Position numbers and translations under genes: made by a program | Part shown: positions 1-64,000 of the stretch, piece after piece | Position numbering within the stretch: position 1 is the stretch's first letter | Layout: each line of letters opens with the position of its first letter | Source: a virus | Strand: one strand, 5' to 3' | Virus record (IMG/VR): IMGVR_UViG_3300044837_000085 | Span: 40,615-104,614 of that record | Length of the DNA stretch: 64,000 nucleotides | The notes under the pieces: model-generated | Told to the model about the DNA's origin: nothing | The model's input: only the letters and a program-made list of their open reading frames with translations | Database searches by the model: none

Positions 1-787
1 TGACGGCCCTCGCTGCTAGATCATCGGCGTTGCAGTCCTTTCCGATGACCTCGACCTTCTTAGGTGCGCTCTTACCCGAGCCCGCGTCCACTTCAGATGC
101 TCGGCTGTTTTCGCTTCCGGTCTCGCAAAGTGGCTTGGAGATCGGACCTAGTGCTGCGGTCGGTATTGAATTAGCTGCCCCGAAAATATCGCGTTCGGGG
201 CCACACGCGGCAGGAGCTGTACTGCTTGCCGATCCCGCGTTCAGGGATGTGTTTTCAAGTGCGGTCGGCGCTTCATCTAAATCTAAAGCCGATGTTATAA
301 ATGAAGGAGTTATAGGGTCATGGCAGCCTCCTGCGTTGGCCCGGTCGATCGACATCCCTGATGCAATCGATGGGCTGGGCCTTGCGGGCACATCATGGCC
401 TTCGCAAGGGATTCCTGAATTAGAAAAAGCGGCGGGCGCTGGAATTTGCAGGTCAGCGCCCGCCGAATTCGGTGCATCAACCTGGGCAGGTAGTGACGCG
501 ACCGAGTCTGAATTGGAAAAATCGGCTGGTGCAGAAGGGGGAGCAACGGCACCAGCCGCCGACGCGTCACAAGGGGCGGCCGAGGACGCGGCGGATAGGG
601 ATTCGCCCGCTGCATATACCGATGTCTCCAACGGCACGGCCTCTCCCGAAGGCAGAGGTTCGAAAGGGACAGCGGGCGAAACAGGAATAACAACGGTCGC
701 CGCCACGGGGGTTAGGGCATGGGAGACGACGACCGTATCCGCGCTGGTGGCGGAATTGAATTCGAATGGATTAGGAAGCTTCGTCAT
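1..787 (-). CDS. Ala/Ser/Pro-rich protein, N-terminal part (runs off window edge)
   Basis: An uninterrupted minus-strand frame of 262 codons starts at ATG 787 and continues past base 1, so the gene is incomplete. The start overlaps the stop of the upstream gene as ATGA, which fixes strand and frame. The visible protein begins MTKLPNPFEF and is low-complexity, rich in Ala, Ser and Pro. A more ordinary charged stretch (KKVEVIGKDC) appears just before the edge. The disordered N-terminus may precede a folded domain outside the window. Function not recognised. A plus-strand open frame over the same bases lacks such start coupling and was not chosen. Confidence 0.6.
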   Translation of the reverse strand, partial: MTKLPNPFEFNSATSADTVVVSHALTPVAATVVIPVSPAVPFEPLPSGEAVPLETSVYAAGESLSAASSAAPCDASAAGAVAPPSAPADFSNSDSVASLPAQVDAPNSAGADLQIPAPAAFSNSGIPCEGHDVPARPSPSIASGMSIDRANAGGCHDPITPSFITSALDLDEAPTALENTSLNAGSASSTAPAACGPERDIFGAANSIPTAALGPISKPLCETGSENSRASEVDAGSGKSAPKKVEVIGKDCNADDLAARAV

Positions 788-1092
788 GCTTCCACCTTTT
801 GAGAAGCGGAGCGGAGGATTTCATGAGCGAATTCGATAGAAGTCTCGCGCTCTGTGACAGGACGAAAACGATCGAGGCGGAAACTAGGCTCCGAATCCTC
901 TGCGTTAAGCCAAGATGCAACGGGGTTACGAAGTTCCTCAAGCAGCACACCAACAGTGTTTACTGCAGTGATGAATGGCAGATCGCGAATAGTGTAAATA
1001 TTTCCGCGCACCGGATACATGCGGAAGAGGACGAAGCGTTCATCCATGGAATCATCAACGCAAACCACTTTTTGCCCAACATGAAATGTCAT
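784..1092 (-). CDS. Small conserved phage-like protein, 102 aa
   Basis: Begins MTFHVGQKVV at ATG 1092, which overlaps the stop of the preceding microprotein gene (ATGA), and its own stop overlaps the next start. The N-terminal half (GQKVVCVDDS, then a Tyr-x-(I/V)-R pattern) resembles small beta-rich proteins common beside regulators in alphaproteobacterial phages; this comparison is from memory of the style, not a search. Longer upstream in-frame starts exist but would overlap two other genes. Part of a four-gene minus-strand operon that may be expressed opposite to the early operon. Function unknown. Confidence 0.7.
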   Translation of the reverse strand: MTFHVGQKVVCVDDSMDERFVLFRMYPVRGNIYTIRDLPFITAVNTVGVLLEELRNPVASWLNAEDSEPSFRLDRFRPVTERETSIEFAHEILRSASQKVEA

Positions 1093-1193
1093 GCGCGCGT
1101 CCCCGGAGTGAATAAGGCGTAAGCCACGAGACACGCAGCCAGTAAGCCGAATGCGATTGGAGCGATATCGAGGATGAGTTGGAAGTAGGTCAT
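1089..1193 (-). CDS. Single-pass membrane microprotein, 34 aa
   Basis: A 35-codon frame from ATG 1193 to TGA 1089. It overlaps both neighbours by 4 bases (ATGA at each end), which is the main evidence that it is translated. The sequence begins MTYFQLILDIAP and has one hydrophobic helix (about residues 4-27) ending in a short polar tail (TPGTRA). No family recognised. The double coupling implies roughly equal expression with the flanking genes. Confidence 0.6.
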   Translation of the reverse strand: MTYFQLILDIAPIAFGLLAACLVAYALFTPGTRA

Positions 1194-1585
1194 GAAGCAC
1201 CCCGTTGAAATGGTGCGACGTTAGTTGTGTTGCGTGGAAGGTTTTCAGCGATGTCGAAGTCGAAGCCATACGGCCCGGCTTCCGGAATTGAGTTTCCGAT
1301 GATGGCGGAGCATGTGACGCGGTCACGCGCCCTTCCCTGTCTAATCGACCTGGGCTGTTGGATGCTTGGGCCATCACCGGAACTGGAATTAAGCGCTCCG
1401 GCCACCGTTGGGGCTGAGTTGGTGACCGGAGCTATCGCATCCAACCGGACATCGGATGCAATCTGTAAAAGAATTGCTGAGATCAGCGCAGCTTCGCATT
1501 CGTCGCACAGCAGGAAGCCTAGCTCGACCTCAACCGCTGCGGGATGTGCGCATTCAGCGCATTGGAGGGTGCTGTTGCGATTCAT
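1190..1585 (-). CDS. CxxC-containing small protein, 131 aa
   Basis: Start taken at ATG 1585 (MNRNSTLQCAECAHP). An N-terminal zinc-ribbon-like pair, CAEC near residues 9-12 and CDEC near residues 27-30, suggests metal binding. The C-terminal half is polar and low-complexity. The stop overlaps the next start (ATGA). First gene of the minus-strand operon, so its promoter should lie in the AT-rich gap at 1586-1719. Longer upstream starts are possible but less protein-like. Function unknown. Confidence 0.6.
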   Translation of the reverse strand: MNRNSTLQCAECAHPAAVEVELGFLLCDECEAALISAILLQIASDVRLDAIAPVTNSAPTVAGALNSSSGDGPSIQQPRSIRQGRARDRVTCSAIIGNSIPEAGPYGFDFDIAENLPRNTTNVAPFQRGAS

Positions 1586-1719
1586 GCGGCGTGACCAAAT
1601 CTTGTTCCAAAACGGAACCGATTGTGGCGAGATGCCGAAAAAATATTTTTCAAATCCCAGTTGTGTAACGTGCCGTACACAGTCCAGAATACATCTCTTG
1701 CGTGCGGCAGGGGGTGACA
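1586..1719. promoter_or_regulatory. Divergent promoter region
   Basis: AT-rich gap between divergent genes. It holds a 14-bp palindrome of the form GAAAAATATTTTTC at 1638-1651. A plausible plus-strand promoter is TTGTGT (1661-1666), 18-base spacer, CAGAAT (1685-1690), 30 bases before the gene at 1720. The minus-strand promoter is not clear. Inferred from sequence pattern only. Confidence 0.35.
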
Positions 1720-1977
1720 ATGGGTTCGCCAAAAATGGTCGATATTCCGGGCATTCCGGAATACTTCATGACGGAAGTTGGAAGGACGGAAGGTGCGGGC
1801 GGCGACTGCGTCAGGATTTACAACTGTGTCGAGCGTGGCGGATTTTTGATCCCGCAATGCACAGTGATAATTCCGGCGAGAAGCCTGATCGTTGCGTCGC
1901 GCGTCGTTTCCGAGGCGGCGCAGAAGGTGTTCGCAATCGAGCATGCGGAAAAACGGCAACCGATCCGCCATCACTGA
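1720..1977 (+). CDS. Conserved hypothetical protein, 85 aa
   Basis: Starts at ATG 1720 after a GGGGGTG ribosome-binding site. Begins MGSPKMVDIPGIPEYFMTEV and contains a beta-rich central stretch (RIYNCVERGG, then TVIIPARSL). No signal peptide or membrane segment. Its last bases overlap the end of the convergent regulator gene at 1971. The composition and location next to the immunity region suggest a phage accessory or regulatory role, but I do not recognise the family. Confidence 0.6.
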   Translation: MGSPKMVDIPGIPEYFMTEVGRTEGAGGDCVRIYNCVERGGFLIPQCTVIIPARSLIVASRVVSEAAQKVFAIEHAEKRQPIRHH

Positions 1978-2213
1978 GCCTCCCCGAATATTTTTTCGTG
2001 GGTCTCGATGAGGTCGGGGCGAAGGTCTTTTGCTGGGATGCCTGTTCGTTCGGCGATCCCCGGCAGAAGATGGGGCTCGATCTTCCGGATGCCCTTTTCC
2101 CATCGAGCAACGGTGGTTTTGGAGACGCGAAGCTTGCGCGCCAGGTCCGCCTTGGTGAGCGGCGGCGTCTGGCTTTGCCTGTAGATTCGGAGGGGATGCA
2201 CGGCGGCGTTCAT
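1971..2213 (-). CDS. XRE-family regulator (Cro/CI-like), 80 aa
   Basis: Start ATG 2213 (MNAAVHPLRIYRQSQ). A helix-turn-helix of the XRE type covers about residues 20-60: LTKADLARKL, then VSKTTVARWEKG, with the canonical SKTTVARWE recognition-helix pattern. At 80 residues it is only a DNA-binding domain with a short tail, without the usual C-terminal cleavage domain of LexA-like repressors. Its predicted promoter has an operator between -35 and -10, and the -10 ends 7 bases before the ATG, suggesting a leaderless transcript. An upstream TTG start at 2249 is possible but lies in the promoter. Faces the second regulator at 2309. Confidence 0.85.
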   Translation of the reverse strand: MNAAVHPLRIYRQSQTPPLTKADLARKLRVSKTTVARWEKGIRKIEPHLLPGIAERTGIPAKDLRPDLIETHEKIFGEAQ

Positions 2214-2220
2214 GCGCCAT

Positions 2221-2249
2221 TGGTAACCGCTCCGGTCACGATCCGTCAA
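2221..2249 (-). promoter_or_regulatory. Promoter of the minus-strand regulator with operator O1
   Basis: On the minus strand: TTGACG (2249-2244), 17-base spacer, TTACCA (2226-2221). Operator O1 (2223-2239, plus strand GTAACCGCTCCGGTCAC) sits between and over these boxes, so repressor binding would block polymerase. It is nearly the same sequence as the early promoter at 2725-2753. Seven bases separate the -10 from the ATG. Confidence 0.6.
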
Positions 2250-2257
2250 GAGGGAAA

Positions 2258-2316
2258 GTGACCATTCCGGACACTTTTTTTGTGGGTGGATCGGCTACAG
2301 TAACCGGCATGGTTAC
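2258..2316 (+). promoter_or_regulatory. Operators O2 and O3 and putative promoter of the plus-strand regulator
   Basis: O2 is GTGACCATTCCGGACAC (2258-2274) and O3 is GTAACCGGCATGGTTAC (2300-2316), a perfect 6-bp-arm dyad covering the start codon at 2309. A TACAGT box at 2296-2301 lies 7 bases before that ATG, so a leaderless transcript is possible; no good -35 is seen. O3 occupancy would block both the start of transcription and the start codon region. Confidence 0.5.
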
Positions 2317-2632
2317 CCGTTCTAAGCCTCAGATCGTCTATCCTCGCCTATGGCGGAAGTTCATGGGCGTTAAGCCAGGACTGCTTGCCGCGGCCCTAAA
2401 GATAGATGAAAAGTCCTATTTCAGGCTTGAGCGAGAGACGTGGCGGATCGAGCTGCCGGAACTCGCGATTCTCGCCAAGGTCATTGGCATAAGGATAGAG
2501 CAGCTATTCTGGCCGCCGCCGAAGCCTGGGGAAAAGCCGGTTGTTAGCTTGGACGAACTAGCCAAGGAGGCCACCCCGGAGAAGCGGGCCGCGATAGTGG
2601 GTGCCGTCAGGGGCATTTTGGGTAGTAGCTAG
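2309..2632 (+). CDS. XRE-like regulator, 107 aa (divergent partner)
   Basis: Start ATG 2309 (MVTRSKPQIVYPRLW). Residues about 20-65 form an XRE-type helix-turn-helix: GLLAAALKIDEKSYFRLERE followed by ELAILAKVIGI. The C-terminus (EKRAAIVGAVRGIL) is helical. An upstream start at 2258 would run through operator O2 and is disfavoured. Together with the divergent regulator at 1971 it forms a CI/Cro-style switch; which one maintains lysogeny cannot be told from sequence. Followed by an intrinsic terminator. Confidence 0.8.
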   Translation: MVTRSKPQIVYPRLWRKFMGVKPGLLAAALKIDEKSYFRLERETWRIELPELAILAKVIGIRIEQLFWPPPKPGEKPVVSLDELAKEATPEKRAAIVGAVRGILGSS

Positions 2633-2660
2633 GGCCAGTGTCCAATTCGAATCGCGAAAA

Positions 2661-2682
2661 GCCCGCCTTTTGGCGGGTTTTT
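2661..2682 (+). terminator. Rho-independent terminator
   Basis: Stem CCCGCC (2662-2667), loop TTTT, GGCGGG (2672-2677), then TTTTT. It ends the regulator transcript before the early promoter. Confidence 0.85.
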
Positions 2683-2699
2683 ATTGCGTCCAAAAATAA

Positions 2700-2753
2700 G
2701 TAGCCGCTCCGGTCACTTTTGCTATTGACGAATGGTGACCAACGCGGTTACCT
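2700..2753 (+). promoter_or_regulatory. Early-operon promoter with operators O4 and O5
   Basis: TTGACG (2725-2730), 17-base spacer, TTACCT (2748-2753). O5 (GTGACCAACGCGGTTAC, 2735-2751) fills the spacer, and O4 (GTAGCCGCTCCGGTCAC, 2700-2716) lies just upstream. The arrangement is that of a repressor-controlled early promoter for the operon starting at 2801, with a leader of roughly 40 bases. Confidence 0.65.
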
Positions 2754-2800
2754 TCTCCCCACGCTCGGCAAATCCCCGCTGAGTGGTCTGGGAGTGGCAG

Positions 2801-3193
2801 ATGGCCGATGGGAATTTTTCGATCAGTGACAGGACGCTAGCGAACTTCTCTAAAATCCTGCGCGACCGCTCGCTTTGGCCAACATGGTTTGTTGAATGGG
2901 ATTATGGCGATTGCGGCAAATGCGCGATGGGCTTGGCCTGCGCCGTTTGGGGAGGACCGTATCCATGCGCGCTTGCCATGGCCCAAATGTTTTCGTTTCC
3001 GTTGCGCGATGCAAAGACAATCTTTCTTGGCGCACATCACATTCTCGGCGTTCGGTTTTCGAGCATCACGCCTGAGAATATCGCCGACCTGATCGACCGT
3101 CGTCTCCAGCCCGTCGTCTTGCACAAAACGGATATCAGCGCGCTGAAGGCTCTCTTGCTCCCCGGCGCTAAGATTCCAGAGGGCGCACAGTAG
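2801..3193 (+). CDS. Cys-rich early protein, 130 aa
   Basis: Start ATG 2801 with GGGAG upstream. Begins MADGNFSISDRTLANF; a central Cys cluster (DYGDCGKCAMGLACAVWG) is the most notable motif. This pattern is seen in small hypothetical proteins of rhizobial prophages, but I cannot name a family. No signal peptide. First gene of the early operon, so it should be expressed immediately on induction. Confidence 0.65.
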   Translation: MADGNFSISDRTLANFSKILRDRSLWPTWFVEWDYGDCGKCAMGLACAVWGGPYPCALAMAQMFSFPLRDAKTIFLGAHHILGVRFSSITPENIADLIDRRLQPVVLHKTDISALKALLLPGAKIPEGAQ

Positions 3194-3195
3194 TC

Positions 3196-3534
3196 ATGTC
3201 CGACGCCGCCACCATCACCCACGCGATGTGCGAATTGGATGAGCGGATTTCGCGCGGCGAAGGAAGCTTGCTCTATGCAATCTCGCGACCGGGTCCGGGC
3301 GGTTCGAAGCACTCGCACATGCTGCGCGTCATGTCGATTTCATATCCGGACGCGGATTATCCATGGATTGAAGTTTCGGAGCCGGGAGGCTGCGGCTGCG
3401 TAGCGCGGATTTCGCTGGCCCAACTGGCGCACGTCCTGATCAACACGTCGATGCCGGAGCTTCTTGGCTTGGCTGCGCGCGAAGTCTGTCCGCATGGACA
3501 CCCTCATCACGGCGAGAGGGACGAGCAAGCATGA
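3196..3534 (+). CDS. Hypothetical early protein, 112 aa
   Basis: Starts 2 bases after the previous stop (MSDAATITHAMCELD). It shares an opening (MSDAATI versus MTDAATI) with the next gene, suggesting a common N-terminal origin. The C-terminus is His/Cys-rich (REVCPHGHPHHGE), possibly metal-binding. Stop overlaps the next ATG. Function unknown. Confidence 0.65.
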   Translation: MSDAATITHAMCELDERISRGEGSLLYAISRPGPGGSKHSHMLRVMSISYPDADYPWIEVSEPGGCGCVARISLAQLAHVLINTSMPELLGLAAREVCPHGHPHHGERDEQA

Positions 3535-4247
3535 CCGACGCCGCCACCATATCCCTAGACGTTACCCCAGCAATGGCGGAACTGCTGCGCGCGGGTGCGG
3601 CGGATGCGCGTGGGTTGTGCTGCAGTCCGGGTCGGGTGGAAAAGAATTTCGCGACACTGCATGAATGCGAGAAACTTGGATTTATCCGGTTTCTCGATAT
3701 CGAGCGTCCATGGATTACGGATAAGGGCCGGGCCGCAATAGGCGAGCCCTCGGGCGCCGAAGCTAGCCTGGCTCGTCTGCGAGCGTTTTCGCGAGAGCGT
3801 CGCAGGCTCGAGCCAGAGAAGCGGGCCGATCCGCGAACGGACTTCGACTACCGCGCCTATAAATCAATGAACTGGGTTTGCACGCTCGCCATCCGCCAGC
3901 CCGATCCGCGCGAGAAGCCGCAGACGATTCGCGTCGGGAAGTCGCTGCACAGCGAAGCGCAATATCTCGGCGGCAAAAATTCAATCGTCCAGCCGGAGAG
4001 CGAAGGACGGTTCGTGCTCACGCTTGTGCCGAACTGGATGACGCGACCGATCACGAAGCTGGGGCGCTTGGCGCCTGCAATCTTCTCAAGCTATCCACTC
4101 GCGCTCGATCCCGACGATCCGGATTTCACGGAGGAGGAACGCGCGCTTTGGGATCGACTGCGGAACGTTTGTTTTTCAGTCAACTCCCGCATCCGGAATG
4201 CGGGTCGGCGTCCGCATGAGAAGCGTCGTTTCGGGGAGTATGCGTAA
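3531..4247 (+). CDS. Hypothetical early protein, 238 aa
   Basis: ATGA overlap with the previous gene. The N-terminal 65 residues (AMAELLRAGAADARG, then GFIRFLDIERPWITDKGRAAI) look like a winged-helix module of the 'W-I-T-x-x-G' type. The remainder is charged, with a beta-rich central part and a C-terminus typical of nucleic-acid-binding proteins. It may be a DNA-binding early regulator; this is inference from pattern only. Confidence 0.65.
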   Translation: MTDAATISLDVTPAMAELLRAGAADARGLCCSPGRVEKNFATLHECEKLGFIRFLDIERPWITDKGRAAIGEPSGAEASLARLRAFSRERRRLEPEKRADPRTDFDYRAYKSMNWVCTLAIRQPDPREKPQTIRVGKSLHSEAQYLGGKNSIVQPESEGRFVLTLVPNWMTRPITKLGRLAPAIFSSYPLALDPDDPDFTEEERALWDRLRNVCFSVNSRIRNAGRRPHEKRRFGEYA

Positions 4248-4366
4248 TGAACAAGCATCTCGCGAACGTCGTTGCATTCCGCAAGCCGCTTGAAGCACTG
4301 CGGCGAGACGAGATCGTCCTGCGCGATTGTGGCATCAACGGTCAGTTCGTTCGGTTGAGGGACTGA
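4247..4366 (+). CDS. Small protein, 39 aa
   Basis: ATG 4247 overlaps the last base of the previous stop codon (TAATG). The product MNKHLANVVAFRKPLEA... is basic and amphipathic. Its stop TGA overlaps the next ATG. The tight coupling on both sides supports it as a real gene; function unknown. Confidence 0.5.
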   Translation: MNKHLANVVAFRKPLEALRRDEIVLRDCGINGQFVRLRD

Positions 4367-4548
4367 TGATGCATCCGGGATGGAAAGTATTCATGCAGGG
4401 TTGGGGTTGCGGCATGTTCATTGTCGCCACCATGGCGTGGTTAGCGCGCGGCGACATTCTAGGCGCGTCCGTCTGCGGAACGATTTTCATTCTGACGTTT
4501 GTATGCGGCGGGCTGAATGCGGATCGATTGAAACGGGTGGCAACATGA
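4366..4548 (+). CDS. Two-pass membrane protein, 60 aa
   Basis: ATG 4366 overlaps the preceding TGA. MMHPGWKVFMQGWGC opens a first hydrophobic helix (about residues 8-28), followed by a short polar turn (ARGDI) and a second helix (about residues 31-50). Likely an inner-membrane microprotein. Stop overlaps the next start (ATGA). Confidence 0.6.
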   Translation: MMHPGWKVFMQGWGCGMFIVATMAWLARGDILGASVCGTIFILTFVCGGLNADRLKRVAT

Positions 4549-5009
4549 CACTCCGTCAACGCGATCCGAGAATTAGGGACGATCTTCATTTGAAGTTTGT
4601 CCGCGGGAAACCCTGCTGTGTCTGCGGGTCAATGCGCGAAGTTGAAGCAGCTCACTTACGCATGCGACGTCCGGGCAAGGAATCGGGATTGGGCGAGAAG
4701 CCGCATGATTTTTTTGTGACTCCATTGTGTGCGTACCACCACCGCACAGGCATTCTAGCGCAACACAAAATTTCGGAAGAGCACTTCTGGTTCGAAATTC
4801 ACGGCCTCAACCCGTTCCAGATCGCATCCCGTCTCTGGATCGAATCCGGTGGCGCAGCGCGAGCGCTTGAACCGAAGCCCGCGAAACGTCCCCGCAAGAT
4901 CGCTGCACGCAAGCCGCAAGAACAGCGCGCTAAGATCCGGTCACGCGCCACGTTCCCGCAAGGACGCAAGCTTCAATCTCGCGGTTTCGAGCGGGGGAGG
5001 CCCGCATGA
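4545..5009 (+). CDS. DUF968-like HNH-type protein, 154 aa
   Basis: Start ATG 4545 by ATGA overlap. Residues about 28-75 carry CCVCG, then VEAAHLR and PLCAYHHRTG, the Cys/His pattern of the DUF968 phage family, usually described as HNH-nuclease-like proteins in recombination/replication gene clusters. The C-terminal 50 residues are strongly basic (repeated KPAKRPRK-type runs) and probably bind DNA non-specifically. It could be a single-strand or junction-processing nuclease in early replication. Family assignment is by motif memory. Confidence 0.65.
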   Translation: MTLRQRDPRIRDDLHLKFVRGKPCCVCGSMREVEAAHLRMRRPGKESGLGEKPHDFFVTPLCAYHHRTGILAQHKISEEHFWFEIHGLNPFQIASRLWIESGGAARALEPKPAKRPRKIAARKPQEQRAKIRSRATFPQGRKLQSRGFERGRPA

Positions 5010-5254
5010 CCTCCCTCGCCTATCCCGTCACACAGCCCGTTGAATTCTGGACGTACAGCAACGATGCGCGCGAGACCTGGCCACAATGGGTGCAGCGCCG
5101 AACGATCACGATCGACGGCGAGTTGGTGCATGAGCACTGGTCCGGCCGGCAGGTGTTGTATCGCGGTGAGACTTTGGTTCGCGAACTCGACGGCGCGCAG
5201 AATTTTTATACGCCCAGTGAGTTTGAAGGAGCGTTTGAAGTGAGACCAGCATGA
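5006..5254 (+). CDS. Hypothetical early protein, 82 aa
   Basis: ATGA overlap at 5006. MTSLAYPVTQPVEFWT followed by beta-rich sequence with several Trp residues (TWPQWVQRR, HEHWSG). Soluble, no motif recognised. Stop overlaps the next ATG. Confidence 0.6.
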   Translation: MTSLAYPVTQPVEFWTYSNDARETWPQWVQRRTITIDGELVHEHWSGRQVLYRGETLVRELDGAQNFYTPSEFEGAFEVRPA

Positions 5255-5349
5255 TCGACCTCCTGCAAGACATCTTCTGCATCCTGGCTGTGCCGACGAT
5301 TCTATTGGGTATTGCTGTAGCGCGCGAGTATGGGCTCGCACGGTGTTGA
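5251..5349 (+). CDS. Membrane microprotein, 32 aa (paralogue of 7149-7244)
   Basis: ATG 5251 overlaps the preceding stop. Product starts MIDLLQDIFCILAVPTILL, a single hydrophobic helix with a short charged tail (AREYGLARC). It is clearly related to the 31-aa protein at 7149 (MIDILQNWFCILAVPTALF). Two related copies in one operon support translation. Function unknown. Confidence 0.6.
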   Translation: MIDLLQDIFCILAVPTILLGIAVAREYGLARC

Positions 5350-5362
5350 AGGAAGAGGGCTG

Positions 5363-5689
5363 ATGGCTAACTGGCAAAGAACGCTTCGCCTCAACCCCGA
5401 GTGGGAGCAGGCGCAAGAGCATGAAATTTCAACGCAGGAATTGGCTGGAGCGGTGGCTACAAAGCTGAAACTGCTCAAGCCATTTAAGGCCGAATGGGAT
5501 GACATCAATACCGAGCGCGACGACATCGCTGATGAATTTCTCAATCTCGCTGAGGACGAGGCCGCCACGCAGCAGAACTTCAATTATGTGATGCAGTCGC
5601 TCTATGACTGGGGCGACCAGCGTCTCGACGGTGATTGGAACGGCAAGAAAGTTTGCTGGATCGATACCATGTCAAAGGTGCCCGCATGA
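5363..5689 (+). CDS. Acidic helical protein, 108 aa
   Basis: Start ATG 5363 with GGAAGAGG about 8 bases upstream. Begins MANWQRTLRLNPEWEQAQ; the middle is acidic and helical (DINTERDDIADEFLN). Ends near VCWIDTMSK. A conserved-looking soluble early protein with no recognised domain. Confidence 0.65.
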   Translation: MANWQRTLRLNPEWEQAQEHEISTQELAGAVATKLKLLKPFKAEWDDINTERDDIADEFLNLAEDEAATQQNFNYVMQSLYDWGDQRLDGDWNGKKVCWIDTMSKVPA

Positions 5690-5764
5690 CCCCGTGACCG
5701 GGCCACTCACGGCAAGTTGACGAATTTCCCGCGCCTCGGGGACTCAGGGGCAGGAGAAGAGAAG

Positions 5765-6073
5765 ATGATTAACCACCCTAACCGCAGCAAGCAAAATGGA
5801 GAACGCGCCGTTATCGTCACGACCGCGCACCGAGGCGTGTTCTTCGGCTACGCCGAAGATACGGACGGCGACGTTATCAAGCTGCGCGGAGCCAGGAATT
5901 GCGTCTACTGGTCAACCGGCGTCCGTGGTTTCATGGGTCTTGCCGCCACTGGACCGGACAAACAATCGAAAGTTGGTCCCGCCGCTGACATCGAAGTGCG
6001 CCAAATCACTAGCGTGATCGAGTGCACTCCGGGTGCCGTTAAGGCTTGGGAGGCTGCGCCATGGAGCCGGTAA
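5765..6073 (+). CDS. Conserved phage protein (DUF6948-like), 102 aa
   Basis: Start ATG 5765 with GGAGAAGAG upstream; an earlier TTG at 5717 lacks this site. Beta-rich core: RAVIVTTAHRGVFFGYAEDT, IKLRGARNCVYWS and EVRQITSVIECTPGAVKAWE. I recall this pattern in phage proteins annotated DUF6948; the name is tentative. Its 3' end overlaps the next gene by 13 bases. Function unknown. Confidence 0.65.
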   Translation: MINHPNRSKQNGERAVIVTTAHRGVFFGYAEDTDGDVIKLRGARNCVYWSTGVRGFMGLAATGPDKQSKVGPAADIEVRQITSVIECTPGAVKAWEAAPWSR

Positions 6074-6732
6074 TTCTTAGAGGCGAACCGGCGAAGCTGG
6101 CGAGCCTTTACGGCTCCGGCTCCGGCTCCGGCTACGGCTCCGGCGACGGCGACGGCTCCGGCTCCGGCTCCGGCTCCGGCTACGGCTACGGCTACGGCTC
6201 CGGCTCCGGCTCCGGCTACGGCTACGGCTACGGCTACGGCTCCGGCGACGGCGACGGCTACGGCTCCGGCTCCGGCGACGGCTCCGGCTCCGGCTCCGGC
6301 TACGGCTACGGCTCCGGCTCCGGCTCCGGCTACGGCTCCGGCTACGGCTACGGCTCCGGCTCCGGCTACGGCTCCGGCTCCAAAGACTATTGGCAAGCCA
6401 CTATTCTTAACTTCGCGGCTAAATGGCCAGAAGCCCAGCGCGCAAGGCTAACCGACGCGAAGTTAAGCGGAGCAACGATCGCCTTTTGGCGATCGAGCGA
6501 CAAGGGTCTCCCGTCAAACGGCGGCGGGAAGATCGAGCCCGCTGCGCCCGGCGTGATCCATACCGCACCAGGGCCACTGCAAACCTGCCACAGCGGTACG
6601 CTGCACGCGACGCTGATCCCACCGAAATGGGAGGGGGCGCGCTGGTGGATCGTCGCGCTTCATGGCGAAGTCGTCGGTGATGAAGAAAAGTATGGCTGCC
6701 TGAAGCGTGAAATCTTGGGCGAGGCGACATGA
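6061..6732 (+). CDS. Gly-X repeat protein with C-terminal DUF7666-like domain, 223 aa
   Basis: Start ATG 6061 with GGGAGG upstream. Residues 1-17 (MEPVILRGEPAKLASLY) precede 45 Gly-X dipeptides (X = Ser, Tyr or Asp; residues 18-107). A globular C-terminus contains GTLHATLIPPKW, RWWIVALHGEV and LKREILGE. The C-terminal part resembles small phage domains around a W-x-x-V-x-L-x-G-E-V core (tentatively DUF7666). The repeat probably forms a flexible or aggregating linker and can change length by replication slippage. Stop overlaps the next possible start. Function unknown. Confidence 0.7.
   Translation: MEPVILRGEPAKLASLYGSGSGSGYGSGDGDGSGSGSGSGYGYGYGSGSGSGYGYGYGYGSGDGDGYGSGSGDGSGSGSGYGYGSGSGSGYGSGYGYGSGSGYGSGSKDYWQATILNFAAKWPEAQRARLTDAKLSGATIAFWRSSDKGLPSNGGGKIEPAAPGVIHTAPGPLQTCHSGTLHATLIPPKWEGARWWIVALHGEVVGDEEKYGCLKREILGEAT
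6112..6381. repeat. Hexanucleotide microsatellite, 45 units
   Basis: Exactly 270 bases of GGCTCC, GGCTAC and GGCGAC units in mixed order. Unit length is a multiple of three, so unit gain or loss keeps the coding frame. No stop codon occurs in the antisense frames either. Confidence 0.95.
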
Positions 6733-6773
6733 CCCCGACACCGAGCACCCCAGCCATTATTCGGGAGGTAGAA

Positions 6774-6854
6774 ATGACATCGGATACCTATGCCGGTTTG
6801 GTCGTATCGACGGTCGCTATCGCGGCTCTTGCTGCGGCTTGGTGGTTCGCATGA
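6774..6854 (+). CDS. Membrane microprotein, 26 aa
   Basis: ATG 6774 follows a strong GGGAGGT site. Product MTSDTYAGLVVSTVAIAALAA... is one hydrophobic helix. A longer form from ATG 6729 (41 aa, ATGA overlap with the previous gene) is in the same frame; the strong internal site favours the shorter one. Stop overlaps the next ATG. Confidence 0.5.
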   Translation: MTSDTYAGLVVSTVAIAALAAAWWFA

Positions 6855-6991
6855 CCGCTGCACCTAACAGCATTCAGCCTAACATTGTGGAACGCATTCG
6901 TTCGCGCATCCATGATGCGCCTATGCCGATTGAGCATCTTCTGGACGAGGCCGCCGACCGCATCGAGGCGCTTAGGTTCATCAAGCCATGA
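6851..6991 (+). CDS. Small helical protein, 46 aa
   Basis: ATGA overlap at 6851. MTAAPNSIQPNIVERIRSR then HLLDEAADRIEALRF, an amphipathic helical protein of the type that pairs a short helix with an 'EAADEIERLR' motif. The same motif occurs in the gene at 16795. No function assigned. Confidence 0.55.
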   Translation: MTAAPNSIQPNIVERIRSRIHDAPMPIEHLLDEAADRIEALRFIKP

Positions 6992-7152
6992 CCGGCTCCG
7001 TCCCGTTTTATCTGTTCTGCGCGGGTGCGGTCCTGCTGTTCGTCGCCGTTTGGCTGGACGGAAAGTACGACTGGATATTCAAGACATGGCCATGGTGGTT
7101 GCCCATTACGTTCGCGGCAATCGTTCTGGTGCAGATGGAAACATTCCGATGA
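6988..7152 (+). CDS. Two-pass membrane protein, 54 aa
   Basis: ATGA overlap at 6988. MTGSVPFYLFCAGAVLLF forms helix 1; a polar loop (DGKYDWIFKTW) and helix 2 (WWLPITFAAIVLV) follow. Stop overlaps the start of the next microprotein. Inner-membrane localisation inferred. Confidence 0.55.
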   Translation: MTGSVPFYLFCAGAVLLFVAVWLDGKYDWIFKTWPWWLPITFAAIVLVQMETFR

Positions 7153-7244
7153 TCGACATTCTCCAGAACTGGTTCTGCATCCTGGCAGTCCCGACCGCGC
7201 TTTTCTGGTACGTCCGCGCAAATGAATTGAGGCAGAGCCGATGA
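7149..7244 (+). CDS. Membrane microprotein, 31 aa (paralogue of 5251-5349)
   Basis: ATGA overlap at 7149 and at its stop (7241). MIDILQNWFCILAVPTALF matches the 5251 microprotein over most of its hydrophobic part and then diverges (WYVRANELRQSR). A duplicated membrane peptide within one operon. Confidence 0.6.
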   Translation: MIDILQNWFCILAVPTALFWYVRANELRQSR

Positions 7245-7692
7245 CGATAGTTTGCAGCCGTTGCAACGGCCCACACATGCGATCAGAGTGTCCGACGACA
7301 GGGCTACGGCCATTCTCCACTGACACCACCAAAGTCCTCGATGAGGCTCGGCTCCCGGCGCAGGAGGTGTTTGAGGCGTTCGCTTCAATCTCGCGTGCTG
7401 TGTACCGCATTCGCGAATGGGCAAAGGGCGAAGGTCCGTACTCTGAGTTCATCAAAGAGGCGGCTATTATCGAGCGCCGCCTAGAACAAATCGTCCTCGC
7501 CCTTCCCTTGCACGGTGTTGCCCAATCTGCACCGGAGCCTCAAACGCTCGCCGGCATGATCCATGCGATTTACGATGGTATGGACGCTGAAGATTGTTCT
7601 TTCATTGATTTTGAATGGGCGAGACAGCGCGGCTACATCTTGCCCGACAACGGCGCTGGTAAGCTTGCCCAAGCGGAAACAGAGCACGTTAA
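7241..7692 (+). pseudogene. 5' part of an early gene interrupted by the IS1595-family element
   Basis: Starts at ATG 7241 (ATGA overlap). The N-terminus has a zinc-knuckle-like CSRCNGPHMRSEC, followed by a helical region (RAVYRIREWAKGEG). The IS inserts after base 7692, just after a GAG CAC GTT AA context. Joining to base 9504 (one copy of the 8-bp duplication removed) restores a single 233-aa frame ending at 9753. The present frame instead reads into the IS until 8395 and gives a chimeric tail. The ancestral protein has an internal repeat signature (AQSAPEP occurs on both sides). Likely inactive here. Confidence 0.85.
7685..7692. repeat. Left 8-bp target-site duplication
   Basis: CACGTTAA immediately before the left inverted repeat. 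The same 8 bases follow the right repeat at 9496-9503. Eight bases is the typical duplication length for the IS1595 family. Confidence 0.9.
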
Positions 7693-7761
7693 GGCGATTA
7701 TCCGGTACTTGACTGGTGCCCGTGCGCCATGGCATAGGATTCTCCGACAGGGCGGCGCTGC

Positions 7762-8448
7762 TTATTTAGGGTCCCAAGGAACTTGCCGTTCGGTTGGCCA
7801 TCCGGGGAACGGCTTTCTGACTAGCGGCTGTTCTTGCCATCCAACGATCACCGCTGGACTTGGGATGTCCGGCGATGGCTCCATCGGTAAGTATCTGCCG
7901 ATGCTCAAGCCGGTGCTCTCCGCTAGGGCTGTCATCATCTTACTGGCTAATTCCTCTTTTGGTTCGTACACGAGAACTCCAAAAAAGGCCCCTGGAATGA
8001 ATGTGTACAGTGGCTTCCACTCGGACTTAACGCCCGCCTTATGCAGCGCAATTGTAAGCACTACGCCAAAACGTTGCGCTTCTCGATCAGGGATTGAATA
8101 CACGTTTAGCTCTGTGACCATGCCTTTAATTTTGGCCACGAACTTTTCAATTTGCTCTGCGTTGATATCTCTAGGCTCAGTTTCCTTTAGAAGAGCAAGA
8201 CGGGCGCCCCTTTCGATTTCTAGTTTTTTATTTGCTTCAAGTGTATCCGCCTCAGAGATCGCCGCTCTTTGGTGGAGATCAGCAATGCTTTCTTCAAAAT
8301 CGTGGTCGCGGACGCGAGTTCCGAGCCACAATAACCCGACGCCACACATTGTGATGACCGCCCCCGCGACGGAGGCGCGCCATCCCCATGCGTAAAACTG
8401 ATTCGCGCGATCAATTGAAATATCAAAAAAATCGGCAATCCATCCCAT
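7762..8448 (-). CDS. IS passenger gene: membrane-anchored coiled-coil protein, 228 aa
   Basis: Start ATG 8448 (MGWIADFFDISIDRANQF). Domains in order: one transmembrane helix at about residues 24-43 (ASVAGAVITMCGVGLLWLG), a coiled coil at about 50-85, and a soluble alpha/beta C-terminal domain (VLTIALHKAGVKSEW, FFGVLVYEPKEE). It lies inside the IS ends downstream of the transposase on the same strand, so it is cargo. Some IS1595-family members carry such passengers. No enzyme motif seen; function unknown. Confidence 0.75.
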   Translation of the reverse strand: MGWIADFFDISIDRANQFYAWGWRASVAGAVITMCGVGLLWLGTRVRDHDFEESIADLHQRAAISEADTLEANKKLEIERGARLALLKETEPRDINAEQIEKFVAKIKGMVTELNVYSIPDREAQRFGVVLTIALHKAGVKSEWKPLYTFIPGAFFGVLVYEPKEELASKMMTALAESTGLSIGRYLPMEPSPDIPSPAVIVGWQEQPLVRKPFPGWPTERQVPWDPK

Positions 8449-8513
8449 GGGGTCCGCTCGCCTTAATAGCTTTTGCCCTTTTGTGGGGGTGGTTGATGTT
8501 ATGGCTTAGTTTC

Positions 8514-9425
8514 TCAGCACCCCTCAATCGCCGTTCCGAAAATGTCATCGTTGAAGCGATTATTATACCTGAATTGGAACTCTGCAACGTAAAGTGGCAA
8601 ATACTTGGCGCTGACTTTGTGAAACGAACCAACGATACCGCGCTTGAAGATCGACCAGAAGCCCTCAATCGTTTGAGTATGCACCGCGCCGACAACGTAC
8701 TGCCCCTTGGCATGATCGACGGTCGCGTGAGGAAATTTCACGCCAAGGTGCTTGTAGCCCGCCCAACTATCGGTGCAGAGCAAACTAACCTTATCCGAGA
8801 CGGCTTCGTTCACGAACGCTTCCAACGTGGTGGCGCGGACGTTCTCGATCACGCGGGCGATGATGCTACCCTTGCGGCGCACTGCACCAGCAACAATCTC
8901 TTTCCCAACACCTCCGGTCCCGAGACCCTTTCCGCGCTTGTCCTTGTGCTTGTTCTTGGCGAGACCGCCGATCAGGGTTTCGTCAACTTCGACAATGCCG
9001 CCCAGCTTGGTTTCGGGTTCGATCAGAGCCGCGCGGATTTTGTGACACATGGAATGCGCGGTTTCGTAAGAGCCGAACCCCATGTGGCGTTGAACTTGGA
9101 GCGCGCTGATACCCTTTTTGCTGGTGAGCATGAGATGCACCACCTTGAACCACTGGCGAAGCGGCTTGTTGGTGTTCTCGAAAATGGTGCCCGCGATATG
9201 CGAGAAGCGATAACCGCCGCCCTTGACCGTCTCACACTCGTAGCACTGCCATTTAAGGCTCATCGTTTTGACGGGGAAAACGTTGACGTTGCCGCAACGG
9301 GGGCAGTTAACCCCATCGGGCCAGCGGCGCTTAACCAGATACTCACCGCAAGCCTGTTCATCGGGGAACATGGCTTCAAACTGGCCTTCGGTAAGCTGGT
9401 GAACTGGCTTAGGTCTGCGGGCCAT
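8514..9425 (-). CDS. IS1595-family transposase, 303 aa
   Basis: Start ATG 9425 after GGGGGAG; a longer frame from 9479 would begin in the inverted repeat. An N-terminal zinc ribbon (CPRCG near residue 40, CYEC further on) precedes the ISXO2-like DDE domain, with candidate acidic residues in VDETLIGG and CTDSWAGY and a C-terminal H-T-Q-T-I-E-G-F-W-S-x-F-K-R motif typical of the family. Full length compared with relatives (about 300 aa), no internal stop. Cuts and pastes the element into 8-bp staggered targets. Confidence 0.95.
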   Translation of the reverse strand: MARRPKPVHQLTEGQFEAMFPDEQACGEYLVKRRWPDGVNCPRCGNVNVFPVKTMSLKWQCYECETVKGGGYRFSHIAGTIFENTNKPLRQWFKVVHLMLTSKKGISALQVQRHMGFGSYETAHSMCHKIRAALIEPETKLGGIVEVDETLIGGLAKNKHKDKRGKGLGTGGVGKEIVAGAVRRKGSIIARVIENVRATTLEAFVNEAVSDKVSLLCTDSWAGYKHLGVKFPHATVDHAKGQYVVGAVHTQTIEGFWSIFKRGIVGSFHKVSAKYLPLYVAEFQFRYNNRFNDDIFGTAIEGC

Positions 9426-9495
9426 TTGGCTCCCCCTGTCTATAGAGGCCAATATGGCATGTAATTCTAGACCAGTCAAGTCCCGGATAATCGCC

Positions 9496-9753
9496 CACGT
9501 TAAAACCCTTCAAAGGCTTGTCACGGAATACAAAGCCCGTGCGATCGAAGTAGCGCGCGTGGGTGCCCAATCTGCACCAGAGCCCGGTGACTTGGCCACT
9601 CGCGGCGCAATCGCTCAGACATTCCTGGATGAGTGCTACGACGGTTGCGACAGCCACGACTTGGCCGACATCATGCTCAAGCACTGGGACGTGCGTTGGA
9701 AGGCATCCCAGATCTCATCGACTCTGCGCTCATCCCCCTCGGAGAAAGAATAA
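9496..9753 (+). pseudogene. 3' part of the early gene interrupted by the IS
   Basis: In frame with the 7241 gene across the duplicated CACGTTAA; encodes HVKTLQRLVTEYKARAIEV, then AQSAPEPGDLATRG and a helical C-terminus to TAA 9753. An ATG inside the IS right end (9454) could give a 99-aa product, but this is an accident of insertion. The stop overlaps the next gene (TAATG), showing that the original gene was part of the operon. Confidence 0.8.
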
Positions 9754-9983
9754 TGCCGAATAGCAAGATCAGAGCGCAGCAACGCGTGAATTCGAGAAAG
9801 CTTGACGAGGAAGGAATGCTGTTAGTCCGGCAACGAAATTTTCCGAAGCCGACCAATTCGGTCAGCCTGCGCTATCGCAGCGAAAGAGAAATTGACCGGC
9901 GCAAACGCCAGATCGCGCGAGGGCAGCTTACGGAAAGCAACGGACTGGCGGTTTCCTCCACACCTCTTGGAGGCGGCAAGTGA
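9753..9983 (+). CDS. Basic small protein, 76 aa
   Basis: ATG 9753 overlaps the previous TAA. MPNSKIRAQQRVNSRKLDEE; very basic (RYRSEREIDRRKRQIARG), likely nucleic-acid-binding. The operon promoter is upstream of the IS, so expression may be reduced by polarity. No family recognised. Confidence 0.55.
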   Translation: MPNSKIRAQQRVNSRKLDEEGMLLVRQRNFPKPTNSVSLRYRSEREIDRRKRQIARGQLTESNGLAVSSTPLGGGK

Positions 9984-10168
9984 GCTACGTCACGGTCGGT
10001 CAAATCCTAGATGCTCACGCTCAGTTCGGCCAGCTTGATCTTGAAATGGTCAAAAGGGCGATGGGGCCAAATTTTCCCGAGAGCTGGAACATCATTCCGA
10101 ATGGTCAGGGAATTTTCAAGGCCGCATCCCTACACACTCCGGCAGATCGCCAGAGTGAGGCGTCATGA
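9980..10168 (+). CDS. Small protein, 62 aa
   Basis: GTG start at 9980 overlapping the preceding TGA (GTGA). MSYVTVGQILDAHAQFGQL is amphipathic and helical; the C-terminus is Ser/Pro rich. Stop overlaps the next ATG. No known domain. Confidence 0.55.
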   Translation: MSYVTVGQILDAHAQFGQLDLEMVKRAMGPNFPESWNIIPNGQGIFKAASLHTPADRQSEAS

Positions 10169-10425
10169 CCATATTTAAATCTGAGGGCTTGTCGTCGGCT
10201 GCGATCGAGATGATCGGCCAGCTCTACGTCAGCGGCCCCACATGGGACGGCAATGTCTGTTCAAAGCAGGGGCGTGGTGAGCTTTGCCGCGCCGGGCTGG
10301 CATGGCACGAACACGGCTATGCCTCGCTGACCCCGGAGGGCGTTCGGACAGCCGTTGAATGGCCTATTGCAGACCTCCGGCGCCGTCACGACGACCGCTG
10401 GCTCAAGAAGCGAAGGGAGTCCTGA
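10165..10425 (+). CDS. Winged-helix-like small protein, 86 aa
   Basis: ATGA overlap at 10165. Contains SSAAIEMIGQLYVSG, then RGELCRAGLAWHEHGYASLTPEG. The 'L-x-x-x-G-x-A-x-x-x-x-x-x-x-L-T-x-x-G' pattern is that of phage winged-helix-type proteins that read a DNA or protein element. Suggests a small DNA-binding protein; inference from pattern. Confidence 0.6.
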   Translation: MTIFKSEGLSSAAIEMIGQLYVSGPTWDGNVCSKQGRGELCRAGLAWHEHGYASLTPEGVRTAVEWPIADLRRRHDDRWLKKRRES

Positions 10426-10428
10426 CCT

Positions 10429-10722
10429 ATGGAACACGCAATAACCGTCGAATTCATCAGCCATAAGCGCAAAGCACAGTGCGCGCCAAACCCGGCCTAT
10501 CCGAACGGCATTGACCTGGACCTGACGGACGGCGCGAAGGTCGCTTGTTTGGCTGACTTACCCTATCCAGCCGAATGCTGCGGCGTTCTGATCGTGCGCT
10601 GTCAGAAGTGCGGATCAGGGCACGCTATCACAACCGCCGGCCGCACCGATGACCCGAAGTCGGTCAAGCTTCCGTGCCACGGGGCATCCTCTGTGTCTTC
10701 GCAGGAGCAAAAGACCCCATGA
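10429..10722 (+). CDS. Zinc-ribbon-like small protein, 97 aa
   Basis: Starts MEHAITVEFISHKRKAQC three bases after the previous stop. A beta-rich protein with Cys pairs (CCGVLIVRCQKCGSGH) consistent with one zinc-binding knuckle. C-terminal tail polar. Its end overlaps the next start (ATGA). Function unknown. Confidence 0.6.
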   Translation: MEHAITVEFISHKRKAQCAPNPAYPNGIDLDLTDGAKVACLADLPYPAECCGVLIVRCQKCGSGHAITTAGRTDDPKSVKLPCHGASSVSSQEQKTP

Positions 10723-10925
10723 GTATCGATGGCGAAGATAATGATTTCATTTTCAGGCAAGTTAGCCGCTCAGTCACGCTTGATCTTATTCAGCGGCTGG
10801 AGCGCGTTCGATTAGCTCTTCGTGAGGACAGATGGATGGCGGCGGCGGAAGTGATATCGGATGCAATTTCCGAAATTTCCGCGTTAAGAGCAGCAACATC
10901 TTCGCAGACGCGGGGAACCCCATGA
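10719..10925 (+). CDS. Helical small protein, 68 aa
   Basis: ATGA overlap at 10719. MSIDGEDNDFIFRQVSR then TLDLIQRLERVRLALRED, strongly helical and possibly coiled-coil. Stop overlaps the next ATG. No family recognised. Confidence 0.55.
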   Translation: MSIDGEDNDFIFRQVSRSVTLDLIQRLERVRLALREDRWMAAAEVISDAISEISALRAATSSQTRGTP

Positions 10926-11152
10926 GGCGCGCTCAATCATCACGCGATGTTGAGATTCCCGCGGAAATGATCGGGCTCGCCGAGCGACGTACAGAATTTC
11001 TTTTCCGGCATATGCAATACGGCCCGAACCCGATGAAGATGATTCTTGCCAGCGCTTACATACAGGGCATGAACGATATGTTCGACGCGCTAGAAAACGC
11101 CGGACTTATCGGTCCCACGGTCTCGCGCCCGCACGGAGGAACCCATGACTAA
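10922..11152 (+). CDS. Helical small protein, 76 aa
   Basis: ATGA overlap at 10922. MRRAQSSRDVEIPAEMIGL; the middle (RTEFLFRHMQYGPNPMKM) is helical. Its end overlaps the next gene by 8 bases. No motif recognised. Confidence 0.55.
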   Translation: MRRAQSSRDVEIPAEMIGLAERRTEFLFRHMQYGPNPMKMILASAYIQGMNDMFDALENAGLIGPTVSRPHGGTHD

Positions 11153-11381
11153 AGCGAAGAAGACGGAGCCAAATGCAGCGAAGCTTTCGGTCGGGCATCA
11201 TTCCGGAGAACATATTTGGGGATACGAGGTTTTTGGCGATGGAAGGATTCAGTTATCGCCAGGATTTGCCGATCGATTTTGCAGGATTGTGGATCGCGAA
11301 GGCGGCCTACAGGCCATGCAGGAAAACGTCAATCGTTTCATGCTTATCCGGTTAACGCACACAAACTCTGAGGCATACTAA
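11145..11381 (+). CDS. Hypothetical early protein, 78 aa
   Basis: ATG 11145, 8-base overlap with the previous gene. MTKAKKTEPNAAKLSVG followed by a mixed alpha/beta core (HIWGYEVFGDGRIQL). Stop TAA directly abuts the next ATG. Function unknown. Confidence 0.55.
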   Translation: MTKAKKTEPNAAKLSVGHHSGEHIWGYEVFGDGRIQLSPGFADRFCRIVDREGGLQAMQENVNRFMLIRLTHTNSEAY

Positions 11382-11702
11382 ATGTTGAGATGGTGTTGGC
11401 ATCGATGGGAGAAACGACCGAGCGAGTTAGGTTGCTACGGTATGGGGCTTGAAACATTCGAGATGCAGCAGTGCGCAAAATGCCATCATTGGCGAGATCG
11501 TTTGAAAGGCTTAAAGCCCGATGGCCGAAGCCGTTATTCATGGGAGTGGACAGATCGTCCAGCCGTCAATTGGCGAACTCTGCCCAAGTCTGAACTTGCC
11601 GAATTATCATGCATCATCGATTGCCGGGATGGCGCGGTCATGAGCGAACGAGACGAGGCGATTCAGAAAGCGCGGAAAGAGTGTCATGACCACAACATCT
11701 AG
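11382..11702 (+). CDS. Trp/Cys-rich small protein, 106 aa
   Basis: Begins MLRWCWHRWEKRPSELG immediately after the previous stop. A central pair CAKCHHW suggests a metal site. The C-terminal third is helical and charged, and its end overlaps the next gene by 17 bases. An internal ATG at 11641 could give a shorter product. No family recognised. Confidence 0.5.
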   Translation: MLRWCWHRWEKRPSELGCYGMGLETFEMQQCAKCHHWRDRLKGLKPDGRSRYSWEWTDRPAVNWRTLPKSELAELSCIIDCRDGAVMSERDEAIQKARKECHDHNI

Positions 11703-11919
11703 GGCTGTGTGCCCAAACCGGATAAGCATGAATCGTTTTGTTGCCGATGAATTGACGCGCACTCACAAAGAGCGCCGCGACTGGTGGAGCGAATTATCTA
11801 AGGATACTGGGATCGACCCAGCGAAAAACTATGTGTTCGACATAAGGACTAGATCAATAGTTGAGCAAAAAAAGCCCGATCCTCCGTCTCCACAGGAAGG
11901 CGGGGAAGCCCATGAGTGA
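11686..11919 (+). CDS. Small protein, 77 aa
   Basis: ATG 11686 with GGAAAGAG upstream. MTTTSRAVCPNRISMNRF; charged helical middle (RTHKERRDWWSELSKDTG). Its C-terminus overlaps the next start. No family recognised. Confidence 0.5.
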   Translation: MTTTSRAVCPNRISMNRFVADELTRTHKERRDWWSELSKDTGIDPAKNYVFDIRTRSIVEQKKPDPPSPQEGGEAHE

Positions 11920-12163
11920 CATGCATTATGACGATCATCTTGACGGCGAATGCTGGCAGTGCGGCGGCGAAGGCCGCGTGGCCGGAACCTGCATCGATGG
12001 CTGCTGTCTGGAACAGGATGATCCGGACTGCCCGTATTGCTCGCGTCGCTGTGACGTTTGCAATCCGCCAACGCCAGAACAGGTCAAGCGCGGCAATGAG
12101 CTGCGACAAATCCTAGCGGATGCGCTCAATGCTGTGTCCTCACCACTGAACCCGGAGAAATAA
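11912..12163 (+). CDS. Multi-cysteine zinc-binding-like protein, 83 aa
   Basis: ATG 11912 with GGGGAAG upstream. Three Cys clusters: CWQCGGEG (about residues 12-19), CIDGCCLE, then CPYCSRRCDVC. The layout resembles a DnaJ-type or restriction-alleviation zinc finger and is probably structural. C-terminal helix polar. Likely an early regulatory or protein-interaction module; not assigned further. Confidence 0.65.
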   Translation: MSDMHYDDHLDGECWQCGGEGRVAGTCIDGCCLEQDDPDCPYCSRRCDVCNPPTPEQVKRGNELRQILADALNAVSSPLNPEK

Positions 12164-12165
12164 GG

Positions 12166-12678
12166 ATGATGGCAAAAACCAAAGCGCTTCCATGGACTAT
12201 TCTCGGCCGAGAAATAGGAACGGCGACTGGCTGGGACCAAGCAGATACATTCATCATGCAACTGTACGATTTCATGCCTGCGGCTGGTGTTGACCTTCCA
12301 TCAGGAACCATCTCCATAAATTTCGAGACCGGCATGGTTGAGAGCTGGGACGATAATGGGCAGATCATCAAGGCCAGGGATATCGTTACGGCCGTCTGCG
12401 CGCTTTCGTGTTTTTCACAGAAGCCGCCAGTGAGTAGGGAAATGGAGAAATACGTCGAGATTCGCCCCGTAGTAATGGAAGGCTCGCCGGATGCCCACAA
12501 TGTCTTCTTAAAGGTGACAAACCAGAGCTTTTGCGTCACGCCATACGGCTGCGAGACAAAAGAAGATGCTGAGTGGAGCCGCGACATGCTCTGCGTGGCG
12601 CTCGAAAAAATCGTGGCTGACGCGGGGGCCGGCGATAATGTGTCCGAACCACCTACCCCGGAGAGCGGCAATGGGTGA
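12166..12678 (+). CDS. Hypothetical early protein, 170 aa
   Basis: Starts at ATG 12166 or the next codon (MMAKTKALPWTILG), 2 bases after the previous stop. Mixed alpha/beta protein with a central MVESWDDNGQIIKARDI stretch and a helical C-terminus. No catalytic motif recognised. The end overlaps the next frame by 8 bases. Confidence 0.6.
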   Translation: MMAKTKALPWTILGREIGTATGWDQADTFIMQLYDFMPAAGVDLPSGTISINFETGMVESWDDNGQIIKARDIVTAVCALSCFSQKPPVSREMEKYVEIRPVVMEGSPDAHNVFLKVTNQSFCVTPYGCETKEDAEWSRDMLCVALEKIVADAGAGDNVSEPPTPESGNG

Positions 12679-13003
12679 GAGTTTTTTCACAATTTGGGAG
12701 CGCGTCATCAAAATTCGCTTTTGTCCCCGGTGCCGCCTTCAGTCAGCGGAAGCCTTGGCGATTGATTGTGTCTGTGACTTTGCTGAAAAAGAACGCGCTC
12801 GTAGCTCAGCCGGATTAGAGCAGCCGCCTTCTAAGCGGCAGGTCGCAGGTTCGACTCCCGCCGAGCGCACCACGAAATCAGCCCCAGCGGATGGAGCGTC
12901 TCATCTTCGCGTTGAGCGTGATCCGTCAGAAATGCCGGATTCCCCTGGGGCTGATACCCACTCTCGCGCAGTTGTGGGAAATGCGGGGAAGCCCCATGAG
13001 TGA
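12671..13003 (+). CDS. Small Cys-containing ORF that spans the tRNA gene, 110 aa
   Basis: Starts MGESFFTIWERVIKIRF at 12671 with an 8-base overlap and has CPRC plus a downstream CVC pair. It then reads in frame through the whole tRNA-Arg gene (12795-12872) and stops at 13003, overlapping the next start by 8 bases exactly like its neighbours. Either the tRNA inserted into a small gene without breaking the frame, or only the first part is meaningful. The tRNA-derived residues (RSSAGLEQPPSKRQ) carry no protein signal of their own. Confidence 0.4.
   Translation: MGESFFTIWERVIKIRFCPRCRLQSAEALAIDCVCDFAEKERARSSAGLEQPPSKRQVAGSTPAERTTKSAPADGASHLRVERDPSEMPDSPGADTHSRAVVGNAGKPHE
12795..12872 (+). tRNA. 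tRNA-Arg (UCU anticodon)
   Basis: Cloverleaf with acceptor GCGCTCG (12795-12801) pairing CGAGCGC (12862-12868), D arm, anticodon stem GCCGC/GCGGC with loop CTTCTAA (anticodon TCT), and encoded CCA at 12870-12872. The T stem GCAGG/CCCGC has one A-C mismatch. It reads AGA, a rare codon in GC-rich alphaproteobacteria. It lies about 1.1 kb upstream of the integrase gene. Confidence 0.93.
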
Positions 13004-13229
13004 GTCCAATCTTCTACCCTGCCCGTTCTGTGGCGGCGAGGCCCGACTAATCACCGGCCAGCACAACTTCGTTGATGCGCAAGTTAGTTGCTTGGACTGC
13101 GGTACATCAGGCCCGGACTTCGATCATGATCCGGCAATAGGCGCTTTCGATCATGATCCAAGCACGTCGGCGGCTAAGCATTGGAACACTCGCATCAATG
13201 GTGAGCGAACTACACCGGGGAAGCCATGA
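12996..13229 (+). CDS. Lar-like zinc-ribbon protein (restriction-alleviation type), 77 aa
   Basis: ATG 12996 with GGGGAAG upstream. MSESNLLPCPFCGGEARL, then VSCLDCGTSG and AAKHWNTRIN reproduce the Lar/DUF pattern LxPCPFCG ... CxxCG ... A ... WN-x-R. The family is named for a Rac-prophage protein that reduces type I restriction, but most members are unproven. The unit DHDP occurs twice in the middle (a short internal duplication). Overlaps a 14-codon frame. Confidence 0.75.
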   Translation: MSESNLLPCPFCGGEARLITGQHNFVDAQVSCLDCGTSGPDFDHDPAIGAFDHDPSTSAAKHWNTRINGERTTPGKP

Positions 13230-13270
13230 GCCCTGATCGCCGCATGACGCTAAAGCAGGCCGCCGAATGA
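13226..13270 (+). CDS. 14-residue linking reading frame
   Basis: ATG 13226 overlaps the Lar-like stop, and its TGA at 13268 overlaps the next ATG (13267). The peptide (MSPDRRMTLKQAAE) is probably just a coupling device that keeps ribosomes moving into the next gene. Low confidence as a functional product. Confidence 0.25.
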   Translation: MSPDRRMTLKQAAE

Positions 13271-13830
13271 GCCGCGCCGTCACTTTCACGCAGGCCCAGG
13301 TGCGCCGCGCCGTCAAGGCTGCGGAGAGCGCCGGGCTGCGCGTGCAGTCGATCACCATCGAACCCGATGGGACGGTGAATGCAGACGGTCCACTCCTGCA
13401 CCGGCCTGATCGATTCTTTGAATTAGACAGGGCGGCCGCCTATTGCCGTAGTCGGCCAGATCAATTCAAGGCCATGATCAAGGTGGGTATATTTCCGCAG
13501 CACGGGCCAAAAAAGCTATGGGACCGTAAGCTGCTCGATACTTCACTTAAATCCGCAACGCCTGAGGTCAGGCCGGGCGGTGGCCGAGTTTACTTTCTAG
13601 CCGTTGATAAGTTCATCAAGATCGGGTTTTCCGCTGGTGGCACCCTGGGACGGGTTGCTCAGATGCAAACCGGGTCGCCATTTGAAATTGTTTTAATCGC
13701 GGATGTGCCCGGTACCGAACAAGCCGAGCAAGCCCTGCACGATAAATTCAAATTCCTGCATGAGCGCGGCGAATGGTTCAGGCGAGACGCCGGACTGTTG
13801 GCTTACATCGACTGGTTGCAAGGCAAATGA
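13267..13830 (+). CDS. T5orf172/MUG113-domain protein (GIY-YIG-like), 187 aa
   Basis: ATGA overlap at 13267. Residues 1-45 form an N-terminal module (FTQAQVRRAVKAAESAG, then VQSITIEPDGTV) also found in the next gene. Residues about 110-180 have the T5orf172/MUG113 signature: VYFLAVDKFIKIGFS, QMQTGSPFEIVLI, E-Q-A-L-H and GEWFRRDA. The domain is a GIY-YIG nuclease relative found in phages; the catalytic status is not clear from sequence. Its place directly before the integrase suggests a role in integration, excision or DNA processing. Confidence 0.75.
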   Translation: MSRAVTFTQAQVRRAVKAAESAGLRVQSITIEPDGTVNADGPLLHRPDRFFELDRAAAYCRSRPDQFKAMIKVGIFPQHGPKKLWDRKLLDTSLKSATPEVRPGGGRVYFLAVDKFIKIGFSAGGTLGRVAQMQTGSPFEIVLIADVPGTEQAEQALHDKFKFLHERGEWFRRDAGLLAYIDWLQGK

Positions 13831-14045
13831 CCCGCACCATCCCCTTCACCGCAGCGTCGCTTGCCAGAGCCATCAAAGGCGTTGAGCTGGCGGGCCGGTT
13901 TGTCGTCGGCGTCAAGCCTGACGGCACCCTGATCGTGGGGGATAAGCCCGTCGAAACCACTTCCTTAGTTCCGGCAGTTGAGCAACCCTCACCCCGAAAA
14001 TTCGGGGAGAAACTAGGTGGTCAAGGTGCATCTGGCAGGGCTTAA
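13827..14045 (+). CDS. Small partner of the integrase, 72 aa
   Basis: ATGA overlap at 13827. FTAASLARAIKGVELAG, then VVGVKPDGTLIVGD match the N-terminal module of the 13267 protein, so the module has been duplicated. The gene overlaps the integrase by 29 bases and covers the hairpin that hides the integrase ribosome-binding site. A role as an excisionase-like or integrase-regulating protein is a guess from position. Confidence 0.65.
   Translation: MTRTIPFTAASLARAIKGVELAGRFVVGVKPDGTLIVGDKPVETTSLVPAVEQPSPRKFGEKLGGQGASGRA
13992..14010 (+). promoter_or_regulatory. Hairpin sequestering the integrase ribosome-binding site
   Basis: CCCCGAA (13992-13998), AA, TTCGGGG (14001-14007), immediately followed by GAGA. 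The Shine-Dalgarno GGGGAGA for the GTG at 14017 overlaps the 3' arm. Ribosomes translating the upstream frame would open it, giving coupling. Confidence 0.5.
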
Positions 14046-15159
14046 AATCGTCCGCTCCAAGGGCAAATATTACGTCTATGTCCGGGCGACTGGAAAGGCG
14101 TTGCTGCGCGGGTTCGATGGCGACGAGGCGGCCCTACGCAAGCGCCTAGCGCTACCTGACATGATCGGCGCCTACAATGCCCCACGCAAGCGCGAGACGT
14201 ATCCGGAGAAGACGCTAGGCTGGCTAGTGGCATGGTTCACCGATTCCGAGAAGTGCGACGAGTTCAAGAACTTGAGCGCGAGCAGCCAGGATCAGTACGG
14301 CGATGGCCTTCGATATCTTGAACCCGAATTTGACTTCCCCCTTGCCGACCTGACCGCAGCCGGCGTCTATGCAGTCCGCGACCGTTGCATCAAGGATAAG
14401 TGGCCGGTCTTTGCTGATAAGATGGTGACGGCGCTCTCGACCATGTTCAATCTCGCGGTGCAGCGTGGCTGGATGCCGACCAATCCAGCGCTGGGCATCA
14501 GGCGGGCCTACAAGTCAGACCCGAACGCCAACCGGGAATGGCGCCCTGAGGAATGGCAAACCGTAAAAGAGCGCGCGCCCCTCGCGTTGCTAATCCCGTA
14601 CATGCTGGCACGGCACGTCGGATATCGCAGTCAAAGCGTCGTCGCCGTGGCGTGGCCGAACTACCAGCCAGACCCCCGGTTCGGCATGTGCTTCCGGATG
14701 CGCCACAAGAAGAACGCCGAGGAGCATTGGCTGCCGGCGTCGCCAGAGATTCAGATGTTCCTCGCGTCGCTCAAGGTCCGCACGCCGGATGGGCCGATCG
14801 CGCTGAAGCGCAACGGTAAGCCTTGGGACAGCGAGGAGCAGCTACAGAAGCGCTCCAGCAACTTTCTGACCGGGCTGGCGCGCAAGGGACTGGTTGGGCC
14901 GGGGCTGACCGAGCACGGCCTGCGGGCAACGTTCGCGGCCGAGATCAAGCGCCTGACCGGCGCCAATGACGACCAGGTGGCTGCCGCCCTCGGGGACCGC
15001 GACGTTCGCATGGGCGCGCATTACACGCGCCACGTTAAGCAGGAGAACAAAATCCTTTTCCTGTGGGCACAGCGAACGAGAACAGAACGAGATTTGGAAA
15101 ACCGGAGCACTCAGGTTTTCCAGCAAGGCGAAAATGATGGTAATATCAGCGGCTTATAG
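14017..15159 (+). CDS. int: Tyrosine-recombinase integrase, 380 aa
   Basis: GTG start at 14017. The N-terminal arm-binding region is about residues 1-60 and the SAM-like core-binding domain about 65-165. The catalytic domain has candidate residues Arg204 (VGYRSQS), a Lys near 231, His300-x-x-Arg303 (EHGLRATF) and Tyr336 (GAHYTRHV). Length is normal for phage integrases. It catalyses site-specific integration and excision. Expression may be coupled to the upstream overlapping gene through the hairpin at 13992. Direct repeats just downstream may be its arm sites. Confidence 0.92.
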   Translation: MVKVHLAGLKIVRSKGKYYVYVRATGKALLRGFDGDEAALRKRLALPDMIGAYNAPRKRETYPEKTLGWLVAWFTDSEKCDEFKNLSASSQDQYGDGLRYLEPEFDFPLADLTAAGVYAVRDRCIKDKWPVFADKMVTALSTMFNLAVQRGWMPTNPALGIRRAYKSDPNANREWRPEEWQTVKERAPLALLIPYMLARHVGYRSQSVVAVAWPNYQPDPRFGMCFRMRHKKNAEEHWLPASPEIQMFLASLKVRTPDGPIALKRNGKPWDSEEQLQKRSSNFLTGLARKGLVGPGLTEHGLRATFAAEIKRLTGANDDQVAAALGDRDVRMGAHYTRHVKQENKILFLWAQRTRTERDLENRSTQVFQQGENDGNISGL

Positions 15160-15276
15160 CAATGAAGAGGACGCTGAGAATGTTATCCTATCCCTGTTTT
15201 TACTGATATTTTTTGGAAAACCGCCATGGCGCGACCCACTAGAAGTCCCGTGAACAAAGACAGATTTGGAAAACCG
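15093..15276. repeat. Direct repeats TTTGGAAAACCG, possible integrase arm sites
   Basis: Three direct copies at 15093-15104, 15212-15223 and 15265-15276, plus an inverted GGTTTTCCA at 15114-15122. The first lies inside the end of the integrase gene, the others in the non-coding stretch behind it. Spacing and location fit attP arm-type sites; this is inference. Confidence 0.5.
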
Positions 15277-15280
15277 AAAC

Positions 15281-15334
15281 ATGCAGAGAACAATGGACGA
15301 GATCAAGGCGCTGACGCCGGAACAGAAGAATTGA
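15281..15334 (+). CDS. 17-residue frame in the post-integrase gap
   Basis: MQRTMDEIKALTPEQKN, a possible micro-gene just after the third repeat. The rest of 15160-15412 shows no other gene; it holds the repeats and GC-rich sequence. Confidence 0.2.
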   Translation: MQRTMDEIKALTPEQKN

Positions 15335-15412
15335 AATCGGTCGAAAGGCCGCTCAGGGCGGCAGGAGGATGACGATGAAGATGACGAGAGGCGACTTGAG
15401 GAACGCGACCAA

Positions 15413-15685
15413 ATGGAGCTCCCAGCTCGACCCCAAGCCGAGCGCGACGCGGAGAACCTGCTGCCCTTCAACGTAGTCGGGATTGTCATAGACACCGGCG
15501 AAGGTGGCCTGAAACCTCACCGTATTGAGCGGGGCGGCGGTACGGGCACCGGCACGATATCTCATATTAGTTGGGCTGACGATTTGCAGCGGGAGTTCAC
15601 GAATGCACTGCACCGGGTATTCCAGCAACGTGTTTTGGATGCCGAAAAGGAATTAGCCTCCCTCGGCATTGAGACGGCTGCCTAG
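15413..15685 (+). CDS. Hypothetical protein, 90 aa
   Basis: Start ATG 15413 (MELPARPQAERDAEN); the open frame extends upstream through an acidic run but has no other start codon. The C-terminal half (LQREFTNALHRVFQQRVLDA) is helical and convincing. An antisense frame over the same bases has a hydrophobic end and cannot be wholly excluded. Function unknown. Confidence 0.45.
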   Translation: MELPARPQAERDAENLLPFNVVGIVIDTGEGGLKPHRIERGGGTGTGTISHISWADDLQREFTNALHRVFQQRVLDAEKELASLGIETAA

Positions 15686-15705
15686 TCCGGCAAGGAAGGC
15701 ACAAC

Positions 15706-15924
15706 ATGGCGAAGCGTAAGGAACATCTGCCGGTACGCCGGGTGGCTGGCAAGGCCCGGAAGCCTAAGCCGGTTATGGCCTGGGGCGGGTTCGTTGACGG
15801 CAAGCTGTGCGAATGGCTGAGCGGGTTCTACGACGTGGAGCACCTATCGGTCTTCCGGACGCGGCGGGACGCTAGGCGATGCTGTGAGGACGTTCGGCGG
15901 GTTGAAATCCGGATAGTCCGGTAG
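15706..15924 (+). CDS. Basic small protein, 72 aa
   Basis: ATG 15706 with GGCAAGGAAGG upstream. MAKRKEHLPVRRVAGKARK, then a compact beta-rich middle (WGGFVDGKLCEWL) and a basic C-terminus. Typical of small accessory genes in this operon. No family recognised. Confidence 0.6.
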   Translation: MAKRKEHLPVRRVAGKARKPKPVMAWGGFVDGKLCEWLSGFYDVEHLSVFRTRRDARRCCEDVRRVEIRIVR

Positions 15925-15943
15925 TTTGGCAAGGAGATCGCCA

Positions 15944-16024
15944 GTGCCCCTTGAATTGATCCCGGTTTTCGCGGTGGAGACAATCTTGATTTGGCTGTTT
16001 CTCCGCTGGGTTTTTAGCCACTAG
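15944..16024 (+). CDS. Membrane microprotein, 26 aa
   Basis: GTG 15944 with an AAGGAGAT site 6 bases upstream. Product starts MPLELIPVFAVETILIWLF; nearly all one hydrophobic helix, ending RWVFSH. The strong ribosome-binding site and the gap it fills support it. Confidence 0.5.
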   Translation: MPLELIPVFAVETILIWLFLRWVFSH

Positions 16025-16048
16025 GCAAGGGGATCGAGGAACTGAGGC

Positions 16049-16267
16049 ATGACGAGACCCGGAACATTCAAGGATCACGTTCGCCAAGCCTTCACTGAGG
16101 CTGTGGAGAACGGCCGCGAGGTCGAGCGGCTGCTAAAGCTGATCCAATGGTGCAGGCCGCGCCTTACCAGAGATTGCTACCGCGAGTATGTCGATAAATG
16201 TTTGGCTGATCCGTCGCTGCTTGACCCTGATCCGGACATGCAGGGCAAGATGACGAACGGTAGCTAA
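16049..16267 (+). CDS. Helical small protein, 72 aa
   Basis: ATG 16049 (MTRPGTFKDHVRQAFTEA). Helical with basic middle (VERLLKLIQWCRPRLTRD) and acidic tail (DPDPDMQGK). Preceded by a GGGG/GAGG region. No family recognised. Confidence 0.55.
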   Translation: MTRPGTFKDHVRQAFTEAVENGREVERLLKLIQWCRPRLTRDCYREYVDKCLADPSLLDPDPDMQGKMTNGS

Positions 16268-16316
16268 AGCGGTGATCAGTAGGCACCACCACACCGCGGC
16301 AACATTGGAGAGACCT

Positions 16317-16763
16317 ATGGCTGATGCAAAACCAAAGACTTCGACCTTCACGATCCACCACGACCGCTGCAAGCCCAACGATTGGTCGCTGGCGCAATGG
16401 AAGCTGCTGCAAGATTTCATCCGGGAGCCGCTAATGCAAAGAGCGGCGGCGCTTTCCCGGCTTGGCATTCAGTTGGTGCTGTCGGAGCACCACGAACCGC
16501 TTGGCGGGTCTCTTGAGAGCTTCGGATGGACGGATGATCGAGGGATGCCCCACCCCGACAGCATTAGCGACGACCTGAACGACATTGCCGAGGACGATAT
16601 AACCCCCGTTGTCGAGGTCTATCGAGGGCCGACCAAGTACGCAGTCCGATTCGGCGTCGATGACGGCCATGGCGAGTTCGGCGGGTATGAGTTCGAGATC
16701 AAGGAGACCGAGGCGGAAGCCGAGGAGTTCCTAAAATCGCTACATGAGCCGGAAACGGTCTGA
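16317..16763 (+). CDS. Hypothetical protein, 148 aa
   Basis: ATG 16317 with TTGGAGAG upstream. MADAKPKTSTFTIHHDRC; helical N-terminal half (LAQWKLLQDFIREPL), then an acidic C-terminal half with a beta pattern (YAVRFGVDDGHGEFG). Soluble. No domain recognised. Confidence 0.6.
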   Translation: MADAKPKTSTFTIHHDRCKPNDWSLAQWKLLQDFIREPLMQRAAALSRLGIQLVLSEHHEPLGGSLESFGWTDDRGMPHPDSISDDLNDIAEDDITPVVEVYRGPTKYAVRFGVDDGHGEFGGYEFEIKETEAEAEEFLKSLHEPETV

Positions 16764-16769
16764 TGCTTT

Positions 16770-16791
16770 CGAATGGTCACCATGGAGGTGA
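16770..16791 (+). repeat. Duplicated 22-bp leader, copy 1
   Basis: A 22-base sequence containing GGTCACCATGGAGGTGA, identical to 17162-17183. Each copy ends 3 bases before a GTG start and supplies a strong GGAGGTGA ribosome-binding site. TCACC-N5-GGTGA forms a short dyad that would include the site. Confidence 0.8.
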
Positions 16792-16794
16792 GGC

Positions 16795-17058
16795 GTGAAG
16801 GGTACATTTGAAGGGCTAGACATAATCGCCAAGCTTCGAATTTCTGCGCAAGATGGCCGGGAGATCATCGAGCCATGGCAGATGGACCCGAACCTTTATG
16901 ATGAAGCGGCCGATGAAATCGAGCGATTGAGGAAGATGGCCATCGATATGCAGGAAATCAAACTGATCGCCAGCGATTGGCGCTATTCGTCAGAGGCGGT
17001 CGGGATCGCATTCCGCAATAGGCTGAGACTATCAACAGACACCGAGAGCGTGACGTGA
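16795..17058 (+). CDS. Small helical protein, 87 aa
   Basis: GTG 16795 behind the duplicated leader. MKGTFEGLDIIAKLR, then LYDEAADEIERLRKMAID; the same EAADxIExLR motif as in the 46-aa protein at 6851. Such helical motifs recur in small phage proteins of unknown role. C-terminus polar. Confidence 0.6.
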   Translation: MKGTFEGLDIIAKLRISAQDGREIIEPWQMDPNLYDEAADEIERLRKMAIDMQEIKLIASDWRYSSEAVGIAFRNRLRLSTDTESVT

Positions 17059-17183
17059 GAGACAGCGGCGGCACCTATAGCCGTCGCGGGGAGTCGCCGC
17101 ATACAAATGCCACTCAGCCCGGCGGCTCCCCAAATTCTCACTCAGCGATCCTGACCGACAACGAATGGTCACCATGGAGGTGA
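17055..17183 (+). CDS. Doubtful small frame, 42 aa
   Basis: GTG 17055 overlaps the previous stop; the frame ends in the ribosome-binding site of the next gene. The composition (Ser/Gly/Pro/Asn rich) is not convincing. It may only be leader sequence carrying the second copy of the duplicated leader. Confidence 0.2.
   Translation: MRDSGGTYSRRGESPHTNATQPGGSPNSHSAILTDNEWSPWR
17162..17183 (+). repeat. Duplicated 22-bp leader, copy 2
   Basis: Identical to 16770-16791; precedes the GTG at 17187. Suggests that the regulatory leader was copied together with, or between, adjacent accessory genes. Confidence 0.8.
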
Positions 17184-17186
17184 AAC

Positions 17187-17528
17187 GTGAAACTTGATCG
17201 GCACATCAACATCGATAAGCGCGGCAAGTATGCGCTCCTGAAACTGCGGCGGCTGGACGACTGGCTGCAAAGCGGCGCTTTCGCGGAGGTGCCACAATCA
17301 ATCCAGGATGCCCTCAAGACCCTGGAGGGCGCGGGTATGGTCGATTATGGGACCTCCGGCACGGAATCCGAGTTCTTCGTGATGAGGCTCAAGGACAAGT
17401 ACGCCGCCAGTGGCCTCTACGGTTACGCCAATGCGGCGTATATCGACGATCCGGAGTATGCCGAGGAAGTTGAGGGTCTGGCGCGGCGCGCTGGACCGGC
17501 AAGCCCGTTCTGCAAAAAGCCGGACTGA
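17187..17528 (+). CDS. Hypothetical protein, 113 aa
   Basis: GTG 17187 (MKLDRHINIDKRGKYALLKL). An alpha/beta protein, probably with a winged-helix-like first half (QDALKTLEGAGMVDYGT). The middle reads VMRLKDKYAASGLYGYANA. Possibly related to phage proteins that carry an N-terminal helix-turn-helix; not assigned. Confidence 0.65.
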   Translation: MKLDRHINIDKRGKYALLKLRRLDDWLQSGAFAEVPQSIQDALKTLEGAGMVDYGTSGTESEFFVMRLKDKYAASGLYGYANAAYIDDPEYAEEVEGLARRAGPASPFCKKPD

Positions 17529-17559
17529 TTGTGCTGACAGATCATCGATGGACTGAGGC

Positions 17560-17985
17560 ATGAAGAAAATTGAAAGCTACTCGGACGTTATCAGGGGCAC
17601 GGTTACCTATGAGATCGGCGGTGGTCGATATATTACTCTCGACACGCGCACCGTTCAGGAATTTGGGCTCGCTAAGGTGATGGAATCCTACGGCGTGGAA
17701 ATACCGACAGAGCGGGTTCCGGTAATGCGATATGGGCGTCGCGTCGGCACCGTACCGGGGGACTTCGATCTGTCGTTTGCGCGCAGCCGATCGCCATTCT
17801 ATGACGTGAGGCCGGGCGACCTTACCCGCCAAGGTGATGTTTGGGTCGCAGCTCGAAACATGGGCGCGAGCGATCTGGATTGCCTAATCGGCTTCAGACG
17901 CGATGACAGCATTGAGCATGAGAAGCGCCAGGAAGAGATTCGGGATGAGACGCTGACCGCGCTTGGCGTCCCACTACCCCGATGA
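17560..17985 (+). CDS. Hypothetical protein, 141 aa
   Basis: ATG 17560 (MKKIESYSDVIRGTVTYE). Beta-rich N-terminal half with GGGRYITLDTRTVQEF, then a polar C-terminal half with a helical end. No known motif. Independent of its neighbours, with 31 bases before it. Confidence 0.6.
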   Translation: MKKIESYSDVIRGTVTYEIGGGRYITLDTRTVQEFGLAKVMESYGVEIPTERVPVMRYGRRVGTVPGDFDLSFARSRSPFYDVRPGDLTRQGDVWVAARNMGASDLDCLIGFRRDDSIEHEKRQEEIRDETLTALGVPLPR

Positions 17986-18006
17986 TGAGCAGTCACGGAG
18001 GATGGC

Positions 18007-18180
18007 ATGGCATTCAACGGCGAGGGCACTTGCTCAGAATGTTACGAGGGTGGATATAAGGACGCCTTTGAAACGGTCATTGAGCACTTCAAGAAGTCAC
18101 AGGCGTTCTATAGCGGGCACGGAGATGTAATTGCCGCCGAGGTAGAGGCTCTGTTGAAGACCGAACTACCCTACTCCTAA
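18007..18180 (+). CDS. Small protein with CxxC, 57 aa
   Basis: ATG 18007 preceded by CGGAGGATGGC, a strong ribosome-binding site. MAFNGEGTCSECYEGGYK suggests a small metal knuckle; the rest is helical (FETVIEHFKKSQAFYS). No family recognised. Confidence 0.6.
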   Translation: MAFNGEGTCSECYEGGYKDAFETVIEHFKKSQAFYSGHGDVIAAEVEALLKTELPYS

Positions 18181-18200
18181 GCGACAACCGAGGAAGCCCC

Positions 18201-18365
18201 ATGGATAGAGAGACCGCAATCGAATTGCTCAAGATGGAGCAGAGGAACGGCGACACTGAAGCGGCTCATTCAAACGCCGATGGTGTTCTGTGTGAACTCC
18301 TGAAGGCTCTCGGCTATGGGGATGTTGTGGACGAGTATATCCAAGTCGAGAAGTGGTTCGCCTGA
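18201..18365 (+). CDS. Acidic helical protein, 54 aa
   Basis: ATG 18201 (MDRETAIELLKMEQRNGD). Helical, acidic, ends VDEYIQVEKWFA. Last clear gene of the plus-strand operon before the convergence zone. The following 18366-18521 shows no convincing gene on either strand. Confidence 0.6.
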   Translation: MDRETAIELLKMEQRNGDTEAAHSNADGVLCELLKALGYGDVVDEYIQVEKWFA

Positions 18366-18521
18366 CGCCACACCCTCGCGCTGCTGGCCAATGAGAGGGA
18401 CACCCGATGGAGTCGAACCATCCGTCGAACTCGGCAGAACGGCGATCAACCCGAACCGCAATGAGCCGCCCGCCCATGGCAAGCCATTTTCCGGCGGAAG
18501 TGTCTGAGACGATGCCTATCA

Positions 18522-18561
18522 CAAACAAAAAGGCCGCGCCATCCCGAAGGACAGCGCGGCC
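18522..18561 (-). terminator. Terminator at the end of the late (minus) operon
   Basis: Minus strand: GGCCGCGC (18561-18554), 14-base loop, GCGCGGCC (18539-18532), then TTTTTGTTTG. It is oriented to stop late transcripts after the 18631 gene; the stem may also hinder the opposing early transcript. Confidence 0.8.
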
Positions 18562-18630
18562 AGTTTCAACAGAGTGCCAGAGGGAGGAAATCTGGCAAGC
18601 TACCGCCGGAAGGGAATCCAGGCGGATTGG

Positions 18631-19002
18631 TTAGAGGGCTGCGGGCTTATTGACGTAGCCGTTCGCCTGACGCTGTACCCCGGCTGAGTTTGTGTATTGC
18701 AGGACCACGGTGTTCTGCCCGCTCCGCATTGCGGTACGCGGCCATGTGAACATGCAATAGTACTTTGGACAGGTGATGAGGAGTTTGCCATTCCCGTAGA
18801 TCGAGATCGACTTCACTCCGGCCGGATCGACAATGTTCGCCAACATGAACACGTCGTGGTTAGCATCCATGTTCATTGGCATCGATAGGATAACAGGATT
18901 TGGTCCGCCCACGTTGTTGCCGATTGTATTATAAACCAGCGCATTATCGGCAAGCGCGGGACCAGCGAGCAGCAGCATAAAAACGGCGGCGAGTTTCTTC
19001 AT
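18631..19002 (-). CDS. Secreted Ig-like protein, 123 aa
   Basis: Begins MKKLAAVFMLLLAGPALAD, a clear Sec signal peptide with cleavage likely after ALA (about residue 18). The mature part is beta-rich, with a bacterial-Ig-like pattern (GVKSISIYGNGKLL, YYCMFTWPRT, NTVVLQYTNSAG) and two cysteines that could form a disulfide. Last gene of the late operon. It may be exported to the periplasm or cell surface during lysis or lysogeny. Function unknown. Confidence 0.7.
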   Translation of the reverse strand: MKKLAAVFMLLLAGPALADNALVYNTIGNNVGGPNPVILSMPMNMDANHDVFMLANIVDPAGVKSISIYGNGKLLITCPKYYCMFTWPRTAMRSGQNTVVLQYTNSAGVQRQANGYVNKPAAL

Positions 19003-19427
19003 GCTTGTTTCCTTCTAGCAGGGTGACCGTGCTTGGCTATCTGTTCGCGCATCCGATCTGACGCCTTGGCGCGCTCCCCTGGTCTCTGGTAGCGCCGCCA
19101 CGCGGCCTCACTCCTGTTCTGGCGCTCGGTCTCCGATGCATAGCGGCGCTTTGCCGCCGCACTCAACTTGGCTCGGTGCTCAGGAGACCAGCGCACGGCC
19201 CTCTTGGGCTGAGGTTTCTTGACACACCCAGTGATCCGGTGGAGGCAGCCGCAGTGCGTGGCGGCCCCGGAGATTAAATTGGAGACGTAGATCACGCGTT
19301 CGTTGCCGCATATGCATAGACAACGCCATACCTTCCCTTTGTGCCGGCCGACGACTTCCAGACAGCCAAACATCGCTCCGGTCAAGTTGCGTCGCGGCGG
19401 CTTCCCATCAGACCAGATATGCCCCAT
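18999..19427 (-). CDS. Zinc-ribbon/NUMOD-like DNA-binding protein, 142 aa
   Basis: ATG 19427 chosen over a GTG at 19436. A beta-hairpin and Cys knuckle, FGCLEVVGRH, WRCLCICGN, ATHCGCLHR, matches the N-terminal module found in HNH/AP2-type phage proteins. The C-terminal half is basic with NUMOD-like repeats (SPEHRAKLSAAAKRRYAS). There is no clear HNH or GIY-YIG catalytic motif, so it may be a remnant of a homing nuclease or a DNA-binding partner. Confidence 0.55.
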   Translation of the reverse strand: MGHIWSDGKPPRRNLTGAMFGCLEVVGRHKGKVWRCLCICGNERVIYVSNLISGAATHCGCLHRITGCVKKPQPKRAVRWSPEHRAKLSAAAKRRYASETERQNRSEAAWRRYQRPGERAKASDRMREQIAKHGHPARRKQA

Positions 19428-19435
19428 GGCAAGCA

Positions 19436-19687
19436 CTACGTCAGCATCCCAGATTCTCGCCGCGCGAAATACTCATGCGAAACCCGGAGCCAGTACCGCG
19501 CCCTTTCAAGCGGGACGTGGTTTTCTCTGTGATGGTGCAGCCCCGATAGCCGCGCCGTATCCATGATGGAACCCGGCGGATGCCTGGGAAAGGCCGCAAT
19601 CAACGTTCCCCAACTCGGCCGCCGGTTTATCGCGTAAATCGCATGGAGCCTGCGTATTTCGTGATTGGTCCATGTGGCGTATTTCAT
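19436..19687 (-). CDS. Myb/SANT-like helix-turn-helix protein, 83 aa
   Basis: Begins MKYATWTNHEIRRLHAIYA. The pattern W-T-x-x-E-I-x-x-L-x-x-x-Y, then RRPSWGTLIAAFPRH and SIMDTARLSGL, is that of a homeodomain-like DNA-binding helix set. Its stop lies next to the start of the 18999 gene. The pair probably acts together on DNA. No nuclease motif. Confidence 0.6.
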   Translation of the reverse strand: MKYATWTNHEIRRLHAIYAINRRPSWGTLIAAFPRHPPGSIMDTARLSGLHHHRENHVPLERARYWLRVSHEYFARRESGMLT

Positions 19688-19905
19688 TTGCAGGGATCAG
19701 GCTTCCCGGCGCTGTAAGCCTCACTCATAGCCTGATATCGTCCCCCGCCCTTGCATAGTTGTTTCCATTTCTTTAGCTGCTGGCGGTCGAGATAGGCTTT
19801 GCTGAACGTCCCAAAGACCGGCTGTCCGTCGAACATATCAGCCCTCGCCTGCACGCAGGTTGCGACAAGCAGACAGGCCGCGAATATCAGAACGGTCCAG
19901 CGCAT
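19684..19905 (-). CDS. Small secreted protein, 73 aa
   Basis: MRWTVLIFAACLLVATCVQARA is a signal peptide, either Sec or lipoprotein-like because of the Cys. The mature part is about 50 residues, polar, with two further Cys near the C-terminus. Stop overlaps the next gene (ATGA). Function unknown. Confidence 0.6.
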   Translation of the reverse strand: MRWTVLIFAACLLVATCVQARADMFDGQPVFGTFSKAYLDRQQLKKWKQLCKGGGRYQAMSEAYSAGKPDPCK

Positions 19906-19948
19906 GACGGCCTCGATTGTGATATGATGATTTGAGCAGGCGGCACAA

Positions 19949-20449
19949 ATGGTCTACTTTCGCAGCATAGTTAGAAGCCGAGGAAAGAAGCGCCCGAAAG
20001 TGACAGACGCTGAACAGCAATTATTTGAGACTGCCGCAACCGAACCAGCCGCCAAGCCGTCCCGGCAGCGCTGCACATATTGCGATCGCGAGATGATCCG
20101 GCGTCGCGTCGCGTTCGGCAAAGTACATATTGGCCTCGCTAAGACGAAGGATCACGTTTTCCCCTATTCGCGCGGGGGCCGTAAAACTGTTCCGGCGTGC
20201 TATGCGTGCAACCACGCTAAAAGCGACATGCCCCCGGAGATTTGGGAACTGTTCATGGCGGACAACCCGTCATGGTGGCTGCTGGAGAAGAAGGATTTGA
20301 GGAAGGCGCGAAAGAAGGCCATCCTAGCGACCGCTGAATTTAAGCGCGTGGCAATGACGGTCCCGCCGCCAGCAGTAGACGATCACAGCGCCCTGAGAGA
20401 GCATTGGATTTTTATAGTGCGCTGCATGCGGCAGTCCCCAACCCCATAA
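19949..20449 (+). CDS. HNH endonuclease-like protein, 166 aa, on the opposite strand
   Basis: ATG 19949 (MVYFRSIVRSRGKKRPK). The zinc pair CTYC and the core TKDHVFPYSRGGRKT...CYACNHAKSD match the HNH fold: D-H-V-x-P-x-S-x-G-G, then C-x-x-C-N-x-x-K. It is the only clear plus-strand gene in the lysis block and so was probably inserted independently, for example as a homing or free-standing endonuclease. It ends next to a bidirectional hairpin at 20458. Confidence 0.75.
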   Translation: MVYFRSIVRSRGKKRPKVTDAEQQLFETAATEPAAKPSRQRCTYCDREMIRRRVAFGKVHIGLAKTKDHVFPYSRGGRKTVPACYACNHAKSDMPPEIWELFMADNPSWWLLEKKDLRKARKKAILATAEFKRVAMTVPPPAVDDHSALREHWIFIVRCMRQSPTP

Positions 20450-20457
20450 ACCGGCGG

Positions 20458-20483
20458 CCGGGCGGGGTGATGCTCCCGCCCGG
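20458..20483. terminator. Hairpin between converging genes
   Basis: CCGGGCGGG (20458-20466), 8-base loop, CCCGCCCGG (20475-20483). No strong T-tract; it may act on both strands between the HNH gene and the 20489 gene. Confidence 0.45.
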
Positions 20484-20488
20484 TAGTG

Positions 20489-20854
20489 TTACGGAGACGG
20501 CGTAAGGTTCGGTGTCGCCGGATTAGCCGTCACGGCAGAATCCACAGCATCCGCGGTGCTCGTCAGCGCAGTAACGACATCGTTGATGGCACTCTGCGTT
20601 GCGGGATCTTGCGTCGGGATTGCCGCTAGCTGCGCGGCAAGCGCGGTGTTCTGGTCCTTTAGGGCCTGTAGCGCTGCAAGTGCGGCAGTATCGCTGGCCT
20701 GCAACCGCGCAGCAACAGCTTGTAGTGCAGATACGTCGATCATGATGGTCTCCTGGTTCTTGAGTATGAGGTCCGTTGAATGCTGGATAACCTCAAGCCG
20801 GTTTAGGACCACAGTATCCGGCAGGAAGTGGTGATAGACATCTATCTTGATCAT
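20489..20854 (-). CDS. Coiled-coil phage protein, 121 aa
   Basis: Starts MIKIDVYHHFLPDTVVLN. An alanine-rich helical part (VSALQAVAARLQASDTAALA) is followed by a Thr/Ala/Pro-rich tail (TPNLTPSP). The layout (short N-terminal fold plus coiled coil) resembles small phage proteins found next to holins. No function assigned. Confidence 0.6.
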   Translation of the reverse strand: MIKIDVYHHFLPDTVVLNRLEVIQHSTDLILKNQETIMIDVSALQAVAARLQASDTAALAALQALKDQNTALAAQLAAIPTQDPATQSAINDVVTALTSTADAVDSAVTANPATPNLTPSP

Positions 20855-20858
20855 GGTG

Positions 20859-20996
20859 TCACGCTAGCCCGAATAATCTAACGAGCGCTCGCGTGATCTG
20901 GACAATGAGGAAGTTGCCGAAGCCCCAACCCATCGCCGCGCCGAATAGTGCGATAAAGAATGCGCAGCACGTCTGCCATGTGCATGTGATTGGCAT
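20859..20996 (-). CDS. Two-pass membrane microprotein, 45 aa
   Basis: ATG 20996 preceded by AGGAGGCTACC, a near-perfect ribosome-binding site. Product starts MPITCTWQTCCAFFIALFG; one or two hydrophobic segments (about residues 10-35). Lies in the lysis/membrane gene block. Function unknown, holin-like size. Confidence 0.6.
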   Translation of the reverse strand: MPITCTWQTCCAFFIALFGAAMGWGFGNFLIVQITRALVRLFGLA

Positions 20997-21008
20997 GGTA
21001 GCCTCCTG

Positions 21009-21242
21009 TTATTGCCACTCATCTTCGGTAAACTTCAATCCTCGGCTCTCGAAAGTTTCAGCCAACATCTTCGCCGTTGCTTGTGCTGCGGCCAGCCTAG
21101 TCTCGGCGGTCGCCACCTCGCTCTTGGCGTTTGCTGCCGCGCCTGTGAAGTTCATGACATCGGCGCGGTATTTGGACACAAGCGCGTTGAGGTCCATAAT
21201 TTGGCTTTGTATCGCATCCCATTGATCCTGCGGCGTCGTCAT
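21009..21242 (-). CDS. Helical protein, 77 aa
   Basis: ATG 21242 overlaps the stop of the DUF3309-like gene (TAATG). MTTPQDQWDAIQSQIMDLN, then AEVATAETRLAAAQATAK-type heptads predict a coiled coil. A longer upstream frame is disfavoured. No function assigned. Confidence 0.55.
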   Translation of the reverse strand: MTTPQDQWDAIQSQIMDLNALVSKYRADVMNFTGAAANAKSEVATAETRLAAAQATAKMLAETFESRGLKFTEDEWQ

Positions 21243-21406
21243 TAAAGTCGTCCGAGCAAAAGCAAGATCAGAACAACCACGAGCACCAAACCAATCCCGC
21301 CTCCAAGATATGGACCGCCGCCATAAAATGGCCCGCCGCCAATTCCTGAGAATCCGCCGACCAGTAAAATGATGAGAATGATCACGACTATCGTTCCAAT
21401 TGACAT
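21242..21406 (-). CDS. DUF3309-like small membrane protein, 54 aa
   Basis: ATG 21406 with AAAGGATGA upstream. MSIGTIVVIILIILLVGG, a Gly-rich middle (GGGPFYGGGPYLGGG) and a second hydrophobic end (LVLVVVLILLLLGRL) match the DUF3309 pattern of small membrane proteins common in Proteobacteria and their phages. Role unknown; location among holin-type genes suggests envelope stress or lysis. Confidence 0.7.
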   Translation of the reverse strand: MSIGTIVVIILIILLVGGFSGIGGGPFYGGGPYLGGGIGLVLVVVLILLLLGRL

Positions 21407-21435
21407 AACGGTCATCCTTTATGTTTCGTGATGCT

Positions 21436-21633
21436 CTACGGCGACATCGCCGTGATTGGTGGTTGGATTTCCTCAAACGTCACGCGGTAAAACTTGCCGC
21501 GCTTCAACCTGCCGCGACGCGGGTCCAGATTGTTGGTTACAGTTTCGATTTCAAGCTTCAGGAGGCTGACTTCATAGCCACTATCCATCAGCACTGCGGC
21601 CATGCACTCGGCCTCGAACACAATGGGAGGCAC
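21436..21633 (-). CDS. Small beta-rich protein, 65 aa
   Basis: Begins MPPIVFEAECMAAVLMDSG. Ends ITAMSP just before the DUF3309-like gene. Soluble, with a basic middle (RRGRLKRGKFYRV). No family recognised. Confidence 0.5.
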   Translation of the reverse strand: MPPIVFEAECMAAVLMDSGYEVSLLKLEIETVTNNLDPRRGRLKRGKFYRVTFEEIQPPITAMSP

Positions 21634-21634
21634 T

Positions 21635-22048
21635 TCAATGCTGCCTCAAGAGCGCTACAGCCAAACTTCCAAACGCTGTCAGTATAGAGAGGGCTGATCC
21701 AATGATAACCGCGAGCAACCAAACGCCTGATGATTTTCCGCCTGTCTCCCAGCGGAATTGCTCCAGCTTGGCTGTTCGGTCTGAAAGATCGTTCTTGACC
21801 TCTTTGAGCTGCGTGGCGAGAAGCGTAGAGGCCGCATCCTGATTGGCGCGGAGAACCTTTGCCAGTTCGAGATCGAACGTTTGTTTTTGTGCTGCCAGTT
21901 CATTGATGCGCCGGGTTTCGGCTTCTCTCAGCTCGTCCTGCCTCCGATCGCTTCTTTCCCTTAAATCGTCCTGTCGCCGGATGGCCGCTTCAACGAGGTC
22001 AAGTACGTTCTTGGTCGGGTCAATGACCGTCTTGTATTGATCTGGCAT
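21635..22048 (-). CDS. Tail-anchored coiled-coil protein, 137 aa
   Basis: ATG 22048 with GGGGGCGAGA upstream. Polar coiled coil (about residues 15-100; RRQDELREAETRRINEL) and a C-terminal transmembrane helix (about 108-132; WLLAVIIGSALSILTAFG). Belongs to the membrane gene group of the lysis block. Function unknown; the layout is compatible with a spanin- or holin-associated protein. Confidence 0.6.
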   Translation of the reverse strand: MPDQYKTVIDPTKNVLDLVEAAIRRQDDLRERSDRRQDELREAETRRINELAAQKQTFDLELAKVLRANQDAASTLLATQLKEVKNDLSDRTAKLEQFRWETGGKSSGVWLLAVIIGSALSILTAFGSLAVALLRQH

Positions 22049-22077
22049 TCTCGCCCCCGAAAGGGGCAAAGGCCCCG

Positions 22078-22284
22078 CTAGTGAATGTCACCTTTGTCAA
22101 TTTCAAAGCCATTGGCGAGCACGACATCGTTTAGACGCATCGAAGACCTGACTAAATCCTGCGTTGCGTTTGCGAGTTTGAGCCTGGCTTCATGGAGCTT
22201 TGTTTCCTGCTCCGTGAAGTCCCTATCATTCTGCCCGTAGTCGTCATAAAGCCTACGAAGCTGACTCAGTATCGCGTTCATCAC
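22078..22284 (-). CDS. Coiled-coil protein, 68 aa
   Basis: ATG 22284 overlaps the upstream stop. MMNAILSQLRRLYDDYGQ followed by heptad-like sequence (FTEQETKLHEARLKLAN). Cytoplasmic by composition. No family recognised. Confidence 0.55.
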   Translation of the reverse strand: MMNAILSQLRRLYDDYGQNDRDFTEQETKLHEARLKLANATQDLVRSSMRLNDVVLANGFEIDKGDIH

Positions 22285-22562
22285 TTTGACCTTACTTCTG
22301 CGGCCAAACTCTCAAGCGCGCGGGCTGCATTGTTTGCAGCGATGGCGCTGCCGTGGATCGCTTCGCCTATCCTGTCCGCCGCATCTATTCTCTCGTCATA
22401 GCTTTCGCGAAGCTGGTTCTCCAACATCTGAATGCGGGCATCCTTTTTCTCTTCGCGCTTCTCGGATTTGTAGAGAAAAACCCAAAGGATCACGGCTATG
22501 AGGCCGGGCGGCCCCCATGCCTTAATAAATTCTTGCAGAATGTCCACTTGGCATTTCCTCAT
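22281..22562 (-). CDS. Holin-like single-pass protein, 93 aa
   Basis: ATG 22562; an in-frame GTG at 22547 has the better-spaced site. A transmembrane helix (about residues 18-31; GLIAVILWVFLYK) is followed by a charged coiled coil (SEKREEKKDARIQML). This one-helix-plus-coil layout resembles BhlA/UviB-type holin-like proteins. Its stop overlaps the next gene. The 122 bases upstream (22563-22684) hold no clear start codon. Confidence 0.55.
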   Translation of the reverse strand: MRKCQVDILQEFIKAWGPPGLIAVILWVFLYKSEKREEKKDARIQMLENQLRESYDERIDAADRIGEAIHGSAIAANNAARALESLAAEVRSK

Positions 22563-22684
22563 TCCTAGCTCGTTAACTTCTGTCCGCTAGGAATCATCCC
22601 AGCCGTCGATCGGGATTGCGCCCGGTTGGCGGTCAGGGTCGTCGCTGCGCCTCGAACGCAACGGCGGCCCGCCTCTTAATTCCT

Positions 22685-23287
22685 TTATTGCCCGTTACGC
22701 AGTCGTGACATCTTGTCCTTGGCGTCCTGCATGTCACGTTCGTTCTGCTTGATGAATGTCTCCAACTGAAGAACGCGGGTCTGCAGCATTGTGTCGTTTT
22801 GATCTTTGGATAGTGCCAGCTTGACCGTGGCGAGTTGCCCCTGCAATGACTGCAACTGCGTGAATGCAAGCTTGGAAGCCATTTCTGCCGATTCCATCGC
22901 GGATGCGTTCTGGCTCTTGGAGATGGTGCCAAGCGTCTTGGTTAGCTCCCCGAGGCTTCCGGTGATTTCTGTTTTGATGTCGTTCTGATTCTTGACCACT
23001 TCCCTTTTGGTGTCGTCGATCTTGACTCCGACCTCCTTCTTCACGCCACTTATCGACTCCTCCAGTGTTCGATCTGTGACCAGGGTCTTGCCGCCCATAC
23101 CAACCCAGCCCTGCCACGCGAAGCCGAGTACGGTGACTACCGCGATGATGATCAACGCTCCCTTGTAGTACGGACCCATCTTCTTGTTGAAGCTGTTGAC
23201 GAGAACAGGATTGTTTTCGCGCAACTCCCGCTTGGTGACGGGATGAGGTCGAGTTCGACGCCGCACCGTCTTCTTTGGTGCACTCAC
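22685..23287 (-). CDS. Membrane-anchored coiled-coil protein, 200 aa
   Basis: Begins MSAPKKTVRRRTRPHPVTK, a basic N-terminus, then a transmembrane helix (about residues 42-58; GALIIIAVVTVLGFAW). The remaining 140 residues form a coiled coil. In orientation it is an N-in membrane protein with a long exterior coil. Overlaps its neighbour by 4 bases. It could help bridge the envelope during lysis, but no spanin lipoprotein partner is seen. Confidence 0.65.
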   Translation of the reverse strand: MSAPKKTVRRRTRPHPVTKRELRENNPVLVNSFNKKMGPYYKGALIIIAVVTVLGFAWQGWVGMGGKTLVTDRTLEESISGVKKEVGVKIDDTKREVVKNQNDIKTEITGSLGELTKTLGTISKSQNASAMESAEMASKLAFTQLQSLQGQLATVKLALSKDQNDTMLQTRVLQLETFIKQNERDMQDAKDKMSRLRNGQ

Positions 23288-23802
23288 CTGATAATCTGCA
23301 CTGGCAATGTCTTTGGCTGGACTGCAAGCGTGGCGGCCATCCGCTGGCTTCCCCTGAGCATCATGCGATCACCGAACCAGAATCCAATGATGGCACCGAA
23401 CATGGCCTGAGTTTCATCCGGCCACAGCACCTTGACGAGTTGTCCAAGGTCGTAGCCGCTGTTCACCGCATAGATGAACATGAACACCTCTAGAAGAATC
23501 CAGAGATGGAAGAAAACCAGAGTGACATAGGGTCTGACAAATACGGCCAATCCGTCAACAAACTTGTTGCCAGAAGAGCCGCTGCCAAAACTGTAAATAT
23601 GGTCTGCCTGTCGAATATCAGCCTGAGCGTTAGCGAGATCAACCTGTAGCGCCACGCCGTCCTTAGTAGCCTGGAGCTGGAGTTCGGCCATTGCGAGTTG
23701 CTGGGCATTGGTCGCCTTCAGGGTGAAGAATTGAATGATCGCCGGGACCATGCCGGCAAGCGCACCTAAAATTGCCGGGAGAGCGGCGAGAACAGCTATC
23801 AT
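23284..23802 (-). CDS. GTA-type 3TM holin-like protein, 172 aa
   Basis: MIAVLAALPAILGALAG is a hydrophobic start, with a helical middle and two more hydrophobic segments (VRPYVTLVFFHLWILLEVFMF, split by the RPYVT motif, and AMFGAIIGFWFGDRMML). The RP...W...W-F-G-x-R layout fits the three-transmembrane GTA_holin family. Probably controls access of the endolysin to the cell wall. Coupled to the next gene by a 4-base overlap. Confidence 0.7.
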   Translation of the reverse strand: MIAVLAALPAILGALAGMVPAIIQFFTLKATNAQQLAMAELQLQATKDGVALQVDLANAQADIRQADHIYSFGSGSSGNKFVDGLAVFVRPYVTLVFFHLWILLEVFMFIYAVNSGYDLGQLVKVLWPDETQAMFGAIIGFWFGDRMMLRGSQRMAATLAVQPKTLPVQIIR

Positions 23803-24038
23803 GTTTTTTTCGCCATATCTTGAATGGTGGCGTCCTTTGTTGCCGAACCGGATGATGAGCCAACCCAGAAGCTCACGACTTGCCCAAACGCCGCCCCGAG
23901 CGCACCGAGCATAACCAACATGACCTCTGGCGGAGCGTTGCCTTGCGTCTTGGTCGTAATCACGATAACCAGAATTACCATAAATCCAGTGGTGACGATC
24001 ACGGAAACCACAACCCTGCCCCAGTCGTTCAGTCCCAC
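23799..24038 (-). CDS. Holin-like two-pass protein, 79 aa
   Basis: MGLNDWGRVVVSVIVTTGF opens a first helix and MLVMLGALGAAFGQVVSFW a second, followed by VGSSSGSATKDATIQDM, a tail shared by many phage and alphaproteobacterial holin-like proteins. Located between the endolysin and the 3TM holin-like gene. Likely the second member of a holin pair. Confidence 0.7.
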   Translation of the reverse strand: MGLNDWGRVVVSVIVTTGFMVILVIVITTKTQGNAPPEVMLVMLGALGAAFGQVVSFWVGSSSGSATKDATIQDMAKKT

Positions 24039-24039
24039 G

Positions 24040-24954
24040 CTATTTTGCCTTCGGTTTGAAGAGATCGAGGAATCTACCCCAGAAGGTTGGCGCCAGATCG
24101 GTACGGGCTTTGGTGCCCGGTGGCGGCAGGACGATTTCCGGCGGGACGGGTATCGTTGGGATGGGCTTGCCAGACAATAGCGCGGCGTCCAATGCGGTAA
24201 ACGTCGCCGGGCCTACCAGACCATCAACAACAAGGTTTTGACTCATCTGGAACGCGCGCACGGCGTTCCGCGTGGCAGGCCCGACCGCCCCGTCGACCGC
24301 TAGAACCGGATTGGCGCCAAGTTTGTTCAGCGTGGTTTGCAGCCATACACCGTCATGGATGGTGGCAGGGACCGGCGGCAGGATGGGGCCGGCAACACTG
24401 CCGTCCATTTTGATCGAGGCGTCCAGCGCCATCATCGCCAGCAATAGTCCGGCGCATCCCGGCTGCGTGTCGACAGTGCTCGGATCGTAAACCCCGTCCG
24501 CGATGTACTTGCCTGAGACGTACTGATCGGTTTCTGCCCATAGGTACGGCGAGGGCCTACCCTTGTTGGCGTAGCCAACCCCGTTGTAGAGTTCCAGATT
24601 CGTCAGCACCTCGCCCGCGTTCCGCCATTTCTTTCGCGCGAGGTAAGGACCACAGTTCACGAGAGCATCGATCGCGACAGCCTCCCATGTGCCTGCGGGG
24701 CGGCCTGCAGGAACGTGAATGGAAGGTTGGTTGATCGGGTCGCCCTGAGCCAGCGAACGCGACCAGTTCTGCGACGACTCCCGCTCATGGATCACAGCGA
24801 TGACGAACCATGGGACACCGGTCTTGGCTTCGACCGCCTGATAGCGCGCCTTTGCCGCGACCAGGTTCTTGGAGATTGCGTTGAAATTTCGCGTCAGCTT
24901 TGCGTTAGGCCAGCGGCTAGCGTTCGCCTGCGTCAGCGCGGCAACATCGACCAT
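24040..24954 (-). CDS. Endolysin: muramidase domain plus peptidoglycan-binding domain, 304 aa
   Basis: N-terminal about 190 residues form a phage lysozyme-like domain: FVIAVIHERESSQNW (Glu57 and Glu59 candidates for catalysis), then LAQGDP and a C-terminal aromatic part. Residues about 205-262 form a PG_binding_1 repeat (LAVDGAVGPATRNAVRAFQ). A Pro-rich linker and a short tail follow. No signal peptide, so export needs the holins encoded just downstream. Degrades peptidoglycan at the end of the lytic cycle. Confidence 0.85.
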   Translation of the reverse strand: MVDVAALTQANASRWPNAKLTRNFNAISKNLVAAKARYQAVEAKTGVPWFVIAVIHERESSQNWSRSLAQGDPINQPSIHVPAGRPAGTWEAVAIDALVNCGPYLARKKWRNAGEVLTNLELYNGVGYANKGRPSPYLWAETDQYVSGKYIADGVYDPSTVDTQPGCAGLLLAMMALDASIKMDGSVAGPILPPVPATIHDGVWLQTTLNKLGANPVLAVDGAVGPATRNAVRAFQMSQNLVVDGLVGPATFTALDAALLSGKPIPTIPVPPEIVLPPPGTKARTDLAPTFWGRFLDLFKPKAK

Positions 24955-24963
24955 ATGATTTTC

Positions 24964-25503
24964 CTAGACTTTGTTCTGAGCGAGAATTTCGTTCATGGTG
25001 AACACCCGCCCGAAAAGCATCACGATGTCGTCGTGACATGCTGCGATCGGAAGCCAGTTGATGTATTCGGAGACGGGAATCAGGTGATCGAACTTTTGAT
25101 CCAGCGCATGCCATTCGTTGGCGAGGTACGCGGCACACCACGCATGCGGAATATGCCCGTCCAGCGCTTCGATTGATTTGATCTGCCCGACCACCAGACG
25201 AACCGGAACGCCAGCCTCCGCGAGCAGCGCGTATTTCAGGATCGCATAGTCTTCGCAATCGCCGTGACCGAGTTGGAGCGTGTCTGACGGCCTCTGCCAG
25301 ACGTCCTGGCCTTCGGGTTCGGCCTGATACTTGATCAGCCGGTTGACAGCGAGATTGAGCGCGGCTGGTGACTTTTGCGAAAGGTCTTTCGCCGTAACGC
25401 CGTCAAGCTTCAACGCGGATTTTACCGTTCCCCATTTGATTCGCATGGGATCATCAGGTCCGGCCGCGAACGACCGATACCCTGCAAAGCTGAGTTCGGT
25501 CAT
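24964..25503 (-). CDS. Transglutaminase-like cysteine peptidase (BTLCP/LapG-like), 179 aa
   Basis: Cys83 in GDCEDYAILK, His120 in IPHAWCA and Asp135 in HALDQKFD make a transglutaminase-fold catalytic triad in the order Cys-His-Asp. LapG-type members cut the N-terminus of large surface adhesins in the periplasm and release biofilm cells; others are uncharacterised. There is no signal peptide here. Position between tail genes and endolysin suggests use on a tail or envelope protein, or release with lysis. The substrate is unknown. Confidence 0.75.
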   Translation of the reverse strand: MTELSFAGYRSFAAGPDDPMRIKWGTVKSALKLDGVTAKDLSQKSPAALNLAVNRLIKYQAEPEGQDVWQRPSDTLQLGHGDCEDYAILKYALLAEAGVPVRLVVGQIKSIEALDGHIPHAWCAAYLANEWHALDQKFDHLIPVSEYINWLPIAACHDDIVMLFGRVFTMNEILAQNKV

Positions 25504-25859
25504 TATGGCCCCGGAGCGACTGGAATGTTTTGCGGTGTGGTGGTGATGTCCGCAGCAACGGTATCTGCTGCGACCGTCAGCAAGTCTGGATCGGCCACGA
25601 TATCCACCACAAAAACGAGCGGTGCCATCCCTGAGTTCGTCACGGTAACGGTGAGACCCGGTGAGACCTGAACCTTTGGCGTCAGCACCAGAGTAAACGT
25701 GTTGTTGCTGCCAAGCTGGACGCCCGCAACGAGGCTGGCTGGGTTACTCGATACAGCTTGAGGGCTGGAATTGGCCGGCCAAGGCTGGGCAACACCTGCG
25801 GCGTTCTGCGGCTTGATCGAGAAGGTCCAAACCTTGTCGTTATAAAGCTGGAAGTTCAT
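25503..25859 (-). CDS. Beta-sandwich tail-associated protein, 118 aa
   Basis: ATG 25859 with AGGAGCC upstream. MNFQLYNDKVWTFSIKP, then a Ser/Val/Thr-rich beta region with tandem Ig-like strands (NTFTLVLTPKVQVSPGL). Adjacent to tail genes and lysis genes. Probably a small tail or fibre accessory protein. Confidence 0.55.
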   Translation of the reverse strand: MNFQLYNDKVWTFSIKPQNAAGVAQPWPANSSPQAVSSNPASLVAGVQLGSNNTFTLVLTPKVQVSPGLTVTVTNSGMAPLVFVVDIVADPDLLTVAADTVAADITTTPQNIPVAPGP

Positions 25860-25997
25860 TTTGGTGGCTCCTTGTGGATTGCGCAACTCAAAAAATTTGA
25901 GTCACGTCAAGTAGTTAGAATGGTTGATAACAACCGGCTTTACTCTGCGCGGTTGCGTAGGCTAGTATTCCTTTGAAAATGGGGGAATCCTTGGCCA

Positions 25998-26102
25998 ATG
26001 ACAGATAACGACTTTGCAAACCAAGCATTGGTCATCACACTAGCCGCCTTCGTGATAATTTTGATCGCAGCCGGAGCCGTTATATATTTCGCCATAGCGT
26101 GA
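25998..26102 (+). CDS. Membrane microprotein on the opposite strand, 34 aa
   Basis: ATG 25998, 105 bases, the only gene-like signal in 25860-26103. MTDNDFANQALVITLAAF and one helix up to IYFAIA. Opposite to all surrounding genes; a purine-rich GGGGGAA lies about 12 bases upstream. It would need its own promoter. Moderate evidence only. Confidence 0.35.
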   Translation: MTDNDFANQALVITLAAFVIILIAAGAVIYFAIA

Positions 26103-26103
26103 G

Positions 26104-26931
26104 TTAGGGAACACCGACCGCAGTCATATAAGTGCGGAGGCGATTGTATAAATTAGTCACATCGGTTGAGTTTAAAGACGACCCCATGCTCGCCATCGCG
26201 ATCTGGTGGGTCGATATGACAAGCGTACTGCTATCATAATGATACTGGGCGCAGACGGGGAAGTTGTGGTTCAGGGGGGCGTGCGAGTTGTCGGTTGCGG
26301 TAAGAACGCTGCTGCCGTTTTTGTAACCCTGAACCGCAGTTGAAGAGGATCGGTTGGCTATGAAATGCCCAACTGGAGAGGCGTTGGTGACGCCGCTGAT
26401 CGCTGAACCGTTGATCCGAAAATATGCGTTCCCGTCGTTGTAACGCGGGAATATCTCCGTCTCGCCAAGAAAAGAATCAATGCCCATTGGTGAGAGGGCG
26501 ACGCCACCTATGTCGATCACGCTCCACAGAGAAATATGAGATGAATTTTGCACATAGTTGGGAGAGCCCGCGGTAGAGGGGTTGAACCCGCTATCGATGT
26601 AGTTCCCCGATACTCCGGTGAACCCACGGTCGGCCGTGAACGTCGGTGCAGTAACCAGGGTCGCATTGTAGCTAGACGAAACCAGATTGAGCAGCGCTGT
26701 CGTGCTATCCTGCGTCGCATAGACTTGCAGCCAGTCGAACTTGGCGAAAAGAGAATCTGTATCCAGACCGTTGATGAAATCGATATACGCGTTTCTATGC
26801 GTCGTATCGAGCCCTGAGGTTCTGGCGAGAAAAGCCGTTGCATTAGGGCCAGGGGCAGCCCCGCCTCCGCCACCTCCGCCGCCACTAGTAAAAACGCGAG
26901 TTCTGGCTATTATCTGAGGACTAAACAGCAC
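26104..26931 (-). CDS. LamG-like tail protein (duplicate of the tail-tip C-terminus), 275 aa
   Basis: GTG 26931 chosen; it overlaps the previous gene's end. An N-terminal stretch with a Gly8 linker precedes a concanavalin/LamG-like domain, FLARTSGLDTTHRNAY to YNRLRTYMTAVGVP. The last 220 residues are strikingly similar to the C-terminus of the 27817 protein (same AFLAR/GLD, RGFTG, GYIDSGFNP, SHISLW and AVGVP landmarks). Possibly a carbohydrate-binding receptor or tail-fibre module, now duplicated as a stand-alone protein. Confidence 0.65.
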   Translation of the reverse strand: MLFSPQIIARTRVFTSGGGGGGGGAAPGPNATAFLARTSGLDTTHRNAYIDFINGLDTDSLFAKFDWLQVYATQDSTTALLNLVSSSYNATLVTAPTFTADRGFTGVSGNYIDSGFNPSTAGSPNYVQNSSHISLWSVIDIGGVALSPMGIDSFLGETEIFPRYNDGNAYFRINGSAISGVTNASPVGHFIANRSSSTAVQGYKNGSSVLTATDNSHAPLNHNFPVCAQYHYDSSTLVISTHQIAMASMGSSLNSTDVTNLYNRLRTYMTAVGVP

Positions 26932-27622
26932 GCGCTTGCCAGCCTCTCGCCGTGCCGATGATGGTCGTGGAGTTGGCAGATGGCGTGAAAGCCTCAACCG
27001 CCTGATATTGGATGTATAGTGTTTTTGCGCCGGATGTTGGCTTGGTTGTTATGAACCCGCCCGCCTGCGAATAATTGGTCTCGTTGAATGACGGGACGAG
27101 TCTTCCGACAGCCCCGTCAGAAAAGCCCGTCTCCATGTAGCCCATGAAAGCGCCGATATAGCCGGCCTTCTTTTGCGAATATGCCGCGTTGTCTCCAGCT
27201 CCTACACCCGTTGATGCGGTCGGATCGCTGTTGAACAGATATGCGCGAAGCTTCTTGCCGGCCAACCCCGTGTCAGTCGATGATATCAAAATCTCGCTGA
27301 TGAAAATCGGGTCATCGTTCACATCGGAAATCGTGGCTGACAGCGCTGTGACAGAGCCCGCCGTGGCGTTATCAGAAATCGAATCCGCCGCAGTATAGGC
27401 AGTTGTATTCGCCGGTCTTGTCAGAGTGGAAAACGAGACGGAAAATGCTCGGTTAGAAAGTCCGCTGGTATTACGAATCAAGGCGCCGGAAGTAGAAACA
27501 ATAGAACCGCCAGCACCATCACCAAGAACCGTAACCGCAGATACGGCCGACCCGTCATCCCATTCCCGCGCTGTGAATGGCGTGCCGCTTCCGTCTCTGT
27601 AGCTTTTAGTAGTAGCCGCCAT
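26921..27622 (-). CDS. Tail-associated protein, 233 aa
   Basis: Starts MAATTKSYRDGSGTPFTAR. Beta-rich with Ser/Thr repeats (TVLGDGAGGSIVSTS), a middle typical of phage tail or baseplate surface proteins (ISDVNDDPIFISEILISS) and an aromatic end (GTARGWQARAV). Overlaps the 27622 gene and the LamG gene. Specific role not recognised. Confidence 0.6.
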   Translation of the reverse strand: MAATTKSYRDGSGTPFTAREWDDGSAVSAVTVLGDGAGGSIVSTSGALIRNTSGLSNRAFSVSFSTLTRPANTTAYTAADSISDNATAGSVTALSATISDVNDDPIFISEILISSTDTGLAGKKLRAYLFNSDPTASTGVGAGDNAAYSQKKAGYIGAFMGYMETGFSDGAVGRLVPSFNETNYSQAGGFITTKPTSGAKTLYIQYQAVEAFTPSANSTTIIGTARGWQARAV

Positions 27623-27816
27623 TACCGCACCCTGTGGTGTTGAATAAAGCCGTTATAGAATTTCGAGAAGTCGTGGCTGTACGTGACCGTCGATGGGTCG
27701 TAGGCATCCGGGTCCAGCAATGATCCGGGCGTGATAACGACAGGTGTCGTTCCGCTGCTCGCCCCGATATTCCCAGGTTCGAATACAGAGTTGATACAGC
27801 TATCAAGGATGGGCAT
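27622..27816 (-). CDS. Small tail-associated protein, 64 aa
   Basis: Starts MPILDSCINSVFEPGNIGA; its stop overlaps the next start (TAATG). Short beta-like sequence ending KFYNGFIQHHRVR. Sits directly behind the tail-tip gene. Function unknown. Confidence 0.55.
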   Translation of the reverse strand: MPILDSCINSVFEPGNIGASSGTTPVVITPGSLLDPDAYDPSTVTYSHDFSKFYNGFIQHHRVR

Positions 27817-29895
27817 TTACGGAACACCGACAGCGGTCATGTAGGCGCGAAGGCGATTGTAGAAATTAGAAACATCCGTGGCGGACAAACTGGCCCCCAT
27901 ACTCGCTGCTGCGATCTGGTGTGCAGATGGCGTGGTCGTGCCAGCGAATAAGTGACGCATGGCGCAGATCGGAAAACTATAGTTTTGGACGGGGGATGAA
28001 GTCGCTGACGTGTTGGTCAGTACGTTACTGCCGTTTTTGTAGCCATCAACTCGGCTGCTGCTGCTGCGATTGGCCAGATAAAAACCGGCAGTGGTTGTGT
28101 TAGCAACACCGCTGATCGCGGAACCGTTGATCCTGTAGTATGTATTACCGTCACCATAGAGCGGGTGTATTTCTGTCTCCCCTGCAAACGAGTCCACACC
28201 CATTGGACCGTCAGCGGTGCCGCCAACGTTAGTCACGCCCCACAGCGCGATGTGTGCTGAATCCTGCACGTACTTAGGAGAGCTGGCGGTGAAGGGGTTG
28301 AAGCCGCTATCGATGTAGCCGCCGGGACCCCCGGTCATCCCCCTGTCGGTAACAAAATGTGCGCCAACCGATGTGCCATTGTAACTAGATGCTGACACCA
28401 GATTAAGGACCGCAGCAGTACTGTTCTGCGTTGCAAAGACGTAAAGAAAATCGAACTTGCTAAAAATTCCATCGGATACGAGTCCGCATATCAGTTCGAT
28501 GTACGCGTTGGTATGTGTCGCATCCAGGCCAGGAGCACGAGCCAGGAAGGATGTGGCTTCAGAGCAGCCAACCAAGGCTGTCCCGAGCGAGCACCTGAGA
28601 ATTGCCCGCCCTACGAACTCAACGACGTTGTTAACGCCGCGGGTGGTCTCGACTATCTTGAAAATCTCGCTGCCAAAATCTCCCCCAGGATGGATCGAGG
28701 CCAAAGCGCCCGGCTCTATCTCAAGCCCATACGCCATCGCGGTGCCGGTTATGGTCTTACGGGCGTTTTCCTCATGATATTTTGTAAAGGTTACAACTGC
28801 CGTCCGCGTGAACGCATCCATAATTGCGGGCAGATACGCTGTGTCCTTTCCAACACTTGTTGTCACTGCAACGGGGTCGCGAGGGCGCTGCGCTACAGAG
28901 GGAACGATGGTGTAGTCGGCCCCGTTATCGATGGTGGAAAGTTCGAGGTCTTTCGCGATCGTGTCGGGACCAGCCCTCGTAACGACGACTTGGCCCATCA
29001 GTCTCGTTGTATCAAGAACGATGTCCGCCGCTACAACCGCGCCGCGATCAACGACTCTCAGCTTGTCGGTTTGGAGAATGTCCCAATTTGGATAGAAGCG
29101 ACCGAACTGCTGGATGGTTTGCAGGAATTGTGAGTCCTGCGCGAAGATAAGACCGCCGTTTGGAAGACCGTCAGTTATTCCCAATGTTTCAAATGCGGCG
29201 AGGTTGACCCACGGTGACGCTGCCAGTCGCTCAAAGGCTTCACCGTAGTTGGCATCCTCCCCGCTCGTATCGCTAAGGAGAAGTGCGATGTACGGTATTT
29301 TGCCAAACTTGGTATTTGCGATCGGCAGATTCTCCACTGCCAGCAATATCTGCGGACGATAGGCATTTGCCTGCGCGCCAAAGTGCGAAGTCTCCAGCGC
29401 GTCAGCGGCCTGTGTTAGTTTTCCGTCATAGAAACGGCAGGTAAATGGCTCCGTGGTGAATCCCGCCGAAGAGGGCGTTCCTGCACCCGTCAGACTCCCG
29501 GTCCAGACTACTTCGGAGTCAAGCGCGATCTCTTCCAGAATGCGCGTGCCGCCTGGATCAGCGGGAACACCCGCAGATACGATGAATGAAGCGGTTCCGT
29601 TATTGAACCATGGGCCAGCGATAATTTCGCAGCCTATGCGGCCACGGCCGAACACAGAGAGCGGTATCGTGTGTCCGTACAGTGAGTATGAAGTCTCGAC
29701 CGGATTGACTCCGGTAACTGTGGCGACGGCAGCGGCGGTTGGTGCCTGCGTCACCGTCTGCTGTGCTGCTACCCAACCCCAACTTGTTATGTTGCCGAGG
29801 GCATCATGAAAAATCGTAAAATTCTGAAGCTGGCCGTCCAGAATGCGCGTTTGGCCGCTTGGTCCATAATACGCAGTGCCGGGACCGGATGCCAC
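27817..29895 (-). CDS. Tail-tip/central-tail protein with LamG-like C-terminus, 692 aa
   Basis: GTG 29895, immediately after the BR0599 gene. Residues about 1-450 are a tail-tip scaffold of the GTA/rhizobial-phage kind (YGPSGQTRILDGQ, YSLYGHTIPLSVFGRGRIGCE, AYRPQILLAVENLP, then ITGTAMAYGLEIEPG). From about residue 465 a LamG-like domain (FLARAPGLDATHTNAY) is fused to it and duplicates the 26104 protein. Probably the host-contacting tail component with receptor-binding activity. The fusion is visible; receptor binding is inferred. Confidence 0.75.
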   Translation of the reverse strand: MASGPGTAYYGPSGQTRILDGQLQNFTIFHDALGNITSWGWVAAQQTVTQAPTAAAVATVTGVNPVETSYSLYGHTIPLSVFGRGRIGCEIIAGPWFNNGTASFIVSAGVPADPGGTRILEEIALDSEVVWTGSLTGAGTPSSAGFTTEPFTCRFYDGKLTQAADALETSHFGAQANAYRPQILLAVENLPIANTKFGKIPYIALLLSDTSGEDANYGEAFERLAASPWVNLAAFETLGITDGLPNGGLIFAQDSQFLQTIQQFGRFYPNWDILQTDKLRVVDRGAVVAADIVLDTTRLMGQVVVTRAGPDTIAKDLELSTIDNGADYTIVPSVAQRPRDPVAVTTSVGKDTAYLPAIMDAFTRTAVVTFTKYHEENARKTITGTAMAYGLEIEPGALASIHPGGDFGSEIFKIVETTRGVNNVVEFVGRAILRCSLGTALVGCSEATSFLARAPGLDATHTNAYIELICGLVSDGIFSKFDFLYVFATQNSTAAVLNLVSASSYNGTSVGAHFVTDRGMTGGPGGYIDSGFNPFTASSPKYVQDSAHIALWGVTNVGGTADGPMGVDSFAGETEIHPLYGDGNTYYRINGSAISGVANTTTAGFYLANRSSSSRVDGYKNGSNVLTNTSATSSPVQNYSFPICAMRHLFAGTTTPSAHQIAAASMGASLSATDVSNFYNRLRAYMTAVGVP

Positions 29896-29896
29896 T

Positions 29897-30727
29897 TTAG
29901 ACCTGCTGCGCCGCAGCGGCAGTGCCGAGAAAATGGTTCTCAGCCTGCATGTTTATCCAGTTCGAAAACTTTCCGCAGCCGCCCACCCCATCTGTCTTAT
30001 CGCAGCCCGGATAGACCGTCAGAACTTGAGCGATCGCCAGAAGGCGATCGATCGGAAGATATGTCGTGAATGTCTGTGTTGACTGGACCCAACCAGCGAT
30101 CTCACGCGCGACGCCATCCGCAGTAACGAATACTCCCTGATTGTAATGTCCGTCCGCCTGCGCAACGCCGCTTACCGTGAACGAAAAGGCAGTAGGAATC
30201 GTTGCTATCGTGACAGACGCGACATACGAAACCTTGTTCACCTGACACAGGGCGGAAAACAAATCCGTCCGGCACATCGGGGAGCGCGTCTGCGTCATCA
30301 AAATTTTTGACGATGCAGACGACCCCTTCACATTAAATGATACTTGATGCTCAATAGGATTGTATGAAATGTCAGAAATAGCGCCCGTGAACTCTAATCC
30401 CTTTCGACTCAGATTTAGCCTATCGACCTTGTAGATTTGAACAGTCGCGCCGTCGAAAAGACCTACGTCCAAATCTTGGCTATCGAATGTATATCCGTCT
30501 CCATGCACGGCAACAATCTGGCATGACGGCACTTCGCCGTTTGAGGTTTCCTTGACCGCGCTGATCTGTAAACCGGGAATAACCGCGAACGTGTCTGGTG
30601 AGACCACGATTGCAGTATCCGACTCTGCAAAGCGAATAACGACCCCATCCACGCGCGTGATGACGCCGACGCGAGCGGGAAAGCCGACGACTGCATCGGT
30701 GATGGCAAGCGGCGAAAAGTCTTTCAC
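29897..30727 (-). CDS. DUF2163/BR0599-type tail protein, 276 aa
   Basis: The N-terminal half has the DUF2163 beta-rich pattern (ITDAVVGFPARVGVITRV). The C-terminal half has the BR0599-type end GCDKTDGVGGCGKFSNWINM, with a conserved Cys/Asn pattern. Such proteins sit between DUF2460 and the tail-tip protein in gene-transfer agents and related siphophages, building the distal tail. Overlaps DUF2460 by 4 bases. Confidence 0.85.
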   Translation of the reverse strand: MKDFSPLAITDAVVGFPARVGVITRVDGVVIRFAESDTAIVVSPDTFAVIPGLQISAVKETSNGEVPSCQIVAVHGDGYTFDSQDLDVGLFDGATVQIYKVDRLNLSRKGLEFTGAISDISYNPIEHQVSFNVKGSSASSKILMTQTRSPMCRTDLFSALCQVNKVSYVASVTIATIPTAFSFTVSGVAQADGHYNQGVFVTADGVAREIAGWVQSTQTFTTYLPIDRLLAIAQVLTVYPGCDKTDGVGGCGKFSNWINMQAENHFLGTAAAAQQV

Positions 30728-31347
30728 GATTCGCCAATGACTTCTTTGATTGGTATTGAGCGAATGCCCGCGAGATTACCCGCGTTCATGATAACGGGAA
30801 GACTCGGAGTATCAAATCTAACCGGGATATCGAATGTGCCATCCCACGTCAGATCCCCTGTGGGCGCGGATGTGAATGTCACAACGCCGGAAGAAATCGT
30901 GAATGCGACCGTTGGCGTTCCACCAACTTTGATGATGGGTGTCCCGACTGGAAGCGTTATATCTCTGACATAAAAAAACGAGCCGGGAATCCCGAGCAAT
31001 ATTTCACTCGGATCGTAGGTCATCGTGAGTTGGAATTGGGTCTCTACGCCCGCTCCGGTTCCAAACAATTCGTCTTCCGCCGTGCAATCATAATGGCAGC
31101 GGAATCTCCACGGATAAAGCGTGCCGCGGTGTGCCAGAAACATTGAGTAGATTGCGCGAAAATCTCCCAACGGATCGTCGGAGTCTTGCAGTCCCAGAGA
31201 CAGGTCGCCGACGCCTCGGCATTTTGTCCAGCGCGCGAAACGCTGCTCGGTTCCTGCAATGGATACTTGTTCGACGTTATCCCAACTCGGTCCGAAGCCT
31301 GAACCGCTTTCGATATTGTCAGGAAGACGATAACCCTGGATGGTCAT
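30724..31347 (-). CDS. DUF2460 distal-tail protein, 207 aa
   Basis: Characteristic motifs TEQRFARWTKCRGVGDLSLG and DFRAIYSMFLAHRGTLYPWRFR (in two parts) identify the DUF2460 family, called distal-tail/hub proteins in rhizobial phages and GTAs. Length about 207 is normal. It lies just after the tape measure, as expected. Confidence 0.9.
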   Translation of the reverse strand: MTIQGYRLPDNIESGSGFGPSWDNVEQVSIAGTEQRFARWTKCRGVGDLSLGLQDSDDPLGDFRAIYSMFLAHRGTLYPWRFRCHYDCTAEDELFGTGAGVETQFQLTMTYDPSEILLGIPGSFFYVRDITLPVGTPIIKVGGTPTVAFTISSGVVTFTSAPTGDLTWDGTFDIPVRFDTPSLPVIMNAGNLAGIRSIPIKEVIGES

Positions 31348-34300
31348 TAGCCGACAGCCCTTAACTGCCGCGCCGCTGTTTGTGCAGCCTGGTACCCGGT
31401 TCTTCCGAACTCATCCTTCGCGTTGCCGCTCATCATGAACGACTGGTTTATATTGACGACCTGTGTCTTTGAATCGCCTCCTCCTCCTCCTCCTCCCATA
31501 CCTCTCTTGGAGAACTGAGGATCGACATATAAAATATTTTCACCTGAAGCCACCGGGAACGTTGCCATCATGTTGTCATTGACGCTTGGTGGGCCGGGCA
31601 CCGGGAAGCCGCCCAACGCCATACCCTGCGAGCGGAAACCAATGTGCGATGTCCGTGGGTCTTGCGTGTAGTACGGAGACAAAGCATCCGTATTTGCGCT
31701 GGTTGCGCTCGTGTTGGCCCCGGTTGCGGTTGCGAGTGACTGAATCTCAGATGTGAGCGATGAAATCGCCTGAAGACTTTCAACCGTCTGCGGTTGGGTC
31801 TGAAGCCACGCCATAAACTGCTGATCGTTCGTTATCTTCGCGGCGTTGTCGGTGGTTTGCGAATTCAATATAGAATAGAGAGTCCCGGCCGAGCTTATGT
31901 CTCCCAGGCTCTTTGCGGTCGCTATGCCCGCGCTGACCCCACCACCAGCTATAGAACTGTCAATTAGCTGGGAGTTCGGCGTAGGCGGCGCGATTGGCAA
32001 ATTATATCCGAAGGGCGCAAGCGCCAGGGCCTCGCCTGGAGAGATGCCGCCCTTGGTGGCAATCTCTCGTCGCAGCATTATACTTGTACTTGGGTCAACG
32101 TTGTCGGACGTATATTGCTTGCCCGGAGTAGTGGCGAATGGATCAAAGCTACCAAGCCCTGACGCCTTACCCGCCGCGACCTGTTGCGAGTTATATGAAG
32201 CGGTGGACTGATCGATTTGATTCTGAGTCTGCAATACCTGGAGCAGGCTGGCCTGGAGCGTATTCGCCGCAATAATGTTGGCCTGCATCGCAGTCGCGCC
32301 GTTCTGGATCGCGTCACGGTAGGCAATGGAGGATGCGACGACGCCCTCCATACCCGTTCCCTGCGCCTGTATCTTGTCGAGATTGTCCTGTGAGGACTGG
32401 ACAAGCTTTTGGGCGCTCGCAACAGCTTTTGCTTTAGAGTCGGCGTACTGAGCAGCGGCAGCCGCCCCCGCCGTTTCCGCCGAGACGCCATCGTGGATTA
32501 GCTGGTTATAGGTGGCCTCATACTGCGCCTTCATCTGTGTCGCAGTTGTCCAGGCTTGAGACACGGCTAGATTGTTTTGTAGAGACCATGTCTGAGCCTG
32601 CGCGGCGGAATTAGCTGCGGCTTGCGCTGCAGCCAGATTGGCGGCGGACAGGAACGCGGCCTCGGTCGACGTCTTCCCGCGGTCCATTGCATTGGCGTAA
32701 TCGGCGGCTTCTTGCGCTGCCATCCTAGCTGCACCGCCGACCGCCTGAATAACCGGAAGTTGGTTTCGTGACGCCTGCAAGGAGAGCGCTGTTGATTGTC
32801 CGACCTCGCCCCACGACTTGCTGATCTCGGCAACAGCCTGATTGTAGCGCTTAGATTCGCTTTCGGCCTCTTGGGTTTTGGCGATCAGATTCTGTTGGGC
32901 CGTAATCGCGGCGTCATTATTCGGACCACCTGCCCCTGCATCCCTAGCGGCCTTGAGTTGATTAAGCCTGATCTCCATTTGCTTGAGCTGTTCAATCTCT
33001 GGGATCAGGGCATTAGTACCTAACCTGGCCTTCTCAGCGATGTCATCGAATACAGCCGAAACTTTCCCATCAACAACCTTCTGTTGCCGGGCATACAGGT
33101 CTTCGTATTTTCTGCTTAAATCCTCCACGCCCTTTGAGACTTCGGCCGGGGCCTCCAACCCTGCCTCGGCCCATTTAGTCGCTGTCTCTATGGCCGCATC
33201 CAGTTTATTTTTTACATTATCCAGTGAGGTTTCGAGTCCGGTCGGTTTTTGCGTTGTGCCCATAACATTCGCCAAGCCGCGCCATGCGCTTTCAGCAGCC
33301 CCCATATGTTGTGCGGAGGCTTTGAATTTTTCATTCATCCCATCAACAATGGCGTTCATTGCCGATGTCTTGTCTCCGACCGCGACGAAGCTTTCGACTA
33401 GGTCTCTGGTTCCCTGATTCACCGGCCCAAAGACCTTACCCAACTCATCCATCGCTTTTATGGGATCTTGACCGAAACCGACGAACGCCTTGATGGCGGC
33501 ATCCACACTCGTTTTGCTCTGGTTGGCAAACCCAACCACGGCATCGCTCATGTTGTGCAACTTGCTGATAACGATGTCGCCGGTTTGAGTCATATCTTCC
33601 GCGAGAGTCCTCGATTCTTTTTGTGAAAGGCCGGCGCCCGTAAACACCGAAGGAGTGTTCTTAGCCACGAATGTATTGATGTCACTGGTTGTCGTGCCTG
33701 TCCTTGCACCCGCGCCGCTGAGAGCCAGATTCGACGACACGTTCAGTCTATCCATCTGCACCGCAGCGGCGACAGCAGCAGCCCCAAGAGCGACAGTGGC
33801 GGCTATTGCGACATTTGTCGGCGTCACATACTTCATAAGAGACGTGCCAGCGCCGCTGAACGCATAGGACAGGTTTCCGGTCTCCATCGCTATCGTGCGC
33901 GTGAGCGGAATACCGGCCATGTAGGCGTCGAACATATGCCGAATGGCGGCTGTAAAAGCCATCGACTGGGTCGAGCCTAGCGCGGAAGCGAGCCCGAACC
34001 CTTCGGTGGCCCCAGCCGCTGACTTGGCAGCGTTTTGAAACTCGCTGAGTTGATTTCCCAAAAGCTTTTGCGCAGCAGCGTATTCAACCGTCGTCATCGC
34101 GCCGGACTTCAATGCAGCGCTATACGTGGCTGACTGAGCACCTAGTTTGCCCTGCTCGACCTCCAATGGATTCATCGACGCGCGCAGTTTGTTGATCGCG
34201 TCTTCCTGCGCTAGGATTGTTTGCTTGAAGACGTCGGCCGATTGCGTCGCGGACTTTGGTGCAGACCCGATATTGAAGCTACTGTTAAGATCGTCCTGAA

Positions 34301-35117
34301 AGTTCTTCCCGATCTGTATAGCTTTTTGCTGAGCGATTGTATCAAGACGATCCAGTTCGGCGCTGAACACGCTCGCAGAATCTCTTGCAGATTTGCCGAC
34401 GCCTGCAATCAGACTGCCATCCAGACTGTCCTGGAAATTCTTTCCCACCTGCACGGCTCGCTGCTGCGAGATAGTATCCAGTCGATCAAGTTCAGCAGAA
34501 AACACGCCAGCGGAATCTCTTGCAGACTTAGCCGTACCCGCAATCATGCCGGCGTCGAGAGACTCGCCGAACTGTTTACCGATTTGGGCGGCCTTTTGGT
34601 CAGCGATATCCATCATCGCAGCGAACTGAGCGGCGTATTGATTTGTATCCACCTTGCTCTGCGACGATCCGGTGATCTGGTTAAGGCTGATAGATGTCCC
34701 GCCTATCGATCCCGTAGTCGCCGACGCATTCGTCATCATATTGGATTGCTGACGGCGGAGTGATTCCGCAGCAACTGCCGCAGCCTCGAGTTTCGCCCGA
34801 TAAACGTCCAGACCCTGACCTGCCTTGTCCAGCATGGATGAGTTCTGGTCCAGCGCCCTGCCGAAGGTGGCGTAGTTCTTTTCCAGCGTCTCAAACGCGC
34901 GCGAGGCGGGATCAATCGCACGAGCCATCGCATTAAAGGCAGCCGCAACAGAAGTCTGCCGACGCGCTGATGATTCGGTCGCGTTGCCGAGATTAGTCGC
35001 CGATGCCGCTAGCACATCAAGCGCTGATGCGGTTGCCTTTGCGTCAGCACGAACCGCGTCTCCGCCCTCGGCGACTTGCCTTATCGTCTGCGTCGCGATG
35101 AGATCTCGTTCATTCAT
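31347..35117 (-). CDS. Tape measure protein, 1,256 aa
   Basis: A long, Ala/Gln/Ser-rich helical protein with coiled coils. It has a hydrophobic segment near residues 430-465 and a Gly-rich C-terminus before MSGNAKDEFGRTGYQ. Three related repeats of about 54 residues occur at about residues 170-300 (QRAVQVGKNFQDSLDG is typical), suggesting internal duplication. Length sets tail length; a 1,256-aa protein would imply a tail of very roughly 190 nm by the usual 1.5 Angstrom per residue rule. Start ATG 35117 overlaps the upstream chaperone. Confidence 0.9.
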   Translation of the reverse strand: MNERDLIATQTIRQVAEGGDAVRADAKATASALDVLAASATNLGNATESSARRQTSVAAAFNAMARAIDPASRAFETLEKNYATFGRALDQNSSMLDKAGQGLDVYRAKLEAAAVAAESLRRQQSNMMTNASATTGSIGGTSISLNQITGSSQSKVDTNQYAAQFAAMMDIADQKAAQIGKQFGESLDAGMIAGTAKSARDSAGVFSAELDRLDTISQQRAVQVGKNFQDSLDGSLIAGVGKSARDSASVFSAELDRLDTIAQQKAIQIGKNFQDDLNSSFNIGSAPKSATQSADVFKQTILAQEDAINKLRASMNPLEVEQGKLGAQSATYSAALKSGAMTTVEYAAAQKLLGNQLSEFQNAAKSAAGATEGFGLASALGSTQSMAFTAAIRHMFDAYMAGIPLTRTIAMETGNLSYAFSGAGTSLMKYVTPTNVAIAATVALGAAAVAAAVQMDRLNVSSNLALSGAGARTGTTTSDINTFVAKNTPSVFTGAGLSQKESRTLAEDMTQTGDIVISKLHNMSDAVVGFANQSKTSVDAAIKAFVGFGQDPIKAMDELGKVFGPVNQGTRDLVESFVAVGDKTSAMNAIVDGMNEKFKASAQHMGAAESAWRGLANVMGTTQKPTGLETSLDNVKNKLDAAIETATKWAEAGLEAPAEVSKGVEDLSRKYEDLYARQQKVVDGKVSAVFDDIAEKARLGTNALIPEIEQLKQMEIRLNQLKAARDAGAGGPNNDAAITAQQNLIAKTQEAESESKRYNQAVAEISKSWGEVGQSTALSLQASRNQLPVIQAVGGAARMAAQEAADYANAMDRGKTSTEAAFLSAANLAAAQAAANSAAQAQTWSLQNNLAVSQAWTTATQMKAQYEATYNQLIHDGVSAETAGAAAAAQYADSKAKAVASAQKLVQSSQDNLDKIQAQGTGMEGVVASSIAYRDAIQNGATAMQANIIAANTLQASLLQVLQTQNQIDQSTASYNSQQVAAGKASGLGSFDPFATTPGKQYTSDNVDPSTSIMLRREIATKGGISPGEALALAPFGYNLPIAPPTPNSQLIDSSIAGGGVSAGIATAKSLGDISSAGTLYSILNSQTTDNAAKITNDQQFMAWLQTQPQTVESLQAISSLTSEIQSLATATGANTSATSANTDALSPYYTQDPRTSHIGFRSQGMALGGFPVPGPPSVNDNMMATFPVASGENILYVDPQFSKRGMGGGGGGGDSKTQVVNINQSFMMSGNAKDEFGRTGYQAAQTAARQLRAVG

Positions 35118-35978
35118 GTCTTGGGAATCTCACACGCTTATTGATTGGCTGTTGTTTTCGATTTTTAGCGAGACCAGAAACGATCCGCTTCACGCCTTGG
35201 GTGTCTCCGGCCGCAGCCTGATCTGCCATCTCTTGATTGGCCGCGAGAGCTGATCTGGACTTGTTCTCGACGCGACGCATTACAGCAATGAACAAGTCGA
35301 CTTCCTCGCCGACGAGACCAAGATCATCTTCCGCATAGGACTTGATTTTAGAACGGGGAATCACGCCGTAACTCACGCTTGCCATGGTTGCGATGACCGG
35401 GCGCTCGGTCACGAGTTCATTCCATGCACTGAGATAATAAAGGGTGGTGTCATCGATATCCGGGCGATTGTAGTAAGCTTCCGGGATGTCGGTATCGCCT
35501 CTGACGTAGCGGCGATTCCAGGCTTCAAGATGAATGCCGTACTTGCCGTACCACCCTTGCGCCGCAGTCAGTTTCCCACGATTTCCTCGATCTTATCTTC
35601 GATGCCCTGCGCGACTCTTTCACAAGCAGTCTGCACTCCGGCCCGGAACCTCTCTCCCTCCAAATATTTAGCTGCGGTTTTCTTGTCGTATGGGACTGGG
35701 CCATTATCGTCCTCAATATTTTCCCAATCCAGCAATCCGGTGTTGAGCAAGATAGCTGCCGAAACGCGCACAGCTTCATCCTGATCTAGTTGCCCGTTTA
35801 CTTTCTTCTTACGAGGCACAGCATTTATCAATCGCTGTGCCATGCGGCTCCAATCCTTATTATTGGCTCCACGAACCTTCAGCCGGATATTGCCCATTTC
35901 AGGCAAGTCGCCAACCCAAGCCCCAACCTCTACCAAATTTTTCTGCTCTTCAGTCAGTTCCAGACTTTCGATCTTCAT
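35110..35978 (-). CDS. Tail assembly chaperone GT fusion, made by -1 frameshift, 289 aa
   Basis: The short chaperone (35568-35978) ends just after the heptamer GGGAAAC (minus strand). A -1 shift there enters an open frame starting GKLTAAQGWYGKYGI, which runs to 35110 without a stop and has a charged helical C-terminus ending KRVRFPRHE. A GTG at 35412 could give only the last 100 residues but lacks good coupling. The layout matches the lambda G/GT system, where the fusion helps tail-tube proteins assemble on the tape measure. Confidence 0.75.
35568..35978 (-). CDS. Tail assembly chaperone (G-like), 136 aa
   Basis: Begins MKIESLELTEEQKNLVEVG and ends IEDKIEEIVGN, with TGA at 35568. Small helical protein between tail tube and tape measure, the usual place. 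The last three codons carry the slippery heptamer used for the longer GT form. Stop lies 450 bases upstream of the tape-measure start. Confidence 0.8.
   Translation of the reverse strand: MKIESLELTEEQKNLVEVGAWVGDLPEMGNIRLKVRGANNKDWSRMAQRLINAVPRKKKVNGQLDQDEAVRVSAAILLNTGLLDWENIEDDNGPVPYDKKTAAKYLEGERFRAGVQTACERVAQGIEDKIEEIVGN
35571..35577 (-). other. Slippery heptamer for -1 programmed frameshift
   Basis: Minus strand G-GGA-AAC, a canonical X-XXY-YYZ site, read as GTG GGA AAC TGA in the zero frame. Its location one codon before the stop and the open -1 frame after it indicate regulated frameshifting. Confidence 0.75.
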
Positions 35979-35991
35979 AAACGCTCCCTAG

Positions 35992-36029
35992 AAAAACAAA
36001 AATCCGGACGGCACGAATGCGCCGCCCGG
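35992..36029 (-). terminator. Intrinsic terminator behind the tail-tube gene
   Basis: Minus strand stem CCGGGCGGCGC (36029-36019), short loop, GTGCCGTCCGG (36014-36004) with G-T pairs, then ATTTTTGTTTTT. Placed inside the late operon; it may lower expression of chaperones and tape measure relative to the abundant tube protein. Confidence 0.75.
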
Positions 36030-36042
36030 TCTCAATTCAGAT

Positions 36043-36522
36043 TTACGTTGACGCCGGATCTTCGAGGACCGCCGAGTTGATCTCGACCGAGAAATTTTTT
36101 CTCACGATATTTTCGTTATTGCCGACGTTGAGACGCTTACCCATCACCAATCCTCGGAAATACTGGATCGTGTCGCTGTATCCAGCAGGACCGTCAGGCA
36201 GGATGACCTTGAACATATAGTTGACGTTCGTTGCCTCAGCGGCAACCAACGCAGCCTGACCCGTGTCGGTTGGATCGTGGCCACAAACGATGGCCAGCGT
36301 GCCGGCGTCTCGCGCACCTTTTGACTTACGAACGCGGCCGTCGCCAAGCGCTTCGAACGTGACCTTGTTCGCTTGGTCTCCGTACTCACCGACCGACTCC
36401 ACCAGACCGATTTCAACCCATCCAGACGTCGCCTCGAACTCAGCAATCGTATCGATGGAAGAAGTTGCAGCTGCTCCGATAAACACTCGTGTACCTGACG
36501 CCGTGACTACATCACCCGCCAT
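36043..36522 (-). CDS. Major tail tube protein, 159 aa
   Basis: MAGDVVTASGTRVFIGAAA, then ESVGEYGDQANKVTFEALGDGRVRKSKGARDAG shows (in parts) the beta-sandwich signature of siphophage tail tubes: GDQANKVTFEAL and GTLAIVCGHDPTDTG. Ends EINSAVLEDPAST. Normal length; the most abundant tail protein. Followed by a terminator. Confidence 0.85.
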   Translation of the reverse strand: MAGDVVTASGTRVFIGAAATSSIDTIAEFEATSGWVEIGLVESVGEYGDQANKVTFEALGDGRVRKSKGARDAGTLAIVCGHDPTDTGQAALVAAEATNVNYMFKVILPDGPAGYSDTIQYFRGLVMGKRLNVGNNENIVRKNFSVEINSAVLEDPAST

Positions 36523-36653
36523 GACCTATCTCCTTAATGTTGTGGGGGCGCTCATCCGAGACGCCAAGGACGCTGCAGCCCACGCAGCGATAGTGATTGT
36601 CCGACCGAGTGGGCTGCTCGGCAGGATTGGTGGATTTGAAATGTCTGGATTGC

Positions 36654-37082
36654 CTACGGGCTGTCGCCGCTCGGCGCGTTGAATTGGTATCTATAAGGGA
36701 CGATGACAGCGAGCTCGAAGTAGTTGCCGTCTTCGTTGTTGTCGTTGATGATCGGCGGAGACGGTTCGAAGATCTCGACGCCGCTGATGATCAATCTGTC
36801 GCCACGAAAGGCGTTCGCGATAGCGTCTGCTTTGGCCAGCGGTCCCGGAAGTCCTGAACTCACTTGCGCATTGTAGATGATGCGAGCAGCGCCTTCCTCG
36901 AAGCGCTTGGTCTTCAACATCGGTCGCGTGTTGTTTGCGACCGGATACTGAATAATGAGGAACGGCGAACCGTCGCTCGGTGCCGTCATCACCTCATTCG
37001 ATCCAAGGATAACGCCGTCCGCGATATTCCAATTGGCTTCTAGCCGTGTCCTGAACACAGCTTCGACCGCGGCTGATGGCAT
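36654..37082 (-). CDS. Tail terminator-like protein, 142 aa
   Basis: MPSAAVEAVFRTRLEANWN, then SPFLIIQYPVANNTRPM and a central helix. The placement directly before the tail tube and the short beta-alpha layout (DUF4128-like pattern) support a tail completion role that caps the tube. The 131 bases after it (36523-36653) show no convincing gene start. Confidence 0.65.
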   Translation of the reverse strand: MPSAAVEAVFRTRLEANWNIADGVILGSNEVMTAPSDGSPFLIIQYPVANNTRPMLKTKRFEEGAARIIYNAQVSSGLPGPLAKADAIANAFRGDRLIISGVEIFEPSPPIINDNNEDGNYFELAVIVPYRYQFNAPSGDSP

Positions 37083-37083
37083 T

Positions 37084-37902
37084 TTACGAGGCCATCCCGT
37101 AGTTCAGTTTTTTGGACACTCGAATTCGATAAGCTATCGCCGGCCGCGTAACTCCCAGATCTTCTGCGGCGGCAGTCATTGAGGGGTATGTGATGCCATC
37201 GATGATCACTGACTTGGATGGACGAAGGCGCATTTGCTCAACCTCAGACTGAGATTTCTTTGGTCGCTGGATCAGTGGTTTTAAGCAGAAATATCCTGGA
37301 TATCCTGACGCTATCCGCCGGTTTATGGTTGCCACCCCAACGCCAAGAGCATCAGCGGCTGCATGAACGCCGGGATAGCGGATTTCGTCTATAATGACGG
37401 GCCTACTTATTGCGGCCTTGGCTGAATCGCTAAGTTTGCATCCAGTGCGCCTCACTCGCATTTGCTGCACATGCTCCGGCGAAAGCTTCTTTCCTCTATG
37501 CGCAGCGCCAATCCTTGCCCTAGTTTCAGCGGTGTTCTTTCTTCCGGTTCTAATCGCCGATTGCTTGGCCCTAGTTTCAGCGGTGACAACAATTCCGGAT
37601 ACACCATCTCCGCCCAGCGTCATATTATATCCGGCACCGAACGAACCAGTTGTCGCTATCCATCTGATCTCCGCAGCAACCAACTCACTCCTGCTACTGC
37701 ACTCCTCTAAGACGGAGATTTCGAAATCTTCTTCCCCGTACTTGCATATTGCCATTTCGAGAAATCTACGCGGTCTATCACCGCGAAAAACCCGAGCAGC
37801 GCGAACGTGGTGATACCATCTTTTTGATATTCCGAGGGTAGTTATGCCGATGTAGGCCTTCTTTGAAGTTTTGCATCTTATTAAATAGACTTGGCCAATC
37901 AC
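37084..37902 (-). CDS. GIY-YIG homing-type endonuclease with DNA-binding repeats, 272 aa
   Basis: GTG 37902 with GAGGTG upstream. N-terminal GIY-YIG domain: VIGQVYLIRCKTSKKAYIGIT, then SKRWYHHVRAA and FEISVLEECSS. The middle has NUMOD-type repeats (TAETRAKQSAIRTGRK, TAETRARIGAAHRGKK). The C-terminus has two helix-turn-helix-like modules ending in YPGVHAAADALGV and YPSMTAAAEDLGV. It lies between tail genes as a free-standing mobile gene. Confidence 0.85.
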   Translation of the reverse strand: MIGQVYLIRCKTSKKAYIGITTLGISKRWYHHVRAARVFRGDRPRRFLEMAICKYGEEDFEISVLEECSSRSELVAAEIRWIATTGSFGAGYNMTLGGDGVSGIVVTAETRAKQSAIRTGRKNTAETRARIGAAHRGKKLSPEHVQQMRVRRTGCKLSDSAKAAISRPVIIDEIRYPGVHAAADALGVGVATINRRIASGYPGYFCLKPLIQRPKKSQSEVEQMRLRPSKSVIIDGITYPSMTAAAEDLGVTRPAIAYRIRVSKKLNYGMAS

Positions 37903-37910
37903 TGCACACC

Positions 37911-38576
37911 TCAAAGGATAACTATTATCGCCGGCTGACGCCTGAGCCACTCAGCCTGACCCTTGGCGCGCTTCTTCTTGCCCCAAGCAATTCCGGCAGG
38001 GCTAGCAGCCCAATTCTCGATCGCGCCGAACAGTGGCGTCTCGTATCCGAACTGGATTTTTGCGACGTTGCTGAACTTGGATGACGCCAGTTTAGCAACC
38101 ACTTGATAAACGCCATCAGGTGCCTGCGGTGAAAGCCCTCGTTCTATTTTTCGACTGTATGGGACAACGTTCGTAAATGTGATTCTTGATGCGACGGGAG
38201 GGACCGAACCTTCAGGAACGGCAACACCATCAGCAATCATAACGTGAGACTTCTGGTATCGGCCCGACTTCACCGGAGAGAACTGCTCCAGCATATCTCC
38301 TATCCACGTCAGCGCCTCAAACACCAACTCATATTCAACAAAGACGACGCCGCCCGGCTTCACCGATTCCAGTGGAGCTCCAAGGCGACCATCAACCGAA
38401 ACCGTATATGGAGGAACGCGGCCTAGAACACTTGCGTTATGTGCCTTGCCTTCTTCGATGACTTGAGCCGCGAACTCAGCAAACAACTGTGACTGAATTT
38501 CAGGAGGCAGGGCGTTCGATATAAACTTCTCGTAAGGAACGTTGATCGGCGTGAACTTGATCCGCAGCGCCATCAC
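37911..38576 (-). CDS. HK97 gp10-like head-tail/tail completion protein, 221 aa
   Basis: MMALRIKFTPINVPYEKF, then a central QFSPVKSGRYQKSHVMIAD, the S-x-V-x-S-G-x-x-x-x-S signature of gp10-like proteins. Basic C-terminus (KKKRAKGQAEWLRRQ). Overlaps the DUF115-like gene by about 77 bases, unusual in this operon. Acts as a connector between head and tail. Confidence 0.75.
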   Translation of the reverse strand: MMALRIKFTPINVPYEKFISNALPPEIQSQLFAEFAAQVIEEGKAHNASVLGRVPPYTVSVDGRLGAPLESVKPGGVVFVEYELVFEALTWIGDMLEQFSPVKSGRYQKSHVMIADGVAVPEGSVPPVASRITFTNVVPYSRKIERGLSPQAPDGVYQVVAKLASSKFSNVAKIQFGYETPLFGAIENWAASPAGIAWGKKKRAKGQAEWLRRQPAIIVIL

Positions 38577-39330
38577 GAACTCCCAGCGCCTCAGCCAAGG
38601 ACATCTTCGGGTAAGCCGTTAGGGCTGATGGCCCGACAACCACGACTTCGACACCGAGGGATTTGAACTGCTCCGCGCATCCGTCCAGCGCGACCCGCCA
38701 ACTCTTAACCCTGCCTGCATCCGGTTTCGATACGCCGCGATAATCTGAATTCCAATGAGCACCGTTCGACAGCGTCATGTCGAAGCCGACCAAGACAATC
38801 TTCCTTGCTCCGAACTGGATTGCCAGATTGATTGCCTGAAACCCTGAGTGCCCGCCGCCTGTCCTTAGACCGCAGCCCAGAACTCCGGTTTCTCCGGTCA
38901 GGATTTCGGCCCTCGCCTTCAGGCTCACTTGCCGTAGACCAAACACTCTCGCAGCCGTGGGAGACGGCGTCACCTTCAATCCCTTAAAGTCTGGAACCCC
39001 ATGGTTGGCGAGCCACCAGCCCTTGTCGAGGCCATATAGAAGCGAAGCCCAAGGCGCCAGTTTCCATGCGCCTTTGATCGCAATCGCTCTGGCGAGCCCG
39101 CGCGCTTGATCTAGCGGCGCATCCTTCGCACTCGGACCCGTCCCTATGATGACCGCAGTCTGGCCGGACCAGTTGGGCCACTCCGTCACTTCTTCGCCGG
39201 CCACCAAGGAAAGACGCGCGACCAGTAAAGCCCGCCGCCATTGAGATGGGCCGCCACGATAAGCCGCCGGTTGTGAATGCGCCAAACCCATTTCCATGGC
39301 GGCTGCAGTTGAGGCTTTGGCTTCACCCAA
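38500..39330 (-). CDS. DUF115/MptE-like protein, copy C, 276 aa
   Basis: TTG 39330 or an ATG at 39297 as start. Core: AVIIGTGPSAKDAPL (nucleotide-binding-like loop), KLAPWASLLYGLDKGWW, GGHSGFQAINLAIQFGARKIVLVGFDM and a GAHWNSD motif. The same landmarks occur in the proteins at 48365 and 50117. The Rossmann-like fold resembles DUF115/MptE-like proteins that act in flagellin glycosylation or pterin metabolism. It lies away from the other two, among head-tail connectors. Confidence 0.65.
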   Translation of the reverse strand: MGEAKASTAAAMEMGLAHSQPAAYRGGPSQWRRALLVARLSLVAGEEVTEWPNWSGQTAVIIGTGPSAKDAPLDQARGLARAIAIKGAWKLAPWASLLYGLDKGWWLANHGVPDFKGLKVTPSPTAARVFGLRQVSLKARAEILTGETGVLGCGLRTGGGHSGFQAINLAIQFGARKIVLVGFDMTLSNGAHWNSDYRGVSKPDAGRVKSWRVALDGCAEQFKSLGVEVVVVGPSALTAYPKMSLAEALGVRDGAADQVHADQRSLREVYIERPAS

Positions 39331-39721
39331 GCACCCTGAGTTCGATCCTCACCAGTTCGTCGTCGACATAGATTGGCTTGGGAACCTCGATATTCCGAGG
39401 CTTGCCTTTGACTACCGCCTTATCGTTCTTCCGCGGCACTCTTCGATCAATTCCAGGATTAACCGGCTCTGCTGCTGAAGGCGTCCAAGGCCCAGGCCAT
39501 CCCGCCGCCATGATCTCTGACGGACTCATGATGATGTTGCTGGAGTCCTGCGTGATCCCGGAAATCAATTCCTCTGCGGTAATCGGCCTAACGAACGCAC
39601 GGCACCTGACGCTGACAGGGATTAACTGTGTTCCGTACAGACGACGGATTTCGATCCACTCTCCGTCCTCAGCGAGACTCATATTGAGGTCTGCGATCTC
39701 CCGATCAGATGCAAAACTCAT
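39323..39721 (-). CDS. Head-tail joining protein, 132 aa
   Basis: ATG 39721 overlaps the upstream stop. MSFASDREIADLNMSLAEDG, then IPVSVRCRAFVRPITAEEL, a beta-rich layout typical of head-tail joining proteins. Placed between the connectors and the gp10-like protein. Function assigned by position and pattern. Confidence 0.55.
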   Translation of the reverse strand: MSFASDREIADLNMSLAEDGEWIEIRRLYGTQLIPVSVRCRAFVRPITAEELISGITQDSSNIIMSPSEIMAAGWPGPWTPSAAEPVNPGIDRRVPRKNDKAVVKGKPRNIEVPKPIYVDDELVRIELRVLG

Positions 39722-40128
39722 CGCGCGACGGCGCTACAGACCAATTGAGTTGATCCGGAATACGTCCCTACGACAACTATCTTGACACGATATCGGTCGC
39801 CAACGATGCCATCAACGGTCGTATCCGAAGCCAACGCGCCGTCAGATGGCGTCACCTGAGTTGTCTTTGGAGTCAGGGCACTGAAATTGAATACGGCATT
39901 CTCGCTTGCAACCCCGAATGCCACAGCAGCGACGTCGATAGGAGTCGTTCCATCATCCGCCGATGTTTGGACGTAAGCGACCACGGACGTTCCGTTTGCA
40001 CCATAAATAAACCGAAGGTTAATCAGAGCAGACAGACATCCTTCGAAATCATCATTCCAGTCGCCTGTGAATGTCCCTGCCGTCGTAATAGAGAATGCGC
40101 CGAGAGATTTATAGCCAGGAGACTGCAT
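39718..40128 (-). CDS. Head/tail surface protein, 136 aa
   Basis: MQSPGYKSLGAFSITTAGT followed by a beta-sandwich-like sequence with TSADDGTTPIDVAAVAF and YRVKIVVVGTYSG. It resembles small decoration or tail proteins with an Ig-like fold. Overlaps its neighbours by 1-4 bases. Role inferred. Confidence 0.55.
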   Translation of the reverse strand: MQSPGYKSLGAFSITTAGTFTGDWNDDFEGCLSALINLRFIYGANGTSVVAYVQTSADDGTTPIDVAAVAFGVASENAVFNFSALTPKTTQVTPSDGALASDTTVDGIVGDRYRVKIVVVGTYSGSTQLVCSAVAR

Positions 40129-40361
40129 CAGGCAACCCTCTCGTCGATCTCAGCCTTGGTCAGAACGGATAGTTCAACGCCACGATCAATGATCATTATG
40201 GTGATGCCTTGCGGTAGAAGGCTCTTGAGATGCTTGCGGACTCGCTCCGTTACATCCTGCGACATCGGCCTGTCAGTTTTGACTACCAGAACGTCACCGT
40301 TCTGAAGCTGCAGTTTGCCGATCTCAAAGGCACCAATGATCTTGATGCCGACCTCGTTCAC
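40128..40361 (-). CDS. Small head-tail region protein, 77 aa
   Basis: GTG 40361 chosen because it overlaps the connector stop as GTGA; a longer ATG at 40409 would overlap by 52 bases. Contains KIIGAFEIGKLQLQNGDVL and a helical end. Seen in this position in many siphophages as an uncharacterised protein. Confidence 0.55.
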   Translation of the reverse strand: MNEVGIKIIGAFEIGKLQLQNGDVLVVKTDRPMSQDVTERVRKHLKSLLPQGITIMIIDRGVELSVLTKAEIDERVA

Positions 40362-41011
40362 GCGACCACCAAGTTGACGTATCCGCCGCGGATCAGGATA
40401 TCCATACATTCACCAGGAATTATTGAGGTGGCCTGCTTGTCTGATACCCACCATTCGCGGTCACTCACGCCCGATATACTCAGGCGCTTGAGCAATGGAT
40501 CTCGATTGCTAGTGACGATCTCTGACTTAACGAACTTGATCGCTGCATATTTCAGATCAGCCGGAACTACTTCAAATCCCGCACTGTACTCAACGACCGT
40601 ATTTCCAATTGGCCACCATCCCCACGGACCGTTAGGCATCGTGTAATAGTAGTAAGGAAACATCGTGCGATAGAGAACGCCAGAGGCTGCGTCTACAGCA
40701 TAGTCCGTATTGACGAGTAGACTCTCAGTCTGCGTCACCGAGATAATTTCAACGACCGGGCGCCGAGACAGGACCAGAGACTTCTGCAGGCTCTTGAACA
40801 GGAATGTTTCGGTTACGGTCTCGAGGCGAAGAGTCGGCGGAATGATCCCGGCCCTACTCACCTTGCATGCGGACGTCAGCAGCGCAGAGACATATTCACC
40901 GAGAGGAACCAACGTCGCGTCCTTACTTCCATCGGACACACCGGCCGCAGCACGCAACTCCGCCAGCGTCAACAGCGAACGATCCGTATTCGGTGACGCG
41001 ATGGTCAGCAT
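40358..41011 (-). CDS. Head-tail connector protein (gp6-like), 217 aa
   Basis: MLTIASPNTDRSLLTLAEL; the N-terminal half is helical (EYVSALLTSACKVSR), the central part reads LVLSRRPVVEIISVTQ, and the C-terminal half is helical (DLKYAAIKFVKSEIV). The L-T-L-x-x-L ... P-V-x-x-I-x-S-V layout is that of phage gp6-like connectors that close the head after packaging. Confidence 0.75.
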   Translation of the reverse strand: MLTIASPNTDRSLLTLAELRAAAGVSDGSKDATLVPLGEYVSALLTSACKVSRAGIIPPTLRLETVTETFLFKSLQKSLVLSRRPVVEIISVTQTESLLVNTDYAVDAASGVLYRTMFPYYYYTMPNGPWGWWPIGNTVVEYSAGFEVVPADLKYAAIKFVKSEIVTSNRDPLLKRLSISGVSDREWWVSDKQATSIIPGECMDILIRGGYVNLVVA

Positions 41012-41190
41012 TACTGGCGAGTCCCGAACGGAACGACATTCTCCAATGTCGGCTGCTGATCCTGACGGAGATCGGCAGGCGTCAAATATTCAATCCGCTT
41101 CAAGTTTCCGTTCGGATAATATTCGAGCGCTTTGACCAGAAAACACTTCTGCCCTTCATGCTCAGAACCACACGTCCAACATTTTGCCAT
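41011..41190 (-). CDS. Small CxxC protein, 59 aa
   Basis: ATG 41190 (MAKCWTCGSEHEGQKCFLVK). A CxxC plus a further Cys suggest a metal knuckle, followed by VKALEYYPNGNLKRIEYLT. The pattern is common next to connector genes in alphaproteobacterial phages. Function unknown. Confidence 0.6.
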   Translation of the reverse strand: MAKCWTCGSEHEGQKCFLVKALEYYPNGNLKRIEYLTPADLRQDQQPTLENVVPFGTRQ

Positions 41191-41195
41191 TTGCA

Positions 41196-41771
41196 CTAAT
41201 TCCAGTCGTTTCGATGCCATAACCCAAGAATTCTGCCATCGCCGTCAGCAATTGATCTGTGCGGCGACGGTAGATTGAACGGCGCGATCATAAGATTTAG
41301 CGGTCGAAACATTCCGCTCTTCTCAATATCTGCGTTCTGTTCGTTGTTGTGCGACGTCGCCAACAACCACGAAATCCCGCTGGTACGAAAGTTATTGAGC
41401 ACCACGGAAACCAAGTAGTTTGGCAGATGTTGCAGAAAATCGCGGCACAGCATCAGGTCTGCCGGCGGCAGCAAGTCCCTGAAGATATCCAGCTTCACGA
41501 CCTTCTTTGATCTTGGCCGAAACCTGGACGGATCAGACTCCCTAGCCCTCGTCCAATCGCAATGAACCTGATCGTAGTCGGCTCCGATGTAATCGACATC
41601 GGATAAATCCGTTCGCGACATCCAGTTGAAATCGCCGCAAGGCGCATCAAGCAGCGTCCGAACCTCAAACTCCCGCAGCAGACGTGGCAACTCTTCCCTA
41701 ATACCAGCCGTGAATGACAAGGTAGAACCGGCACCGCATCCCGTCTCCGGAAGACCGGCCGTGAACGGCAT
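41196..41771 (-). CDS. Class I SAM methyltransferase-like protein, 191 aa
   Basis: ATG 41771 (MPFTAGLPETGCGAGSTLS); earlier starts are less protein-like. Motif I TLLDAPCGDFNWMS (about residues 40-53), then YIGADYD (motif II) and ADLMLCRDFLQHLP (motif IV/post I) place it in the SAM methyltransferase superfamily. The block of sugar genes around it suggests a sugar or lipid O- or N-methyl target. No DNA-methylase DPPY or PC motif. Confidence 0.7.
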   Translation of the reverse strand: MPFTAGLPETGCGAGSTLSFTAGIREELPRLLREFEVRTLLDAPCGDFNWMSRTDLSDVDYIGADYDQVHCDWTRARESDPSRFRPRSKKVVKLDIFRDLLPPADLMLCRDFLQHLPNYLVSVVLNNFRTSGISWLLATSHNNEQNADIEKSGMFRPLNLMIAPFNLPSPHRSIADGDGRILGLWHRNDWN

Positions 41772-41779
41772 CTTCAGAA

Positions 41780-42397
41780 TCACCGCCAATTTTGCTTGCA
41801 CCAATCGAATTGCGTCAAAGCATTCATCTTTGGTCGCCCATGGCAGTAAATTATTCTTGCCTCTCCGATACCGACATCACGAACACGGTGCGCTTTCACA
41901 GAGCGTATTTGTCCTGGCCAGAGATCATCTATCGGCTGCCACGGAAACGTCCGCAGCCACTCCATGTCATTTTCGCCGCGCCAGTCATCAAAGACCTTGC
42001 GCCAGCCTGCAGGGACTAAAGCGACTCCGTTGATAGATTGCTCAGCCTTGTATGGATTGCGCGGGAGCGCGATTTTGTCTCCCGTCAAGCAATAATCTGC
42101 GAAGTGATCGATGTTTCCGACGACGATCGTATCCAGACCAACGAGGATCATGGGCTCATTGAGCCTATACGGCTCCGTGAAACTTCCGTAGTCCGGTTCT
42201 TTCGAACCTAGCAGCTCCTGCTCGATCCCCTCGCCGAACTTCCGCGGTCTGTCCGTGAACACCACGAACCGAAACGGCACCGTCAGGTTTCTGGCAAATC
42301 CTCGATAAAGCTTTTCACACCAACTTTCATCGTATCCGCGAGAGAAGTCCTGAGTATGGCGGTTAGCATTCCAAAGACACGTCGCTACGGTTATCAA
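41780..42397 (-). CDS. Glycosyltransferase-like protein, 205 aa
   Basis: TTG 42397 overlapping the previous stop (TTGA). VATCLWNANRHTQDFSRGY, then PFRFVVFTDRPRKF, MILVGLDTIVVGNIDH (a D-x-x acidic site), and a Trp-rich C-terminus ending FDWCKQNWR. The C-terminal pattern (DW-x-K-x-NW) is shared with the 44850 protein, indicating a related pair. A GT-A-like fold is inferred; donor and acceptor unknown. Confidence 0.65.
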   Translation of the reverse strand: MITVATCLWNANRHTQDFSRGYDESWCEKLYRGFARNLTVPFRFVVFTDRPRKFGEGIEQELLGSKEPDYGSFTEPYRLNEPMILVGLDTIVVGNIDHFADYCLTGDKIALPRNPYKAEQSINGVALVPAGWRKVFDDWRGENDMEWLRTFPWQPIDDLWPGQIRSVKAHRVRDVGIGEARIIYCHGRPKMNALTQFDWCKQNWR

Positions 42398-42633
42398 CTT
42401 TTGAACGCACTGGTGATCTGACGTCTGTAGCCGCGGCGTGCGTCCGCGCTAATTCCATGGTCGACGTTTATGGTGATATTACGGACAATGGTAACGCGCT
42501 CGTCTTTCGAGGCGCGGAAGTTCATGGCGTTATCCCACCTTGCGATACAATCCGCAGCGGTCTTGTCGTCGATAAGGACAGGACGCCGCTCCATCCTTGC
42601 GCGGATGGCGCTGTAATCAAATACGATCATCAT
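42394..42633 (-). CDS. Small hypothetical protein, 79 aa
   Basis: ATG 42633 overlaps the acetyltransferase stop (ATGA). MMIVFDYSAIRARMERRP; basic middle (ARWDNAMNFRASKDERV) and a positively charged end. No known domain. It is translationally coupled inside the glycan block and may be an accessory factor. Confidence 0.55.
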   Translation of the reverse strand: MMIVFDYSAIRARMERRPVLIDDKTAADCIARWDNAMNFRASKDERVTIVRNITINVDHGISADARRGYRRQITSAFKS

Positions 42634-43157
42634 GCTAATTCTCCATAGGCCGATCCCGCCAACGGCATACGCTCCGGAGTACGGGGACTAAGCGGCACCA
42701 TTTCTCCAGATCGCTTGTGGAGATAATGTGCCTTGACGTTACGACACACGGTCGACCCGGCAGCGATAACCGCACCTTCGCCGATCGTAACGCCCGGAAG
42801 TATCTGACATCCGGCGCCGATGCTCACTTCATCCGCGATATCGACCGTCACCGCTCCCTTTAGCAGCGCGCCGACGTCAAACCCATCCTTGCCAACTCGA
42901 GGCCAGCGATCGTTGCATATCGTCACAAGAGGCCCGACGAAGACGTTATCGCCAATCCGCGTGCCCGGATTGATCGAAGACCCGTGCCCAACCAGACAAC
43001 CGCTTCCCAAGATCGCGCCGTCAATAATTGCGCCGCTGGCGATGTTGCAGTCGTCGCCAACCTCAGCACCGCGGATAACGCTTGCGAACTGCCAGACCCG
43101 CGTCCCCTTGCCTATCGTCGATCTCTCGACGTGGGCGAGGTGATGGATTTGGATCAT
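42630..43157 (-). CDS. Left-handed beta-helix acetyltransferase, 175 aa
   Basis: ATG 43157 overlaps the upstream stop (ATGA). Hexapeptide repeats cover most of the protein: VIRGAEVGDDCNIASGAII, DGAILGSGCLVGHGSSI, VSIGAGCQILPGVTIGEG. The fold is that of sugar O- or N-acetyltransferases (WbbJ/NeuD-like), which decorate glycan residues using acetyl-CoA. Full-length for the class. It gives strong support to the sugar-modification reading of this block. Confidence 0.85.
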   Translation of the reverse strand: MIQIHHLAHVERSTIGKGTRVWQFASVIRGAEVGDDCNIASGAIIDGAILGSGCLVGHGSSINPGTRIGDNVFVGPLVTICNDRWPRVGKDGFDVGALLKGAVTVDIADEVSIGAGCQILPGVTIGEGAVIAAGSTVCRNVKAHYLHKRSGEMVPLSPRTPERMPLAGSAYGELA

Positions 43158-43963
43158 GTAAGGTGCTTCCAGAGGAATCCAGTGGTCATCTCGGATTCCG
43201 AGTATTGCGAGTGCGCCAGAGAACTTAACCATGGCTGCCGATCTGGGTAGATCGGTCTTTCGATTTCATTCAAGTCCGTAAGACCGACCAGAGCCGCCGC
43301 GCTGTCCGGATGAACCACAACAGGACAGCCCATGATGACGGCCTCAACAGCGGCGTTGCTGCCGTGAGTCACCAGGCAATGCGCCCCCTTTAAGTCCTGA
43401 TGCAGCTTGCGCCCGAAGCGCTGCATTTCCTTATTACGACTAATGACGGGACGCTTGGTGACAGTCTTGAGCGCAGCTATTGTTCGCTCTGTCCAGCCCT
43501 CAATCGCGTGGAATCGCTCATATGTAGGCGACGGCTCGGCAACGACGATGTGATCGCCTGTCTTGGACCAAGGCCAAACGTCTGTTTTTAGAGCCTTCCA
43601 TCGGTCATCCGAGACATTTCGGATTTCCATCATTTGGTATCCGTTAACAATCCATCGATAGTAGCCACCGTCTTTTCCCGGTGGAAGATCGGTAGCAAAG
43701 ACCCTACGGCATGCTCCACGATCCCAATATATCCAGCGCCGTCCGGTCTTAACCCAATCATCAATCAGGGGCCTGAGCTCCGGAGTACAGCCTACGATCG
43801 GCGTGTAGTCCTTTGCCAGATCGGAAAGCTTACTGAAGTCTCCCTTTACGACCTTGCCGCCCCTTGCTTCGATCGTCTGACCGATCTTATCGAACAAGCG
43901 AAGTTTGAATGCCTTGAGGTGACCGGGGCAAAAGAACACCACGGAAGACGGGTCAACACTCAT
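43154..43963 (-). CDS. Glycosyltransferase/capsule-synthesis-like protein, 269 aa
   Basis: ATG 43963 directly after the GIY-YIG stop. VVFFCPGHLKAFKLRLFDK at the N-terminus; the C-terminal half has HCLVTHGSNAAVEAVIMGCPVVVH in pieces, the V-T-x-x-S-x-x-x-x-E-A pattern of GT-B-like and KpsS/KpsC-type capsule enzymes. Probably a GT-B glycosyltransferase; substrate unknown. Coupled to the acetyltransferase. Confidence 0.65.
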   Translation of the reverse strand: MSVDPSSVVFFCPGHLKAFKLRLFDKIGQTIEARGGKVVKGDFSKLSDLAKDYTPIVGCTPELRPLIDDWVKTGRRWIYWDRGACRRVFATDLPPGKDGGYYRWIVNGYQMMEIRNVSDDRWKALKTDVWPWSKTGDHIVVAEPSPTYERFHAIEGWTERTIAALKTVTKRPVISRNKEMQRFGRKLHQDLKGAHCLVTHGSNAAVEAVIMGCPVVVHPDSAAALVGLTDLNEIERPIYPDRQPWLSSLAHSQYSESEMTTGFLWKHLT

Positions 43964-44761
43964 TCAATCAAAAAGGCTGTATTGAGATGGGGCGCTATGC
44001 TTACTCTTTGATCTCACTGGACGCTTACTCATAGTCAGGCGACTCTTTCTTATACTCTCCGACGCCCTGCGTTTGAATTCTGGATCGGACCACGCCTTGC
44101 GCCGATTTTCCGACATCGCAGCCTTACGCTCCGGGGTCCATTGAGATTTCACCAATGCGCTCTTGCGGGCGGTTTTCTCAGGACAGGACCAGACCTTTTT
44201 CAATAACGCGCGGCGCTCTGCGGCTCGCTTGGGATCGTCCCAAATCGATCTGTGAGACGCCATCCAGCTTTTTCTAAACTCAGGATCGGACCAAAGTCCG
44301 TTTGTCGTAGCTCTGGCACGCTCCCGATAAGCTGGATCAAGGTGGCCTCTAGCTATACCAGACCTAAACTTTTCTCTTTGAATAGGATCTGACCAGAAGC
44401 TACGCATCATATCCGCGTCGCCGCCGCTCCCTCCTTTATGGATGTTACACAACTGCTCTTTCGGAAATGAGGCAATTGTCTCCATCTCCAAAAGATACGC
44501 TTCGGCGTCATTCATTCCACTAGAGAGAACCTGTATTTCAATCTTCCTGCCCAGCCTCATAGCCTTAGCTACGCTGTTGGTAACTCTCATAGCCTTGATC
44601 TTTTCACCCTTCGCGCGACGCTCATTAACATCTCTGGCGTTCCGGAAGTGTTCTAATGCGCGGTATCTTCGGCCCTTACCTACATATCGAACAACACCGT
44701 CCACTTTCAAAAAGTAGACGTAGGCCCCGACAAAATCTTTATGTATGAGTCTTCTACCCAT
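43964..44761 (-). CDS. GIY-YIG homing-type endonuclease with NUMOD repeats, 265 aa
   Basis: ATG 44761. GIY-YIG core AYVYFLKVDGVVRYVGKG, then EIQVLSSGMNDAEAYLLE. The C-terminal half carries repeats of the W-S-D-P/W-D-D-P kind (SFWSDPIQREKFRSG, GLWSDPEFRKSWMA, SIWDDPKRAAERR, KAWSDPEFKRRAS) that bind DNA in such enzymes. It interrupts the glycan block between the 43154 and 44850 genes and is preceded by a structured leader. Confidence 0.85.
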   Translation of the reverse strand: MGRRLIHKDFVGAYVYFLKVDGVVRYVGKGRRYRALEHFRNARDVNERRAKGEKIKAMRVTNSVAKAMRLGRKIEIQVLSSGMNDAEAYLLEMETIASFPKEQLCNIHKGGSGGDADMMRSFWSDPIQREKFRSGIARGHLDPAYRERARATTNGLWSDPEFRKSWMASHRSIWDDPKRAAERRALLKKVWSCPEKTARKSALVKSQWTPERKAAMSENRRKAWSDPEFKRRASESIRKSRLTMSKRPVRSKSKHSAPSQYSLFD

Positions 44762-44784
44762 TCTGACCTCTCATCTAGGTTGGG

Positions 44785-44836
44785 GTGGTTAGAGCCGTCA
44801 CGGTGGTGAGACACCTTGGCGGCTCGCTTTATATCG
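44785..44836 (-). ncRNA. Conserved foldable leader upstream of GIY-YIG gene, copy 1
   Basis: Minus strand contains GAGCCGCCAAGGTG, then CACC, then ACGGCTCTAACCAC. GAGCCG pairs with CGGCTC and GGTG with CACC inside it. Copy 2 (60971-61026), before another GIY-YIG gene, keeps the same pairing parts although the loop differs. The copies end 24-25 bases before the start codons. Candidate regulatory RNA or homing target. Confidence 0.6.
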
Positions 44837-44849
44837 ACTGTTTAACCGA

Positions 44850-45491
44850 CTATTTCCAGTTGTTTTTTATCCAGTCAAGGTGAGAAAATTTTGAAGGATC
44901 CCGCCACCCAGGAAAGGCAACGATCCGCGCATCCTTTGGCAGCGCCTCACCGGCCGGCCACTTTTTCTTCGCGAACGCATAAATTCCAGAATCCGGCCCG
45001 ACTTCCCAATTTTTTGCATCGGGGCACTCATGCTCTAGCCACGCCTGATCATCGGGAAATTCTGAATAGCGAATCTGAGAAGCCGACTTTAGCGAAAAGT
45101 CACTCCAGACATCAGGCCGGTATCCAGCCATGAACGAAAAGACACTGCCGTTGTAGCGCAGCGGATTGCTCATATTGGCGTTGAGCAAAATCGCGAACTC
45201 ATCTCCGATATCGAACAGTGGATCGAGCGGCCCGGTTATAACCGTATCCAAGTCGATCGAGACGATCCTGTCTCCGGGAATAATATTGTGCCTCGCCTGC
45301 CATTCAGGATCGAACGCTCGAAGCCGGCAGAAGCATCCCGGAATCTTTGTCAGATATTCATCTTCCGCCATGGGCGCGAAGACGCCGAAGATATATTCCT
45401 GCTTCAGGTTTCGCGCGATCCCGGCCTTGAGCCGTTCAACATAGTGGCCAGCGTATTTCGAGCCCCAACGAAAAGTAACGACGTGAAGCAT
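44850..45491 (-). CDS. Glycosyltransferase-like protein, 213 aa
   Basis: ATG 45491 with AAGGGG upstream. MLHVVTFRWGSKYAGHYV, then IVSIDLDTVITGPLDPLF with a D-x-D site near residue 88, and AFPGWRDPSKFSHLDW near the end. Ends DWIKNNWK, like the 41780 protein. GT-A-like sugar transferase; donor and acceptor unknown. The GIY-YIG gene downstream separates it from the rest of the block. Confidence 0.7.
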   Translation of the reverse strand: MLHVVTFRWGSKYAGHYVERLKAGIARNLKQEYIFGVFAPMAEDEYLTKIPGCFCRLRAFDPEWQARHNIIPGDRIVSIDLDTVITGPLDPLFDIGDEFAILLNANMSNPLRYNGSVFSFMAGYRPDVWSDFSLKSASQIRYSEFPDDQAWLEHECPDAKNWEVGPDSGIYAFAKKKWPAGEALPKDARIVAFPGWRDPSKFSHLDWIKNNWK

Positions 45492-45495
45492 CCCC

Positions 45496-45693
45496 TTATG
45501 CGTTGTCGTTGTTGGTGTAAACATGGTCTGACGAACTCGCCGTGGTAACGCGACCATAGCCACGCTCAACCAGCAATTTCGCCAAATGAAACTCACATGT
45601 TGCATAATCAAACCCACCCAACTCCCGGCGAATTTTCTTGATCTCTGTTTCCAGTTCCACCACATCGAAATCGCTTGTCATGTCATTACTCAT
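45496..45693 (-). CDS. Small acidic protein, 65 aa
   Basis: ATG 45693 overlaps the previous stop (ATGA region). MSNDMTSDFDVVELETEIK; helical, acidic, ends with a polar Asn/Asp tail. A helper or uncharacterised protein in the glycan block. Confidence 0.5.
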   Translation of the reverse strand: MSNDMTSDFDVVELETEIKKIRRELGGFDYATCEFHLAKLLVERGYGRVTTASSSDHVYTNNDNA

Positions 45694-46277
45694 AAGTTCT
45701 TCCAGAGAACGCCAATGCCGTTGTTCTTGCCAGTCGGGCAGAACTTGAATTCCTGATGGCGATAATCGACCTTGATCGAGTCCCAGAACTCAGGGACGTC
45801 GATCCGAACGCCTACCCAATCCGGAGCTCGGCGCCACGATATGTCATGGAATGCGATGATGTTGCCAAGATCACCATAGTTGTCCCAGTCCGAGGTAACG
45901 CCAAGACGGCGATGATCACCATCCAACATAACCGCGTGATAAGGACCGTATCTCCGGCACTTCTTGACAACCTCTGGATCTGCGCTATCGCCCCAGATGA
46001 CGCGAGCGTCGTATCCGATTTCGTTCAGCTTCGCGACGCAATTAACCAGTGACGCGCTGCTCTCCTGCCAAGCCTTGGTGCCGTTCGGAAGATCAACAGA
46101 AACAATACGAGAGCCTTTAGGCAGCGCATTTGCAACGCGCCAGAGAGAGCCGCCGAACTTTGATCCGATCTCGAGGTAGGTACTAACCCCATTGGCCTGA
46201 AACAGATTGCATAGTGCGTCGATTTCTTCCGGAACCTGAGCCATCTCGGTTTCGTACTTTTGCACTACCGGCCCCAT
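45690..46277 (-). CDS. CmcI-like SAM-dependent enzyme, 195 aa
   Basis: ATG 46277 (MGPVVQKYETEMAQVPEE). STYLEIGSKFGGSLWRVAN is a motif I, followed by RIVSVDLPNG and YHAVMLDGDHRRLGVTSDW, the 'D-G-D-H-x-x-x-x-x-x-x-D' signature of the CmcI/class I methyltransferase group. Such enzymes methylate or hydroxylate sugars or small molecules. Overlaps the upstream methyltransferase by 13 bases. Confidence 0.7.
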   Translation of the reverse strand: MGPVVQKYETEMAQVPEEIDALCNLFQANGVSTYLEIGSKFGGSLWRVANALPKGSRIVSVDLPNGTKAWQESSASLVNCVAKLNEIGYDARVIWGDSADPEVVKKCRRYGPYHAVMLDGDHRRLGVTSDWDNYGDLGNIIAFHDISWRRAPDWVGVRIDVPEFWDSIKVDYRHQEFKFCPTGKNNGIGVLWKNL

Positions 46278-46849
46278 ATTGCAGCCACGCCTAGATCATT
46301 CGAAATGTAGGAAGTATGGATACGCTTCAATCCGACTTCTTTCAAGTCGCGATCCAGCGCCCTGATCTCCAGTTCGTTCTCTTCGAACTGCTCTGACGTT
46401 CCTCGCCATGCGAAGTATTTCTTGGTCCAGTTGCCGAAGAACTGCATCAACTTGGTCAACTCTTTTGCCGGCATGACGCGCTTGAGTTTGTGGTAGGTCG
46501 CCAGGCAGAGAACGAAGTCGTAGCTGTTCATCTCGAATATCTTCAGGGCGCCCGGCCCCTTTGTAAGGTCGACCACTTCAAACCTGGAATCGACGTTTCG
46601 AAGATCGCCGAACCACTCTCTCGCTGCGTCGATTCCGCGCTCATAGATGTCGCATCCATGAACGACGGCCGCATAGTTCTGGTAGAACTCGTACCCGACC
46701 ATCCCGCGATTGCATCCGATATCGAAGACCGACTTTCCCTTAGCCCTCGCAACGAGATCGGTGATGCCGTCGAGCCTGATATTGTTAGGCCCTGCTACTC
46801 TCCGCTGAACTTTGTAGGACGCTCCCAGCGGTTGCATCATGTCGACCAC
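46265..46849 (-). CDS. SAM-dependent methyltransferase, 194 aa
   Basis: GTG 46849 has GGAGAT at good spacing; ATG 46840 or 46837 are alternatives. SVFDIGCNRGMVGYEFYQN is motif I, VHGCDIYERG motif II, and SYDFVLCLATYHKLKRV the catalytic-region motif. It overlaps the GT9-like gene end by about 65 bases. Probably methylates a glycan. No restriction-methylase motif. Confidence 0.75.
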   Translation of the reverse strand: MVDMMQPLGASYKVQRRVAGPNNIRLDGITDLVARAKGKSVFDIGCNRGMVGYEFYQNYAAVVHGCDIYERGIDAAREWFGDLRNVDSRFEVVDLTKGPGALKIFEMNSYDFVLCLATYHKLKRVMPAKELTKLMQFFGNWTKKYFAWRGTSEQFEENELEIRALDRDLKEVGLKRIHTSYISNDLGVAAIWGR

Positions 46850-47615
46850 GAAGTATCTCCTCTGTCGCGTTGATCACCGACTCTACCGAGATCGCTTCCA
46901 TTGCTGCCCGGCAGTGATCGCACTTGAAGATCGAACCGCACGCTTCAAATCCACCGTTCAAATTGGTGTGGCCAGGATAGCCAGTAACAACGGGAGGAAT
47001 AAAACCGCCAAAGAGAACAACAGCCCGAACCCCAACAGCAGCCGCCCCATGGTGCAGCCCTCCTTCAGGCAAGATCGCCATCCGCGACCTTGTCAGCGCA
47101 ATAGCGGCTTCCCTGAACGATGACACTGGAATAACTCTGACACCGCTAAGTCGAACTTGGCCGAAACTAAACTGAGCGACCTCATATCCTCGTGATATCA
47201 GTTCGTTTGCTGCAGCCTGATATTTTGCTTTGCCCCAATCCTTATTTGGCGCAACGGATTTATGCCACGGCACGTTAGGTTCGATCAGAATGAATCCTGG
47301 CTTTATCCTCTTCGAAAAATCGATCTCTTCTTTATCGAATACGATCTCTCCGGGGATTGCTCTAAAGTCCAAATTCCAGATCCAACGATTTCCGGCAAAC
47401 TTATTGTAGAGACGATTTCCCTTATAGAAAGGGATCCATTCGACATCCGACTGATGTTCAGTTCTGGGAATTGCGATGTTCTTATTCTTGCGAAATATCT
47501 CTCGGCTGTGCTGGTCCCAGATAATTTTCTTGCCGTCGCCAAATGCTATCCTCTTTCCTCTATCCTGCGCGCCTCTCGCCATTCCTGCTGCGAGGAGCTG
47601 ATCACCGATTCCCAC
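46785..47615 (-). CDS. Heptosyltransferase-like (GT9-type) glycosyltransferase, 276 aa
   Basis: GTG 47615. N-terminal GIGDQLLAAGMARGAQDRG is typical of GT9 proteins (G-[LI]-G-D-x-L). The C-terminal domain has MAILPEGGLHHGAAAVGVRA and VVLFGGFIPPV, the 'G-x-x-H-x-A-A' donor-binding loop. A GT-B enzyme that would add a heptose-like sugar to a lipid-linked or cell-surface glycan. Substrate inferred only from family. Confidence 0.75.
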   Translation of the reverse strand: MGIGDQLLAAGMARGAQDRGKRIAFGDGKKIIWDQHSREIFRKNKNIAIPRTEHQSDVEWIPFYKGNRLYNKFAGNRWIWNLDFRAIPGEIVFDKEEIDFSKRIKPGFILIEPNVPWHKSVAPNKDWGKAKYQAAANELISRGYEVAQFSFGQVRLSGVRVIPVSSFREAAIALTRSRMAILPEGGLHHGAAAVGVRAVVLFGGFIPPVVTGYPGHTNLNGGFEACGSIFKCDHCRAAMEAISVESVINATEEILRGRHDATAGSVLQSSAESSRA

Positions 47616-47619
47616 GAAA

Positions 47620-48375
47620 TTACGATCCGAAACTCAGCGGACCTCGCGCCCAGTCATCTCGAACCATTCTCCATTCATCGGCATATTTTTGTTCGGAGTA
47701 CCCGTCCATGTCGGGCGTCCCGCTGGTGAAATGACATATTGTCGCTGACAATTCAGGAGCGGTGTGACCTACTAGGTAGTTCCACGCTTGATCAAGTTCT
47801 CCGATATCGGAATCATTAAGCCAACAGAAGCGATGTAGGTCTCTGCCTGGCGTGGTGTTGAGGACTTCCAGCGTGAGCACCTTGTTTGCGGGATGATCCA
47901 GATTCACCGCCATCACGCTTGACTGATTTTTTCTCGCGTAAACAGACTGAACTTGATTATCCATTTTCACCGAGGATACCGGCGCATAATCGTGATGAAC
48001 ACAATAGAGCGCCTTGGAATCCTCAAGCTGCTCGAACAAGCGACACACGTTACCGCGAAACATTACATCGCCATCAACGAACAGAGCCCAGCCACCGAGA
48101 CCCATCTTCTTGGCTAAATGAGGTAAAAAGAATCTCGCGTTGGCATGGTCCGTACTCTGCGGATGATCGCTCACCACATCCCACATAATGGGCTTGTCGG
48201 CCGCGCTCGGGCGATATTCGATTGGACGAGTATACAATCCCATCTTGATCAAATCGTCCAACAGCAATCCGTAAATCGGGATCGGAGCGGTTAGGTGTCT
48301 TCGGCAGGATTCACGAGCGACCGCAAATGCTGCGGCCTCACGTCTATCCCATCCGATCCAGATACTACGCTGCAT
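47620..48375 (-). CDS. GT8-like glycosyltransferase, 251 aa
   Basis: ATG 48375 (MQRSIWIGWDRREAAAF); a TTG one codon earlier is in frame. GWALFVDGDVMFRGNVC carries the DxD motif near residue 108. C-terminal ATICHFTSGTPDMDGY. The GT-A fold with one DxD is typical of GT8-like enzymes. Overlaps the DUF115-like gene upstream by a few bases. Confidence 0.7.
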   Translation of the reverse strand: MQRSIWIGWDRREAAAFAVARESCRRHLTAPIPIYGLLLDDLIKMGLYTRPIEYRPSAADKPIMWDVVSDHPQSTDHANARFFLPHLAKKMGLGGWALFVDGDVMFRGNVCRLFEQLEDSKALYCVHHDYAPVSSVKMDNQVQSVYARKNQSSVMAVNLDHPANKVLTLEVLNTTPGRDLHRFCWLNDSDIGELDQAWNYLVGHTAPELSATICHFTSGTPDMDGYSEQKYADEWRMVRDDWARGPLSFGS

Positions 48376-49015
48376 CAACCAAATCCCAAATCCGCAACGT
48401 TTCTTCTATCGATCGACGCTCAAAACACTTCAACGAACTATTATTGGAGGCGTTGAACACCTGAATGCCCCGATCTCTGAGCTTCGGAGCGGCCAATTCA
48501 AAGGCGCGAATCCACCTACGAAAATTGTCTTCCGTTGGGTTATTGCCGCCCTGCCAGTTATTCCGTCCGTACCAGTGCGCTCCGCTTCGATCGTTCATAT
48601 CGAAACCGATCAGCAGGATATGCTTGACGCCGAACTGGACCGCGAGATTGAGCGCCTGAAATCCAGAATTGCCGCCGGATCCGAGTTTTCCGCACGACTC
48701 GAAAATCAGATCATCAGACTTGGCGGCAACATCAACCAACTTCAGGTCCGGATACGGCGCCGCCGGGTGAGCGTTGTCACCCTTCCATGTAATCTTGAGA
48801 CCCTTGAACTCCGGAAGACCGTTCCGCGCCTTCCACCATGCCGAGTCGCATCCATAAACAACATCTGCCCAAGGCGCTAATTCGACATTCTCCTTGATCG
48901 CGATGACTGGCATGGCGTCACGAAGCGCCGGGATATTTGCCTTCTTCGCTGACGGTCCAGACGCTATGATCGCAACGGCAAATCCGGACCAGTCCAGATA
49001 CCAGTCAGGTTTCAA
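48365..49015 (-). CDS. DUF115/MptE-like protein, copy B, 216 aa
   Basis: TTG 49015 is the only upstream start. AVAIIASGPSAKKANIPA, VELAPWADVVYGCDSAWW, GGNSGFQALNLAVQFGVKH and GAHWYGRNNWQGG are the landmarks, all shared with copy A (50117) and C (38500). Resembles the DUF115/MptE superfamily seen next to flagellin-glycan genes. Its place at the head of the glycosyltransferases suggests a sugar-activating or carrier-handling role. Confidence 0.65.
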   Translation of the reverse strand: MKPDWYLDWSGFAVAIIASGPSAKKANIPALRDAMPVIAIKENVELAPWADVVYGCDSAWWKARNGLPEFKGLKITWKGDNAHPAAPYPDLKLVDVAAKSDDLIFESCGKLGSGGNSGFQALNLAVQFGVKHILLIGFDMNDRSGAHWYGRNNWQGGNNPTEDNFRRWIRAFELAAPKLRDRGIQVFNASNNSSLKCFERRSIEETLRIWDLVDAA

Positions 49016-49018
49016 GTA

Positions 49019-50116
49019 TCAATCACTCGGGCTTGTGGTGGCGTTGGTCATGGTGCCTTCAACCGCGAAGTTGCCGGCCGATCCCTTGTTGTTCATGTAT
49101 GTTGTGGAGTCACCAGACAGGTAGATCAGCGGCCGAGAACCCGTTAGCAGGCTGCCATCCGCGCCCTGATCCACCGGCTTTCCATTGCTGATGATCTTTG
49201 CAACAATCGCCGGATCGGACAGGTCAACAGCCCGCGACACATCCAGATACAGATCGGAGAAATCGCCGATGAATGGTTCTGACAACGAATAGACAAGACC
49301 ATTATTTTGCCAGCCATCCGAACCAATCACGAAATCAGCAACCGACCAATCGATTTGGAAAGCAGCACCGTCCTCCCAATCAATAACGACGGTGCGCAGC
49401 ACACCATTGCGCAAAATCTGATAGGTACGCGATCCCGCCGCCGCGTTGACGTTCCAGCTATAAGCTACAAGCTGCCAATCACCAGTTTCCACGTCGGCGT
49501 GCTCGGAGACGCCCAAATCATTGTCAAAGCCCGTAAGACCATTCTGTTGAAATTGATAGAACGGTTGCCCGCCGCTGCCGACGTAGAAATTAGCCGGATT
49601 GTAGCCGTCCGTTTTCGGCAAGGTGGCGTGCGGAGCAGGTTGCGTTCCGGTATCGGAAAAATTGGCGATGGTAGACAAAATGCTCGGCGTTGACGCCGCC
49701 TTAAGCCAGTGGAAGAACGTTCCAACCGAACTTGGTGAACCTACAAACGAGCGCGTCCACAAAGTAGTCGCACCATCAAAGTTGACCGCGCCAGCTACAT
49801 AGTCCCCTCCCCCGCCTCCACCTGTATCGGCAGCACCCAACAAGGACCGATTCAGGATAGCCAGAGCATCCGTAAAGTCGCAGTTACCGTTGTTGAGGTT
49901 CAGTGAGCTGAAGTGCGCCGCAAGCTTGATGACGATGTCCGGAAGCGAGTCCGAGTAAATCGTCGATGACGATCCACTTAGATCCGTCAAGCAAGATGCC
50001 AGATATCTTGAAAGAGATTTCTGATTACGATTGAAGGGATAACCATTGGCCTCGAGATAGGTGATAACGACCTCTGCCCACTCTTCGCTTTCGCGAACGG
50101 TAAGGTTACGGGCCAT
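49019..50116 (-). CDS. Concanavalin/LamG-like protein, 365 aa
   Basis: Starts MARNLTVRESEEWAEVVIT. A helical N-terminal part (about 95 residues) is joined by a Gly6 linker to a LamG-like lectin domain (VNFDGATTLWTRSFVGSPS, GDWQLVAYSWNVNAAAG, IGDFSDLYLDVSRAV). It probably binds glycans and could be a decoration or fibre protein. Sits between two DUF115-like genes, so it may be the carrier or target of the modification. Confidence 0.65.
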   Translation of the reverse strand: MARNLTVRESEEWAEVVITYLEANGYPFNRNQKSLSRYLASCLTDLSGSSSTIYSDSLPDIVIKLAAHFSSLNLNNGNCDFTDALAILNRSLLGAADTGGGGGGDYVAGAVNFDGATTLWTRSFVGSPSSVGTFFHWLKAASTPSILSTIANFSDTGTQPAPHATLPKTDGYNPANFYVGSGGQPFYQFQQNGLTGFDNDLGVSEHADVETGDWQLVAYSWNVNAAAGSRTYQILRNGVLRTVVIDWEDGAAFQIDWSVADFVIGSDGWQNNGLVYSLSEPFIGDFSDLYLDVSRAVDLSDPAIVAKIISNGKPVDQGADGSLLTGSRPLIYLSGDSTTYMNNKGSAGNFAVEGTMTNATTSPSD

Positions 50117-50767
50117 TTAAGCCTCGCAAGCATTCGATTCCAGCAAGCCACATGACCGCATGGCCTCCTCTATGGACATCTTTCGAAACGCTTTCAGGCT
50201 ACTCACAGCAGATGCATTGATAACGTCGACACCACGATCAAGAAGATCGGCTGCAGCGCCATCAAATGCAGCGCGCCATCTCCTAAAATTATCCTCGGTC
50301 GGATTGCTCGCGAACGCCCAAGCGTTGCGTCCATACCAGTGCTCGCCACCGACGCCATGCATATCGAATCCGATAAGAAGAATTCTCTTGGCGCCGAACT
50401 GGACTGCCAAATTGAGAGCCTGAAATCCGGAATTTCCGGCGGCCCCGACCGTTCCTATCCTGTCGAACAGAAGTTTGTCGCCGTGGATGTTGGGAATCTC
50501 TACTTTGCGGATGCCGTATTCATCGCCACAGACATGCTTGTCATATGCTAGCTTCAATCCATTGAATTTCATGAGCCCGTGGACGTCGCGCCACCAATGA
50601 TGATCACATCCGTAAACCACATCAGCCCACGGTGCGAGTTCGACGCTTTTTTTGATCGCCAACACGCGCATCTTTCCACGCAGCAATCCTACATTCGACT
50701 TCTTCGCCGAAGGTCCAGAGGCGATGATTGCGACCGCTTGTCCGGTCCAGTCAGGCCAATCCGTCAC
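50117..50767 (-). CDS. DUF115/MptE-like protein, copy A, 216 aa
   Basis: GTG 50767 overlaps the stop of the collagen-like gene (GTGA). AVAIIASGPSAKKSNVGL, VELAPWADVVYGCDHHWW, GNSGFQALNLAVQFGAKR and GEHWYGRNAWAF. Closest to copy B, less close to C. All copies lack the extra domains of cellular MptE. A Rossmann-type nucleotide-binding fold is inferred from the GPSAKK loop. Confidence 0.65.
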   Translation of the reverse strand: MTDWPDWTGQAVAIIASGPSAKKSNVGLLRGKMRVLAIKKSVELAPWADVVYGCDHHWWRDVHGLMKFNGLKLAYDKHVCGDEYGIRKVEIPNIHGDKLLFDRIGTVGAAGNSGFQALNLAVQFGAKRILLIGFDMHGVGGEHWYGRNAWAFASNPTEDNFRRWRAAFDGAAADLLDRGVDVINASAVSSLKAFRKMSIEEAMRSCGLLESNACEA

Positions 50768-51225
50768 GCCCAACTTTTCCCATCCTTGCCTGGAGCGCCA
50801 TTCTTACCGTCGATCCCGTGCTTTCCGTCTCTACCGTCGCGCCCTTTCTTGATCGAAAGCCTCCACGATGAAGACCCATCAAGGGGCTTCTCCGTAGCCT
50901 CGGTATTGCGCTGGGCGATGTAGAATTGTCCGCCCCAAGTAACGCCATCGCCCTTGGCGTAAGACTGCTCTTTCCAGACGCCGCGGTCGATCACGATAGG
51001 AAAATCGAAACTGAATTCCTTAACGTTATCGCCGCGAACGAACCGGAGAGTAATTTTCCGCTCTCCGTCATGGACCACCTGCAGATCATCGAACCCCAAC
51101 CCGTCCGGACCTCGAGGTCCAGGCAACCGAGCTAGACTCCTGATTTCCTCCATCGCGCGCATACTCGCTGAGATGGCTACGTTTATCGCCTCCCAGATCG
51201 TATACTTTGGCACCATTTTCGACAT
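50764..51225 (-). CDS. Collagen-like/carbohydrate-binding fibre protein, 153 aa
   Basis: ATG 51225 with GAGGAA upstream. N-terminal helix (IWEAINVAISASMRAME), a short GPRGPDG stretch, a middle beta domain, a CBM5/12-like motif (YAKGDGVTWGGQFYIAQ) and a C-terminal collagen-like run (GRDGRDGKHGIDGKNGAPG). Such proteins form trimeric fibres that bind glycans. Likely a fibre or head-decoration component. Coupled to DUF115-like copy A. Confidence 0.7.
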   Translation of the reverse strand: MSKMVPKYTIWEAINVAISASMRAMEEIRSLARLPGPRGPDGLGFDDLQVVHDGERKITLRFVRGDNVKEFSFDFPIVIDRGVWKEQSYAKGDGVTWGGQFYIAQRNTEATEKPLDGSSSWRLSIKKGRDGRDGKHGIDGKNGAPGKDGKSWA

Positions 51226-51235
51226 TCAAAATTCC

Positions 51236-52729
51236 TCAAGCCGCCATCAGCAGCAAGTCGTTATCGATGTCGACCGGATTAGGACCAAGTGTTGCTGTAG
51301 ACGAACAAGAGTCGCCACGCTCTTTCGCGGAAACATCTGCATTGATAGCTTGCGGCGCCGGCAACTCAAAACGTCGATACGGAGCGGGCCGCGATATACT
51401 ACCGCCAAGGAACGTTTGCCGTATCGACAGTGTAGAGGTCGACTGAACGCTGTCGCCGGTCTCAGTCGCATCCAGACTTCCGACGATCGCGCTTTCGGAT
51501 CCGGCAGAAGAGGAAAGTGTGTCAACACCTTCTGTAGTCGCCAGGCTGGCCGCAATATGCAGGACACTCGCTGATGTCAGACTGTCGGACGATTCCGACT
51601 TCGTAAGCGAAGCCTGTATCCTCAGCAAACCGCCAGAAGTAAGATCATCAGCCTGCTCAATCGCAGGAACAGATCCATGTATCTTCAGCAGCGACGCCGA
51701 CGTCAGAGTATCAACAGCCTCAGTCGAATCCAGCGAAGCACTTGTTTGACGTTGCGTAGTCGATGAAAGCGTATCCGCACCTTCCGTAGCAGATAGCGTC
51801 GCTTGAAGCTTGAGGCTCGCGGCTGAACTTAGAGTATCGGCCTGTTCAGTGCCGGCTTCTGCGGCCTGCAATTTAACTTTAGCAGCAGAAGTTAGGGTAT
51901 CGGCAATCTCGGTATTCGATAGCGAGGCGTGGAGTGCCAAAGCGCCGGAAGCGATCAGAGTATCGGCCGTCTCACTTGCAGAAAGTGATGCCTGAAGTTT
52001 TAGGGCGGCGACAGACGTTAGAGTATCGGCGACTTCCGTCGAAGCTTCGCTGGCCTGCAATTTCAGGGCAGCCAGCGAGACTAGGGTATCTGAGACCTCA
52101 GTGTTTGCGAAAGTAGCCTGAAGTTTAAGCGCGCCGACCGACGACAGCGTATCCGCAGATTCAGTTGTCGATTCCGCTGCTTGTAGCTTGACCTTAGCAG
52201 ATGACGAAAGCGTATCAGCCGCCTCAATGCCCGCCTCCGTTGCTTGAAGTTTAACCTTTCCGACAGAAACGAGAGTGTCCGCGACTTCGGTTGAAGTAAG
52301 CGTAGACTGTATTTTTAGGGTAGTCGTCGTCGCTAGAGTATCAGTACCTTCTGTCGCTGACAGGCTCGCCTTGATCTTGAGAGAAGAAGTTGCTGAAAGC
52401 GTATCCGCGACTTCAGTGGCCGAAAGCGCGGCCTTGAGTTTGATAGCCGCAGACGAAGATAAGGTATCAGAAGATTCCGTCCCCGCCTCGGTTGCCTGAA
52501 CCTTAACCTTGGCCGCGGAAGTGAGCGTATCCGCCACTTCAGTTGAAGTAATGGACCCCTGAAGCTTAATTGAAGCAACTGATACAAGGGTGTCGGCAGA
52601 TTCTGTTGTTGATTCCGTTGCCTGCAGCTTTACGGACGCGATTGAAACAATGGTATCTGCTGTCTCAGTCGCCGCCAGATTTGCAGCAACTACTTGCTGC
52701 TCAACAAGCGAGCGAAGATCGAGAAGCAC
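51236..52729 (-). CDS. 22-residue repeat fibre-like protein, 497 aa
   Basis: GTG 52729. From about residue 20 to the C-terminal quarter the protein is built of about 21 repeats of 22 residues, of the form ATE-x-x-DTL-x-S-x-A-x-x-KLQ (for example VADTLTSAAKVKVQ, IADTLTSAAKVKLQ). A short non-repeat stretch (GGSISRPAPYRRFELP) lies near the end. The repeats suggest a beta-solenoid or trimeric rod. Repeat number may vary between relatives. Function as fibre or decoration inferred. Confidence 0.7.
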   Translation of the reverse strand: MLLDLRSLVEQQVVAANLAATETADTIVSIASVKLQATESTTESADTLVSVASIKLQGSITSTEVADTLTSAAKVKVQATEAGTESSDTLSSSAAIKLKAALSATEVADTLSATSSLKIKASLSATEGTDTLATTTTLKIQSTLTSTEVADTLVSVGKVKLQATEAGIEAADTLSSSAKVKLQAAESTTESADTLSSVGALKLQATFANTEVSDTLVSLAALKLQASEASTEVADTLTSVAALKLQASLSASETADTLIASGALALHASLSNTEIADTLTSAAKVKLQAAEAGTEQADTLSSAASLKLQATLSATEGADTLSSTTQRQTSASLDSTEAVDTLTSASLLKIHGSVPAIEQADDLTSGGLLRIQASLTKSESSDSLTSASVLHIAASLATTEGVDTLSSSAGSESAIVGSLDATETGDSVQSTSTLSIRQTFLGGSISRPAPYRRFELPAPQAINADVSAKERGDSCSSTATLGPNPVDIDNDLLLMAA

Positions 52730-52735
52730 TGTAGT

Positions 52736-53404
52736 TTACGTCTTATAAATCAACTGAACTTCATGCCATCGAACGAAGGGGAAGCACTGCGATGCTGCTG
52801 CAGCCGCAGATTTGATCACGGCGATGTTAAACCCTCCCGTTGGAGGGATAAGGTAAAGCCCACGCACCTTGGTCTCGGTAACACGCCATAGTGTGCCAGC
52901 GAATACGGTCGGTGGGGTTATAGCCTCGGCTCCGTGATAGTTCCAACCGTCGTTAACCACTGTGGGGGCTGACGTGATGCGCGCCTTGCCATCATAGCCG
53001 GAACGACCACTGAGGCTGCGTATAGCGACGCCCGCGTCTGTCTGCACCGTGGTAGGAGCCTTATTGCACATCGCCAGCAGGATCGATGTGTCGTTTTGCG
53101 TGGCGTCAGTAACGCCTTCCGCATATCCGAACGAATCAATCGCGTAGCATTTTCCGCCACCCGGCTCTGCGTTATACAAACTCATCATCGCGGTCGTCGT
53201 AGGAAGTGCAGTCGCAGCCGCCACGCCTGTTGTAAGATTGACCTGCCACGAACCACCAAGTCGAACTATTTCAGTGAGTTCTGGCAGACCTTGGGCCACC
53301 AACTGTTCGCCGCGATTATTCAACTGGAATTGTTCATCTTCGCGATTTTCCGGATAATTTCCGGAGAAAAGTCCACGGACACGTCCGGTAATTTTCATCA
53401 ACAT
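52736..53404 (-). CDS. Head-decoration/fibre-region protein, 222 aa
   Basis: ATG 53404 with AGGGGAC upstream. MLMKITGRVRGLFSGNYPE, then Gly/Ser/Ala-rich beta sequence with Cys pairs (GGGKCYAIDSFG, ILLAMCNKAPTTVQ). Ends VRWHEVQLIYKT. Common type in head gene blocks of rhizobial phages. Specific role not recognised. Confidence 0.55.
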   Translation of the reverse strand: MLMKITGRVRGLFSGNYPENREDEQFQLNNRGEQLVAQGLPELTEIVRLGGSWQVNLTTGVAAATALPTTTAMMSLYNAEPGGGKCYAIDSFGYAEGVTDATQNDTSILLAMCNKAPTTVQTDAGVAIRSLSGRSGYDGKARITSAPTVVNDGWNYHGAEAITPPTVFAGTLWRVTETKVRGLYLIPPTGGFNIAVIKSAAAAASQCFPFVRWHEVQLIYKT

Positions 53405-53416
53405 GAAGAAGTCCCC

Positions 53417-53731
53417 TTAATTCTCAGCGAGCGCCGTCAACAACATCTTGATCTCCTGAAGTGACTGGTCGATCGATTCGAGAATAGACAGCGACGAGCC
53501 ATCTACCATCAGAACCCCTCTGTCGACTTCTCCACGAACGCCAGCGCCGCCACTCGCTGAAAGAGGATCGCCAATGACAACTCGCTGACGATAATAGATC
53601 GCGTCAGCAGCAAGCGTCGTCTTGGTGCCGTCAGATCCGACAACCACGGTCCCGGCAGGAACGGTGATTGCCGATTGATCGATACTCTTTCCAGAGCCAT
53701 CGACCGCGACCTGGACGAAACCATCAGCCAT
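53417..53731 (-). CDS. Small head-region protein, 104 aa
   Basis: ATG 53731 overlaps the upstream stop (ATGA). MADGFVQVAVDGSGKSIDQ, then AGTVVVGSDGTKTTLAADA and a coiled-coil tail (LEQSIDQSLQEI-like). Similar short beta-plus-coil proteins decorate phage heads or connect fibres. Function inferred by position. Confidence 0.6.
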   Translation of the reverse strand: MADGFVQVAVDGSGKSIDQSAITVPAGTVVVGSDGTKTTLAADAIYYRQRVVIGDPLSASGGAGVRGEVDRGVLMVDGSSLSILESIDQSLQEIKMLLTALAEN

Positions 53732-54132
53732 CAGGCGTTGTTATCCGTAATGGTGAACGTATTGACGATGAAGTCTTGACCAGCCGTGAAACTGACGGAG
53801 TCAACGATCATGTCAGTGCCGCTCGTGCCGACTGTGCCCTGGATATGCTGGGTCGATCCATCGCTGGCATAAATCCGGAAATGCGCTGCCGTGCCAGAGG
53901 CGTCAGCCGCAGTATCTTCCCACGTTCCGGATTTGGCCTTCGCGCCGCTCGATGCGGCAGCCATCCAGTCCGAAGGTAACGACACCGTTGCAAGCACAGT
54001 ACCACTGTCCGCAGCCGCAACGTTTACGGGCGCGGCACCCGTCCTAATCTTTAGAACCGCAGACGTGCCGATCGCGGTTTCGATGGCGTCGAGTTTCGCG
54101 TTTCTCACGACAGCGCTATACTGGAGGGTCAT
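53731..54132 (-). CDS. Head fibre/decoration protein, 133 aa
   Basis: ATG 54132 overlaps the previous stop. MTLQYSAVVRNAKLDAIE, a short helix, then LKIRTGAAPVNVAAADSGT and beta strands. The layout is that of small phage proteins near the head-decoration genes. No signal peptide. Confidence 0.6.
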   Translation of the reverse strand: MTLQYSAVVRNAKLDAIETAIGTSAVLKIRTGAAPVNVAAADSGTVLATVSLPSDWMAAASSGAKAKSGTWEDTAADASGTAAHFRIYASDGSTQHIQGTVGTSGTDMIVDSVSFTAGQDFIVNTFTITDNNA

Positions 54133-56069
54133 TCCTCGTCAACCTCTCGCTTCTCAAATGTCTTGATGCGACCGGACTTGTCCCAACCGGTTACGGTCGT
54201 TACTTCCTTGCCGCGCTTCGGCATCTCGACTTTCGCAGGCTCAACGTTAACGATCGGCGCCGCCATGTTGACGACCGGAGCCTGCTGCTCTGGCACACTC
54301 ACATTCACAACAGTCTCGGGAAATTTCATCTCCGGAAGCCGCACGTCCGAATAGACGTTGATCGGCTGCATTTCCTTCTGAACTTGAGTCTGCGGCGTCT
54401 CTGCCATCATCTTGACGATGAGAGCGACGTTAGACGCGACGTCATCAGGGACGAAGTCATCGCTCTTGCGGAAGTCCTTCGATATCCGCTCAAGCTCTTG
54501 CTCGACGAACTTCGCCACTGTGGTCTTATCTAGTTCAGGAGCCTGAATGGACTCCAGCTTTTCCTCGATCATCCGCTCAAGCGGTTCGATTTCAGCGTCC
54601 TTGCCGACGATCGGACCAAGCTTCTTCGTCTTGCCGTTCGAAAGTGTCGCTACCAGCATCCCGGCGTGATCGATCAGAAGGTCGACTACGTCGGCGCCGT
54701 CAACACCGTCCTTTGGTTTCGCAATCTCAGCGAACTTCTGCTCGATCATCTCCTGGATGGCGGGCATCACTTCATCGACCGTGACACCCTTCCCGTCAGC
54801 CGGTACCGGGATCAACTTGGCTACGTCTTCGACAATCAGCGCTGCGATTTCTACGGGATCAGCGTCTTTGCCGTCCTTTGCAGGCTCAATCGCGGAAACC
54901 ACTTCCTCGATCAGCGGACGCACGTCATCGATAGTAACGCTCTTGCCATCAGCACCCGGAGCACCAGGCTCACCGTCCTTCGGAGGCGCAATACCAGCGA
55001 CCGCAGTCTCCACTTCCGCGACAATGATGGGAATAAGATCTTGGATATCGACGCTCGTTCCAGCCTCGCCCTGCGGCCCTTGCTGACCTTCAGGAATTAC
55101 CAACTTCGCGAACTCAAGTGCGACAGCACCATCGACAAGCGTCGCAATCTCATCCATCGTTACAGACTTGCCGTCGACGCCATCCTTGCCGTCCTTAGGC
55201 ACGGGCATCAGATCAACAAGTAGATTCGCAACCACGGCCGGATCGACCGGATCCGCATCCTTGCCGTTCTCTGGCTTCGGAATTGCAGCAACCATTTCTT
55301 CGAGCAGCGGTCGAACATCATCGACCGTAACGCTCTTTCCGTCTGCCGGATTCTCGATCGCATCAACCGCCTTCGAGACCTCCGCCGCGATCAATGCAGC
55401 TACTTCCGCCGGATCGACGCCCTTCCCGTCCTTCGGCTTCTCGATCTTGTCGATCGCGCTTGAGAGCTCCCCCGGCAATATCGCAGCAAGGGCGCTAATT
55501 ACCTCTTCCTTGATCGCTTCTGGCGACGCGTCCTTGCCGTCCTTCGGAGGATCAATTTTCGATACCTCTTCGATCACCATCGACCTGATGATTTCAGGAT
55601 CAGCATCCTTGCCGTCTTCCGGCGCTACCTTGGCGACCTCCTCTACGACGATGGCGCGGACGACTTCGATATCCGCGTCCTTGCCGTTTTCCGGGATAGG
55701 CAGAAGCTTGGCGGCGCGCGATGCGACTTCGTCCAGATCGACTGGCTCAGCATCCTTACCATTCTCCGGAACAGGAAGAGCCGAGACGGCCTTCTCGACC
55801 TTTTCGGTAACGACGCGCTCGATTTCGACAGGATCGATTTCCTTAGTCGGAATCTCGATCTTCGCGACCTCTTCCTTCACCAGATTGATGAATACGATCT
55901 TATCCTGCTCACGCAGCGAAGAGATGTCCGCGAAACGCTGCTCCACCGAAGCAAGACTCTCCGTCAGCCTTGTATTTTCAGCACGCAAGGGCGCTATCGC
56001 GTCACTAACGAACTTGCCGATGACCGGCGCTAGGCTTCCCATTAGGCCCGCGATCTCTTGATGCTTCAT
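54129..56069 (-). CDS. Repeat-rich head/fibre protein with GKDADP modules, 646 aa
   Basis: MKHQEIAGLMGSLAPVIG starts a helical N-terminus (about residues 1-90). About 13 modules of roughly 35-40 residues follow, each with a turn such as PENGKDADP or PKDGKGVDP and an amphipathic helix. Short collagen-like stretches (GPQGEAG, GEPGAPGADG) occur in the middle. Residues about 560-646 are beta-rich and end VTGWDKSGRIKTFEKRE, a motif of phage head proteins. Probably a long fibrous decoration. Confidence 0.7.
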   Translation of the reverse strand: MKHQEIAGLMGSLAPVIGKFVSDAIAPLRAENTRLTESLASVEQRFADISSLREQDKIVFINLVKEEVAKIEIPTKEIDPVEIERVVTEKVEKAVSALPVPENGKDAEPVDLDEVASRAAKLLPIPENGKDADIEVVRAIVVEEVAKVAPEDGKDADPEIIRSMVIEEVSKIDPPKDGKDASPEAIKEEVISALAAILPGELSSAIDKIEKPKDGKGVDPAEVAALIAAEVSKAVDAIENPADGKSVTVDDVRPLLEEMVAAIPKPENGKDADPVDPAVVANLLVDLMPVPKDGKDGVDGKSVTMDEIATLVDGAVALEFAKLVIPEGQQGPQGEAGTSVDIQDLIPIIVAEVETAVAGIAPPKDGEPGAPGADGKSVTIDDVRPLIEEVVSAIEPAKDGKDADPVEIAALIVEDVAKLIPVPADGKGVTVDEVMPAIQEMIEQKFAEIAKPKDGVDGADVVDLLIDHAGMLVATLSNGKTKKLGPIVGKDAEIEPLERMIEEKLESIQAPELDKTTVAKFVEQELERISKDFRKSDDFVPDDVASNVALIVKMMAETPQTQVQKEMQPINVYSDVRLPEMKFPETVVNVSVPEQQAPVVNMAAPIVNVEPAKVEMPKRGKEVTTVTGWDKSGRIKTFEKREVDEE

Positions 56070-56088
56070 GGAATACCCACAAGCCGGA

Positions 56089-57633
56089 TCAGGCGGCCAT
56101 CTTGGTCAATTGGACTTCCAGCGCTTCTTGCAGTGCCCACTTCGCGATCTGGTATTGCGCGGCGGTATCGAGTTCGTCGTCGAACGATTTTCCAGCGGGA
56201 GGAGCGGATGCCGCACCTGGATTTGCGACCGCCTCTTCCGCCGCAACCTCTTGGGCGGGCGACGGCGTATTCTGATCTCGCTTCGGCGCAAGAGCAAACG
56301 GATCGTCAGACTTATCTCGACGGTTCAGAGCATCCAGACTGAAGTTCTGCTGCTGCATGTAGATGGTATCGCCGCCTGTGACCGGCTTCTGATTCATCTT
56401 CTTCAGCGCAGCATTAGGCGTCATGATCGAACCACCAACGGCCTTCGACAACGCTTCGATCTGAGTCAGTGTGTCCATCCTGAGAAGATCATCAAGATCG
56501 AATTCGGTCCCGTAGGTGTGCGCCTGGTGATCTGTCAGACCAAGACCCTCGTCAAGACAAAGCTCGATCGACTCGATATGCGTCTGCAGGCACTGGGTAT
56601 AGTATTGCTGGTTGATGGCTTCGATGTTGTTGTACGCGGGCGGCGGCCCAACTCCGATCATGTACGGAGGAACGTGGAACGCGCTGCAGACGTTCAGTTC
56701 ATCCCACTTCAACTGATCCAACATCTGAGCGTCCTTCGCATCGACGCCCATTTTGGTGTAGGTCATGCCGTCGCCCATCACCGCAACTCGCTTGCGGTTT
56801 TCGCCGGTCATGTTGGCTTCCCAAGCCTGCTTGATGCGCTCTGCCGTCGACTGATCGATAGCTCCTGGAGCGGTGAGAATTCCGCCTGGCGTTGAATCAT
56901 TTTTGAAGAAGCGAGATGAGTTTTGCTGGATCGTCAATCCGTTAGATGCCGCCAATCCACATGCAGCCAATGGCGAAACGCCGCAGAGCGGATGAAAGAG
57001 CGCCGACATGGTGTCGTGGATGATCTCGGAGTCCGGAAGGATTAGTTTTTCTTGCTCTACTCCGGCGAGATTATCCTTCAGGATTTCATAGTAGACGTCG
57101 CCGTTCGGCGCTACCAACGGCTTCACCCTAGTCGGATCAAGCACGTACATCTCGATCACGACACCTCGGCCGTCGCGTTCTTTCAGAACATAGGTATTGC
57201 CGTGCAACAGCTTGGAGAGAACCCACTGCTCAAAGAATTTGATCCTGTTCTGCCACCTATTGGGCTTCTCCAGGATAGGAGAAAAGGCCGGGACATAAAC
57301 TTCCGACCAGATCATATTCTTATCTTGCTCGACGAGCCGGATCCGGACCTTACCAATGTCAGATGAGATCAGGGTCGCACAGGAATAAACTGCGGAGAAC
57401 GCAACGATAGTTTCGCGGCGCACTTCTATATTGCGCTGCCATGCTCCGGTAAACGGTTCGCGGATGATAGGAAACCAGCCGCCGCCGTAACCACCGCCGG
57501 TTCCTATGAGAGGAGAAATATCGGTTGCGCCAACTGGCGACTTGGTGATCGTGATCTCGCGCCCGAATGCGCGCAGGCTGAAGCCGCCCCTGGACTTGCT
57601 CGAGCCTTGAGCGACGGCCGGAACGCTAGGCAA
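56089..57633 (-). CDS. Portal protein (HK97-type), 514 aa
   Basis: ATG 57633. Portal landmarks: KPNRWQNRIKFFEQWVLSK, YYEILKDNLAGVEQEKL, DTMSALFHPLCGVSPL and GLTIQQNSSRFFKNDSTPGG. The C-terminus is polar (PAQEVAAEEAVANPGA). Length of about 510 is normal for HK97-like portals. Forms the DNA entry ring, between the capsid fusion and the decoration proteins. Confidence 0.9.
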   Translation of the reverse strand: MPSVPAVAQGSSKSRGGFSLRAFGREITITKSPVGATDISPLIGTGGGYGGGWFPIIREPFTGAWQRNIEVRRETIVAFSAVYSCATLISSDIGKVRIRLVEQDKNMIWSEVYVPAFSPILEKPNRWQNRIKFFEQWVLSKLLHGNTYVLKERDGRGVVIEMYVLDPTRVKPLVAPNGDVYYEILKDNLAGVEQEKLILPDSEIIHDTMSALFHPLCGVSPLAACGLAASNGLTIQQNSSRFFKNDSTPGGILTAPGAIDQSTAERIKQAWEANMTGENRKRVAVMGDGMTYTKMGVDAKDAQMLDQLKWDELNVCSAFHVPPYMIGVGPPPAYNNIEAINQQYYTQCLQTHIESIELCLDEGLGLTDHQAHTYGTEFDLDDLLRMDTLTQIEALSKAVGGSIMTPNAALKKMNQKPVTGGDTIYMQQQNFSLDALNRRDKSDDPFALAPKRDQNTPSPAQEVAAEEAVANPGAASAPPAGKSFDDELDTAAQYQIAKWALQEALEVQLTKMAA

Positions 57634-57637
57634 CTAA

Positions 57638-57898
57638 TCAGTCCTCCGCGCGCATGTCGCGACGACTGTACGTTCGGCCGCGCCGTCTGCGCACTTGCTC
57701 GTCATCGGCCTCGACGATATCAGGACCTGGCTCGACTGCTGCGGTTACGATCTGACTCGCTACATTTCGTGGTGCTGAATTCGCACGCGCGAGCGCACGC
57801 CAAAGTCTGGCTTCCTTATCCGGGCATTCAAACTCATCTCCGGCGCGAAGCACCTTCCCGTAGACCCGCGCTTTAGGGACCGTGACAACCATACGCAT
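57638..57898 (-). CDS. Small head-region protein, 86 aa
   Basis: MRMVVTVPKARVYGKVLRA, then GDEFECPDKEARLWRALAR and a basic, Arg-rich tail. Typical small gene between major capsid and portal in siphophages. Role unknown; could help head completion. Confidence 0.55.
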   Translation of the reverse strand: MRMVVTVPKARVYGKVLRAGDEFECPDKEARLWRALARANSAPRNVASQIVTAAVEPGPDIVEADDEQVRRRRGRTYSRRDMRAED

Positions 57899-57914
57899 AA
57901 GGCGACTCCGTCAA

Positions 57915-57943
57915 AGAGAAGCCCGCCGGACTTAGCCGGCGGG
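57915..57943 (-). terminator. Hairpin behind the capsid gene
   Basis: Minus strand CCCGCCGG (57943-57936), 6-base loop, CCGGCGGG (57929-57922), then CTTCTCTTTG. The T-tract is weak; partial termination is plausible between capsid and later genes. Confidence 0.5.
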
Positions 57944-57961
57944 GAGATATTACGTTTCGGA

Positions 57962-59962
57962 TTACTCGAAATACTTGGCGTTGGAAATATACGCAACCGC
58001 AGTTGAGCGACGCTTCGCCCAGTTGATGTAGCGCTCCGCGCGAATCGCGATTTGGTTTTGCTGGAACATGGAAACGAACGTCGTCGACGCGGTCGCCGGA
58101 GAGTCCGGAGCCGTTTCCATTTGCAGAGACGCTTCCTGGCTGGCGTCGATGGTAACATCGCCATCATCTGCAAGCAGGATGTCCGGAGCGCTCGCGAGGA
58201 TGATCGGGTAACCATCGGTCGGAGAACCACCAGTTGCGGGGATGTTTTCCGAAGTCACGACAGGAATGCCGAGCAACGTGCCGCCATTCATGTTGATATC
58301 CGGGAACTCTTTGTTGCCGAGCGAGTTCGTCATCAAAGAGATCGACAGCGCCGTCTGCTGTGTCATGAGGAACACAACACTCGTGACCTGCATGTTAGCA
58401 GCCAAGAACGCCGCCATCATGGTCTTCAGGTCGGCCCGCAGGGCAGCACCCGTGGTTCCGGTCGCAATCGTCGGGGTTACGCCGTTGGTGATCGACGCCG
58501 GGGAAACGCCGGCGGTCGCCGACTTCGTCGGATCGACGAACTGGGAGTCCATAAACTGGACCACCGCCGCAGCAAGATCGTTGCGGACGAGAAGTTCAGC
58601 CGAAGGATTCGACAGCCGCACCAATTCCTGGTTGAGCACGATGATGCCGGCGATCTTCGCCAGATCAAGCGTAACGGTGTCGAACAGCAACGAGCTGAGC
58701 GGCTTCGGAGCGCCCTGGCCGACCCAGTTGACCGATGATCCGCCGGTCTGACGTCCGATTTTCACGTTGAACGGAACGCGGGTGAGTCCGGGAATACGAC
58801 CGATGATCGTCAACGGACGCAAATAATTGATGAACTCCGACGTCAGGATCTGGTAGTTAACCAAGCCCGTGCCGCCCCAAGTCGATGCATCGCTGGCGCC
58901 CGGCGTAACCGCCGACTTAAGCATCAACTCGACTTCAGGAGTTTCTTCCTTCCACTGTTGGTTCGCCTTGGCGATCTCGACAGCCTGCATGATATTGCCT
59001 TTGGCTCGCGCCTGAGCAATCACGAAGCGGGTGAAACCGATGCCGGCCGGCAGATCCTTGTTGCGGATATGCACGACGCTGATGCCGCCACGAACGCGCG
59101 AAGCGTCCTCAACGGATTTCACTTCACCAACTGAAACGGCGGCAGCCTTATTGCTGGCTTCATGCTTGCGCAGACGAACCAGATGGTCGTCGATCGCCTG
59201 CACTTCAGCAGCGAGGCTATCGTACTTCTCGGTCTGATCGGCGTCCAAGGTCTCGCCCTTTTCGCCAGATACTTCCATGATCGAATCCATCTCCGCAGAC
59301 TTCGCGAGGCGAGTTGCCTCAAAGTCCGAGATCTGAACCGCAATTGTCTTCTTAGTCATAGTGTGTTTGCCCTCCTGGGCTTTGACTGGGATGTTGGATT
59401 TGGATTTCCCAGACGCGGGAGGGGTCGTCTTCTCGGTGACGCGCTCTTGAGGGCCTGTCGCGGCCGGAGCGTTCACGTCGAATTTCTTGATGACAGCAAA
59501 GTCGAGCGACTTACCTACACTCGTGATCAACGCGCTCGCATTCGCTGGAATCGAAACGGTGGACAACTCGAATATTTCGATTTCCTGAAAATCCAACCCG
59601 CCATCATCTTTGAATGCGTACTTGACCGGCCGGAATCCTATTGAGACCGCGCGAATTAAACCGGCCTGAACCTCTCCCCAAGCGGTATCCACTCGATCCT
59701 TAAGAGGTCCGGGTTGCTTGATGTTGGGTATCTCAGCCTGAAACTCGATGCCGTCTTTAGTCGGCTTCTTGAATTTTACGGTCCCTATTGGGCTGCTGGT
59801 ATCGTGCTGATGGAGCAAAACTAATGGATTCTTAAATGTAGCCCCGAGCGGATTAATGGTGTCGTTGACACGGTCAACGTCAGGCGTTGTTGCCCAACCT
59901 GAAAACGTGCGTTTACTCTCATCGAGGGTTTTGACCTCGATAAGCGAATAAGCTCGATTCAT
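57962..59962 (-). CDS. Prohead protease-major capsid protein fusion, 666 aa
   Basis: ATG 59962 (MNRAYSLIEVKTLDESKR). Residues about 1-160 are an HK97-type prohead protease: LLHQHD (His51/His53), RAVSIGF (Ser107) and ELSTVSIPANASALI. A linker is followed by a delta-like helical domain (about 215-290). The HK97 capsid fold follows, to the end: GFTRFVIAQARAKGN, GLTRVPFNVKIGRQTGGSS, SPASITNGVTPTI. Most phages encode the protease separately. Self-cleavage would release the capsid subunit. Confidence 0.85.
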   Translation of the reverse strand: MNRAYSLIEVKTLDESKRTFSGWATTPDVDRVNDTINPLGATFKNPLVLLHQHDTSSPIGTVKFKKPTKDGIEFQAEIPNIKQPGPLKDRVDTAWGEVQAGLIRAVSIGFRPVKYAFKDDGGLDFQEIEIFELSTVSIPANASALITSVGKSLDFAVIKKFDVNAPAATGPQERVTEKTTPPASGKSKSNIPVKAQEGKHTMTKKTIAVQISDFEATRLAKSAEMDSIMEVSGEKGETLDADQTEKYDSLAAEVQAIDDHLVRLRKHEASNKAAAVSVGEVKSVEDASRVRGGISVVHIRNKDLPAGIGFTRFVIAQARAKGNIMQAVEIAKANQQWKEETPEVELMLKSAVTPGASDASTWGGTGLVNYQILTSEFINYLRPLTIIGRIPGLTRVPFNVKIGRQTGGSSVNWVGQGAPKPLSSLLFDTVTLDLAKIAGIIVLNQELVRLSNPSAELLVRNDLAAAVVQFMDSQFVDPTKSATAGVSPASITNGVTPTIATGTTGAALRADLKTMMAAFLAANMQVTSVVFLMTQQTALSISLMTNSLGNKEFPDINMNGGTLLGIPVVTSENIPATGGSPTDGYPIILASAPDILLADDGDVTIDASQEASLQMETAPDSPATASTTFVSMFQQNQIAIRAERYINWAKRRSTAVAYISNAKYFE

Positions 59963-59980
59963 GATTTGGATTCCGGTCAA

Positions 59981-60005
59981 TAAAAAACCCGCCGACTAGG
60001 GCGGG
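59981..60005 (-). terminator. Intrinsic terminator before the capsid gene
   Basis: Minus strand CCCGCC (60005-60000), 6-base loop, GGCGGG (59993-59988), then TTTTTTA. It ends transcripts from the terminase/endonuclease section; capsid genes would need readthrough or their own promoter. Confidence 0.85.
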
Positions 60006-60035
60006 TTGATTTGTGATAGTGTGTGTTCAGGATTT

Positions 60036-60946
60036 CTATGTTGCGGCAGCGGCTTTCCGGGCCGCTCTAGTCCGGGCACGAGCCGCTATAATCTCATCTC
60101 TTTTAGACGCCCACATCGCCTTACACGCTATCGCCAGCTTCGCCTTGTGTTCGTCTGAGTATTTTCGCCCCTTGAAGATTGCTCTCAGTTTTTCAACTGT
60201 GGCTGGACTTCTCTTTTTCCCGAGTTGACGCGCCGATATGGCCGCACCTATCCTCGCCTTTTTTGTTCCGCAGTTTTGGGTTTTATATTGTAAGGCTTGC
60301 GCTTTAGTCCGAGTTGGCCCGCTGCTTGCTTTGCTCTTCGTTCCTCTGAGTGTTTAATTCCCTTCAGGGCGACGGAAATCTTGGCCCGATATTCCGGAGA
60401 CCTATCTCGCCTATGGTCGCCACGTTCCCATGCGAGCTTCATCGCGGTCGAGACCGCTGCGCATTGATCTTGTGTACGAACAAAAGCCCTTCGACCAGCA
60501 AAGAACTTTTCAAGATGCACAGGGTCAGGTCGCCGTCCCTTTTGTGCTCTGGACAAAGCGGCCCTATGCTCTGCTGAGCGCGGACCCAACTTTAGACCAA
60601 CTTTTTTAGCAGCTATCTTCGCTCTGGTTTCTTCGGAATGAAGTCGGCCTAGAGTTGATCCGGCTGTTGGACAAATATTCAGTTCAGGATGGAGCACGTC
60701 TATCGCCTTTTGTTCAAAGAACAGAAGGTCGATCGTTCGGCAGCACAAAAGAACTCGAAATTCGAAATTGCTCTCGCCGTGCTTATTCCACGAATTCTGT
60801 AGTTTTCGGTTGTGATGCCAACCGTTCCTAAGTCTGGTCCAGTGCTGGCCGCGTCGCTTGGAGAGGAACTTGGCGCTTCCGACGTACCGCTTGCCATTAA
60901 CGAGATTGACGATCTCATAGATTCCAGTGTTTGCTGGATCAGCCAT
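60036..60946 (-). pseudogene. GIY-YIG endonuclease with NUMOD repeats, frameshifted near the C-terminus
   Basis: ATG 60946. GIY-YIG core (NTGIYEIVNLVNGKRYVGS, FEFRVLLCCRTIDLLFF) and NUMOD repeats (HSEETRAKIAAKKVGLK, SPEYRAKISVALKG). The current frame stops at 60248 after EQKRRG. In another frame the same repeat theme continues (ARIGAAISARQLGKKRSPA to KAAAAT) to a stop at 60036. One missing A in the A6 run near 60258 explains it. The first 232 residues, including the catalytic domain, are intact, so the protein may still work. Confidence 0.75.
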
Positions 60947-60970
60947 TGGAGCCTGCCTCATCAGGTTCGA

Positions 60971-61026
60971 GTGGTTAGAGCCGTCCGGGTGTTACAAGCA
61001 CCTTGGCGGCTCGCTTATTTATATCG
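60971..61026 (-). ncRNA. Conserved foldable leader upstream of GIY-YIG gene, copy 2
   Basis: Minus strand GAGCCGCCAAGGTG, a TTGTAA loop, CACC, then ACGGCTCTAACCAC; the same stems as copy 1 at 44785-44836 with a different inner loop. Ends 24 bases before the ATG at 60946. Confidence 0.6.
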
Positions 61027-61034
61027 TTTTCTTT

Positions 61035-61244
61035 CTACTTTGCAACTCGCCACAGCTTGTCTGCAATCGAGACATGCCGAAGAAACGAATTCAATTCCGC
61101 TTCAACACCCGTGCGCAGATACTGCATGTAGAACTTGGCCGCTTGCTCGCCGTGCCAGTCAGCAACTCGCTTCAGCATTTTTTGTCTGCTTTTGTAATTG
61201 AAAAGGCGCGGACGCGCGTCAGCCTTGTACGGCAATGAGTCCAC
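61035..61244 (-). CDS. Small basic protein, 69 aa
   Basis: GTG 61244 or an internal ATG at 61178. The convincing part is MLKRVADWHGEQAAKFYMQ, then YLRTGVEAELNSFLRH, helical and basic. Lies between the HNH gene and the GIY-YIG gene. No family recognised. Confidence 0.5.
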   Translation of the reverse strand: MDSLPYKADARPRLFNYKSRQKMLKRVADWHGEQAAKFYMQYLRTGVEAELNSFLRHVSIADKLWRVAK

Positions 61245-61247
61245 TGA

Positions 61248-61330
61248 AACCGAGACAGGACCGCAGGCTGACTTTCTGGGAGCAACCGGCCCATCCGCTG
61301 GCCGACTGGGATTAAATGCCCGTCTCGGTT
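61248..61330 (-). ncRNA. Candidate structured RNA element, 83 nt
   Basis: Minus strand begins AACCGAGACGGG and ends CCTGTCTCGGTT, a 12-bp helix with one G-T pair. Inside, CGGCC and GGCCG can form a second hairpin. It begins 4 bases after the HNH stop codon. No T-tract, so it is not a simple terminator. Function unknown. Confidence 0.4.
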
Positions 61331-61334
61331 AGCT

Positions 61335-61682
61335 CTAGTATTCCCTAGTCCCACGCTTCACGGCTTCGGCGTGCGTTTTTTCAGTATGATGCGAGCCGCA
61401 AAGACACATTCCGTTGTCGACGTCGAGCGACTTGCTAGGATCATCACGACGTTCAACAATGTGATCTGCGAACATTCGATGCGCCGGACTCCTACGCTCG
61501 CAGCGCCGGCCGTCAATTATCTTTTCACAACGCCACCCTGCCCGTGTCATCACAGCAAGCCGCCACGCTTTATGCTCCGGGCTGTTGTAATAGCCATCGA
61601 CGACCTTATCCGGAAGCTTCAGTCTCCTTGTGTCGATCGGCTTGAGTTTGAAACCGAATGCTTTGAGGCGCGGAGGATTCAT
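61335..61682 (-). CDS. HNH endonuclease of the terminase region, 115 aa
   Basis: MNPPRLKAFGFKLKPIDTR, then CEKIIDGRRC, MFADHIVERRDDPSKSLD and MCLCGSHHTEKTH, the HNH core with D-H-I-V-x-x-x-x-x-x-x-x-x-D-x-x-N/D-G. Small HNH proteins beside terminases are commonly required for DNA cleavage during packaging in HK97-like phages. Directly downstream of TerL. Confidence 0.85.
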   Translation of the reverse strand: MNPPRLKAFGFKLKPIDTRRLKLPDKVVDGYYNSPEHKAWRLAVMTRAGWRCEKIIDGRRCERRSPAHRMFADHIVERRDDPSKSLDVDNGMCLCGSHHTEKTHAEAVKRGTREY

Positions 61683-61689
61683 CTAAGCC

Positions 61690-63366
61690 CTAAGCAAACA
61701 TGATGTCATACGTAGGTTTACGCTTCGGCTCCGGGTTCTTGGCCATCAAAGCGGCTGCGTCGAACAGTGCCATTAGTGGATCGATCTTGCCGTACCCAGA
61801 TGCGTCACGCTCGATGCGCTGTCCGGTGGCAGTTTGCTTAACGATCGCGTTGCTGGCACACCAGCTCATCAGAGACTGACCACCATGTTTGAACGATCCG
61901 TCAGCAAGCTTTCTCTCAATCGTTTGGAACGCGCCCATCAGTGCGACGCCCTGAAAGACGGAGCCCAACATTCCGTTCTCTTGCGTTACTCCTATGCCTG
62001 AGAGAGCATCAACCATTGCGCCAATTCCGGCAGCGTCCAGACCAACCTGCGCCAACTTTCCAGAGTCCAGACATTGCTTAATAATGTCGACCGCAGCGCT
62101 GAGATCATCGGGAAGCTGCTTGACCAGAGTCAAGTCACCTTCATTGATGAAGTCACTGTAGACTGACCAATTAGCTTTCCTGCGCTCCCATCCCTCCGGC
62201 GAGATGAACGCATGAGCCCAACCAAGCCAACACTGCGTGCCCTTCTCCCGACCGATAACTGCGATGCCCAAAAGATCGTCCAGGCCGCCCCCGTCACCGC
62301 CTGCGGTGATAACTTCGGATCGGCTGATGACTTCCCTGAGCGTCAATCCCTTTTCGATCCCGCGAGGCCATACTCGCGCGCCTGCCCATCCATCTCCGCG
62401 CTCGCCCTGCCCGATCTCGACATTGAAATGCTGACTCGCAAGTAGCGCGAGAGCGACAGGTCCGTTGGCTTCGGCCTTGATGAGTTGATCGACCAGGAAC
62501 GAACGATCGACCGATTTGTCCAAATTTGGATTGACCAGCGGCCAAGTGGCCTGATCTTTCCATCCACCATCCTTTGCGAGGTCTCGCGGCAACTCGTAAA
62601 TTATCGGCAGCAGCGGAAGCTTCATCTCTCCGTCGCGCACCGCTCTTGCGTTTTTCAGTTCCTCCTTGAACAGGCCGACAGGCGGGTCTTTCGACTGGGT
62701 CGATATCTGCAGCATGAAGCCGTCGATGCGCGCAGCGAGCGAGCCTCTGATCTCGACGAAGACCTGCTCAGCGCGCGACATCTGGGCGAAGACGTGGGTT
62801 TCATCAACGAGGATGAATGTCGCCTTCGAGCCCGTGATGACGTCCTTGTCGGCCGCCTTGATGATGATGACCGCCAGTGTCTGGCGATGGGTGATGGTCC
62901 GCTGGTGCGGCTGCGGATGGAAGAGAGCTGTCAGCTTGGGGTCGAGACGGATGATGCCCTCAGCCTGGGTAAACGCGATGTCGGCAATCTTCTTGGTCGG
63001 CGCGATCAGCAGGCACTCGGCAGCGGGCCGGCGGTTCATGATGGCCGCCGTGACCATGATGGCCGCGGCGATCGAACTCTTCCCGTTCTTCTTCGGGATG
63101 AGGATGAAGAACTCCCGGATCATCCGGCGCTTGATCGAGACGTCGTAGGATCCGAAGATCACCTTGACGATGTCGAAGACCCAGTCGTCGCAAATCTCGC
63201 CGTAAGTCGGGAACCCTTCGATGTCGGGGCACTTCAGCCGCTTGAAGATGCGCAGCGCCCGGTTGGCTTCCTCCTCGAAGACCTCGATGTTGTCCGGGAT
63301 CAGCGACAGCCGGTTGGTGATGCGCCTTTCCCAGTCGGGACAGGAGGTCGACCAGTCTCGAGCCAT
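61690..63366 (-). CDS. Terminase large subunit, 558 aa
   Basis: MARDWSTSCPDWERRITNR, ATPase Walker A-like LIPKKNGKSSIAAAI (about residues 91-98 for the loop) and Walker B FILVDETHVF (about 184-192). The C-terminal nuclease has acidic residues in AGGDGGGLDDLLGIAV and DPLMALFDAAAL. It packages DNA into the prohead and cuts it. Overlaps TerS by 1 base. Length normal. Confidence 0.92.
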   Translation of the reverse strand: MARDWSTSCPDWERRITNRLSLIPDNIEVFEEEANRALRIFKRLKCPDIEGFPTYGEICDDWVFDIVKVIFGSYDVSIKRRMIREFFILIPKKNGKSSIAAAIMVTAAIMNRRPAAECLLIAPTKKIADIAFTQAEGIIRLDPKLTALFHPQPHQRTITHRQTLAVIIIKAADKDVITGSKATFILVDETHVFAQMSRAEQVFVEIRGSLAARIDGFMLQISTQSKDPPVGLFKEELKNARAVRDGEMKLPLLPIIYELPRDLAKDGGWKDQATWPLVNPNLDKSVDRSFLVDQLIKAEANGPVALALLASQHFNVEIGQGERGDGWAGARVWPRGIEKGLTLREVISRSEVITAGGDGGGLDDLLGIAVIGREKGTQCWLGWAHAFISPEGWERRKANWSVYSDFINEGDLTLVKQLPDDLSAAVDIIKQCLDSGKLAQVGLDAAGIGAMVDALSGIGVTQENGMLGSVFQGVALMGAFQTIERKLADGSFKHGGQSLMSWCASNAIVKQTATGQRIERDASGYGKIDPLMALFDAAALMAKNPEPKRKPTYDIMFA

Positions 63367-63974
63367 CAGTTAAACCTGCCTGCCGGCGCCGCTAGATCGT
63401 CTCCCCAGTCATCGTCCCCGCCTGCTGCAACGCGCTCAGCCTCGGTTTTCTGTTCTTCCTTTTTACCGGGCGCAGCGTCTTGCAGCTTCTGGAGCGCGGA
63501 CGCCAATTGCGTGGAACTCTTGGTACGGGTTTCGTGATCGAGGGCCTTTTGCAATTTGAACCTGATTCGATCGTCCTTATCGCCGTTGAAGTGCCCCTCG
63601 ACGAGTTCCGACAGAATCTCGGCATGCTGGTTCAGGAACTCCAACTCCTCCTGGAGCGCCAAAATGATGTTTCGGCCGCGGGCCGTTAGTTCGGAGACGG
63701 ATACCGATGCGAGGGCCTTCGTGGCACCTTCGATACGTGTTGATCGAGGGTTGCGTTCCGGTTTGCATTCAGGTTCGATAGTCGGGGAACAGGCCACCAA
63801 CTTGACCCATTTGCCCTTCTTAGCGCGCTTTCGGAGGGCGGTATCAGACACACCAACATTCTTGGCTAAAGTCCTGTCTGATATAGATTTTGTCTCGTAA
63901 TCCTGCCGAACCAAATCCCAGTCGATAGAATTTCTTTCTCTAGTTTGCACTGGTTTGCACCTAACTAAATCCAA
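63366..63974 (-). CDS. Terminase small subunit, 202 aa
   Basis: ATG 63974 (MDLVRCKPVQTRERNSID). Residues about 18-60 form a helix-turn-helix (SISDRTLAKNVGVSDTALRKRAKKGKW) given here in parts: ISDRTLAKNVGV, DTALRKRAKKG. The rest is helical and acidic, with a polar C-terminus. Recognises the packaging site. First gene of the late operon; only 26 bases of its upstream region are in the window. Confidence 0.8.
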   Translation of the reverse strand: MDLVRCKPVQTRERNSIDWDLVRQDYETKSISDRTLAKNVGVSDTALRKRAKKGKWVKLVACSPTIEPECKPERNPRSTRIEGATKALASVSVSELTARGRNIILALQEELEFLNQHAEILSELVEGHFNGDKDDRIRFKLQKALDHETRTKSSTQLASALQKLQDAAPGKKEEQKTEAERVAAGGDDDWGDDLAAPAGRFN

Positions 63975-64000
63975 TAGGGTGGAAAAAACCTCCGCATGAC

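Follow-up and report, generated by a model that had tools for sequence, protein, structure and literature searches.

The window analysed here, a 64-kb stretch that corresponds to positions 40615-104614 of a 104,614-bp IMG/VR virus contig, holds two divergently oriented genes for small regulators, P1 and P2, which are accompanied by five 17-bp dyads, promoters and a terminator hairpin (Table 1). Because the contig encodes structural proteins (TerL, portal, protease-capsid and tape-measure) together with an integrase (window 14017-15159; phrog_1, E=1e-23), we assign it to a temperate tailed phage, and the occurrence of relatives in an Afipia MAG and in Bradyrhizobium phage ppBjS10J-1 points to a host within the Nitrobacteraceae (Alphaproteobacteria). 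Elsewhere on the contig, a transposase-like ORF in the right arm (window 8514-9479, minus strand) is apparently an insertion sequence that interrupts the early region, and a low-complexity coding stretch (window 6046-6400) consists of Gly-Ser/Gly-Tyr/Gly-Asp repeats (SGYGSGDGDG...). A phage-encoded tRNA-Arg (TCT; window 12795-12872, plus strand) adjoins a gene for a T5orf172-type (GIY-YIG-like) endonuclease (13267-13830), and a DNA methylase gene (contig 32065-34806) is interrupted by a long insert that weakly matches LAGLIDADG and may be an intein or a homing element.

Table 1. Features of the regulatory region and of the leftward arm; positions refer to the window unless given as contig positions
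Feature	Position	Strand	Description
P1	1971..2213	-	80-aa XRE (HTH_3) regulator, Cro-like by position
P1 promoter (predicted lytic, leftward)	2221..2249	-	TTGACG at 2249-2244; O1 in spacer; -10 TTACCA or TACCAA
O1	2223..2239	.	17-bp operator GTAACCGCTCCGGTCAC; inside P1 promoter; 0 mismatches
O2	2258..2274	.	GTGACCATTCCGGACAC; 1 mismatch; centred 43 bp upstream of the P2 start codon (A)
-10 of P2 promoter	2296..2301	+	TACAGT; family consensus TATAGT; 7 nt before ATG
O3	2300..2316	.	GTAACCGGCATGGTTAC; 0 mismatches; contains the P2 ATG (2309-2311)
P2	2309..2632	+	107-aa XRE-type regulator, CI-like by position
Intrinsic terminator hairpin	2657..2683	+	AAAAGCCCGCC TTTT GGCGGGTTTTT; inverted repeat after P2, before O4
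O4	2700..2716	.	GTAGCCGCTCCGGTCAC; 1 mismatch
Rightward early promoter	2725..2754	+	TTGACG at 2725-2730; O5 in spacer; -10 TTACCT or TACCTT
O5	2735..2751	.	GTGACCAACGCGGTTAC; 0 mismatches; inside rightward early promoter
DNA polymerase III sliding clamp (DnaN)	contig 34979-36079		P1 arm, left of window
DnaA, full-length	contig 37700-38953		ATPase and C-terminal domain; P1 arm, left of window
CII-like gene	contig 39529-39951		leftward (P1) arm; phrog_101, E=5e-14; Phage_CP76

Operators, promoters and regulators in the window

The initial annotation had placed five dyads of the form GTRACC-N5-GGTYAC at 2223, 2258, 2300, 2700 and 2735, with one or two arm mismatches at most, and all five lie at exactly those positions with no more than a single mismatch each (Table 1). 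When up to one mismatch is allowed, the window contains six sites, namely O1-O5 and one at 17410, and a search of the whole 104,614-bp contig again returned only these. In 60 second-order Markov sequences of the same composition as the window, by comparison, the mean was 0.18 dyads per 64 kb (maximum 2), and none of the 60 had two dyads within 533 bp. Equal frequency in random sequence, which the annotation had named as evidence against the operators, is thus far from what is found (6 vs 0.18). The site at 17410, which falls inside an ORF and far from the switch, is probably due to chance.

The placement of the dyads relative to genes and promoters was also largely as proposed. O3 does cover the start codon of the rightward regulator, and its second arm is the P2 coding sequence ATG GTT AC (Met-Val-Thr). 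O1 and O5 each fill the spacer of a TTGACG promoter. Both XRE genes were said to lie between the operator groups, which holds for P2 but not for P1, whose gene is to the left of O1. The promoter form TTGACG-N17-TTACCA/T can be read at 2249-2221 on the minus strand and at 2725-2753 on the plus strand, but related loci favour a different -10 and spacer: their conserved -10 reads TAC(A/C)A(T/A/G), and most have TACCAA/TACCTT with an 18-bp spacer. A scan with the strict E. coli sigma-70 consensus called neither of these two promoters. The P1 start codon is only 6-7 nt beyond the -10 of its promoter (5-8 nt among relatives), a distance that makes a leaderless P1 mRNA likely.

The P2 promoter is of a different kind. 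A positional profile of 20 loci gives a conserved TATAGT-like -10 at positions -13 to -8 and shows that CC at -5/-4 and ATGGTTAC or ATGGCAAC are strongly conserved too; a conserved -35 is missing from the stretch between O2 and this -10, and O2 abuts the spot where one would sit. The distance from the -10 to the ATG implies that the P2 mRNA is leaderless as well. The terminator hairpin downstream of P2 was read directly as an inverted repeat and was missed by a scan with a stricter terminator consensus.

P1 matches Pfam HTH_3 (E=1.5e-8), its AlphaFold model is a confident single domain (pLDDT 84.6), and the solved folds nearest to it are single-domain HTH regulators. P2 of the window alone has no significant Pfam match, and its assignment as an HTH protein therefore comes from the family profile, which matches the XRE structure 3vk0 (E=1e-7), with HTH_3 matched in 11 of the 16 family members. 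A fold search with P2 placed 3vk0 and P22 C2 at the top, both weakly (E about 0.01-0.04), and the AlphaFold model has a helical HTH core followed by two short low-confidence C-terminal helices. A peptidase domain was sought in the P2 family and found in 0/16 members. As P2 has no cleavable C-terminal peptidase/oligomerisation domain, it falls outside the Lambda/434/P22 CI repressor family (S24/LexA-type).

Layout and operator letters in related loci

With P1 as the query, four viral loci were recovered at 59-87% identity; P2 as the sole query found no close viral relative, and alignments of P1 and P2 used as queries did retrieve viral relatives. Profile searches extended the set to 17 loci with a recognisable P1/P2 pair, a number that includes the window itself and the truncated locus L025, which has P2 and only the start of P1. 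A further group of divergent loci (L018, L040-L046, L049, L050 and L054), in which the dyads are of another kind or not clear, was excluded from the statistics, and Rhizobium phage RHph_I1_23, which has a P2-like protein, was rejected as a member, with TTCAGTCA repeats in place of the dyads. In one relative, L014, the P2 gene (5576-5914, minus strand) is frameshifted half-way relative to the others; the cause is an error in sequencing, or else the repressor is broken and the phage of clear type. The composite promoter pattern was found in 0/397 order-level genomes and the P1 profile matched 3/392 family genomes, the seed among them; sequenced hosts thus seldom show the family.

The order P1, O1, O2, O3, P2, terminator, O4, O5, with P1 transcribed leftward and both P2 and the region beyond O5 rightward, is kept in about 20 viral or prophage loci that span P1 identities down to about 40%. 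Relative to the first base of the P2 ATG, the centre of O1 is at -77 to -79 in 16/17 loci (-89 in L020), that of O2 at -43 or -44 in all loci tested, and that of O3 at -1 in relatives, with departures from this placement in L055, L066, L067 and L074. O4 and O5 are 33-36 bp apart, and 43-45 bp, or about one helical turn more, in L017 and L020; the L023 O4 is too weak and was left out of this spacing. When the operator-pair spacings are pooled, they concentrate around a phase of 0.27 on a 10.5-bp turn (R=0.87, n=39), and the 34-35-bp pairs suggest cooperative dimers bound side by side. Between the window and its nearest relative, the operators are conserved while the bases between them drift. 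P2 proteins begin with Met-Val-Thr or Met-Ala-Thr because the gene starts within O3, whose second arm encodes these residues; the choice is largely in step with operator class, and the remainder of the N-terminus is variable.

Operator letters vary between phages and agree within each phage. A GTNACC class (sometimes GTGGCC) comprises the window, L012, L017, L020, L023, L036, L060 and L062; a GTTGCC/GTTTCC class comprises L013, L014, L034 and L039; a GTATCC/GTGACN class comprises L015, L016, L025 and L028; and L037, L038 and L055 have GTTACC-like or mixed arms. The operators of ppBjS10J-1 belong to a CCTACC class and those of Acetobacter phage phiAP1 to a TTCGC class. With O3 excluded, the arm match is 0.81 within a locus and 0.69 between loci, a difference reached in 0/500 shuffles. 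The DNA alone is also sufficient to find the family: two protein-blind patterns, TTGAC-N5-GTGACC-N5-GGTTAC and TTGAC-N5-GTTTCC-N5-GGCAAC, were scanned against 2.9 million viral contigs and returned 6 and 13 stretches respectively, and 13 of these 19 adjoin a P1/P2 pair, with seven loci newly found and spacings mostly the same as in the earlier loci. The other six stretches (L061, L064, L069, L073, L076 and L077) have no such pair and look like chance.

Operator letters appear to change together with the regulators. With relatedness only partly controlled, operator distance correlates with distance in the HTH (recognition-helix) segment beyond overall protein divergence, both for P1 (partial r 0.36; 1/2000 permutations) and for P2 (partial r 0.24; 30/2000). 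When every 9-residue window was tried, the recognition-helix window ranked only 5th in P1 and 13th in P2, with equal or higher scores for other windows of the HTH; the helix is thus not singled out, and we treat its covariation with the operators as suggestive. These observations bear on two other accounts of the dyads. Short repeated dyads are generally known at replication origins and partition sites too, but an alternative role here (host regulator, replication iterons or partition) or a mere cluster by chance is exceedingly improbable given a dyad frequency far above the null, the constant distances that separate the dyads from the promoters and the start codon, and the joint change of their letters with the adjacent regulators; chance clustering as such is rejected on the shuffles and the conservation. 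It is unlikely that the dyads serve just one of the regulators while the other works through protein contact as an antirepressor in the manner of MOR of TP901-1: an HTH is present in P1 as well as in P2, and in each of them the HTH segment diverges in correlation with the operators. The divergence of the P2 HTH would suit such an arrangement, as would TP901-1 and phi13, which have small repressors and are reported to switch via a CI:Mor protein complex (PMC11149083).

Proposed roles of the two regulators

Taken together, these features identify the region with high probability as the immunity (lysis-lysogeny) switch of a temperate phage of Nitrobacteraceae type, in which P2 would be the prophage repressor, P1 a Cro-like protein, and the 17-bp dyad their shared target. 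At the control region marked by the five sites, this temperate phage, whose hosts are soil bacteria, probably decides between dormancy and killing of the host. The Cro-like role of P1 follows from the genes behind it, that is, a CII-like activator, DnaA and the sliding clamp. The CI-like role of P2 follows from its position alone between the operator groups, its own terminator hairpin, and the genes that occupy the position of lambda rexAB in five relatives (L013, L017, L023, L028 and L034), where a gene for a lipoprotein or a small membrane/secreted protein lies between the P2 stop and O4; these genes may be expressed in the lysogen and act in superinfection exclusion.

The roles could also be reversed, with P1 as prophage repressor, P2 as Cro-like protein and the rightward arm lytic. 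Such a reversal would accommodate the greater conservation of P1, which is a standard HTH_3 protein, and the presence of early-type genes on both arms, the right one of which has genes for an HNH protein and an integrase, but it is hard to reconcile with a P1 promoter that has a normal -35 and leads into the CII-like and replication arm, or with a P2 gene that is flanked on both sides by operator groups, has its own terminator and a promoter that looks activator-dependent, and is followed in some relatives by envelope-protein genes. The arrangement is the mirror image of lambda cI, and we regard the reversed assignment as improbable.

With P2 as the repressor, we infer binding, activation, order of occupancy and cooperativity at O1-O5 from the sequence, as follows. 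In the lysogen, P2 on O1/O2 and on O5/O4 would shut both the leftward early promoter (P1, CII-like, DnaA, clamp) and the rightward one, and from O2, which has the position of lambda OR2, it would probably activate its own -35-less promoter. When abundant, P2 would fill O3 and cover the transcription start and the start codon of its own leaderless mRNA, shutting itself off. In the lytic state, P1 would bind the same sites, presumably O3 first, and keep P2 off; O3 on the start codon may thus provide negative autoregulation or be the site where P1 shuts off P2. Since P2 has no peptidase domain, induction must differ from RecA-driven cleavage of CI, and inactivation could take another route, such as an antirepressor.

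A small conserved gene (window 1720-1977, plus strand) is convergent with P1, overlaps its end and has no PHROG match. Related genes occur at L008 2467-2715 (minus), L009 8234-8515 (minus) and L057 5389-5628 (plus), with overlap of the P1 stop in several loci. Transcription from the P1 promoter would run antisense to this gene and, because of the overlap, it is an assumption that P1 transcripts continue into the leftward arm, which weighs against the model.

Comparison with known switches

A close parallel is lambda (cI/cro, OR/OL). In that phage O2 is centred about 42-43 bp upstream of the repressor start and the repressor mRNA is leaderless, CI activates PRM from OR2, and rexAB follows cI. 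Both systems have divergent genes for a repressor and a Cro-like HTH protein, three 17-bp dyads between the two genes and further dyads on the far side of the repressor gene, so that operator groups flank it, and operators that overlap both early promoters and the repressor promoter. They also share the distance of O2 from the start (43 bp here), the leaderless repressor mRNA (implied here), a cro arm that carries replication genes together with one for a CII-like protein, and, in some of the present relatives, an extra gene at the rex position. Operators in pairs are about 35 bp apart here, whereas OR1 and OR2 of lambda are 24 bp apart, but helical phase is nearly equal (0.27 vs 0.29 turn). 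The differences are that the operator letters are not homologous, the repressor is 107 aa and has no cleavage/oligomerisation domain, O3 covers the start codon (the lambda counterpart is near -19), and the second group has two operators rather than three. The repressors of lambda, 434 and P22 use a C-terminal domain for dimerisation and cleavage, while the C-terminus of P2 is short and modelled with low confidence, which counts against our preferred model. The reading originally suggested, a switch of lambda-like design whose operators form a class of their own, is nevertheless the best supported: it is backed by the 3+2 layout and the promoter and start-codon overlaps in about 20 loci, by the XRE/HTH regulators, by the CII-like and replication arm, and by the envelope genes at the rex position in some relatives. 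With spacing kept and letters changed in about 20 related phages, the switch is a new branch of the lambda type and not a new kind of device; it would work like lambda, with a repressor outside the cleavable CI family.

TP901-1/phi13-type switches likewise belong to temperate phages and are reported to combine several palindromic operators with divergently oriented promoters and a repressor of the CI type (PMC11149083, PMC8516035); the operators studied here differ in their lambda-like 3+2 arrangement and in the XRE protein at the Cro position. Both ppBjS10J-1 and phiAP1 have a divergent XRE pair with three dyads between the genes and two after the P2-like gene, and differ in operator letters and in an O2-O3 spacing of 22 and 26 bp, compared with 42-43; their O4-O5 distances are 45 and 34 bp, respectively. 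In phiAP1 (L059, 4884-5357) the 3+2 set lies around PhiAP1_170/180 and O3 again contains an ATG. The records of the two phages carry no operator annotation, and the phiAP1 paper, which describes the phage as inducible by mitomycin C and goes no further than suggesting a role for its XRE proteins in controlling the switch, does not contain the word "operator" (PMC8566455). Rhizobium phage 16-3 (C repressor/immC, immX) is, by its description, another immunity region of an alphaproteobacterial temperate phage (PMC10460002). No published description of these operators or of the family was found in the openly accessible literature; the earlier claim that the switch is undescribed thus stands within limited literature and database searches, and both switch and operator family are apparently undescribed.

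Few immunity switches of phages of Alphaproteobacteria have been worked out. For one such family, the comparative data provide the operators, the promoters and both regulators, and they distinguish about four to six specificity classes, with suggestive matching to the recognition helices. We consider it somewhat more probable than the contrary that this is a widespread, uncharacterised alphaproteobacterial family in which the geometry is frozen, an operator arm forms the coding start of the repressor, and operator letters and regulators change together, giving many immunity classes, and in which the repressor is non-cleavable and induction does not depend on RecA cleavage. The loci form a natural data set on how a switch changes its specificity without being broken, a change that has to involve five sites and two proteins at once, and the absence of a cleavage domain from P2 makes the route of induction a concrete question. 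The same data would serve to predict which phages are homoimmune, and the operators and their small regulators could serve as orthogonal control parts in rhizobia.
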